Shown here: piece after piece, positions 1-34,908 of the stretch
How the letters are laid out: every line of letters begins with the position of its first letter
How positions within the stretch are numbered: the first letter of the stretch is position 1
Assembly (NCBI GenBank): GCA_027622275.1
Contig: JAQBZB010000064.1
Span: 1 to 34,908 of the forward strand
Reading direction: 5' to 3'
Source of the DNA: Planctomycetota bacterium
GTDB lineage: Bacteria > Planctomycetota > Planctomycetia > Pirellulales > Pirellulaceae
DNA: 34,908 bases
Position numbers and translations under genes: made by a program
Notes under the pieces: generated by a model
The model's database searches: none
The model's input: only the letters and a program-made list of their open reading frames with translations
Told to the model about the DNA's origin: nothing

Positions 1-248
1 AACTGCGGCTACGCCGTGCTACGGAGAATCCCCGCCTCCAGCAGTGCGATTGCTACTCACAACGTGCGTCAATTATACCCGATCGGCAACGCCACGATCT
101 CGGCGTCGCCGAAGTCGGTCGCGATGACCCGATGATGAGCCTGCGAGGGTTTAAAGGAGTCGATACCAGGTAAGTGCTGTGTGATGGATGACAACTTCCA
201 GGTTGCCGCGCGTTGGGGAAAAATTTGGCGGGTTCTGCGGACGGTTTG

Positions 249-295
249 CTAGGGGTCATGAAGCGACCAGTTGTAAGGACTGGTGAAAACCCTAG
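249..295 (+). promoter_or_regulatory. possible structured leader RNA upstream of the sigma/kinase operon
   Basis: CTAGGG (249-254) pairs with CCCTAG (290-295). Enclosed are two small hairpins, GTC/GAC (255-257 with 265-267) and CAGT/ACTG (268-271 with 279-282). The result is a compact three-way-junction-like fold ending 28 nt before the first start codon of the operon. I do not recognise a known riboswitch class. I see no gene or other signal in the rest of positions 1-323. Confidence 0.3.
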
Positions 296-323
296 TTGCC
301 ACTTTCCTAGAAAGGCGTCCGCC

Positions 324-761
324 ATGAAGTACACCGATCCAAAACTTGTTTCGACGCAGGACATTCGCCAGCAGACCGTCGCGAACCTCGTTCGGCTGAT
401 CCGCAAACTGGAATCCGGCGGCGATCCGTCGGACGGCTTAGCGGAGGTCCACCAGCTTTTGGAATCACTACCAATGGCCACCGGTGAATTCGGCTTGGCC
501 ATCAATCGGCTGAAGAATGCAAGGCGTTACCTGCAATCATGTGAGCGAGGTGCGGCTAGGTGGGAACTGGCATCGTTGCTAGACGGTCTTCGCCGCGAAA
601 TCGATGCTGCGTCTGTCGAGCCACGCCTGCGTAAACGGCGGAGCGACACTTCGAGCAGCAGCATCGAGCTTGACGAAGCTGGAGAAGCACCACCGGCGGT
701 ATTCCGTTGGTTCATCTTGCTCTTAATCATCGACGTTTTCATGGCGTTCATCTGGCTTTGA
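324..761 (+). CDS. small tail-anchored hypothetical protein, first gene of the sigma/kinase operon
   Basis: The product is 145 residues. The start at 324 was chosen because AAAGG sits about 8 nt upstream and because the longer reading frame begins in leader sequence without a site. The first two thirds are helical and charged, with no Cys-based or catalytic motif. Residues 100-120 are basic and Ser-rich. The last 20 residues (VFRWFILLLIIDVFMAFIWL) form a single hydrophobic segment, so the protein is likely held in the membrane by its C-terminus with the body in the cytoplasm. It lies 71 nt upstream of an ECF sigma factor gene on the same strand. That position would suit a sigma-factor regulator, but I see no anti-sigma zinc motif (HxxxCxxC), so this is only contextual inference. 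I do not recognise the family. Confidence 0.6.
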   Translation: MKYTDPKLVSTQDIRQQTVANLVRLIRKLESGGDPSDGLAEVHQLLESLPMATGEFGLAINRLKNARRYLQSCERGAARWELASLLDGLRREIDAASVEPRLRKRRSDTSSSSIELDEAGEAPPAVFRWFILLLIIDVFMAFIWL

Positions 762-832
762 TGTCGAACGCTGATTGCTCCGGCGTTTTGGTAGGAGTAT
801 TATCGTGGTTACCAGAACGTCCGGAGATCGAA

Positions 833-1444
833 ATGTCAGAGGTAGATACGGTCACTGCTTGGCTGGACAGGCTCAAGGCAGACGATTCCGATGCCGCTGT
901 TGATCTTTGGCACCGCTATGTGGGTGAATTGATCCGTCTGGCCCGTAGCAAACTGGGACGGTCTCCGCGTCGAGCCGCCGATGAGGAAGACGTCGTCGTA
1001 TCCGCCTTCGATGCTTTCTTTCGAGGTGTCGAGGATGGGCGTTTTTCTCGATTGAATGACCGTGACGATCTCTGGCAAGTGCTTGTCATGCTTACCGAAC
1101 GGAAGGCCATCAACCAGATCCGCCGTGAACGTGCCGCCAAACGGGGTGATGGGCGTCTTCGTGGTGAATCGGCTCTTGCTGGCGCTCACGGCAGCAGCTA
1201 TCCGAACGGACTGGGTCAGGTTGCGGCAAACGAGCCCACTCCCGAATTCGCGGCGCAGTTCCGTGAACAGTTCGGACAGTTGCTAAACTGCCTTGACGAT
1301 GATTTACTTCGGCAGATCGCTGTCGGGAAGCTGGAGGGTTACACCAACACCGAGTTGGCCGAACGGCTCAACCTGAGCTTGAGGGCAGTTGAACGCAAAT
1401 TGAGCATCATTCGCCGCCGGTGGGAACGAGAATCCTCGCGATGA
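833..1444 (+). CDS. ECF-type RNA polymerase sigma factor, planctomycete kinase-associated group
   Basis: The product is 203 residues, normal for an ECF factor. Region 2 covers roughly residues 20-95, with the DEEDVVVSAFDAFF segment and a basic QIRRERAAKR stretch. Region 4 covers roughly 140-200 and holds the helix-turn-helix GYTNTELAERLNLSLRAVER. ATG 833 has GGAG at 823-826 (6 nt spacing); the upstream in-frame starts do not. The stop overlaps the start of the giant kinase gene in an ATGA, so the two are probably translationally coupled. In planctomycetes such factors are often paired with Ser/Thr kinases. The likely job is to redirect RNA polymerase in response to the neighbouring kinase/receptor, which is inferred from context. 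No anti-sigma gene of a known type is adjacent. Confidence 0.9.
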   Translation: MSEVDTVTAWLDRLKADDSDAAVDLWHRYVGELIRLARSKLGRSPRRAADEEDVVVSAFDAFFRGVEDGRFSRLNDRDDLWQVLVMLTERKAINQIRRERAAKRGDGRLRGESALAGAHGSSYPNGLGQVAANEPTPEFAAQFREQFGQLLNCLDDDLLRQIAVGKLEGYTNTELAERLNLSLRAVERKLSIIRRRWERESSR

Positions 1445-4400
1445 ATCAATCGCTGTCACGCTCTGAAGACAACCTGCCTCTTGAACTAGAGGAACAGATC
1501 GATCGGTTGTGCGACGACTTTGAAAAAGCATGGCGAGACGGGCAGCAATCTCGGATCGAAGACTACCTTACCAAGTTGGCTGATGTTCCCCGGACGATCG
1601 TGCTCTGGAGGTTGCTGGAAGTTGAGCTAGAGCTGCGTCGCAATGCGGGAGAGGCACCTACGCCGGAGGAGTATCACCAGCGTTTCCCTCACCAAGACGA
1701 AGTGATCAACGCCGCATTCGCCATGGTGGAACGTCACCAGCAGCGACAGGCACAATTGCACGATACGCAGTCTTTGGTCGGGGCGAACCCGCCGCAGACA
1801 GACGGACAGCCTGGAAAACCGGCCCCAGCAAAAGACGCGGCCCCCGTTCCCGATCAAATTGGCCGCTTCGAAATCCAACGCGTACTTGGTCAGGGCGGCT
1901 TTTGTGCCGTCTACCTGGCCCGCGACACGCAACTCGACCGACTGGTGGCCCTGAAGGTGCCTCGTGGCGAGAACTTCTCGACTGCGGCGGAACTGAACGA
2001 GTTCATTGAAGAAGCCCGCACCGCCGCCCAATTGAACCATCCCGGCATCGTCACGGTCCACGACGTGGGTCAGGACGCCGAGCAGGTGTTCATCGTTCAG
2101 GAATACATCCCAGGACAGGATCTGGCTGGCTATCTGGAATCGAATTCGCTGTCGGTGCAGCAGACCGCCGAATTGATGATCGCGGTGGCCGACGCGATGG
2201 CGTTCGCCCATCAAAAAGGGTTTGTGCATCGCGATCTCAAGCCCGGCAACATCCTGCTCGATGCTGACGCCAAGCCTCGCGTCGCCGACTTCGGCCTGGC
2301 AATTCACGAGAGCATCCAGGGGCGACGTCGGGGAGATAGATCCGGGACGCCGGTTTACATGTCGCCCGAGCAGGTACGCGGCGAGACGCACCGGCTGGAC
2401 GGACGCAGCGACATCTGGAGCCTGGGCGTCATTTTGTACGAGATGCTGGTGGGACGCCGACCGTTTCGCGGCGGGAAACTCTCGGAGTTGGTCGAGGAAA
2501 TCAAGCACCGCGAGCCCAAACCGCCTCGACAGATCAAGCCGGAACTCCCATCCGAACTGGAACGCATCTGTCTGAAGTGTCTCTCCAAGCGAATCACCGA
2601 CCGCTACTCGAATGCCGCTGACCTGGCGGAAGACTTGCGTCACTGGCTGCAAGAACGAGAAGAGAAAACCGCGACAGACCAGATCACGTCCAAGCATATA
2701 AAGATTGTCCCCAAAGGACTGCGTTCCTTTGACGCTCAAGACGCCGACTTCTTCCTCGAATTGCTGCCCGGCCCGCGAGACCGGGACGGGCTGCCCGAGA
2801 GCATCAGGTTTTGGAAGACCCGCATTGAAGAAACCGACGCCGACAGCACGTTTGCCGTAGGTTTGATCTACGGTCCTTCCGGTTGCGGCAAGTCGTCGTT
2901 GGTGAAGGCAGGCTTGCTCCCCAGGCTGGCCTCGCATGTGACGCCCATCTACATCGAGTCCACGCCTGCCGACACCGAGGTGCGGTTGCTCAAGGGACTC
3001 CGCAAACACGTCGCCAACATTCCGGAAGAGACTTCACTGCCCGAACTACTGAAAGGACTGCGGGAAGGAACGTGGGCGACTTCAGGCCGGAAGATTCTGA
3101 TCGTACTTGACCAGTTTGAGCAATGGCTGCACGTCAATCGCGGCCAGCAAGATCCACAATTGCTACAGGCTCTGCGGCACTGCGATGGCGGGAAAGTGCA
3201 ATGTGTGTTCCTTGTTCGGGACGACTTCTGGTTGGCAGCCAGTCGTTTCATGCAGGGACTGGAGATCCGACTAGTCGAGGCCGAGAACCAAGCTCTGGTT
3301 GACCTGTTCGACCCTCTACACGCCCGCAAGATCCTCGCCGAATTCGGGCAAGCCTTTGGACGCCTGCCGGAAAAACTTGGCGAACTGTCCGGCGAACAGA
3401 ATACGTTCCTGGACCGTGCCGTGGCAGGGTTATCCCAGGATGGCAAGGTCATTTGCGTGCGATTGGCGTTGTTTGCCGACATGATCAAGGGCAAGCCCTG
3501 GACCCCGGCTACTCTGAAAGGGGTGGGTGGCACGGCAGGGCTGGGCGTGACCTTCCTGGAGGAGACGTTCAGTGCCGCTACGGCACCACGCGAGCATCAA
3601 CTGCACCAGCAAGCCGCCCGTGCCGTACTCCGAGCCATGCTACCGGAGGCCGGGACAGACATTAAAGGCGGACGACAGTCCTACGAACAGCTGCTGGAAG
3701 CCTCGGGCTACGCTCAACGAGCGAAAGAGTTCGACAACCTGATCCGCATTTTGGACAACGAGCTTCGGCTGATCACCCCCACCGATCCGGAAGGCTCAAT
3801 TTCGGACTCTCAGGCTCTCGACTCTGGACTCTTGACTCTCGGCTCCTTCTTCCAACTGACTCACGATTATCTCGTGCCTTCGCTTCGCGAGTGGCTGGTC
3901 CGCAAACAAAAGGAAACGCGACGCGGTCGGGCCGAACTGCGGCTGGCCGAGCGGTCGGCATTGTGGAACGCCAAGCCTGAAAACCGGCATCTGCCTGCCT
4001 GGTGGGAGTATTTGAGTGTTGTCGTTCTCACCAGGCGGAAAAGTTGGACCCAAGCCCAGCGGAAGATGATGCGGAAGGCTGGCAGGTTTCACGGAGTGCG
4101 GGCTGCGCTCGGGCTCGCCACCGTTGCTCTGCTGATAATCGCTGGCGTCTCGCTGCAACAGCGGATCTCCGGTCAAAGTGAGCGAACTCGCACGGAAGGG
4201 CTTGTCGGCAGACTGCATGACGCCGACATCGGTCAGGTCGCGAACATTACAACGGCACTCTTGAAAGTTAAAGACCTCGCCGAACCGATGTTGCAGAAGC
4301 GGATTGCGAAAGCGGCGGTAGGCTCGCCTGAAAAACTCAACTTGTCGTTGGGCTTGCTGGCGAGTGATCCCCAGCAAGTCGAGTATCTCTATGACCAGCT

Positions 4401-7400
4401 GCTGCAGGCCGAAGCGGAAGCGTTTCCGGTGATTCGCGACTTCCTGACCGACCAGCGGGACCAATTGGTTCCCCAACTGTGGCAGGTGCTGGACAACCCG
4501 CAAGGCGATGCCGCAGGCAAGCAGTTGCGCGCTGCCGCCGCTCTGGCCACTTACGATCCGGCAAATCCAAAATGGCAAACCGTCCGCCAGCGGGCAGCTG
4601 CTGAACTCGTGGCGGTCAATCCGGCCTTTCTTGGCCCCTGGAAAGACGCGTTTCGTCCTATTGCCAAAGACCTCCTAGAACCCCTCGGGAAGATCTACAG
4701 CGACGACACTCAGGACGATCTGGCCCGCTCGCTGGCCACATCCTTGTTGGCCGACTATGCCCGCCAGGATGTCAAGCAACTGGCCAGCCTAGTGAGCATC
4801 GCCGATGAAAAACAGTTTGCCGTGCTCTACCCGGTCCTGAGCAAGCAAGATTCAGTGGCGGTGAAGGAACTCCAGTCGATCTTGCAACGAAAGACCGAAC
4901 CGACCTGGAACGATGCGGCTCTTGATCCCGCTTGGCAGCCCATCGATCCGTCGATGAAGAACGCCATCGAATCGGCAGAGGGGATTCTCGACGACCGGTT
5001 TGCTTTCTGCCAAACGATGCCATTGAAGCAGTGCGTCGAAACAACGGAATCGCTGCGGCAATCCGTCTACCGCCCCATCCGCTTCCGCCCCTATGCCATC
5101 GATGACGGAGTGCAAGTCGCCGCCGTCTGGACTCGCGACTCGCGAGACTGGCAGATGGCCCATGATCTGACCGCTGAACAGGTTCAAGCCAAAGACGAAG
5201 AGCTGCGGCAGCAAGGTCTGATTCCCATCGACGTTTCCGGCTACCTCGGTCGCGACGAAGACGGCAAACCCGCCAATCGCTACGCAGCGATCTGGGTCAA
5301 GTCCGGCGAAGAAGACCCTGAAGTCCGCGTGTATGCCGGTGTGCCAGCCAACAGCGAGCAATCACAGCTCGCCCAGCCCTTGGGTGCAGCAGGTTTCAAC
5401 CGTCTGACGTTACATGCCTTTTTTGGCCAGGACCGCGTGCAGTACCGCTCGGCGATCTGGTCGAAACGAAAAGATCAAGAACAATCGACATCGCAGGTTT
5501 TCTTTGGGATCGAGTCGCACTTCACCGGTGAAATCTATCCAGGGCTGCTGCTCACTGAACTGAACGTCTCTCGCAGTGCCGAGCCGCAAGACAGCCAGCA
5601 GCGATATGCGGAACAGTTGAAATCCCTGGAACCGCTACTTGCGGATCGAGCGGACGATGCCAACTTGCGAAAGTACATCGCCACAGCTCGTTTCCAACTG
5701 AAGCAGGACGAGCAAGCTCTGGAAGGCTTGAACTGGCTAATCGAGAAGCTGCCGAACGATTCGTCGTTGTATCAGTTTCGAGCGATTGTGCATGCCCGAG
5801 GCCAACGGGCGGAGGAAGCCAATCAGGACTTGGCCAGATTCACCGAGCTGAACAAAGACGCCAGCCAGCAGGCGTATCTGGATGCTGTCATCTCGGCTCA
5901 CTTGAGTGAAGACACCGAGGGGATGCAGCGATTAGAAGCGGCGATCAGCCAATCACCGGGCGACCTGGACATGCTTTACAACGGAGCCTGTGCCTACTCG
6001 CTGGCCTCGGGCGTTTTTACTGCCGAAGAAGTTGCCAAGTCGAAGGTCTACGCGGACCGGGCGAGTGCTTTGCTGCGAGACGCGATCGCCGCAGGCTACG
6101 ACAACTATGAGCACATGCAGCAGGACGTGGACCTCGATCCGCTACGGACACACCCTGGCTTCGCGGAGCTGATGGGTGCAGGCAAGCTGGATCGTCGTTA
6201 TGCGGCTGTGTGGAACGTGAGCACCGCGTTCGAGTCGACCGAGCTTCACGGCCTGGCACCGGACGAGCAACGGCAACGGTGCCGTGAATTGATCACAGCC
6301 GGTTATCGGCCGGCCGCGATGTCAGTCTCGACGGTGAAAGACAGTTCCACGCTGGTGACGGCCTCGGTCTGGCGTCGTCCTCTGGTTCCAGACGCAGCCA
6401 AGGAATCGCTGGCCAAACAACAAGCCAACGCGGCGGTGGCGTTGCTCCGCATGGACCAGGGCGATGCGGTCTGGCCGCTGTTGAAGCACTCGCCCGATCC
6501 GCGAACGCGAAGCTACCTGATCCATCGCTTGAGCCCGCTGGGGGCCACTCCGCAGGACATCATCGAGCGTCTGGAGGTCGAACCGGACGTCTCCACCCGT
6601 CGAGCCTTAATTCTGACGCTGGGCGAATTCGATGATCAGCAATTGCCGCCCGCAGAGCGAGAGCAACTCGCGGTCAAATTGCTGGAGACCTACGCCACCG
6701 ATCCCGATGCCGGGATGCACGCCGCATCAGAGTGGGTTCTGCGGCACTGGGGCCAGGATGCCCAGCTTAAAGAAAAAGACATCGAATTGGCGACCGGCAA
6801 GCTGGAAGGCGGTCGCCAGTGGTACGTGAACAAGCAAGGGCAAACGCTGGTGGTGATTCCGGGACCGGTCGAGTTTGTGATGGGGGGCTCACAAGACCAG
6901 ATGGACAGTACCCTGCACCGCAAGCGGATCGATCGCACGTTCGCCATTATGACGCACGAGGTCACCTTGGATCAGTTCCGGGCGTTTCAGAGAGACTACC
7001 CGTACATCAAAGCGCACGCCCCAGAGGGAAACTACCCTGCTAACCGATTGAATTGGTACCTTGCGGCGGAGTACTGCAACTGGCTCGGCAAGCAGGAGGA
7101 CATCCCGGAAGACGAGTGGTGTTATCTGCCCAATGACGACAATAACTACGCGGACGGGATGCGTGTTGCCCCCAACTTTTTGGAGCGGAGCGGCTACCGA
7201 CTGCCGACCGAAGCGGAGTGGGAGTACGCCTGCCGGGCCGGTTCTGTGACCAGTTTCCATTTCGGCGAAAACTCGGATCTGCTCTGGCAATATGCAAGTT
7301 ATGACGCCAACGACTCGCGGAATCGCGGGATGCTTCCAGTGGGGAGCCTCAAACCGAACGACCTGGGTTTGTTCGATATGACTGGCAATGCATTAGAATT

Positions 7401-7620
7401 GTGTCATGACATTTTGAAGTCATACCGCGTTTCGACGATGGGGCGTCCGAGCGAAGATTCGTCCGTCGGTTCGGAGGTCCGCGACACCGACGTCCGCACA
7501 TCGCGTGGTGGGGCGTTCTACCTTTGGCCCCACAATGCCCGGTCCTACAATCGCGACACCGCCAGGCCTGCCAGCAATATCACCTACCTTGGTATGCGTG
7601 CGGCGAGGACTTACCCCTGA
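1441..7620 (+). CDS. giant Ser/Thr kinase - STAND-like NTPase - solenoid - FGE/C-type-lectin-fold receptor; probable DGR target
   Basis: The product is 2059 residues. ATG 1441 overlaps the sigma factor stop. Residues 141-400 are a Hanks kinase: glycine loop GQGGFCAVYLA, Lys172, HRDLKPGN at 262-269, DFG at 283-285 and GTPVYMSPEQ. Residues 478-486 are a P-loop (GPSGCGKSS) with Walker B around ILIVLDQFEQW (Asp557), as in nSTAND1 NTPases. A single membrane helix lies near 890-907. Beyond it are HEAT-like repeats, two copies of a beta-rich module with the phrases RPIRFRPY and RPAAMSVS, and TPR-like helices (about 1390-1570). Residues 1795-2057 are a formylglycine-generating-enzyme fold (YRLPTEAEWEYACRAG, GNALELC, RGGAF). 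The last 40 residues contain no Cys, so formylglycine synthesis is unlikely and ligand binding is favoured. The kinase and NTPase should face the cytoplasm and the C-terminal part the outside. The last exon-like stretch looks like a DGR variable repeat. Confidence 0.88.
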   Translation: MNQSLSRSEDNLPLELEEQIDRLCDDFEKAWRDGQQSRIEDYLTKLADVPRTIVLWRLLEVELELRRNAGEAPTPEEYHQRFPHQDEVINAAFAMVERHQQRQAQLHDTQSLVGANPPQTDGQPGKPAPAKDAAPVPDQIGRFEIQRVLGQGGFCAVYLARDTQLDRLVALKVPRGENFSTAAELNEFIEEARTAAQLNHPGIVTVHDVGQDAEQVFIVQEYIPGQDLAGYLESNSLSVQQTAELMIAVADAMAFAHQKGFVHRDLKPGNILLDADAKPRVADFGLAIHESIQGRRRGDRSGTPVYMSPEQVRGETHRLDGRSDIWSLGVILYEMLVGRRPFRGGKLSELVEEIKHREPKPPRQIKPELPSELERICLKCLSKRITDRYSNAADLAEDLRHWLQEREEKTATDQITSKHIKIVPKGLRSFDAQDADFFLELLPGPRDRDGLPESIRFWKTRIEETDADSTFAVGLIYGPSGCGKSSLVKAGLLPRLASHVTPIYIESTPADTEVRLLKGLRKHVANIPEETSLPELLKGLREGTWATSGRKILIVLDQFEQWLHVNRGQQDPQLLQALRHCDGGKVQCVFLVRDDFWLAASRFMQGLEIRLVEAENQALVDLFDPLHARKILAEFGQAFGRLPEKLGELSGEQNTFLDRAVAGLSQDGKVICVRLALFADMIKGKPWTPATLKGVGGTAGLGVTFLEETFSAATAPREHQLHQQAARAVLRAMLPEAGTDIKGGRQSYEQLLEASGYAQRAKEFDNLIRILDNELRLITPTDPEGSISDSQALDSGLLTLGSFFQLTHDYLVPSLREWLVRKQKETRRGRAELRLAERSALWNAKPENRHLPAWWEYLSVVVLTRRKSWTQAQRKMMRKAGRFHGVRAALGLATVALLIIAGVSLQQRISGQSERTRTEGLVGRLHDADIGQVANITTALLKVKDLAEPMLQKRIAKAAVGSPEKLNLSLGLLASDPQQVEYLYDQLLQAEAEAFPVIRDFLTDQRDQLVPQLWQVLDNPQGDAAGKQLRAAAALATYDPANPKWQTVRQRAAAELVAVNPAFLGPWKDAFRPIAKDLLEPLGKIYSDDTQDDLARSLATSLLADYARQDVKQLASLVSIADEKQFAVLYPVLSKQDSVAVKELQSILQRKTEPTWNDAALDPAWQPIDPSMKNAIESAEGILDDRFAFCQTMPLKQCVETTESLRQSVYRPIRFRPYAIDDGVQVAAVWTRDSRDWQMAHDLTAEQVQAKDEELRQQGLIPIDVSGYLGRDEDGKPANRYAAIWVKSGEEDPEVRVYAGVPANSEQSQLAQPLGAAGFNRLTLHAFFGQDRVQYRSAIWSKRKDQEQSTSQVFFGIESHFTGEIYPGLLLTELNVSRSAEPQDSQQRYAEQLKSLEPLLADRADDANLRKYIATARFQLKQDEQALEGLNWLIEKLPNDSSLYQFRAIVHARGQRAEEANQDLARFTELNKDASQQAYLDAVISAHLSEDTEGMQRLEAAISQSPGDLDMLYNGACAYSLASGVFTAEEVAKSKVYADRASALLRDAIAAGYDNYEHMQQDVDLDPLRTHPGFAELMGAGKLDRRYAAVWNVSTAFESTELHGLAPDEQRQRCRELITAGYRPAAMSVSTVKDSSTLVTASVWRRPLVPDAAKESLAKQQANAAVALLRMDQGDAVWPLLKHSPDPRTRSYLIHRLSPLGATPQDIIERLEVEPDVSTRRALILTLGEFDDQQLPPAEREQLAVKLLETYATDPDAGMHAASEWVLRHWGQDAQLKEKDIELATGKLEGGRQWYVNKQGQTLVVIPGPVEFVMGGSQDQMDSTLHRKRIDRTFAIMTHEVTLDQFRAFQRDYPYIKAHAPEGNYPANRLNWYLAAEYCNWLGKQEDIPEDEWCYLPNDDNNYADGMRVAPNFLERSGYRLPTEAEWEYACRAGSVTSFHFGENSDLLWQYASYDANDSRNRGMLPVGSLKPNDLGLFDMTGNALELCHDILKSYRVSTMGRPSEDSSVGSEVRDTDVRTSRGGAFYLWPHNARSYNRDTARPASNITYLGMRAARTYP
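7516..7593 (+). other. candidate DGR variable repeat (VR) at the 3' end of the giant gene
   Basis: Of the 26 codons from TTC 7516 to GGT 7593, 23 end in C or T; the exceptions are TGG, CGG and AGG. The coded segment lies between RGGA and GMR near the C-terminus of an FGE/C-type-lectin fold, where DGR variable repeats normally sit. Adenine mutagenesis of AAC/AAT-type template codons changes positions 1 and 2 and leaves a pyrimidine third base, which is what is seen. No template repeat with A substitutions was found in the window, so this rests on codon pattern, position and the adjacent avd remnant. Confidence 0.6.
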
Positions 7621-7644
7621 TCCCCTTTACTGCTTTACCTCTTC

Positions 7645-7659
7645 GCCGCCGTTGGCGGC
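7645..7659. repeat. GC-rich hairpin just downstream of the candidate variable repeat
   Basis: GCCGCC (7645-7650) and GGCGGC (7654-7659) form a perfect 6-bp stem with a GTT loop, 25 nt after the stop codon of the giant gene. Known DGR targets often carry a short GC-rich hairpin or cruciform shortly after the variable repeat. No T-run follows, so it is not a convincing terminator. It could also be one of the many small intergenic palindromes seen in this genome. Confidence 0.45.
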
Positions 7660-7760
7660 TCGCGAAAAATATTGAGCCGATCGGGAATCTGGTAATCGAG
7701 CGAGGATGATGCACATTGCTTACCATGAGACCTCCATTTCGGAAGTCAAAAGGAGGCTTC

Positions 7761-7997
7761 ATGAAACGCAACGAAGAACTCGTAGTGATCACGAAGACCT
7801 ACGACTTGATCCTCTGGTCCTGCAACCCTACCAGCCGCTTTCCCCGCAACCACCGCTTCGTGTTGGGCGAACGGATCGAGCGTAATTTGTACGAGCTGCT
7901 GGAAACTCTGCTTCAAGAATCGCACCAAATACGAACTCCAGTTCGTGTTTGGAGTTCAGTTACGGAATGGGTGGGGACGACGTGTCTGACCGTTTGA
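7761..7997 (+). pseudogene. avd: truncated Avd-like four-helix-bundle protein (DGR accessory)
   Basis: The ATG at 7761 is preceded by a very strong ribosome-binding site (AAAAGGAGG, 7748-7756). Residues 1-52 match the start of Avd / 23S-rRNA-intervening-sequence-type four-helix-bundle proteins: ITKTYDLILW, then FPRNHRFVLGERIERNLYEL. Full Avd proteins are about 110-130 residues. Here homology stops in helix 2 and a 24-residue unrelated tail ends the frame, giving 78 residues. Near the break lies ACGAACT-CC-AGTTCGT (7931-7946), overlapping a second inverted repeat, GAACTCC/GGAGTTC (7933-7939 and 7951-7957). The remainder of avd, and the reverse transcriptase normally found with it, are missing; the convergent ygfZ gene begins at once. 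The family call comes from sequence memory; the loss by deletion is inference. Confidence 0.65.
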
Positions 7998-8009
7998 CTC
8001 TTTCAAGAA

Positions 8010-8978
8010 TCATTCAGTTGGCAATACAACTACTTCGGCATTACCAAACGTCGAGGCAATTACCGTTCCCGGCTTGTCACTGCCGCGGCGGACGAAAGCG
8101 AGTGCCAGGGGAGCATTGAGCCGTGGCGAGAAGCAAGACGATGTGATCTGCGCCAGTTGCTTGCCGTCGGCCGTGATCTTCGTGCCCGCGGGCGGAACGG
8201 TTTCGCAGGAGAACTTGAGTCCTGCCAGTCGGCGATTGACGTGACCCAAGGCGTCGATGCGGGCGACGGTCTCCTGGCCGAGATAGCAGCCTTTCGTGAA
8301 GCTGATTGCAAACGCGTCGCGGGCGATTTCCTGCGGCAAGTTGTCGATCGTTACGTCTTGACCGTAAACCGGAACGCCCATTTCAATGCGAGCCACATTG
8401 ACAGCCTCGCAACTGCATTCGACGGCGTCGAAGTTACGCAGCCACGCGATCAGCGCTGCAACTTGCGACAGATCGCAGCAGACAAGAAAGCATTCGGAGG
8501 ATGCGTAGGGCAGTCGGCGCAGTTGGACTTGAATGTCGCCGATTGCTCTTTCGGTGATCCCGATTCGCTGCGCGGGAATCGAGCCGGCGAACTGCGATTC
8601 GAACAGACTTGTCGCCCGCGAGCCGCTGACCAAGACTTCGCCCCAGTCGTGCGAACGATCGACGAGCGTGACGTCTTCGCGGATGATGTAACGATCGAGA
8701 GCCGGGATCATCTCGGCGGCAAGTCCGGGATTGGTGTCGATGATCAGCGACTGCTGCGTGCAGAACACATTCACATAGCCCGTCGTCTTGCCCTGGACAT
8801 TGGTCAGGAACGCTTCACAGCCGTCACCGGGTGCAAGCCGCTTGATATCGTTGGTACATAAGCCATGCAGCACCTTGGCGCGGTCCGCGCCAGTCAGTTC
8901 GATCTGCGCGCGGCCGCTCAGGTCGCAAAAGCCGATGCCATCGCACAGGGCGCGGCACTGTAAAGCAATATCTGACAT
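8010..8978 (-). CDS. ygfZ: YgfZ/GcvT-like folate-binding protein
   Basis: The product is 322 residues. The signature KGCYLGQETVARI near residues 229-241 identifies the YgfZ family, which has a fold like the T-protein of glycine cleavage and binds tetrahydrofolate. Members support repair or assembly of some Fe-S enzymes and tRNA modification (MiaB) in E. coli. The conserved Cys of the signature is present. The N-terminal part (AKVLHGLCTNDIK, EAFLTNVQGK) also fits. It is the downstream gene of a two-gene minus-strand unit with the LarA-like gene, 22 nt apart, and converges on the avd remnant. It is cytoplasmic. The whole-family match is secure; the exact client in this organism is unknown. Confidence 0.9.
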   Translation of the reverse strand: MSDIALQCRALCDGIGFCDLSGRAQIELTGADRAKVLHGLCTNDIKRLAPGDGCEAFLTNVQGKTTGYVNVFCTQQSLIIDTNPGLAAEMIPALDRYIIREDVTLVDRSHDWGEVLVSGSRATSLFESQFAGSIPAQRIGITERAIGDIQVQLRRLPYASSECFLVCCDLSQVAALIAWLRNFDAVECSCEAVNVARIEMGVPVYGQDVTIDNLPQEIARDAFAISFTKGCYLGQETVARIDALGHVNRRLAGLKFSCETVPPAGTKITADGKQLAQITSSCFSPRLNAPLALAFVRRGSDKPGTVIASTFGNAEVVVLPTE

Positions 8979-9000
8979 CGTGACGCTTACTCCAACTCAG

Positions 9001-10224
9001 TCATTCCGCCGGCGTGGCCAGAAACGCGTGCTGCGCGTTGCCGAGCAGGATGCAGGAGTCGAATTGCCGACTGAGCCGTTCCAGCTGTTCGGTACTGCCG
9101 ACGTGACCGACGCCAAGGTCTTCGACCGACGCTTCGTCCAAATCGCTCAACAAGAACACCTGGACTCGCTCCAATGCTTCCGCCAGCAGAGCGGCCGGGG
9201 TCGCGTCGACCGAGCGCTCGCGCCGCAGCTCGTGTAACAACGAATCGTAGTCTCGCATCCCCATCAGCCGTTGCAAGGCCGGTCCTGGACGGCAACGCAA
9301 GCTCGAACAGATAACGATTGCACCGCCGTCGTTCACCGCTTGCGAAGCAGCGAACAACGCCCGGCCAAAGTTCTCCCACGTCTGCTGGTCCGCGCCCCCT
9401 TCGATGGCAGCCACGACGAGGTTCGCGCGTTGCGCGGGCTGGTGGAACCAAGCGGCAGTACACAGCTCCTGGCCGCGTTTTGCCACCGCCTGCGAATCTC
9501 CGGCGAGCACGTGCAACAACGTGTTTCCAGCACCCGGCGCCACTTGGATCGTGAATTGAACGCCCAAGGCCCAGGCCGCTTCTTCCGCCTCCTCGCACCG
9601 TCGACGGCGCAGTGCCGACCAATCGCTTGAACTTGGCGCGCGATACCGCTTTTGCGTCGCGTCGTCGGAAAAAGTTGGATACAAGCCGCCGTGAACACCT
9701 GCGTAGCCGAGTGCCTGATCCAAGCGCAACGTGCTGATCGGCAAGACAACATCCGCGTTGCCGAGCGTGCGATTGAAGTAAATCGGGTTTCCTTCCTTCG
9801 AGGCGGCCAGATACGACAGCGATTCGCGGTCGTTGGGATCGTGGTGGCTGACCGTAATCGCGTTGCGTAGCGATTCCGGCAGCGCGGCCAGCGGATCTTG
9901 ATGCGATTCGTCGGCCCCCACCGCCAAGACGACTTCTAAATCGCTTGGCCGGGCACTGCCTTCGACTAGCGCGTGGATGACTCCCGCGACGACGGCCGGC
10001 ATCTGGGGCACTCCGCGATCGACCGCCAGTACGACGCGATCGCCAGGAACCGTCGCATCCTGAAGTCGCGGAAACTCTAGCGGTGCCGAGACCGCGGCGG
10101 CAACTGCGGCGGCGGGATCGTCGAGCGGAACGCCGCGCGGCGTTGAAAAATCGACGAGAACCGAGTTCGCGGGAACATCGATTTGCAATGTCCCCGAGTC
10201 TCCATATTTCAGCTCGACAGCCAT
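9001..10224 (-). CDS. LarA-like (lactate racemase domain, DUF2088) protein
   Basis: The product is 407 residues, close to the LarA length of about 420. The N-terminal domain has the GDRVVLAVDRGVPQMP segment, corresponding to the catalytic-domain strand of LarA, and ITVSHHDPND, corresponding to the His region. YAGVHGGLYPTFSDDAT corresponds to the second His loop. LarA uses a nickel-pincer cofactor to racemise 2-hydroxy acids. Here the pincer-attaching Lys region is not clearly conserved, and no larB/C/E genes are adjacent, so another 2-hydroxy-acid epimerase or a cofactor-free relative is possible. ATG 10224 has a GGAAGG-type site. The gene precedes ygfZ in the same unit. Confidence 0.75.
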   Translation of the reverse strand: MAVELKYGDSGTLQIDVPANSVLVDFSTPRGVPLDDPAAAVAAAVSAPLEFPRLQDATVPGDRVVLAVDRGVPQMPAVVAGVIHALVEGSARPSDLEVVLAVGADESHQDPLAALPESLRNAITVSHHDPNDRESLSYLAASKEGNPIYFNRTLGNADVVLPISTLRLDQALGYAGVHGGLYPTFSDDATQKRYRAPSSSDWSALRRRRCEEAEEAAWALGVQFTIQVAPGAGNTLLHVLAGDSQAVAKRGQELCTAAWFHQPAQRANLVVAAIEGGADQQTWENFGRALFAASQAVNDGGAIVICSSLRCRPGPALQRLMGMRDYDSLLHELRRERSVDATPAALLAEALERVQVFLLSDLDEASVEDLGVGHVGSTEQLERLSRQFDSCILLGNAQHAFLATPAE

Positions 10225-10438
10225 GCTGATGCCTTCCGGTTGAGGCGACGGTGCAGTGTGAACCGCTCAGGATAAGCCGAGTCGTTCACCAGAAATCGTC
10301 CTGAATCATAGTGGTGCAACGAAAAGCTGGTCAAGAAGTAGAGCTTTACCCCAAGAGTCGCTTTCCGAATAATGCGGTCCTTCGCGTACGGCTCATTGAT
10401 ACAACACGAACCGCTTGGCCCGCAAGGATGTGACAGCG

Positions 10439-11896
10439 ATGTCGGCTCTTGTCTATGTTCGCACACCTTTCTACACTCTCTTCGCGAACTGCGTCCTTGT
10501 GATTCTCGCGATGCAGATCGGCTGCCACCGCGAGAAAGTCAAGGCACCGGTCCCGAACTCCGCGGCGGTCCAAGCGTTGCCGAAGGCTGATCCCGAGGCC
10601 ATTCTGCGACAAATGGAGCAGGCTTATCGTGACGCGACCAGCTATTCGGATCGCGGGCGAGTTGTCCTGCGATACCGCGAACGTGGTGATATTCGCACCG
10701 ACGAGGCACCCTTGGCGGTCGCGGCAAGGCTGCCCAGCGAGTTGCGAGTCGCAGCCTACTACTCGGTTGTCGTGAGTAACGGGGAGCGACTGCGGGCGAA
10801 GATCACCGACGAACTGTCCGAAGATATCGATGGGCAGATCTTGGATCGTGAGCTGAGTGGTGAGTTGACGCTGGAGCAGGTTTATGACGACGTGACCTTG
10901 CGGGAAGCAATGACCAGCGGCATGGGGGGCCAACCGCTACAACTCGATCTGTTGTACGCCGATGATCCGCTAAAGTCCGTCTTCGCCGAGGATGCGAATT
11001 GCCGGATGCTCGAGCCAGAGGAATGCGACGGGCACGATTGCTACCGCGTCGCGACGGGTGGCACGGAAGGCGAGTTCGTCTTTTGGATTGACGGAGAGAC
11101 GTTCGTGTTGCGCCGTCTCGATTATCCGGCAACCGCTTTGTTACCCGACTTGGCACAATCCGAAGTCACTCAAGACCTCGCGCTGCGGATTGAGTTTCGC
11201 GATGCGACCTTTGAACCGAAGTTTGACGATGCGGTTTTTCAATTCGAAGTTCCCGCGGGTGCGAAACAGGTCCGCGCCTTCGTGCTGCCACCGCATCCAT
11301 TGCCGACGACGTTGTTTGGAAAACGGCCCGCGGCCTTTGCTTGCGATGGTCTGGATGGATCGAAAGTTGGTCAGCACGCGCTATTGGGCAAGACGGCTGT
11401 GTTGCTGTGGTTCAACGGTCATCCAGCCTGTCGTACAACGATCGAGCAATTGAGTGAAGTCTTTGCTTCGCGCAGGAACGACGACACGATTGCCGTCTAC
11501 GCCGTCTCCACCGAACCTTCGAGCGTTTCCAGTTCACAGCTCGAGGCAACGCTCGCTTCCTGGAACGCGGATGTTCCGTTGCTCCGCGATTTCGATGCCT
11601 GCGGACGCGACGTGCTCGGAGTTCCGTGGACTCCGACGATGGTCGTGCTCGACAAGGAAGGGAATGTTCAGATCTTTGAAGTTGGCGCGAATACCGACCT
11701 CGCCCAGGAACTGCCGACGATCCTGGATAGGTTGCGCGACGGAGACGATTTGGCAAGCGAGATCATTGCGGACCACAACGAACAGACGGCGAACTATGGC
11801 CGCATGTTGGAGGCTGCGATGGGGGAAGCGGTTTCGCCGGCCACCACTGGGACGCCAGCGACCAGCGAGCCAACATCAGACTCGACCGAGACATGA
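10439..11896 (+). CDS. exported LolA-like + thioredoxin-fold protein with HPAC in place of CxxC
   Basis: The product is 485 residues. ATG 10439 has AAGGA 10 nt upstream. The N-terminus has a hydrophobic signal segment (LFANCVLVILAMQIGC), possibly ending in a lipoprotein Cys, though the box is weak. Residues 50-280 resemble the outer-membrane-lipoprotein-sorting/DUF2092-like beta fold seen in many planctomycete exported proteins. Residues 300-440 are a thioredoxin-like domain with the cis-Pro loop VPWTPTMVVLD. The active-site position reads HPAC (His328 to Cys331), so the first redox Cys is replaced by His and ordinary disulfide exchange is unlikely. The tail is Thr/Ser/Pro-rich. It is probably periplasmic or membrane-anchored and is divergent from the LarA-like gene. 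The molecular role is unknown. Confidence 0.75.
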   Translation: MSALVYVRTPFYTLFANCVLVILAMQIGCHREKVKAPVPNSAAVQALPKADPEAILRQMEQAYRDATSYSDRGRVVLRYRERGDIRTDEAPLAVAARLPSELRVAAYYSVVVSNGERLRAKITDELSEDIDGQILDRELSGELTLEQVYDDVTLREAMTSGMGGQPLQLDLLYADDPLKSVFAEDANCRMLEPEECDGHDCYRVATGGTEGEFVFWIDGETFVLRRLDYPATALLPDLAQSEVTQDLALRIEFRDATFEPKFDDAVFQFEVPAGAKQVRAFVLPPHPLPTTLFGKRPAAFACDGLDGSKVGQHALLGKTAVLLWFNGHPACRTTIEQLSEVFASRRNDDTIAVYAVSTEPSSVSSSQLEATLASWNADVPLLRDFDACGRDVLGVPWTPTMVVLDKEGNVQIFEVGANTDLAQELPTILDRLRDGDDLASEIIADHNEQTANYGRMLEAAMGEAVSPATTGTPATSEPTSDSTET

Positions 11897-11967
11897 GCAG
11901 CATCGACCGTAACTCGACTCGGAGGGTCAAGCTACGATCAAGGGCCGCCGTAGGCTTCGCCATCGAA

Positions 11968-12300
11968 TTATTCTGGCGCTCCGCTGCGAACTCGCGAACA
12001 TAGCTCGGCGACCTCTTCGATCGCGCTGAGGATATCCGCGTCGGGACGCGACGTCCGCAAACTGTGATCGAGTCGTTGCAGGGCTGGTGTCAGCTCTTCG
12101 AAGCCGTAGCTGCCCGCTGCTCCCTTGAGCTGATGGGCGGCGCGCTCCAAGCTTTCCATATCGGTGTCGTCCCAACACTTTCGAATCTTGGAGACGCGCT
12201 GCGGTATCTCGTCAACAAACATCTCGACCAGTTCGCCAAGGTCGGGGTCGAGTCCCAACGTCGAGTAGACGTACCCCGAACGTACCGTCAGTTCGCTCAT
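11968..12300 (-). CDS. histidine-phosphotransfer (HPt) domain protein
   Basis: The product is 110 residues, consisting of one HPt four-helix bundle. The motif AAHQLKGAAGSYGF around residues 55-68 contains the phosphorylatable His and the following Lys-Gly typical of the family. The N-terminal helix (DLGELVEMFVDEIPQR) matches the usual start of HPt domains. Such proteins pass phosphate between a hybrid histidine kinase and a response regulator; no such partner is next to it, so it serves a distant kinase. It is monocistronic and convergent with the upstream thioredoxin-fold gene. It is cytoplasmic. Confidence 0.9.
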   Translation of the reverse strand: MSELTVRSGYVYSTLGLDPDLGELVEMFVDEIPQRVSKIRKCWDDTDMESLERAAHQLKGAAGSYGFEELTPALQRLDHSLRTSRPDADILSAIEEVAELCSRVRSGAPE

Positions 12301-12741
12301 CTGCCTGCCCCTTAGGTAGAAATGAACTGTGTTGCGAAATCAGATTGTTATCTTGGCGGACAGCGTTCGCTTGAATGGTCGCGGAATCGCGATCGACGAC
12401 ACTCTGCCTCCAATAACAAACATAGGTCAAAATCCGTCCGTGAGTCGGAATTGCCAGGCCGTTTCGCGTGTAGGCTGGTTTCTTCGAAGAGCAATCCGCA
12501 CATACCTCCTAAACGTCAGAGTTATTTTGGGAAACCCAGAACAACACAGCCGGTTAGTAAAGTTAGGGTAGATGTATTGACGATGAGGACATGGATAATT
12601 CAGCAAGCAGTTTGCTGAGCCATTGGCCAGTTCTGTGTCTAACGCAGGTGCCGTCAAACGACATCTGATGCAGGGGCAGGCAGCAGGGTGAATGGTCACG
12701 TCCAGTTGTTAGCGGTATTCCCGGAATTAGGAGCCCTCCCC
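12301..12741. other. intergenic stretch without a recognisable gene
   Basis: This is the divergent region between the HPt gene and the Cys-repeat protein. Several short open frames cross it on both strands, but none has a plausible ribosome-binding site or recognisable protein. AGGAG at 12729-12733 is the ribosome-binding site of the downstream gene. Any promoters for both genes must lie here; I could not place them with confidence. Confidence 0.5.
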
Positions 12742-13446
12742 ATGAGATGTCGTACAATTGTGCCCGCGTTGCTAGCGGCTGGCCTGTTCTGTTTGGCCAG
12801 CGCCAACGCCAACGCTTTCGAGCTTTTCGATCGCGTGATGTTGAATCTTGGTGGCGATTCTGCTGCCATGCAAAGAGGTGATTGCGATGCTTGCCAGAAG
12901 GGCGGAGCAGCGCAAAAGGGTGGTTGTGGTGCTCACCAGAAGGGCGGCAAAGATGCGGCTCAGAAGGGTGGCTGCGATGGCAAGGGTGACGCCTGCCAAA
13001 AGGGTGGACACAGCTTGTTCAACCGTGGTGCCTGCCAGAAGGGTGGCTGTGATGCCGCTCAAAAGGGTGATGCGTGCCAGAAGGGTGATGCCTGCCAAAA
13101 GGGTGGCAAGGGTGACGCCTGCCAAAAGGGTGGACACAGTCTGTTCAACCGTGGTGCCTGCCAGAAGGGCGGCTGCGATGCTGCTCAGAAGGGTGACGCT
13201 TGTCAAAAGGGAAACTGTGGTGCTGCTCAGAAGGATGCCGCACAGAAGGGTGCCGCTCAGAAGGGTTGCGACAGCTGCTCGAAGGGTGGACATCACCGCG
13301 CCTCGCTGTTCACTGGCTTAATGAGCCGCGGCAGCTGCGATTGCGGCGGCAAGGGTGACGCCTGCCAGAAGGGCGACGCCTGCCAAAAGGGTGCCGCATG
13401 TCAGAAGGGCGACGCTTCCCAAAAGGGTGGCGTCTCACAGAAGTAA
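12742..13446 (+). CDS. secreted Cys/Lys/Gly repeat protein (xCQKG repeats)
   Basis: The product is 234 residues. ATG 12742 has AGGAG 8 nt upstream. Residues 1-25 are a signal peptide ending in SANANA. After a short linker the protein consists of hexapeptide-like units (A/D)(C/A)QKG(G/D): I count 19 QKG triplets and 21 Cys. A 42-residue block containing HSLFNRGACQKGGCD occurs twice. High Lys and Gly, alternating Cys and a few His suggest an exported, disulfide-linked or metal-binding structural protein. Planctomycete cell envelopes are rich in Cys proteins, but assigning it there is inference. It has no known catalytic domain. A strong intrinsic terminator follows, so it is probably transcribed alone. 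Confidence 0.85.
   Translation: MRCRTIVPALLAAGLFCLASANANAFELFDRVMLNLGGDSAAMQRGDCDACQKGGAAQKGGCGAHQKGGKDAAQKGGCDGKGDACQKGGHSLFNRGACQKGGCDAAQKGDACQKGDACQKGGKGDACQKGGHSLFNRGACQKGGCDAAQKGDACQKGNCGAAQKDAAQKGAAQKGCDSCSKGGHHRASLFTGLMSRGSCDCGGKGDACQKGDACQKGAACQKGDASQKGGVSQK
12985..13212 (+). repeat. 126-bp tandem repeat inside the Cys-repeat gene
   Basis: The segment starting GGTGACGCCTGCC at 12985 recurs at 13111 with a period of 126 bp (42 codons). Differences between the copies are nearly all at third codon positions (for example GGTGGCTGTGAT against GGCGGCTGCGAT), so the protein is preserved while the DNA drifts. Confidence 0.85.
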
Positions 13447-13518
13447 CCATACTTCGGTCAACTTTCGTCGAGCAGGATCCCTCCGTGGATCAGCCCGAAG
13501 TCGCCGAGATTACGATCA

Positions 13519-13552
13519 AAAGAGTCCCGCTTTGTAGCCGGGACTCTTTTTT
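13519..13552 (+). terminator. rho-independent terminator after the Cys-repeat gene
   Basis: AAAGAGTCCCG (13519-13529) pairs perfectly with CGGGACTCTTT (13539-13549) around a 9-nt loop, followed by T's to 13552. It lies 72 nt after the stop codon of the plus-strand gene. The A's on the left arm could also help stop the converging minus-strand enolase-family gene. Confidence 0.9.
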
Positions 13553-13589
13553 GTTTCTTGCGAGACGGGAGTTAGTTCGATCACTCGCG

Positions 13590-14852
13590 TCAGTTCGGCC
13601 GCATCACCCAGCCCGGTTTCCGGCTGGCCCGCTCAAAGCGATCTCGCCACGATGGACTGGCATCGTCGGGAACGATGGACATCTCAACGCCTGGCGAAAA
13701 CACGGGCCGACGTCCGCCGATAAAATCATCCCAGTATTGTAACCCGTGCGTGTAGTCATCCACTTCACCGCTCGGCCAGGTAACTTGAATCAATTGATTC
13801 GGGTGCGGGTACGGCTTTGCGATCGGATCGATTTGAAACTTCTCGACAGCTTCCCAATCGATCTCATAACCAAGGCCGGGCGTCTCGGGCACCTTGCAAA
13901 GACCACCTTGCACCGTGATCGGATCGCGTAGCAGTTGGTGCCGATACAAGTTGTGGCAATTCACGGCTGGCCAGCGGGCGTGCGAAGACACGGCTGCGAA
14001 GTGCAGCGCCCAGGCCGCCGTGATGCCCGTCCCAACCAGCTGCAGCCAAAACACTTTATTCGCCTCAGCGATGATGTTCGCCTCGTGCAGGACTTGCGAC
14101 GCACCGCCGCAGACGACGAATCCGTCACAGACATCCTCTTTAAGGGCCGTCATCAACGGCGGATTGCCGACGTGCATCGCGATCGGAATGCACGTTTGCG
14201 CCCGCAGGTACTTGTTCCCCGCGACGTCTCCTTGCGGGATCGGCGATTCATAGATCTTCAGGTGCTTGTACTTCTCCATCTCCCGCATCACGCGGACCGC
14301 GTGAGCCGAGTCGTTCAACATGGTGTTGAAGTCCAGATCGATCTCGAAGTGGTCGGGAACTTCCGCGGTCACCGTCCGCAGCTGCTGGTCGAGGTCGAAC
14401 CAAGGCCGGGCCTTGAACTTGTAGCTTGTGTAGCCGGCAGCGAGCGCGTCTTTGCATTCCAGCAGCCAATCCTCCGGCGACATATCGATCGACCACCACG
14501 AAACAAACGCATCGTCTCGCATCTTTCGGCCCAAGAGATGCCAGATCGGCACATCCAGCGACCGGGCGACGGCGTCGAACAGTGCCATTTGCAATCCAGC
14601 CCCCAGCGAATCGTCCCACATCATCTCGGTGGCGACGTGCCCCAGCGACCGATTCACGGCGTCGTCCGTCACTTCGCCCCAAGTGTAGAAACACATCGTC
14701 TCGCCGACACCAACGACTCCGTTCTCCAGCGTCACTTTACAGAGTTCAAAGATCGTCCAATGAGGCAATTCGCGAATCATGTTGCGAGCTGGAACTTCGC
14801 GATAGGGGACATCCACCCAAATCCGCTCGATGTTTTTGATACTCAGATTCAT
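13590..14852 (-). CDS. mandelate racemase / muconate lactonizing enzyme family protein (enolase superfamily)
   Basis: The product is 420 residues, the usual length. The start at 14852 is chosen because AGGA lies 9 nt upstream and the enzyme's normal N-terminus (NLSIKNIERIWVDVPYRE) begins there; the open frame continues upstream without homology. The barrel shows YKFKARPW (KxK catalytic lysines), DLDFN (metal Asp), KIYESPI (metal Glu) and DGFVVCGGAS (third metal-ligand region). These enzymes abstract a proton alpha to a carboxylate, acting as sugar-acid dehydratases or epimerases; the substrate cannot be read here. It lies 146 nt downstream of a DUF1501 gene on the same strand, possibly co-transcribed. 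It is cytoplasmic. Confidence 0.85.
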   Translation of the reverse strand: MNLSIKNIERIWVDVPYREVPARNMIRELPHWTIFELCKVTLENGVVGVGETMCFYTWGEVTDDAVNRSLGHVATEMMWDDSLGAGLQMALFDAVARSLDVPIWHLLGRKMRDDAFVSWWSIDMSPEDWLLECKDALAAGYTSYKFKARPWFDLDQQLRTVTAEVPDHFEIDLDFNTMLNDSAHAVRVMREMEKYKHLKIYESPIPQGDVAGNKYLRAQTCIPIAMHVGNPPLMTALKEDVCDGFVVCGGASQVLHEANIIAEANKVFWLQLVGTGITAAWALHFAAVSSHARWPAVNCHNLYRHQLLRDPITVQGGLCKVPETPGLGYEIDWEAVEKFQIDPIAKPYPHPNQLIQVTWPSGEVDDYTHGLQYWDDFIGGRRPVFSPGVEMSIVPDDASPSWRDRFERASRKPGWVMRPN

Positions 14853-14998
14853 CGTCACATGTCCTGTCGGAGCCTGTTCGGGTACTGCGATTCTCTTCGC
14901 ACGATGGCCCTCCGAGGCCGTCGATTTTAGACAATTTCGGTGATCGACACCCTCGGAAGACCATCGTACACAGAGATCGTCGGCATCCGGAAAGACTC

Positions 14999-16342
14999 CT
15001 AGCCAACCTCGGCGATCGGCTCCATGTTCGTGAGATATTGTGGCCGGCCAGCTGGATCTTTGAGGGTGGTCGTGCGAGGGTCGATGCCCAAGTTTTTGTA
15101 GAGGGTCGCGAAGATTTCCTGAAAGTGTACCGGGCGTGTCTTCGCGTGTTCGCCCAGGCGGTTCGTGCTGCCGATCGCTTGCCCGCCCTTCATGCCGCCG
15201 CCTGCCATGTAGGCGCAGCTCACCTGCGGCCAATGGTCGCGGCCGGCATTGCCGTTGATCCTCGGCGTCCGCCCAAATTCGCCCCACACGAGAACTGTCA
15301 CGTCGTCGATCATGCCGCGCTCTTCGAGATCGGTGACCAGGGCGTGGACCGCCTGATCGATACGCACTCCATGATGGCGAACCAACCCCTCGTTGTCGCC
15401 GTGGCTGTCCCAGCGGCCGTAGGTCAAGGTGACGCAGCGGACACCTACTTCGACCAACCGCCGAGCCATTAGAATCAGTTCGCTATCGGTCGCGGCACCA
15501 TCGTACTGGAACTGATACGGCTTGCCGTCGCCGTAACGCTCGCGCAGCTTGGGGTCTTCCTTGGATAGGTCGAGCGCGTCGACAAGCTTGCTGGAAGTAA
15601 GCACGTCGAAAGCTTGCTGGGCGTAGGAATCAATCCCTTCGAGCTGACCGCTGGCATCCACATCGCGACGCAGCCGGTCGACGCTCGACAGCAGTTGCTT
15701 GCGGTTGCCGAGCCGATCGGTCGTAATGCCGTCCAGCTTCATATCGGCCAGGCCCTGCCCATCGGGAATAAATGGAGCGAAGGTCGGGCCTAGAAAACCG
15801 GGTTCTCCCGGATCCCGCCACACGCCGTCGGTCTTCATACCGACATAAGGCGGCACGCTCTTGTCGACCGGTCCCCGCAGCCGGTGCAGCACGCTCCCCA
15901 GCGCAGGATGGCCGCCCATCGACCGCAGCTCGGCGTGCCGCCAGCCGGTCACACATTGAAACGAGTTGTGCCGCTCTTCGCAGCCCACGACGGCTCGCAA
16001 CACAATCGACTTGTCCATGATCTGCGCGATCTTGGGAAAGCACTCACCGATCTGGATACCGGCGACATTGGTCGTGATCGGTTGGAACGGCCCGCGGATC
16101 TCTTTGGGTGCCTCGGTCTTGATCTCCCACATATCTTGATGCGGAGGTCCGCCACCCAGGAAGATATTAATGATAGCTTTGCGGCTGGGCTTCGCGCCGC
16201 CCGCCGCTTCGGCGCGGTAAATGTCCGCCAGGTTGAGCCCGAACGCTCCCACCCCCAACGCGCCGATCTTCAGAAAGCCGCGTCGGTTGACTCCGTCACA
16301 ATACCCGCTTCGACCCGGCCTAGAACCAATTACAGTGAGCAT
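14999..16342 (-). CDS. DUF1501 family protein with twin-arginine signal
   Basis: The product is 447 residues, typical for DUF1501. The N-terminus has a Tat motif (NRRGFLKIGALGVGAFGL), so it is exported folded. Family landmarks follow in order: FLGGGPPHQDMWEIKTEAP, HNSFQCVTGW, TYGRWDSHGDNEG, VWGEFGRTPRINGNAGRDHW and a C-terminal GIDP segment. The fold belongs to the alkaline-phosphatase/sulfatase superfamily, but the biochemical role is not established. DUF1501 genes are greatly expanded in planctomycetes and often sit beside DUF1549/DUF1553 cytochrome-like genes; no such partner is here. It is followed by the enolase-superfamily gene. The short N-terminal extension before the RR motif is normal. 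Confidence 0.9.
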   Translation of the reverse strand: MLTVIGSRPGRSGYCDGVNRRGFLKIGALGVGAFGLNLADIYRAEAAGGAKPSRKAIINIFLGGGPPHQDMWEIKTEAPKEIRGPFQPITTNVAGIQIGECFPKIAQIMDKSIVLRAVVGCEERHNSFQCVTGWRHAELRSMGGHPALGSVLHRLRGPVDKSVPPYVGMKTDGVWRDPGEPGFLGPTFAPFIPDGQGLADMKLDGITTDRLGNRKQLLSSVDRLRRDVDASGQLEGIDSYAQQAFDVLTSSKLVDALDLSKEDPKLRERYGDGKPYQFQYDGAATDSELILMARRLVEVGVRCVTLTYGRWDSHGDNEGLVRHHGVRIDQAVHALVTDLEERGMIDDVTVLVWGEFGRTPRINGNAGRDHWPQVSCAYMAGGGMKGGQAIGSTNRLGEHAKTRPVHFQEIFATLYKNLGIDPRTTTLKDPAGRPQYLTNMEPIAEVG

Positions 16343-16600
16343 GAAAGTGTCTTTCCCTTTGAACGCGCGACCTCAACTCAAACTCCATCTTCATTCCACG
16401 TCCTCTGTAGAACGAATTTGATACCCGCCAACATATCAATGGATATCGACGCGGGCAATCGGAATCCCGCTCGCAGTATCGCTGCCAAGACGAATCGCAA
16501 CGATTCAGGTCCGGCTGCGAAGCGGGTGACAACGATTTTTCCGGCTCGATGTCTGGGGCAGGATAAGCGTCTCACACAGGGTCGTTAGGCCGCATCGGCG

Positions 16601-17665
16601 TCACGGCCCGTGGTCGGCTTCGGACAGAACTGCTTTGGCGCTCTGTAGAACTTTCAATTCCTCCGCGTCCAACTGGTCGAGCAATCGTTTCAGGCGGAGA
16701 TCAAACGACCGCCGAGGTTGACCGTCCGACGTTGTCTTCGTCGAGCCGTTATGGAAACACCAGCCCGCCGCACCGCCTTGCAACGCTCCTCGCAGATCGA
16801 TGAGAAAGTCACTGGCCGCCGGTTCCCAATTGGCATAGCCGCGTCGGAATGGTTCCTGATGATGGACGGGGGCGGTGAGTTTCATCTCTGATAGTATCTT
16901 GAGCACTTCGCACGTGCGGGCTTCGGTCTGGCGAGGCGAATCTGCATGGCGCGGTCGATGAACAGCGAGAAAGTCGCTGTTGGCGGATTGAAGCGAGTCG
17001 CGGATGTCGGTCTTCGTCAAGTCGTGTCCGCCGAACGACGCCGTGACCAGCAGCGTCGAATCGAGGTCTCGCGCGAGCTGTCGCAGTTGCTTCAACTCGT
17101 CCACCGGAACAAAACGATCGTCGCCGACGTCGCGTTCGTTGGCGAGGTCCAGATACCAGTTGCGGTGCGGCTTCAGCGCCTCGATGATCGTCCGCACCGC
17201 CTGTTGATGCGACTGGAGATCCGGCAGATGGAAGCTGCCCGCGGACTTGTTCGACGGTCGACTGCGGGCCAGCGTAACATCCACGACCATGTTGCGCCGG
17301 TCGCATTCGGCAACCAGCGATTGAAGCCGCTGGAGATAGACTTCGCGCCCTTTCCCATCCGCGTCAAGGGCGGACACATTTTCGCCGAAGGAATCCCACG
17401 TGGCCCAGACTCGCAGCCAGTTGAATCCGAACTGTTGCAGTTCGTCGAGGTCGCGGCGAACCGATTCTTCCGAGGCCCCAAGCCCGGCGTAATAACTGAT
17501 ACCCGTCAGAAACGTCGGCTGTCCGTCGAGCGTGAAACGATCCTTCGCGATCCCCAGCACGGTGCCGCCGTCCGGCCCATCGTCCGCGCGAGCGAACTCG
17601 CCTTGCGCGGCCGCGAAGAGCAGCGCCACGAGAATGATCCGCAACCAGGGCAAAGCGATTCTCAT
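16601..17665 (-). CDS. secreted glycoside-hydrolase-like TIM-barrel protein (clan GH-A, GH5-like)
   Basis: The product is 354 residues. ATG 17665 overlaps the stop of the upstream gene in ATGA, and a signal peptide (LPWLRIILVALLFAAAQG) follows directly, so the longer open frame is rejected. The mature part begins with DRFTLDGQPTFLTGISYYAG, the usual entry strand of GH5-type cellulase-like proteins, then NWLRVWATWDSF. WYLDLANERD carries the Asn-Glu acid/base pair of clan GH-A. A candidate nucleophile Glu is in VHHQEPFRRG but is not in a standard context. It is likely periplasmic. Coupling to the squalene-cyclase-fold gene suggests a joint function, which is unknown. Confidence 0.75.
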   Translation of the reverse strand: MRIALPWLRIILVALLFAAAQGEFARADDGPDGGTVLGIAKDRFTLDGQPTFLTGISYYAGLGASEESVRRDLDELQQFGFNWLRVWATWDSFGENVSALDADGKGREVYLQRLQSLVAECDRRNMVVDVTLARSRPSNKSAGSFHLPDLQSHQQAVRTIIEALKPHRNWYLDLANERDVGDDRFVPVDELKQLRQLARDLDSTLLVTASFGGHDLTKTDIRDSLQSANSDFLAVHRPRHADSPRQTEARTCEVLKILSEMKLTAPVHHQEPFRRGYANWEPAASDFLIDLRGALQGGAAGWCFHNGSTKTTSDGQPRRSFDLRLKRLLDQLDAEELKVLQSAKAVLSEADHGP

Positions 17666-18759
17666 GGCGTACCCGCCTGCTGACTTTCGGCGGGGATGCT
17701 GCGCATTAGCCCGAGCGTTGCCCAGGCGCTGCCGAAGTAAGTAATGGGAACGGGGTTTTTGTACGGCGTGGCTCCCGGATGGGCGCGGGACTTCATCGGC
17801 CACGAGCCATCCTCGTTTTGGCTGGCGACGAGCAACGCAACGGCACGCCGGATTTCTTCCCGCTCAGCTTTCACACCCGCCAGACTGAGCACATACAGCG
17901 ATTGTCCCGTGGCGTAAGCGTCGCTGGGCAAATCGTTCAGTTGCCCCCAGCCGCCATCCGCATTCCGCCGTTTCAGCAACTGCGCGACTTCCGACTCGAC
18001 CATCTCCGCGGATTCACCCGCACGCACCTTCATCAGCAACCGCAACGCCGCGGCTTGCGTAGTGTCGACCGGCTCAGTCATCGCCAGCCACGCTGCCGCT
18101 TTTGCACGGCTGTCGCGGATGGCGGGATCTTCGGGTGGATTGGCGGAGACGTTTGGATTCGGTGGGGTCTGTCGGCCGAGCGCCATGATAGCCAAACGTG
18201 TTGCCACTTCGTCGGACTCAAAGAACGGAGGCGGTCTGTTGATCGGAGGTGCCGACGACCAGGCCCACGATCCGTCGGACTCCTGATGTCGCAAGAGATG
18301 TTGTTCGATCCTGCGCAGTTCGTCGGCCGAGACCGCGGTCTGATTCTCGACGCACTGAGCCATCAGCGCGAGGTAGATGGCCGGCGTACTCACCATGCTC
18401 CATCCCGGCCGCGTGTCGCGCGGCAGGTCGATCCGTTCCATAAATCGTTGTTTAGCCCAGTCGACGGTTTCTTTCATCACATCTGCGTCGATGGAATACC
18501 CGCGGCTCTTCGCCTCGCTGTACGCCCACAGCGTCATGGTCCCATGATGGCAAGTGGAGCACTCATGCTCGTCCCGCCACTTCACCACATCCTTTTCCAG
18601 AAATGCCAAGCCACGCTCGGCGGCAGTCCGCGCAGGCTGCACGACCAGCTCCTTCGCGGGCCGCGTCGGGTTTTCGTCGTCGTCGCCACAGACTGCCATC
18701 ACCGAACTAAACACGCAGGCCATCGCCAGCATGAACGACAAGCAACAGTTCGCCCGCAT
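17662..18759 (-). CDS. exported prenyltransferase/squalene-oxidase-repeat protein with CSTCHH motif
   Basis: The product is 365 residues, with an N-terminal signal peptide (LSFMLAMACVFSSVMA). Repeats of the alpha/alpha-toroid type are clear: QESDGSWAW, NADGGWGQL and NEDGSWPM, each preceded by hydrophobic helices. The DxDD catalytic motif of squalene-hopene cyclase is absent, and an exported enzyme would not meet squalene in the usual way, so cyclase activity is unlikely. Residues near 67-72 read CSTCHH, formally a CxxCH heme-c attachment motif, in a single copy. The related GH-like gene starts within its stop codon. The role could be binding or redox sensing at the envelope, which is inference. 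Confidence 0.8.
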   Translation of the reverse strand: MRANCCLSFMLAMACVFSSVMAVCGDDDENPTRPAKELVVQPARTAAERGLAFLEKDVVKWRDEHECSTCHHGTMTLWAYSEAKSRGYSIDADVMKETVDWAKQRFMERIDLPRDTRPGWSMVSTPAIYLALMAQCVENQTAVSADELRRIEQHLLRHQESDGSWAWSSAPPINRPPPFFESDEVATRLAIMALGRQTPPNPNVSANPPEDPAIRDSRAKAAAWLAMTEPVDTTQAAALRLLMKVRAGESAEMVESEVAQLLKRRNADGGWGQLNDLPSDAYATGQSLYVLSLAGVKAEREEIRRAVALLVASQNEDGSWPMKSRAHPGATPYKNPVPITYFGSAWATLGLMRSIPAESQQAGTP

Positions 18760-18912
18760 TGGTACAGCTCTCCGATTGAAGGATGGGCGTTCGCGGATCG
18801 AAGCATCATCTTAGCGAGACCAATCGCTCGGCCGGACATTTAACAAGATCTTATCATGGAGACCGCTCCAGCACACTGCGTGACTGCTCCGAAAAAAAGA
18901 ACTGTTCTTGAC

Positions 18913-19370
18913 ATGACGCCCACTCGGGCATTAGCACGGACAGACTTCGATGAACGGTTGCAAAGCAAGTTGGACCCGCTGGACATCGTTCAGCAAACCA
19001 TGCTTCAAGCCCACTGTGCGCTGCGTGAATTCCGCGGCACAAACGCGACGTGCGGCGCGAGCGGTCCCTGGAGGCGGCGATCGAGCAGTCGTCGGCCAAG
19101 CTGGACGCTTGGTTGGCTGTCGACGATTCGTCGCCCAGTCAGAAGGCGTCGCGAATCGAAGAGGTCGTGCGACTGTGTCAGGCACTCGAACAATTGCCCG
19201 AGGCCCAGCGGATCGCGATCGAACGTCAATACTTCGACGGCCAGTCGCTGGAGCAGATTGGCGACCACTTGGGCCGCTCCGTTCCAGCCGTCGCCGGATT
19301 ATTGCGTCGCGGTCTTCAAAGCCTGAAGATAACGCTGGCGGAAGACGAGCGTGACGCGAAGTTGGATTGA
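18913..19370 (+). pseudogene. ECF sigma factor, broken by internal deletion and frameshift
   Basis: The first part reads KLDPLDIVQQTMLQAH and EFRG, which belongs to region 2 of planctomycete ECF factors. Near 19036-19041 the frame changes and resumes at KRDVRRERSLEAAIEQSS, then EQLPEAQRIAIERQYFDG and the region-4 helix-turn-helix QIGDHLGRSVPAVAGLLRRG. Between EFRG and KRDV intact relatives carry roughly 28 residues (the AWLRRIL... segment), so a single deletion of about 80-90 nt, not a multiple of three, explains both the gap and the frameshift. The N-terminus is also shorter than normal. The next kinase-type remnant shows that this was once a sigma/kinase module. It is not expected to be functional. 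Confidence 0.85.
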
Positions 19371-19375
19371 CAATA

Positions 19376-19467
19376 TGGAGTGCGGAGACTTGTCGCCGCT
19401 TTGGAATTTTCTCCGCCCGGTTTCGCAAAATGTAAAAACAAAAGCGGCGACAAGTCGCCGCACTCCA
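19376..19467. repeat. REPIN-like element, copy A
   Basis: TGGA...TCCA ends enclose two palindromes in inverted arrangement: GCGGAGACTTGTCGCCGC (19382-19399) and GCGGCGACAAGTCGCCGC (19444-19461). The 92-bp unit sits between the sigma pseudogene and the kinase remnant. Its left flank (TTGGATTGACAATA) is the same as that of copy B. Confidence 0.8.
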
Positions 19468-19492
19468 AAGTTTGTATCAAAAGGGTCATGAC

Positions 19493-20569
19493 ATGGCCGA
19501 CGAAGAAGATTCGACACGCAACGAACGTCTCGACGAGATCATCGCTGACTACTTACGTCGCGTTGCCGCTGGCGAAACGCCGGATCGGCAAGAATTGTTA
19601 GCCAGTCGCCCGGAGTTGGCGGACGACTTGCGGTCGTTCTTTGCCGAGCATGACAAGATGGAGGCACTCGCCGATGCAGCGCGGGGCGATGAAGTTCGCG
19701 ATCAAGCTCGCGACGCCCTAACTCAGAAGAACCGAGCCGACGATAACGCGAAGGAATCAAAAACCAACGCAGAACTTGCTGATCAAAAGGCCGCCGAAGC
19801 GATTGCAACGGCAGAGCGAGAGCGGTTGCAGAAAGATCGAGCCGATGAGAAGACGAAAGAAGCTCGCCGGCATCTCTACGCTGCCCAAATGAATCTCGCC
19901 CAAGCCGCGTGGGAGAACAACCACGTCGGCCGCCTCCGAGAGCTGCTGGGCAAAACTCAACCACAACCGGGAGAAAACGACCTGCGCGGCTTCGAATGGC
20001 ATTACTGGAACCGTTTGGCCCATTCCTACCAGTTGAGTCTCGAAGGGCACACCGGCGCGGTCACGAGCGTGACGTTTAGCCAGGACGGGAAACGACTGGC
20101 GTCGGCAAGCCACGATCGGACGGTGAAGGTGTGGGATGTCATGAGTGGTCAGGAGGCGCTTACGTTGAAGGGACACACCTGCGTGGCGTTCAGCCTGGAC
20201 GGGAGGCGGCTCGCGGCGGCTGATGGCGTTTATGGTAGGCCGGGAGAGCTGAAAGTGTGGGACGCCACGAGCGGTCAGGAGACGCTCACGTTGAAAGGGC
20301 ACAGCGGCGCGGTCATGAGAGTGGCATTTAGTCCAGATGGGACACGTCTAGCATCGGCAGGCGACGATGGAACTGTGAAGGTGTGGGACGCACGTCCGTG
20401 GACGCCGGAGTTGCGGGTGGAGCAGGAGGCGTTGAGTGTGGTCCGGTTCTACACGTCGTCGCCGATCGCGAGGGACGAACTGCTGGCTCGCATTCGGGCG
20501 GACGCCACGATCAGCGAAGCGGTGCGGGAGCGGGCGTTGGAGTTCGCGCGGGAATGGAGGTTGGATTGA
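19493..20569 (+). pseudogene. Ser/Thr kinase - WD40 protein remnant lacking its kinase domain
   Basis: The frame is open for 358 residues from ATG 19493. Residues 1-60 match the short N-terminal module of planctomycete kinases (IIADYLRRVAAGETPDRQEL, ELADDLRSFFAEHDKM). The expected kinase domain and membrane helix are absent: the sequence jumps directly to a charged coiled coil (about 68-130), RRHLYAAQMNLAQAAWENN, and then WD40 blades (LEGHTGAVTSVTFSQDGKRL and HSGAVMRVAFSPDGTRLASA). One blade is shortened. The C-terminus is the tail RDELLARIRADATISEAVRE, which is duplicated downstream. The in-frame deletion keeps the frame, so a kinase-less scaffold could still be made, but a broken sigma gene lies just upstream. 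Calling it a pseudogene is inference. Confidence 0.75.
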
Positions 20570-20574
20570 CAATA

Positions 20575-20703
20575 TGGAGTGCGGCGACTCGTCGCCGCTT
20601 TGGAATTTTCCCCTTGGCACGTCTCGGCAACGCTGGTGGCCCAGGGGGTGAGGAAACCTCGCGCACCAAAAATACTAAAGCTGTGACGAGTCACAGCAGT
20701 CCA
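20575..20703. repeat. REPIN-like element, copy B
   Basis: The 129-bp unit carries palindromes GCGGCGACTCGTCGCCGC (20581-20598) and GCTGTGACGAGTCACAGC (20680-20697). The two ends are imperfect inverted repeats over about 35 bp. It starts 5 bp after the stop of the WD40 remnant, and a copy of GAGTTCGCGCGGGAATGGA flanks it on both sides. Confidence 0.85.
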
Positions 20704-20804
20704 AAGTAGATTGGAGTTCGCGCGGGAATGGAAGTTGTAGGCCGTACCGATCTGGAGCGGCCGAGGAGTGGTGCGGAAGGTCGAAACAAATTAGGCTTGG
20801 AATT

Positions 20805-21344
20805 ATGATCGTGAGTGATACGGGTCCACTGATTTCCGCCTTTCAATCGCGGAGTTTTCCGTTGCTCCATGCGTTGATCGGCCACGTGGTTGTTCCGCAC
20901 GCCGTGGCGGATGAAATTACTCAACATGGTTGGTCGGACGAATTGGCAGCCGCCGGTGAGAGGATTCGCGTCGTCGAATTGGAAACTGGCGAACATGCCA
21001 AAGCGCAGGAAGTCGCGGACGCGATTGGAACCAGTGATCCACTTCCGCATCGTGGTGAGGCCGAGGCCATCGTGTTGGCGTGTCGCAGCAGTGAGTTTCG
21101 TAACAGTGAGTTTTGCGAGTTGATATTGATCGACGAGTTGGCGGCTCGGAACTACGCCACGAAAATGGGCCTGCGAGTCGTCGGGTTCCCTGGTATCCTA
21201 TTGATGGCCACGCGAACCAAGGTTCTCAGTCCAGAAGACCTGAAGTCGCGATTGGAAAGTTGCCGCGACCAAGGAACTTATTACAGCCAGCCCTTGATTG
21301 AAGACGTTTATCAGATGGCCCACACGGTTTGGAGATCGCCATGA
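20805..21344 (+). CDS. PIN-domain ribonuclease, DUF3368 type (VapC-like toxin)
   Basis: The product is 179 residues. The N-terminus IVSDTGPLISAF holds the first catalytic Asp of PIN nucleases in the DTGPL context typical of DUF3368. GEAEAIVLA supplies the Glu, and LILIDELAARNYA the second Asp with the following helix. FPGILLMA is the usual C-terminal strand of this group. These enzymes cut RNA and usually act as toxins with a small antitoxin encoded upstream. Here no antitoxin is upstream; a 74-residue gene overlaps the 3' end by ATGA. The gene lies in an isolated spot between REPIN copies B and C, consistent with accessory DNA. It appears intact. Confidence 0.8.
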   Translation: MIVSDTGPLISAFQSRSFPLLHALIGHVVVPHAVADEITQHGWSDELAAAGERIRVVELETGEHAKAQEVADAIGTSDPLPHRGEAEAIVLACRSSEFRNSEFCELILIDELAARNYATKMGLRVVGFPGILLMATRTKVLSPEDLKSRLESCRDQGTYYSQPLIEDVYQMAHTVWRSP

Positions 21345-21565
21345 CCAATCAAACTCCGCACGAACCCAACGCGCCTGTGATGAGTGCCGCGGACGTCTGG
21401 GAAGATTCGGAAACACTGTCCCAAGTCTTGCGGGACCGGTTCCGAACAGAAATGACGGATCGTGGTGAAATCCCGTTTCCAGCCTTTCTGGCCGCATTGG
21501 ACACATTCACTCGCGACGAATTGTCGCTTGTCCGTGAACGAATCACAGAGAAGCTGGCGACGTGA
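21341..21565 (+). CDS. small acidic protein coupled to the PIN toxin; candidate antitoxin
   Basis: The product is 74 residues. ATG 21341 overlaps the PIN gene stop (ATGA), so it is translated by coupling. The sequence is acidic and helical (SAADVWEDSETLSQVLRDRF, FTRDELSLVRERITEKL). I do not recognise a family. Stoichiometric coupling to a PIN nuclease makes an antitoxin role plausible, although the gene order is reversed from the usual antitoxin-first arrangement. Confidence 0.6.
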   Translation: MTNQTPHEPNAPVMSAADVWEDSETLSQVLRDRFRTEMTDRGEIPFPAFLAALDTFTRDELSLVRERITEKLAT

Positions 21566-21628
21566 CGCGCTCCGCTCCGCGCTCGTCCGCATTCATGCCG
21601 GTCCAGGTTTTGGGACTCCCAAACCTGG

Positions 21629-21796
21629 ACGCCGGAACTGCGGGTGGAGCAGGAGGCGTTGAATGTGGTCCGGTTCTACACTTCGTCGCCGCTCGCGCGG
21701 GACGAACTGCTGGCTCGCATTCGGGCGGACGCCACGATCAGCGAAGCGGTGCGGGAACGGGCGTTGGAGTTCGCGCGGGAATGGAAATTGGATTGA
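21629..21796 (+). pseudogene. duplicated 3' fragment of the kinase-WD40 gene
   Basis: ACGCCGGAACTGCGGGTGG at 21629 onwards repeats the end of the WD40 remnant (from 20402) with a period of 1227 bp and only scattered substitutions, through the stop codon and into the following REPIN. The encoded tail (NVVRFYTSSPLARDELLARI and onward to REWKLD) lacks a start and any WD40 blade. It is dead sequence left by duplication, with the PIN gene pair between the two copies. Confidence 0.85.
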
Positions 21797-21801
21797 GAAT
21801 A

Positions 21802-21934
21802 TGGAGTGCGGAGACTTGTCGCCGCTTTGGAATTCTCCCCTTGGTGCGTCTCAGCAAAGCTGAAGGCCGAAGTGGTGATGAGTCCTCGCGCACCAAAAAA
21901 CAATACTAAAGCTGTGACGAGTCACAGCAGTCCA
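21802..21934. repeat. REPIN-like element, copy C
   Basis: The 133-bp unit carries palindromes GCGGAGACTTGTCGCCGC (21808-21825, one mismatch) and GCTGTGACGAGTCACAGC (21911-21928). It is followed immediately by GGAGTTCGCGCGGGAATGGA, the same flank as copy B. It lies 5 bp after the stop codon of the duplicated tail. Confidence 0.85.
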
Positions 21935-22019
21935 AAGTGGAGTTCGCGCGGGAATGGATGTTGGATTAAACGCAAAGTCGCCAAGGCGCAAAGATGCAAA
22001 GGGAAGGAGGAAGTGACTT

Positions 22020-22072
22020 GTAGCCGCGTTCGCCAGAACGTGGGTGCCCCACACTCTGGCGAGCGTGGCTTC
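22020..22072. repeat. imperfect 25-bp inverted repeat
   Basis: The left arm (22020-22044) and right arm (22048-22072) match at about 20 of 25 positions around a 3-nt loop; both contain the TCGCCAGA/TCTGGCGA core. No coding potential. It lies in a gene-free stretch (21566-22251) that otherwise holds the duplicated tail, REPIN copy C and the next inverted repeat. Confidence 0.6.
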
Positions 22073-22096
22073 GGAGCAGGGCTTTTGATTGTTTGA

Positions 22097-22168
22097 AGTA
22101 GCATGGCCTCGTAGGCCGTGTCGGGTTGGGAACACCGGAGAGCACACGGCCTGCGAGGCCATGCTACT
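22097..22168. repeat. 25-bp inverted repeat, near perfect, small MITE-like hairpin
   Basis: The left arm, starting AGTAGCATGGCCTCG, and the right arm, ending CGAGGCCATGCTACT, are 25 bp each with one mismatch, separated by 22 nt. Similar sequences occur as dispersed intergenic repeats in planctomycete genomes as far as I recall. It sits 83 bp upstream of the DUF433 gene and could fold in its leader or in DNA. Confidence 0.8.
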
Positions 22169-22251
22169 CATTTGCGTGGCACACGAGACTTGTCTGGTCC
22201 GTTCGCATAGAATGCGAGGCGTGCCGGAAAATCGCTGGAGAGGAACCAATC

Positions 22252-22488
22252 ATGAATGATAAAACGGAACTGCTGAAACGAATCACGATCGAAGACGGGA
22301 AGTGTGGCGGGCGGCCCTGTGTTCGGGGCCAGCGCATGCGGGTTGTCGACGTGTTGAAGTTGCTTAGCGCCGGGGCTGCCTATGAGGAAATCCTCGAAGA
22401 TTATCCCTCCCTGGTGCGTGAAGACATTCTGGCTTGCATCGAGTACGCCGCGCGCCAGACCGATCATGCGGTGCTGCACTCCGAATGA
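22252..22488 (+). CDS. DUF433 antitoxin
   Basis: The product is 78 residues. ATG 22252 has GAGAGGA 7 nt upstream. The motif GKCGGRPCVRGQRMRVVDVL is the DUF433 signature, a winged-helix DNA-binding antitoxin fold. EEILEDYPSLVREDILACIEYAA completes the domain. The stop overlaps the start of a DUF5615 PIN-like toxin gene (ATGA), the standard order for this type II toxin-antitoxin pair. It would bind its own promoter and neutralise the nuclease. It is intact, whereas its partner is frameshifted. Confidence 0.9.
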   Translation: MNDKTELLKRITIEDGKCGGRPCVRGQRMRVVDVLKLLSAGAAYEEILEDYPSLVREDILACIEYAARQTDHAVLHSE

Positions 22489-22817
22489 AATACCTCATCG
22501 ACAATCAGCTTCCTCCGGCGCTGGCACGACACCTGGAGCAGCGAGGATTGGAATGCCACCACGTCGCCCAGATAGGGCTGGCCGAAGCGTCGGATCGCGC
22601 GACATCTGGCGTTACGCCGTCGCGAACGACTACGCCATCGTCAGCAAAGACGAGGATTTCCTGCACTTGGCCAATACCGATCCGTCTGGGCCGCTACTCA
22701 TCTGGGTGCGCATGGGCAACTGTCGGAAAATTGGCCCTGCTGGCTGCCTTCGACCGCGTCCTGCCCGCCCTGATCCAGGCACTGCAAGAGGGTCAAAAAG
22801 TGCTGGAGGTGCGATGA
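22485..22817 (+). pseudogene. DUF5615 PIN-like toxin, two frameshifts
   Basis: The gene starts MKYLIDNQLPPALARHLEQR, a DUF5615 N-terminus with the first catalytic Asp. At CGCGCG (22596-22601) two extra bases shift the frame. The next segment (DIWRYAVANDYAIVSKDEDF, then WVRMGNCRK) continues in another frame and contains the KDEDF catalytic motif. At AAAA (22727-22730) one extra base restores the first frame for LALLAAFDRVLPALIQALQE to the stop at 22817. The three extra bases cancel, so full-family homology spans the whole length. Both indels lie in simple repeats. Either the toxin is inactivated, as expected if the antitoxin weakened, or the sequence contains errors. Confidence 0.8.
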
Positions 22818-22873
22818 GCGAACCTGTGCGGGAGCGGGTGTTGGAGTTCGCGCGGGAATGGAAGTTGGAGTGA
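22814..22873 (+). pseudogene. short third copy of the kinase-WD40 C-terminal tail
   Basis: A 19-codon frame (PVRERVLEFAREWKLE) overlaps the toxin stop and matches the end of the WD40 remnant at 20521-20569. It is followed after 5 bp by REPIN copy D, as in copies B and C. It is debris rather than a gene. Confidence 0.75.
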
Positions 22874-22878
22874 GAATA

Positions 22879-23010
22879 TGGAGTGCGGCGACTCGTCGCC
22901 GCTTTGGAATTTTCCCCTTGGCACGTCTCGGCAAAGCTGAAGGACCGGGAGTGGTGAGGAGGCCCCTCGCACCACAAAATACTAAAGCTGTGACGAGTCA
23001 CAGCAGTCCA
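22879..23010. repeat. REPIN-like element, copy D
   Basis: The 132-bp unit carries palindromes GCGGCGACTCGTCGCCGC (22885-22902) and GCTGTGACGAGTCACAGC (22987-23004). Ten bases further on is an extra half-element, GGCGAC-GACGA-GTCGCC (23020-23036), which ends just before the FHA-kinase gene. Confidence 0.85.
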
Positions 23011-23053
23011 AAGTAGAATGGCGACGACGAGTCGCCGCCCCATGAGCTGATTC

Positions 23054-24297
23054 ATGCAACGCCAACTGATTGTGATCGCTGGACCGGAAGCGGGCCGGAC
23101 GTTTACGTTGGTGGATGGGCAGACACTGGTCGTCGGGCGCGGCGAGAAGAGTGATACGCGGATCAACGACCCGCGCATCTCGCGCATCCACTGCATATCC
23201 AAGCGGACGGCGGACGGACGCTGCTGACCGACAGCAGTTCGAGCGGCACCGCGGTGAATGGGCTGCCGATCAAGACGTGTGAATTGAAACCGGGCGATGC
23301 GATCCAGTTCGGCGATACGCAGATCCGCTTTCAATTGGAGAGCGGCATGGAGCAGAGCACGCTGAACGACAAGATGTTTGGCCGCCCCAAGCCCGAACCG
23401 GCGGTGACGCCGCTGAAGGATCTGGTCGGCCAGTCGCTGGCCCATTACCGGCTCGACAAAATCATCGCCAGCGGGCATTCCGGAATGGTCTACAAGGCTC
23501 ACGACACGCAAAAGAACCGCGTCGCCGCCGTGAAAGTCCTGTCCCTCGATCTGGCTCGCAACGAAGACGAGAAGCAGCGATTCGTGCGGGCGGTCAAGAC
23601 GATGATCGACGTGCGTGACCCGAACATCGTCGAGTTGTACAACGCGGGCAAGACCGGCCCTTATTGCTGGACCGCCATGCAGTACATCGACGGCGAGAAC
23701 CTCGCCCAGGTGATCGATCGCATCGGGATCGAGGGCATGCTCGATTGGCGCGAAGCCTGGCGAGTGGCCGTACATATCGGCCGCGCATTGACGGCCGCCT
23801 ATCAACGCAAGATCATTCATCGCAACTTGACGCCGACCAATATCCTTCGCCGGCATGTCGACAAGGCCTGTCTGCTAGGCGATTTGATTCTCGCCAAGGC
23901 CCAGGAGGGGACGCTGGCTCAGCAGATTACTCAGCCGGGGCAGTTGATCGGCGACGTGCCTTACATGTCGCCCGAACGGACGCGCGACAAGGCCGGCGTC
24001 GATCATCGCAGCGACATCTATGGTCTGGGAGCCACCTGCTACGCACTGCTCACGGGCAGACCGCCGTTCGTCAGCGATTCGCTGCCGGAATTGGTCCGCA
24101 AGGTGCGCGATGAAACTCCTCGCAAGCCGCGCGAATTCCAGCTGTCGGTGAACGACTTGTTTCAGGATTGCGTGCTGAAGATGATCGCCAAACGGCCCGA
24201 CGAGCGACACCAGACGCCGATGGCTTTGCTGCGAGACCTCGAGCGAGTCGGCAAATACGCTAACTTGGAAGCCGACTGGTCGGAGTGGTCAGGTTAA
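23054..24297 (+). pseudogene. FHA-domain pseudokinase gene with a one-base deletion
   Basis: ATG 23054 opens an FHA domain (LVVGRGEKSDTRINDPRISR, then IHC), which reaches a stop at 23225. Deletion of one base near 23194 explains this: one frame over, the domain continues as IQADGGRTLLTDSSSSGTAV and then runs on to a kinase domain. That domain has Lys at 23533 in AAVKVL, but the catalytic loop reads HRNLTPTN (Asn at 23824 for Asp) and DFG reads DLI. It is therefore a pseudokinase by sequence even when intact. GDVPYMSPERT and DIYGLGATCYALL are normal. The FHA domain would bind phosphothreonine. A second-frame start at an internal codon cannot be excluded. Confidence 0.75.
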
Positions 24298-24334
24298 ACG
24301 TCGGAGATGGTTCGATCGTCGTCTGACGTTTTTT
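24296..24334 (+). terminator. possible terminator after the FHA-pseudokinase gene
   Basis: AAACGTC (24296-24302) pairs with GACGTTT (24325-24331) around a 22-nt loop, and six T's (24329-24334) follow. The stem is only 7 bp and partly overlaps the stop codon, so this is moderate evidence. Confidence 0.4.
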
Positions 24335-24414
24335 GAGCTGCCTAACCCGCATCGGTACCGACGACCCCTTTAAGGGAAGAAGGACTTCATAAAACTCATA
24401 AAATGTTGATTAGG

Positions 24415-24533
24415 ACCGTTCGAGAAATACCTGTCCGAATTCAGGTGAGCGGCACGGCGCTAGCCGCCGGTGTTTCGCGGCGCACGAAGAACCGGTGGCT
24501 AGCGCTATTCCGCTCACTAATTCCTCGAACGGT
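24415..24533. repeat. 119-bp imperfect hairpin element
   Basis: Four paired blocks lie in mirror order: ACCGTTCGAG/CTCGAACGGT (24415-24424, 24524-24533), TGAGCGG/CCGCTCA (24446-24452, 24510-24516), GCGCTAGCC/GGCTAGCGC (24457-24465, 24497-24505) and CCGGT/ACCGG (24467-24471, 24491-24495). The loop is 19 nt. It fills most of the gap between two convergent genes. No transposase is nearby, so it may be a miniature element or a large bidirectional termination structure. Confidence 0.8.
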
Positions 24534-24567
24534 GCTTAGCCGAACCGGCTCCATTGTGAATCGCGCA

Positions 24568-25605
24568 TTATGCCCTATGCAATGGCTGCCGTGGTTGGAC
24601 GCCCGCGTTCACGACGCGGTCCGCCGGCGGCCAGTGTCCTGAAAGGACGGCGACGAGATTCGCAACGGAACCGAAGCCAACATCCCGGCTGGAATCGACC
24701 GAGAAGGCGGCGACGTGAGGGGTGAAGACGACGTTTTCCATCTGAAGCAACGGGTGCTTGGGCGGTGCTGGGTTGGGGGCATGCACGTTGATCACGTCGA
24801 AGGTATCGAGCCCTGCTCCCGCGAGGTGCTGTGTCTGTAGCACTTCGACCAAGGCCTGTTCGTCGACGATCGCGCCGCGGGAAGTATTGATGAGCACGCT
24901 GCCCGGCTTCATCATCAACAATATCCGCTTGTCGAACATCTTGCTTGTCTGGTCATCGAGCGGCAGGTGGAGCGAGACGAAGTCCGATACTGCCAACAGA
25001 CGTTCCAGCGACACCATTTCGACATCCAGTGCGTCGGAGTCTGGATCTACAATCGATTGATTGCGACGATTGGCCGCCACCCGCATGCCGAACCCCGCGG
25101 CGCGGCGGGCCATCGCTTTGGCGGAGCGGCCGAAACCGACTAGACCCAGCGTACAGCCGGAAAGCCGTCGCAGTTCGCGACACTGCCGTCGCGCGTCGTG
25201 GTATTGACCGGCGAGCATGCGATTGCGCAGCTGGTTCAGTTGCCGGGCCACGGCCAGCAGCAAAGCGAACGAATGGTCCGCTTGTTCTTCGACGCAGAAA
25301 TCGGGGACGTTTGACACGACGATCCCGCTGGCCGTCGCCGCAACGACGTCGATCTTGTCGGTGCCGGCACCGAGGCGACAGATCACTCGGCAGCGCTGCA
25401 TCGTCTCGATGACTTCCGCGGGCAAAGACTGGGAAACGACCATGACGGCGTCGGCATCCTGCACGCTGCGCGTCAGTTCGTCGCGTGAAGCGGCTTCGAT
25501 CGCCACGGGAGTGATGCGATGCTCGGCGTACTTCTGCTGCTCGAACTCCGTGATCGGAAACAGCTCGGCGTTCAGGCGGACGACTTTGTAAGAGGAGAGA
25601 TCCAT
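24568..25605 (-). CDS. D-2-hydroxyacid dehydrogenase family protein (PGDH/CtBP-like)
   Basis: The product is 345 residues. ATG 25605 with AGAGG just upstream is preferred over the longer frame, whose extra 43 residues are repeat-derived. The NAD-binding motif GLVGFGRSAKAMARRAAGFG, substrate loop CRLGAGTDKID, catalytic Arg in NTSRGAIVDE and catalytic His in FTPHVAAFS are all present. The usual Glu before a Pro (FExEP) is not found: the segment reads DTFDVINVHAPNPAPPKHPL with no Glu. Loss of that residue should impair proton relay, so it may use another acid or have a binding role. It is cytoplasmic, a single gene, and its natural substrate is unknown. Confidence 0.85.
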   Translation of the reverse strand: MDLSSYKVVRLNAELFPITEFEQQKYAEHRITPVAIEAASRDELTRSVQDADAVMVVSQSLPAEVIETMQRCRVICRLGAGTDKIDVVAATASGIVVSNVPDFCVEEQADHSFALLLAVARQLNQLRNRMLAGQYHDARRQCRELRRLSGCTLGLVGFGRSAKAMARRAAGFGMRVAANRRNQSIVDPDSDALDVEMVSLERLLAVSDFVSLHLPLDDQTSKMFDKRILLMMKPGSVLINTSRGAIVDEQALVEVLQTQHLAGAGLDTFDVINVHAPNPAPPKHPLLQMENVVFTPHVAAFSVDSSRDVGFGSVANLVAVLSGHWPPADRVVNAGVQPRQPLHRA

Positions 25606-25672
25606 GAGGTGCTTTCGGCTTTCGTTGGCGGTATAAGCACGAAGCGCAAGTTTTGAAGTTACGAATGTGTTG

Positions 25673-25826
25673 GTCCCGCAGGGACAAAGGATAATAGCCT
25701 TGGGCTTCAGCCCTCGTTGTTTTACACAAGTCACGTTGGTAGGGGGGCAAAGCCCCGGACATTTACCTAGCCCAGCCCAACGGGCTGGGTCCCGGTAAAC
25801 GCAGAAATCGCGAGGGCCAACGGCCC
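25673..25826. repeat. row of five small perfect hairpins
   Basis: The hairpins are GTCCC-GCA-GGGAC (25673-25685), GGGCT-TC-AGCCC (25702-25713), GGGGC-AAA-GCCCC (25744-25756), CCCAGCCC-AAC-GGGCTGGG (25771-25789) and GGGCC-AAC-GGCCC (25814-25826). All have arms of 5-8 bp and loops of 2-3 nt. They lie between the dehydrogenase and a transposase remnant, with no gene in the interval. Confidence 0.75.
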
Positions 25827-25846
25827 GGCCATTTATCTTCGTCGTT

Positions 25847-26362
25847 CGGCAAACGATCGACGCCTTTCTGGCTTCGCCGAGTCTGCGACCAAAAGCACGT
25901 TATATGAATCTTGAGTCGTTGCTGAAATGGAGTCGCCGGATTCTGGATCTGTTGGATCGAGACGCGAGTGGCAGCCGCAGTAGTGCCAGCGAGCGTGCCG
26001 ATTTGCGTTACGGTTGGTTACGCGATTATCGTACATCGATCGAGAAATGGTCGCGTTGGGAAGCGACGGTCCGCGCGAGTGTGTCGGATGTGCGAACGCG
26101 TGGCCTGTCGGTCGACAGCGAGTCAGGGCTGCGCGGACATCTATCGGAGCTTCCGCCGGAGTTGTATGACGAGGCGCTGGCGACGGAACTAGGAACCTTC
26201 GTGCGCGAGTCGAGCGCGGCGGCAGGACCGGGCGAATGTTTGGTCGGCAGCACGGAGGTGCTGGAGTCGTTGTTCGGAAAGTGGAAGATGTTGGAGCGTC
26301 AGGAGTCGCAGAGCGGTATCACCGGGTTAATCTTGAGCCTCGGTGCATTACTCGGAGCCTAG
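25847..26362 (+). pseudogene. C-terminal remnant of a DDE-type transposase
   Basis: The frame reads RQTIDAFLASPSLRPKARYM upstream of ATG 25904 and continues with NLESLLKWSRRILDLLDR, then GSTEVLESLFGKWKMLERQE and SGITGLILSLGALLGA. The EVLESLFGK stretch looks like the final Glu region of a planctomycete transposase family that ends in an SGxTGLxLxLGAL tail. The N-terminal two thirds, with the Asp residues, are missing, so it cannot transpose. The family is recognised only by memory, with moderate certainty. The five-hairpin row lies directly upstream and may be what the element landed in. Confidence 0.6.
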
Positions 26363-26506
26363 CCGTCGTCACGCCTCCAAGCCGCCTTAGAAGCAACGCC
26401 CGTGAAGCAGGTAGTTCGTTGGTGCCAAGAGAACCTCCCCCCGAGCGTGAAATCCCAGCGTCGCATCGCCCTCTCGGGACAGAAAACGTAAACAATACCC
26501 GAACGA

Positions 26507-26707
26507 TCACACCGCCCCACCTACACCAACTTTGCTGCGGCCGAGTCTCTCGCTCGAGGGCGTTAAGACCATTGAAATCGCACCCAAACCAGCTCCAGCA
26601 GCGCGAATTCGATCGATGCTCGGCGATGTCGTCTCGCGTCCCGCGACCGTTCCCAACGGGATGAAAAGAAGAACGATTGTGCAACGTAACGTGTTCAAGC
26701 GTCCCAT
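26507..26707 (-). CDS. small possibly exported hypothetical protein
   Basis: The product is 66 residues. ATG 26707 has GGAGG 10 nt upstream. Residues 1-24 (LRCTIVLLFIPLGTVAG) look like a signal peptide or membrane helix; the rest is Gly/Ser-rich with no motif. It lies 25 nt after a hypothetical gene on the same strand, possibly the last gene of the DUF3299/ABC unit. The coding call rests only on the ribosome-binding site and the hydrophobic start. Positions 26363-26506 hold nothing I recognise. Confidence 0.3.
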   Translation of the reverse strand: MGRLNTLRCTIVLLFIPLGTVAGRETTSPSIDRIRAAGAGLGAISMVLTPSSERLGRSKVGVGGAV

Positions 26708-26732
26708 GATAAAATGACCTCCGCGTCCCATT

Positions 26733-27023
26733 TTAAAGATCGATTTCCGGTTCGTCTTCTGGATCGCTTTCGACTGCATCTTCAACTCCGGTGGTGATTG
26801 TGATTTGCAGGCTCAGTTCATGAGGCGGATGCTCAGCGAATCCAATCCAATACTCCTTTTGGATCCTCTCGATACCTTCGGTTGTCAAAAACTGCCAAAG
26901 TTCACAACCGACCTTACGACCGGAAAACAATGTGTCGTTTCTCATAACCTTCGTGTAGGTGTCGACACAGGTTTCGTCGTCCGAATCGACAACATTAAGA
27001 TCCGTCTGAGGGCAACTCGCCAT
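26733..27023 (-). CDS. hypothetical acidic protein
   Basis: The product is 96 residues from ATG 27023. The open frame extends upstream into the DUF3299 gene, but that part reads as an out-of-frame shadow. The sequence has two Cys (ETCVDTY and VGCELW), a central RIQKEYWIGF segment and an acidic end (ESDPEDEPEIDL). No family is recognised, and there is no signal peptide or membrane segment. It lies 71 nt after the DUF3299 gene. The start codon lacks a clear ribosome-binding site, so the N-terminus is uncertain. Confidence 0.4.
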   Translation of the reverse strand: MASCPQTDLNVVDSDDETCVDTYTKVMRNDTLFSGRKVGCELWQFLTTEGIERIQKEYWIGFAEHPPHELSLQITITTGVEDAVESDPEDEPEIDL

Positions 27024-27094
27024 GCGCTTCACCAAGTAACCGATCAGTGCGGGTGAGCTTAGTGAGTGTCGGCACACGGGATTTGACGTCGAGG

Positions 27095-27559
27095 CTATTT
27101 TACCTCTTCGCCGATCATTCGATAGATCGCCAGATGCTTGCCGTCGTCGTCTTTGAATTCGCTGATCTCGAACTTGCCTTCGACCAAAACCGGCCGCACG
27201 GTGAACGAGGCGGATTTGCCCGGTGCCATCTCGACTAGAATGCAATCGTACAACGCCGCGCCCGGACCGAAGCAGCACTCCATGTTGTCACGGACCAGGA
27301 CAAACTGCTTGATCCCCTTCTGCTGGAAGCTCGGCAAGATATAACCGCGAATCTTGATTGAACAGTCGGCGAGCTTCTCGACTTTTTCCGTCAGCATCGA
27401 ACGTTTGAACGGTGCCCCCTTCTTCATTTCAAACTTGATATCGTCGAACGTGACGTCTCGCGTCTTTGCTTCGTCATCGGCGGCGCGAAGGCTGGAGACA
27501 GCACAGGCAACCACGAGCGTTGCTGCGTAGACAAGCGTCTTCGTCCGACAGTGATTCAT
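27095..27559 (-). CDS. secreted DUF3299 protein
   Basis: The product is 154 residues. A signal peptide (LVYAATLVVACAVSSLRA) is followed by the DUF3299 core: IKIRGYILPSF, KQFVLVRDNMECCFGPG, and the closing strands of the beta-barrel-like fold (RPVLVEGKFEI). ATG 27559 overlaps the stop of the upstream gene in ATGA. The CCFG pair of Cys could bind metal. In gamma-proteobacteria DUF3299 proteins are encoded with a LolD/MacB-like ABC transporter in zinc-starvation operons (as I recall, PA4063-PA4066 in Pseudomonas and ZrgABCDE in Vibrio). The same kind of neighbours are present here. Confidence 0.8.
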   Translation of the reverse strand: MNHCRTKTLVYAATLVVACAVSSLRAADDEAKTRDVTFDDIKFEMKKGAPFKRSMLTEKVEKLADCSIKIRGYILPSFQQKGIKQFVLVRDNMECCFGPGAALYDCILVEMAPGKSASFTVRPVLVEGKFEISEFKDDDGKHLAIYRMIGEEVK

Positions 27560-28230
27560 CGCAAGTGATTCGCTTTCAGTTGATAGTAGACGCCGTTGAC
27601 GCCGGAGACCGGCTTTAACGTCACGTCGACTTTCAATTCGCCGGCCAGTTTACGTTTTTTATACGAATGACTGGTCTGTAGCGGCTCCTCCAAAGTGACT
27701 TCGATCATGTCGGTCAGTTTTGGTTGGCCGCCGAAACAGCAAGTACCCAGGTCGGGTATTAGCACAAAACGCTTGATGTTGTGCTGCTGAACGCCCGGAT
27801 AGAGATATCCTTTCACGAAGATCTTTTTGCCGTCCAACTCTAACGCCTGCGGAGGCACCGGCATGCCGGGGTTGTTCTTGTCCGGCTGCAGATCGGCAAA
27901 GGAGATGCGGATGTGGCCTTCCGGCACTTCGGTCGCGTAGACATAGGAGTGCTTGATGCTGCCGCCCACAAACAGGCAGATGCCGAGTAACGCTCCGACG
28001 ATCCCCAGCGTTTTTCCCGTCAGTTCGTTGGGATATCGAACGACACTGCGATAACCGGTAACACCAAGGATCGCAGCCACGAGCGCCAGGACTAACAAGG
28101 GAGCCGAATACAGCCCGAGAATCGAGAGAAGTCCGAGAACGAAAGAGACAACCGCGGACTTGCTAATCGCGCGATAGGGCTCGAAGCCCTCTTCTGTCGT
28201 CGAGTCGATGGTGGCTGATTCGCTACTCAT
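27556..28230 (-). CDS. membrane-anchored DUF3299-like protein
   Basis: The product is 224 residues. ATG 28230 has GGGGGA about 7 nt upstream; the longer frame begins at a TTG inside the previous stop region and is rejected. Two hydrophobic segments, the first double-length (VVSFVLGLLSILGLYSAPLL with the following ALVAAILGVTGY, then GIVGALLGICLFVGG), form an N-terminal membrane part resembling DUF4190. The external domain repeats the DUF3299 pattern: IFVKGYLYPG, KRFVLIPDLGTCCFGGQPKL and a final beta strand pair. It shares CCFG with its downstream neighbour. Two such proteins in tandem suggest one soluble and one tethered partner for the ABC transporter. Confidence 0.75.
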   Translation of the reverse strand: MSSESATIDSTTEEGFEPYRAISKSAVVSFVLGLLSILGLYSAPLLVLALVAAILGVTGYRSVVRYPNELTGKTLGIVGALLGICLFVGGSIKHSYVYATEVPEGHIRISFADLQPDKNNPGMPVPPQALELDGKKIFVKGYLYPGVQQHNIKRFVLIPDLGTCCFGGQPKLTDMIEVTLEEPLQTSHSYKKRKLAGELKVDVTLKPVSGVNGVYYQLKANHLR

Positions 28231-28304
28231 ATACAATTCCCCCAACGCGGTGTAGACAATCGGTTCCAGGACCAAAAAGTCTACGTTGCAATCGCCGCGA
28301 CGGT

Positions 28305-29486
28305 TCAACTCTCCTTGGGCGCTCCTGCTCCCTTTGAGCCGCCGAATGGGAAGAAGGTATTGGCTCGCTTGACGGCCGCGGGATCGATCTTTTCAAGTTC
28401 TTTGATCTGCTCTTCGGCTGCCGGGTCGGGGCAGGCTCGCAGGTAGTTGATGACCGGAACGCGGACCCAACTCGACTTCTCATCAGCTTCCTTGAACAAC
28501 TTCACGAGCCGCGGCATCGAGTCCCAATCTTCCCAGCGGGCCAAGTCCGGAATCACCAGATCGGCCAGCTGCGGGCGATCCAGCATGTAGCGCAGGCCTT
28601 CAAGAATTCGTTTCTTCGGAACGATGTCCGTCTCGCTGCCGTGAAACCGCAAGGCCATGATCGCCGCGTAAGTGTCGGCGTATTCGGATTTCTCGTTCTT
28701 CAAGAACAATTCCTCGACCAGCGGCATTCCTTCGGCACCCTTCAGCGTGAGGTAACATCCGATCATGGCATCGAGCCCGGCTTTCGCCTTGCGATCTTCG
28801 GAGCGGAGCATCGCCTCCAACATGGGCAAGTCCTTGTCGGTGCCACACACGCCGAGCATCGTCAGATACAGACGCCGTCGACTCGCCGGGATGTCGCCGT
28901 CTTGAATCCAATCGAGAAGCTTCGTGTGATTCATCTTCGGTTTGAGCGCGAGCACGATCGAGTACGGAGCTTTGGCGAATTCGTCATAGGCATCGCGGGC
29001 GAGCATCTCGTCATCGTCTTCAAGGTGCTTCTGGAAGAACTCCAGACGCGGTACGCCTTCCTTTGGCAGCGCGAGCAACTCGGGAATGTACTTGCGTGCG
29101 CGCTCCGTCAATTGCAGCGGCGTTGACCACATGATCTTCGGTGGATCGACTCCCATGATCAGGAACGGCTTGCCGAGTTGGCCGTCGCCGAAATAGATCG
29201 TTTCGATCGTCGATGTGTCGAGCAGGAACTTTCCGCCCTTCACGACTTGGACAATTTGGAAGGTTGCTTTTGGTGTCTCGCGACTGGCGACCTCGTCTTT
29301 GGCGTCGCTCTTCTTGGGCAGCTTGACCAGCTCGCCAATAACGACCGTGTCCATCGAGTCGATCTCTTCGGTGAACGTCTGGGACACCGCCGCGCAGAAG
29401 GGACACGCCGCCGCCTTATGCGCGGACGGCAATAGGAAGAGCGTAAGTGCAATCCACAAAATAGTTGAGAACTCCGACCGTTTCAT
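28305..29486 (-). CDS. exported HEAT-like repeat protein with N-terminal CPFC motif
   Basis: The product is 393 residues. ATG 29486 has AGAGGA 8 nt upstream. A signal peptide (ILWIALTLFLLPSAHKAAA) is followed directly by CPFCAAVSQTFTEEIDSMD, giving a CxxC at the mature N-terminus. Residues 40-150 form a beta-rich domain (DTVVIGELVKL, FLIMGVDPPKIMW), and residues 180-380 are paired helices of HEAT type. I know no named family. The gene lies between the ABC permease and two DUF3299 genes on the same strand, so it likely belongs to the same system, perhaps as a periplasmic metal- or redox-related component. This function is inference. Confidence 0.75.
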   Translation of the reverse strand: MKRSEFSTILWIALTLFLLPSAHKAAACPFCAAVSQTFTEEIDSMDTVVIGELVKLPKKSDAKDEVASRETPKATFQIVQVVKGGKFLLDTSTIETIYFGDGQLGKPFLIMGVDPPKIMWSTPLQLTERARKYIPELLALPKEGVPRLEFFQKHLEDDDEMLARDAYDEFAKAPYSIVLALKPKMNHTKLLDWIQDGDIPASRRRLYLTMLGVCGTDKDLPMLEAMLRSEDRKAKAGLDAMIGCYLTLKGAEGMPLVEELFLKNEKSEYADTYAAIMALRFHGSETDIVPKKRILEGLRYMLDRPQLADLVIPDLARWEDWDSMPRLVKLFKEADEKSSWVRVPVINYLRACPDPAAEEQIKELEKIDPAAVKRANTFFPFGGSKGAGAPKES

Positions 29487-29595
29487 GTTGTCATTCCTCT
29501 TCTTTCTAATATCCTCGAACAATGAAGCTCTGCCGTATTGTGAACTCCCAGCTGTTATCGCTGCAAGCCCATTCGTCGAGCACCCGAAGTATCAC

Positions 29596-31500
29596 TCACG
29601 ACAACGACTCGGCAACATCCGTGTTGTAAGCAGCGACGGCCGGCAATATCCCGACGGCCACGCCAAGCATCGACAGGGCCGGGATGAGCACGAATTCTGG
29701 AGATATCAGGACATCGGGGGACGGCAAGTGGGACGAAAACACCCATGATAACCACATAAACTCTTCAATTCCACGCCCGAACAATAAGCACCAAAACGCG
29801 GGTCTGACATCGCGCCATCTCACTGCGGACAGTATTAGAAGCACGAAAAACACGGCTGAAAGCGCAATCACACAGGCACCCATTAGCGCCGATTTGTTTA
29901 CGACCGCGATGACTCCGGTCACATGCACCGCACACAACAAAACAAACAGTAGGAATCCGCCGACTCGTGTATGTGTCCATACTTGCCAAACAATAGTCAT
30001 AAGGCACGCCGTCGCGATCAAAAATCCCGCTACGGAAAACAACATGATCAACTGCATCATCAAGCTTTGTGGAGGCGCGAGATCCCAGAAATCAATAACG
30101 ACACCGGTGTTCGCCGCGACGATGGGGCTTGCGAGTCCTATCGTCGCATGCGCTAAAACCCATCCGACACCTCCCCCCCCAACTGAGAGCAGAATGGCTT
30201 CGAACAACACGACCCTCATCACCGTGATTCGACTGGCCCCTAAGGCACGCATTACGGCAATATCGTGCTTGCGGTCGCTCATCGAGTTGTAAATGCTGAC
30301 CAGAATACTGATCCCGGAAACAAGGCAGACTAACGCCGTGATGCCCAGCAGCGCCGCCTGAATCGGCGCGACGATGAAAGAGAAGAGGTTCGTGATCTCA
30401 CGGATCGGCAACACGCACTGAGCGACGGGGCCTTCGTTAATGATCGTCGGCAGACGGTACGCGATAAACGGATTCGATTCCACGGTGCGAAGCAGGATTG
30501 CCGTCACCTCGCGCTGCTCCACGGGAAGCGGCTCCTGCGGTGCGTGTTCGTGATCTGTGTGGTCGTGCGGCGATTCGGGCTCGACGCCCTCCCCTGCGGT
30601 TTCGGCCGAATCCGTTGTCGGCTGCTCCTCTTCCTCGTCCTTCGGCAACGGCTTCGCGTGATCCTCCATCAAGTAGAAGCCTTCCATGTTGATGAACACC
30701 GCGCGATCGTTGGGCGTGCCATTCGGCTTCAAGATCCCCACAACCGTGAACTGACGCTCGTGGCCTTCGCCTTCGGGATCGCCATGCGCGGGCGAGATGC
30801 CTTGCCCGAGCTTGACGTTCATCTCGCGAGCCACCGTCGCACCGACGACCGCCTCGAAGTATTCATGCTCCTCATTCCAAGTCTCGAAGTTGCGTCCCTG
30901 CGCGAACTCGTAGGTCTTGTCGTCGTACGGCCCAAAGGTAAGCTTGTTGAACAGATCCGGCGTCGTACCGACAACGCGGAACTGGCCGAAGTAATCGCCC
31001 AGGCACAACGGAATCGCCAACGCGGTGTAGTTTCCGAATTTGCCGCGGCGCTCCAGATCCAGATCTTTCACATCGGCAACTTGCAACGAACCACTCGCGA
31101 GCAATCCGCCGATTCCGGCGAGTCCGTTGGTTTCTAAGAGCGACGCAGCTTCGATCGCGTCCCATTGCGCGTCGTTCACGTGCGCTCGAATCGAATGCTC
31201 GAGTCCCTGTTTGCGCTCGTCGCCGCCCGTGAACTCCAAATAGTACTCGTACGGAATGTTCTCGACGGGCTGGCTCAAGTAGTAGACCGTGTTTAGCGTC
31301 AGCTGCAGCTTGCCGCCTTTGGCGCCAACGATCAAATTGTAGCCGAGGCTGGAGTTGTTCTTGAACGATTGCGAGACGACGCCGTGGATCGTCAGCACCG
31401 CGACCACCAACAACACGCCCAGCGCCATTGATAACGCGGTCAGCGCCGACGCCAAGCCGCGCTGTTGGATACTTCGCCAGGCAATCTTCCAGAGACTCAT
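29596..31500 (-). CDS. MacB/FtsX-type ABC transporter permease with His-rich loop and extra C-terminal helices
   Basis: The product is 634 residues, longer than the roughly 400 usual for this class. The N-terminal helix (LTALSMALGVLLVVAVLTIH) is followed by NLIVGAKGGKLQLTLNTVYY, a signature shared with permeases of zinc-linked DUF3299 operons. The periplasmic domain carries an acidic, His-rich insert (EEEEQPTTDS through PHDHTDHEHAP), a likely metal-binding loop. FtsX-domain helices follow with SDRKHDIAVMRALGASR. Between SLMMQLIMLFSVAGFL and the terminal helix ending NTDVAESLS there are about 150 additional residues with several membrane segments, which MacB-like permeases lack. That stretch is also richer in A/T than the rest. 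It works with the adjacent ATPase. Confidence 0.85.
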   Translation of the reverse strand: MSLWKIAWRSIQQRGLASALTALSMALGVLLVVAVLTIHGVVSQSFKNNSSLGYNLIVGAKGGKLQLTLNTVYYLSQPVENIPYEYYLEFTGGDERKQGLEHSIRAHVNDAQWDAIEAASLLETNGLAGIGGLLASGSLQVADVKDLDLERRGKFGNYTALAIPLCLGDYFGQFRVVGTTPDLFNKLTFGPYDDKTYEFAQGRNFETWNEEHEYFEAVVGATVAREMNVKLGQGISPAHGDPEGEGHERQFTVVGILKPNGTPNDRAVFINMEGFYLMEDHAKPLPKDEEEEQPTTDSAETAGEGVEPESPHDHTDHEHAPQEPLPVEQREVTAILLRTVESNPFIAYRLPTIINEGPVAQCVLPIREITNLFSFIVAPIQAALLGITALVCLVSGISILVSIYNSMSDRKHDIAVMRALGASRITVMRVVLFEAILLSVGGGGVGWVLAHATIGLASPIVAANTGVVIDFWDLAPPQSLMMQLIMLFSVAGFLIATACLMTIVWQVWTHTRVGGFLLFVLLCAVHVTGVIAVVNKSALMGACVIALSAVFFVLLILSAVRWRDVRPAFWCLLFGRGIEEFMWLSWVFSSHLPSPDVLISPEFVLIPALSMLGVAVGILPAVAAYNTDVAESLS

Positions 31501-31550
31501 GACAGGTGATTTTCGATTGACGATTTCGGCTTTGCGATTGGGGAATTGGT

Positions 31551-32231
31551 TCAAACGCGTGAGACGTTGGCAAGCACTTGATTGATGTCTTCCAAACGAT
31601 CGACTCGATCAAATTGGTCGGCGACTTCCATCGCGTGCGTGACGAGAATCAAGGCGATCTTTTCTTCGCGGCACGTTTCTCGAATCAAGTCGATCACATT
31701 CTGCTGATTCGCCGGATCAACGTTGGCGGTCGGCTCGTCGGCCAAGAGTAATTTGGGTTGGTTGGCCAGCGCCCGCGCGACGGCGACACGCTGCTGCTCG
31801 CCGACCGACAACGCGGCAGGTTTGTGAGAAGACCGCTGGCTCAACCCAACGCGGTCGAGGAGATGCTCGGCTCGTTTGACGTTGTAACGCCGGCGAGCAA
31901 AGGTCATCCCTAATAGCACATTTTCGAGTGCCGAGAATCCTGGCAACAGATTAAACGTCTGAAAGACATACCCGAGCTTGGCCGCCCGATAGCGGTCACG
32001 TCCTGCTTCGGAGAGCGTCGTCACATCGTGCCCATCGAGCCGGACGACTCCAGAATCCGGGCGGCTGATCCCCGCGATCACATGCAGCAATGTCGACTTT
32101 CCACATCCGCTGCGGCCCAGCAACACCATCTGCTCGGCAGCCTCAACCCGAAAGCTCGGGATATCGAGCACCGGCAGGACATGGCCATTGGGCTCGATGT
32201 ACGATTTCTTTAGATTCTCAAGCTGGAGCAT
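31551..32231 (-). CDS. ABC transporter ATP-binding protein (LolD/MacB type)
   Basis: The product is 226 residues. Walker A is GRSGCGKST (residues ~40-48), the Q-loop lies in YVFQTFNLLPGFSALENV, the signature is LSVGEQQRVAVARAL, Walker B is KLLLADEPTANVDP, and the H-loop is LVTHAME. ATG 32231 is chosen over an upstream TTG. The length and the NLLPGFSALENV phrase place it with LolD/MacB-type ATPases that drive mechanotransmission rather than passage through a channel. It is the first gene of the minus-strand unit that continues with the permease (50 nt gap), the CPFC protein and two DUF3299 proteins. It is cytoplasmic. Confidence 0.92.
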   Translation of the reverse strand: MLQLENLKKSYIEPNGHVLPVLDIPSFRVEAAEQMVLLGRSGCGKSTLLHVIAGISRPDSGVVRLDGHDVTTLSEAGRDRYRAAKLGYVFQTFNLLPGFSALENVLLGMTFARRRYNVKRAEHLLDRVGLSQRSSHKPAALSVGEQQRVAVARALANQPKLLLADEPTANVDPANQQNVIDLIRETCREEKIALILVTHAMEVADQFDRVDRLEDINQVLANVSRV

Positions 32232-32865
32232 CAAAGCGGCGGTCTATGGTTGCTTGCCAAGTCACGGAACGCTAACAACTTACAAGGTTTGGCTTGGCGG
32301 GTGAAGGTGAGCTGGAGCCGGAAGCGGGAGTCATTACGCCAGTATTGCCGAGCTGGTTCGATTTGTCGCTCTTGTGTCATGCTTCACACAGAGGCAACGA
32401 ATGTCCTTTGACTTCGTGTTTTGTGCATTTGAGATCAGTGCAGAACAAGCCGACGAAAATGCGGGACGCTGGCCATAAGGCGACTGGTTTCTACCAAGAG
32501 ACGCTACATGGAGAGACTGGAACGTACCCCATCCACGCGCGGATTCGTGGCACAGCTCCCGTACGAACGCGACTTCACCAAGACCGAGCGCCGCCCCGTT
32601 TGTCCACAGCTTTCCACTCGTCAGGCACCGAATCTCTTTGGGCTAAACTGTGCGGCAAGCGACCTGCGGAGTTACTTTGCGGCGAGCCTGAGATACGATA
32701 GACTTGACCGTTGACATCACCTCACGCCTACACGTTGCAGGTGGTGTCATCGACACCCGCGACCGCAACTCGTGGGTCTTACGCCTTGATGCCTAACAGC
32801 CAACCGGATGTCAACGAGATCAGAGAAGCGCAACACGACTTTGCAAAACACAAAAAAAAAGCCTT
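32232..32865. other. gene-free stretch upstream of the ABC operon and the tRNA
   Basis: Short open frames at 32294-32701 and 32508-32714 lack ribosome-binding sites and recognisable protein features. I see no repeat, hairpin of note or Zur-like palindrome. Promoters for the ABC operon (leftward) and the tRNA (rightward) should lie here but could not be placed. Confidence 0.4.
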
Positions 32866-32947
32866 GCGAGAGTGGCGGAATTGGCAGACGCGCTAGATTT
32901 AGGATCTAGTACCGAAAGGTGTGCAGGTTCAAGTCCTGTCTCTCGTA
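32866..32947 (+). tRNA. tRNA-Leu, anticodon UAG
   Basis: The cloverleaf is complete: acceptor GCGAGAG (32866-32872) with CTCTCGT (32940-32946), D arm GGCGGAATTGGCAGACGC, anticodon stem CTAGA/TCTAG with loop TTTAGGA (anticodon TAG), a variable arm ACC-GAAA-GGT, and T arm GCAGG-TTCAAGT-CCTGT. The first acceptor pair is G-U. CCA is not encoded. Length 82 nt. Confidence 0.93.
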
Positions 32948-32959
32948 CTCAAAATCAGC

Positions 32960-32997
32960 AAAGGACTTACGACGAACGGTCGTGAGTCCTTTCTTTT
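32960..32997 (+). terminator. rho-independent terminator after tRNA-Leu
   Basis: AAAGGACTTACGAC (32960-32973) pairs with GTCGTGAGTCCTTT (32979-32992), with one T-G wobble, around a 5-nt loop; CTTTTT follows. The tRNA is therefore likely a single-gene transcript. Confidence 0.88.
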
Positions 32998-33124
32998 TGT
33001 CGGACAAGGATCAGTGGCAGATCAGTGGCTCCGTTGACTTCGCGTTGCTCTTGCATCGCTGGTTGAAACCGAGCGGCGGCACCTAGCCTAAATGGTGCGT
33101 CGCGCAGCTACTGGAGGCCGACAA

Positions 33125-34363
33125 ATGGCATGGTTACAAGCAGATCCGTCCGGGAACTATCACGTCAGTTTTCGCTTTGGCGGAAAGAAATTCAAGCGAT
33201 CACTGCGCACGAAGGACGCAGCCAGCGCCGAGGGTCGCCGACTGCGGCTCGAAGAAAACATCCGGCTTGTTGAGAGCGGAAGGTTGGCCATCCCGTCAGA
33301 AGCCGATGTTCCAACGTTTCTCCTTTCGGACGGAAAACTCAACAGCAAGGTCGTCATTGCAACCCCGTTGACGCTTGATCCGCTCTTTGACGCTTACTTT
33401 GAAGCTATCTCGGCGGGGAGCCTTGAAGAAAGCACAGTCCGCTGTCAGCAGATCCATCGGAGGCACGTCGAAAAGCACTTCGGAGCCTCTTTCCCGGTGC
33501 AGAGGATCTCGCTCGATGATCTCCAAAGTTACGTCACTAGCCGATCGAGACAGAAAGGCTTGCGAGGACGCAACGTCGGTGGAAACACGATCGGCAAAGA
33601 AATCGAGACGTTCCGTGCGGCCTGGAATTGGGGTGTTGATGCCGCCAAACTGCAGGGCGAGTTTCCAAAGAAGGGGTTGCGCTTACCCAAGCAAATCGAG
33701 ATGCGTACATTCCAGACGTGGGAAGAAATCGAACGGCAGATCGAGCAAGGCAATCTTACTGACGCCGAACATGCCGATCTGTGGGACTGCCTCTTCCTGA
33801 CACTTGATGAAATTGGCGAGCTTCTCAAACACGTCAAGGAAACTGCTCGTCAGCCATTCATCTACCCCATGTTCGTGATGGCTGCTCACACGGGAGCGCG
33901 GCGAAGCGAGTTGATTCGGTCCCAGATCGCGGACTTCAACGGGGACACCGTGACGATTCGTGAGCGGAAACGCGTGCGAGGCAAACAATCAATGAGACGT
34001 GTCCCACTTTCAATCGAACTCCGCCAGGTGATGGACCAGTGGTTCGCGAACCATCCAGGCGGAGCGTTCACGTTCTCCCAGGTTGATGTTGTACGGAGCA
34101 AGAAGCACGGGAAAGGTCCACGTCCCGTGACCCGCGACGAAGCCCATGACCACTTCAAACGTCCCCTTGCTGGAAGCAAGTGGGAGAACGTCAAGGGCTG
34201 GCACTGTTTCCGGCATTCGTTCTGCAGCAACTGTGCAATGAAGGGGATCGATCAACGCATTATCGATGCCTGGGTGGGCCACACGACCGCGGAAATGCGG
34301 CGTCGCTACCGGCATCTGTTCCCGAACTCGGAGAAGCAGGCGATGAGCTTGGTGTTCGGGTAA
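33125..34363 (+). CDS. tyrosine recombinase / phage-type integrase
   Basis: The product is 412 residues. ATG 33125 has GGAGG 7 nt upstream (33113-33117); the in-frame start at 33092 does not. An N-terminal arm-binding domain (SGNYHVSFRFGGKKFKRSLR) and a core SAM-like domain precede the catalytic domain. Motifs: Arg in AAHTGARRSELIR, HxxR in WHCFRHSFC, the second His in WVGHTTAEMRRRYRHL, and a Tyr in RRRY as nucleophile. It lies 178 nt downstream of tRNA-Leu and points away from it, the common layout at one end of a tRNA-integrated island. An att site probably overlaps the tRNA 3' end; the far copy would lie outside the window. It appears intact. Confidence 0.9.
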   Translation: MAWLQADPSGNYHVSFRFGGKKFKRSLRTKDAASAEGRRLRLEENIRLVESGRLAIPSEADVPTFLLSDGKLNSKVVIATPLTLDPLFDAYFEAISAGSLEESTVRCQQIHRRHVEKHFGASFPVQRISLDDLQSYVTSRSRQKGLRGRNVGGNTIGKEIETFRAAWNWGVDAAKLQGEFPKKGLRLPKQIEMRTFQTWEEIERQIEQGNLTDAEHADLWDCLFLTLDEIGELLKHVKETARQPFIYPMFVMAAHTGARRSELIRSQIADFNGDTVTIRERKRVRGKQSMRRVPLSIELRQVMDQWFANHPGGAFTFSQVDVVRSKKHGKGPRPVTRDEAHDHFKRPLAGSKWENVKGWHCFRHSFCSNCAMKGIDQRIIDAWVGHTTAEMRRRYRHLFPNSEKQAMSLVFG

Positions 34364-34573
34364 CTGTGTCGGCGATAGGGTCCCCTGGTGAGACTCGGAA
34401 AACTCCCAGACTCCCGGCGAGACGTGGGGAAGCGGTTAACGGATTTTGGGAGCACGGGCACCCAAAAACAACGGGTAACTCATATGGGAAACCTCGCGTC
34501 GAGAGGGGCATCGCGAGGATTGTCACGGCACAGCGCGCGGGAAGGCCGATCGCTTGTAATTCGTTGCCCTCGA

Positions 34574-34908
34574 TTACGTATGGTCTCCATCAATATCGTC
34601 GTCGGTGCCAGGGTCGCTGGCGATCGCTGGAGTGGAGTCCAAAGCCTTGACGCAGAAGTCGAAGGTGGCGTTGAGTTGGCGAACCACGGAGTTGGATTCG
34701 TCGAGTGAGTAGACGGCTAGAATGGATCTCGCCCGAGTCATCGCGACGTACAAATTATTCGCCAAGATCTGATTGTCACTTGTCACGTAATGGTCGGCGC
34801 AAGGGATCAGTACAACTTCCGCCTCGTAGCCCTTGAAGGAAGTAACAGTTTAGTCCATTCGCCATTGGCGAGGATGTCACGTCCAGCAGGGTGAAGTCGG
34901 GTTGGAAG
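34574..34908 (-). pseudogene. 3' part of a UvrD/Rep-like helicase gene, with an in-frame stop
   Basis: The minus strand reads TVTSFKGYEAEVVLIPCADH and NNLYVAMTRARSILAVYS, matching motifs V and VI of superfamily-1 helicases (FKGxEAxVVLI, YVAMTRA), then an acidic tail (STPAIASDPGTDDDIDGD) to the stop. Just upstream of TVTSFKG the frame meets TAA; a neighbouring frame reads GRDILANGEW. Loss of one base in the T-run at 34849-34851 (A-run on the coding strand) would explain it. The 5' part lies beyond the right edge. It could be cargo of the element that the integrase defines, or part of a larger defence-type ATPase. Confidence 0.7.

Follow-up and report, generated by a model that had tools for sequence, protein, structure and literature searches.

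A probable former DGR target in a planctomycete: a kinase and STAND receptor gene followed by a remnant of avd

Several described DGR systems resemble the locus studied here; they are cited from the passages of each article that were available to us. The DGR targets of Thiohalocapsa PB-PSB1 include kinase, nSTAND1 and NACHT domains as well as lectin folds at the C-terminus, and some of the loci are incomplete (PMC10907252). Some of these targets were explained by trans action, and diversification was seen in natural populations (PMC10907252). The remote DGR targets of cyanobacteria combine a Ser/Thr kinase with a C-terminal variable CLec domain, and 76 were tied to a template in the same genome (PMC7517822). 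In the BPP-1 DGR, a GC-rich inverted repeat found just behind the variable repeat (VR) and the stop codon is required for efficient homing (PMC3240598). Conflict systems with DGR-linked FGE domains have already been described as well (PMC7159879).

The window, that is, the whole stretch of 34,908 nucleotides which we have analyzed, is the entire contig C257 of a planctomycete genome (G000, called here the own genome; 9.78 Mb in 555 contigs, 96.2% complete). It contains a receptor gene which is an orphaned addition to the kinase/nSTAND1/lectin-fold DGR targets already described. As far as the cited passages go, the kinds of domains and the incomplete locus are like those of Thiohalocapsa PB-PSB1, but the window belongs to another phylum, has no fitting template and is known from the assembly alone. 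A kinase, a variable domain and the lack of an adjacent reverse transcriptase (RT) are shared with the cyanobacterial targets described in the passages cited. Unlike these, the window has no fitting template, a STAND NTPase is placed between the kinase and the FGE domain, and a stub of avd marks the loss. The window also has a hairpin behind VR and stop codon, with a stem of 6 bp and a loop of 3 nt; the BPP-1 hairpin, as given in the passages cited, has 8 bp and a GRNA loop. Its function in the window is putative. The first-listed homologue of the receptor in GTDB contigs is L155, from the Planctomycetaceae MAG AS06rmzACSIP_219 (JAAYAY010000354.1). Domain order, the 18-nt IMH and the hairpin after the stop codon are common to both loci, but only L155 retains avd, RT and template. 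The features of the window, as read from its sequence, are the following:

707-1444, + strand: ECF sigma factor gene, directly upstream of the receptor (PF07638, E 3.7e-37)
1444-7620, + strand: receptor gene, intact frame of 2058 codons, one per residue; the ORF opens at 1420
about 1867-2613, + strand: Hanks-type kinase domain of the receptor
2716-3267, + strand: nSTAND1 NTPase domain of the receptor
within 1444-7620, + strand: BTRD1 repeat of the receptor
6844-7608, + strand: FGE-sulfatase domain of the receptor (PF03781, E 1.1e-33, residues 1801-2055)
7504-7599, + strand: variable repeat (VR) of 32 codons, the first encoding RGG and the last GMR
7600-7617, + strand: VR-type IMH, GCGGCGAGGACTTACCCC, with all 18 bases identical to the IMH of the L155 target
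7625-7668, + strand: post-VR element, a pyrimidine-rich tract and a GC hairpin (stem 7645-7650 / 7654-7659)
7761-7925, + strand: avd stub, the first ~56 of ~122 residues, with a start codon and AGGAGG upstream; unrelated sequence follows
7926-8009, no strand: presumed deletion scar; the 3' part of avd, RT and template repeat (TR) are missing before the next gene
8010-8978, - strand: unrelated gene for a GCV_T-type folate-binding protein, 84 bases past the avd stub, which bounds the presumed deletion

An earlier note on this DNA, made from its letters alone, placed an FGE fold at the C-terminus of the receptor. This is confirmed by the PF03781 match listed above, which reaches the C-terminus, and the 3'-terminal VR lies inside the fold. 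The top sequence match of this domain in the PDB is TvpA (2y3c), a DGR variable protein (E 1.8e-12). The same note called the combination of kinase, STAND NTPase and ECF sigma factor unusual, for which we find no support: the receptors of contigs C425 and C486 in the same genome are likewise preceded by a sigma factor gene. Our search returned 78 loci bearing relatives, nearly all of them with planctomycete record titles, and in these loci at least 33 long open frames end in an FGE-type domain. Of 34 PADLOC matches to the receptor, the 25 listed concern only its kinase part and do not show a defence role. No close orthologue of the receptor is found in the 60 genomes searched, its own included; the best match has 47% identity, in the FGE domain. 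The 78 GTDB-contig loci, from which records of the own genome are perhaps omitted, do not contain a close orthologue for dN/dS or for a comparison of strains.

The avd remnant proposed in the earlier note is real, and it is found farther downstream than the segment to which that note referred, at 7761-7925. It matches NF033474 (DivGenRetAVD) with E 1.9e-10 over positions 1-48 of the 104 of the model, below its cut-off, and bAvd PF22296 with E 7.1e-6, also below cut-off. The match to PHROG 3206 ("Avd protein of DGR") has E 3.3e-8. With residues 3-56 of the intact Avd which C425 encodes in the same genome, the stub shares 52% identity. Neither an RT nor an intact avd is present beside the target: the stub stands alone and is followed by the GCV_T-type gene, which we take to be YgfZ-like. 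An order of the ancestral type, target-avd-RT-TR, is observed in C425 and L155. Just past the stub, at 7931-7957, a short imperfect inverted repeat, ACGAACTCCAGTTCGTGTTTGGAGTTC, can be seen by eye. It may be the mark of a deletion junction or a small mobile element.

L155 matches the receptor over residues 16-2058, with 48% identity in the best segment, and the kinase-nSTAND1-FGE architecture is common to both. It is an intact DGR target. Its VR and TR have 0 mismatches at 66 non-A sites and differ at 16 of 30 A sites, and its receptor is followed by hairpin, avd, RT and template. At a threshold of E 1e-2, avd is found in four of the 78 loci (L155, L159, L208 and L232) and RT in three (L155, L208 and L232). 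In L159, from a Fuerstiella MAG (9352-9900), a receptor of the same family keeps most of avd, and there is no RT within the stretch examined. This is likely a second case of RT loss.

The IMH of the window, at the 3' end of its VR, reads GAGGACT, as in VRs, while TRs read GAGCACT. All nine VR IMHs compared (window, C2, C425, C291 twice, G184, L155, G026 C295 and G026 C408) read GAGGACT or GAGAACT, with CAGAACT in C291. The six TR IMHs (C425, C291, G184, L155, G026 and G158; C340 and C223 were left out) read GAGCACT, with CAGCACT in C291.

Elements homologous to the post-VR element of the window are found behind the verified VRs of C425, C291a and C291b and behind the orphan VR of C2. The element is absent behind seven other FGE ends which we have examined (C210, C486, two on C228, C35, C5 and C87); unrelated inverted repeats are present within 140 bases behind C210, one C228 end, C35 and C87. 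It is not universal, since the verified DGR of C340 has none. The hairpin downstream of the window VR folds with a z of -2.15, and 9 of 200 shuffled sequences fold at least as well. A covariance model was trained on five sites, including the window and C2, so that its recovery of sites in the own genome is not independent: at E 0.1 it finds there just the five training sites (150 of 3818 first-look candidates were scored). When 199 genomes of the family were scanned under stricter filters at E 1e-4, the model gave six further places, spread over four genomes besides the own one. Upstream of each there is an FGE-like match (E 7e-61 to about 1e-3), and four have avd or RT in the stretch. The avd gene lies behind the places in G085 C128, G061 and G215, and RT is found in G085 C99, G061 and G215, that of G085 C99 being more than 3 kb away on the opposite side. 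A C425-like RT is present in 20 of the 199 genomes, and all five genomes which bear the element, the own genome included, are among these 20 (P about 6e-6, assuming independent genomes). Across 79 sources, at E 0.1, the model reports two places, G026 C408 and L232. The L155 hairpin is not reported at E 0.1; it has a different stem and was seen by eye and with a simple pattern test.

The earlier note had claimed a DGR VR whose RT is missing. The post-VR hairpin, the VR-type IMH and the full-length homologue with an intact DGR, none of which that note had drawn on, support this claim, and because of them we consider that the receptor is most probably a former DGR target: avd, RT and TR would have been deleted, leaving the tip frozen beside a landing site which has been kept. 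The ancestral order would have been receptor, hairpin, avd, RT and template. In copying the template, the RT would have introduced random changes at adenines; the resulting cDNA would have taken the place of the final ~100 bp of the receptor gene, with IMH and hairpin defining the site. The ligand-facing tip of the FGE (C-type-lectin) domain would thereby have been rewritten. One deletion may then have taken avd past codon ~56 together with RT and template. The receptor frame stayed intact, so the last tip would be inherited as ordinary fixed sequence, with IMH and hairpin remaining behind it. The FGE tip would act as a ligand sensor whose signal is relayed by the STAND and kinase domains. Hairpin, IMH and avd stub allow DGR targets to be recognized after the loss of RT and template.

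The first alternative is that diversification of the receptor continues in trans, with RT and template located elsewhere in the genome, in an unassembled or unread part. Two points favour trans action: the genome has four DGR-type RTs, and the window retains an intact IMH and hairpin. An RVT_1 search of the own genome gives 16 matches on 14 contigs, none of them on the contig of the receptor. The places were read on 13 of the 14 contigs; the C343 match, of 225 nt and below cut-off, was left out. Four RT frames contain the DGR-type motif [LIVMF]GxxxSQ: C425, C291 (partial), C340 and C223. The pattern search also flagged C486, which is a receptor and not an RT, and five ORFs with QGxxxSP, which were read as not being of DGR type. 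An A-specific VR/TR pattern is seen in C425, in C340 and for two targets in C291. Between the RGG codons and the IMH, VR and TR have 0 non-A mismatches in C291, two in C425 and 0 in C340, where the comparison extends to the end of similarity rather than to the IMH.

None of these DGRs has a template which fits the window VR. A BLAST search with positions 7480-7640 against the own genome finds no template: the matches beyond the window itself are C2 (37 bases, 95%) and eight others at E 0.7 or worse. As a control, a local BLAST was simulated with queries of the same size, in a genome-sized setting which contained short template stretches only. The template was recovered in all six verified pairs (C425, C291a, C291b, C340, G184 and L155), at E 1.6e-30 or better. 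When the first 96 bases of the VR are compared with the templates of the own genome, the non-A mismatches are 26/69 for C425, 31/68 for C291, 36/74 for C340 and 36/69 for C223. The templates from outside do not fit either: 22/67 for G158, 23/68 for G184, 24/66 for G026 and 24/66 for L155. With the L155 template as query, the own genome gives matches at E below 1e-4 in C28, C425, C291 and C223. The one in C28 (at 9322, 85% over 134 bases) was considered as the missing template and rejected: here the end of a receptor is joined to template sequence. Taken as a template, it has 28/73 non-A mismatches with the window VR and 23/73 with that of C2. The top matches of a coarse scan, at contig ends, were taken as A-rich stretches and set aside.

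The search for a template and a DGR-type RT which the earlier note proposed has thus found RTs of this type, four of them elsewhere in the genome, and no fitting template. That note regarded the lack of an adenine-biased template as half of what would speak against its reading, and this half is what we find in the assembly. No template identical to the VR at non-A sites was found in it, and the VR does not behave as a remote target of any template found in the own genome. Since the assembly is 96.2% complete and divided in 555 contigs, a template could sit in a gap.

A pair of contigs in a relative, G184, also speaks for trans action. Contig C36 (L102, 3744-3960) has an orphan receptor, behind which there are just the hairpin and about ten codons of avd. 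Its VR agrees with the template of contig C330 (L140, 1-1600) at 68 of 68 non-A sites, and 17 of 28 A sites are changed. C330 begins inside a stretch of ~70 bases which is identical to C36, and both are contigs of a draft assembly. In its sequences, the pair has the pattern of a target served in trans, and it provides a direct test case for trans action in this group. Because this receptor has a shorter stub and still matches a distant template, an avd stub alone does not mean that a target is dead. In the window, on the other hand, the four templates of the own genome misfit, BLAST yields no further one, and the template-like end of C28 misfits as well. We regard diversification in trans as unlikely for this receptor. 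Where the earlier note left a choice between an RT which was lost and one acting in trans, loss is favoured, no template in the assembly fitting the VR; the trans pattern is seen solely in G184.

The assembly might also represent a deleted allele, other cells of the population keeping an intact DGR at this place. A single deletion would explain the state without RT, and in Thiohalocapsa PB-PSB1 long reads showed such variants at two loci, DGR 3 and DGR 7, according to the passages available to us (PMC10907252). The contig does not, however, present any sign of a mixed population, and we consider a structural variant of this kind improbable.

The reading of the receptor as a former DGR target may also be examined in the codons of the VR. 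The earlier note reported that 23 of 26 consecutive codons end in a pyrimidine, and the count is correct, starting at 7516. The receptor gene (2059 codons, stop included) has 2034 windows of this size, and the count is the maximum among them; over the whole gene, the share of pyrimidine-ending codons is 50.1%. When the codons are shuffled, 64 of 2000 shuffles attain 23 somewhere in the gene. Given the amino acids, the expectation is 16.0 and 17.5 of 26 in two overlapping windows, versus 22 observed. By itself, the codon bias is modestly unusual and constitutes weak evidence.

The positions which are AAY in templates give a second comparison. Each of the six templates compared has AAY at the same eight codons, and the window VR has a pyrimidine at the end of all eight. 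At the AAY positions of the L155 template, 12 of 14 codons of the VR end in a pyrimidine, the exceptions being TGG and AGG. The VRs of C425, C291a, C291b, G184 C36 and L155 also score 8/8; the eight codons were derived in part from the C425, C291, G184 and L155 templates, so the scores of those VRs are partly built in, while that of the window is not. C2 and G085 C405 score 7/8. We have compared 18 FGE places besides the window, filtered by RGG[SAGC][FWYC], a G at codon 30 and an R at codon 32. Seven are out of register: L074, L075, L077, L078, L079, L081 (which is G026 C408) and L082. The other 11, receptors without the element among the nearest FGE matches (C210, C486, L067-L073, L076 and L080), have scores of 2 to 7, and none attains 8. 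A score of 8/8 alone is not diagnostic, because other FGE genes without the element attain it, for example three on C228. That the tip was never a DGR target, with the pyrimidine bias and the avd-like stub as chance neighbours, is very improbable: in many planctomycete FGE ends with no DGR seen nearby the same loop positions do vary, and 64 of the 2000 shuffles attain the bias, but hairpin, VR-type IMH and avd stub are found together behind the VR in the correct order, and the full-length homologue L155 carries a complete DGR.

The own genome, with its four DGR-type RTs, also contains detached targets: the window, C2 and C28. In C28 (L241, 9322-9561), a receptor frame has CHAT, DUF4062, NACHT and FGE domains, and its VR starts like a target and continues as a template, RNNNNPDNRNDN. 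Past the VR there is a TR-type IMH, followed by ~180 bases which resemble the 3' flank of the L155 template (80% over 317 bases overall). No avd or RT is found on C28 with a match better than E 0.7. The simplest reading would be a recombination between VR and TR which deleted hairpin, avd and RT. We have met no mention of such a recombination in the parts of the literature covered by our search, which is no proof of absence.

C2 (L051, 8216-8382) has a second orphan VR, with a hairpin of the window type and a similar IMH. Its gene looks like a decayed NTPase-FGE gene: a stretch of 148 codons is open, and other parts are seemingly in other frames. No template fits its VR among those compared, the best being that of G026, with 19/66 mismatches. 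C228 (L053) has three FGE ends in tandem, at 3967, 5086 and 6203; as would be expected of DGR VRs, most of their differences fall on the first and second positions of codons. Neither of the two ends examined is followed by the post-VR element, and a search with one end as query gives no template.

In G026, the DGR of contig C295 (L142, 1100-3000) has RT and template; its local target seems to be cut off inside the VR, and its avd appears to contain an in-frame TAG. In contig C408 of the same genome (L153, 1447-1498), an FGE receptor has the element and a VR-type IMH, and no avd has been found adjoining it. An RT stub suspected behind the hairpin of C408 was dropped, since tblastn at E 1e-3 found none.

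It is conceivable, as a tentative generalization, that in these planctomycetes receptors made by DGRs are repeatedly cut loose and fixed, so that the genome accumulates frozen receptors which were randomised in the past. This would cover both the loss of avd, RT and TR (the window, probably L159, and G184 C36) and VR-TR recombination with removal of all that lies between (C28). Some of these receptors retain IMH and hairpin, and any DGR with a fitting template could reopen them. If this is true, immune-like sensors would be diversified, then fixed and possibly diversified again, in a cycle. Were fixation to follow diversification, DGRs would make lasting receptor repertoires and not solely ongoing variation.

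Elsewhere in the window, at 12688-13446, a small ORF contains many CQKGG/AAQKGG repeats and codes for a low-complexity protein.
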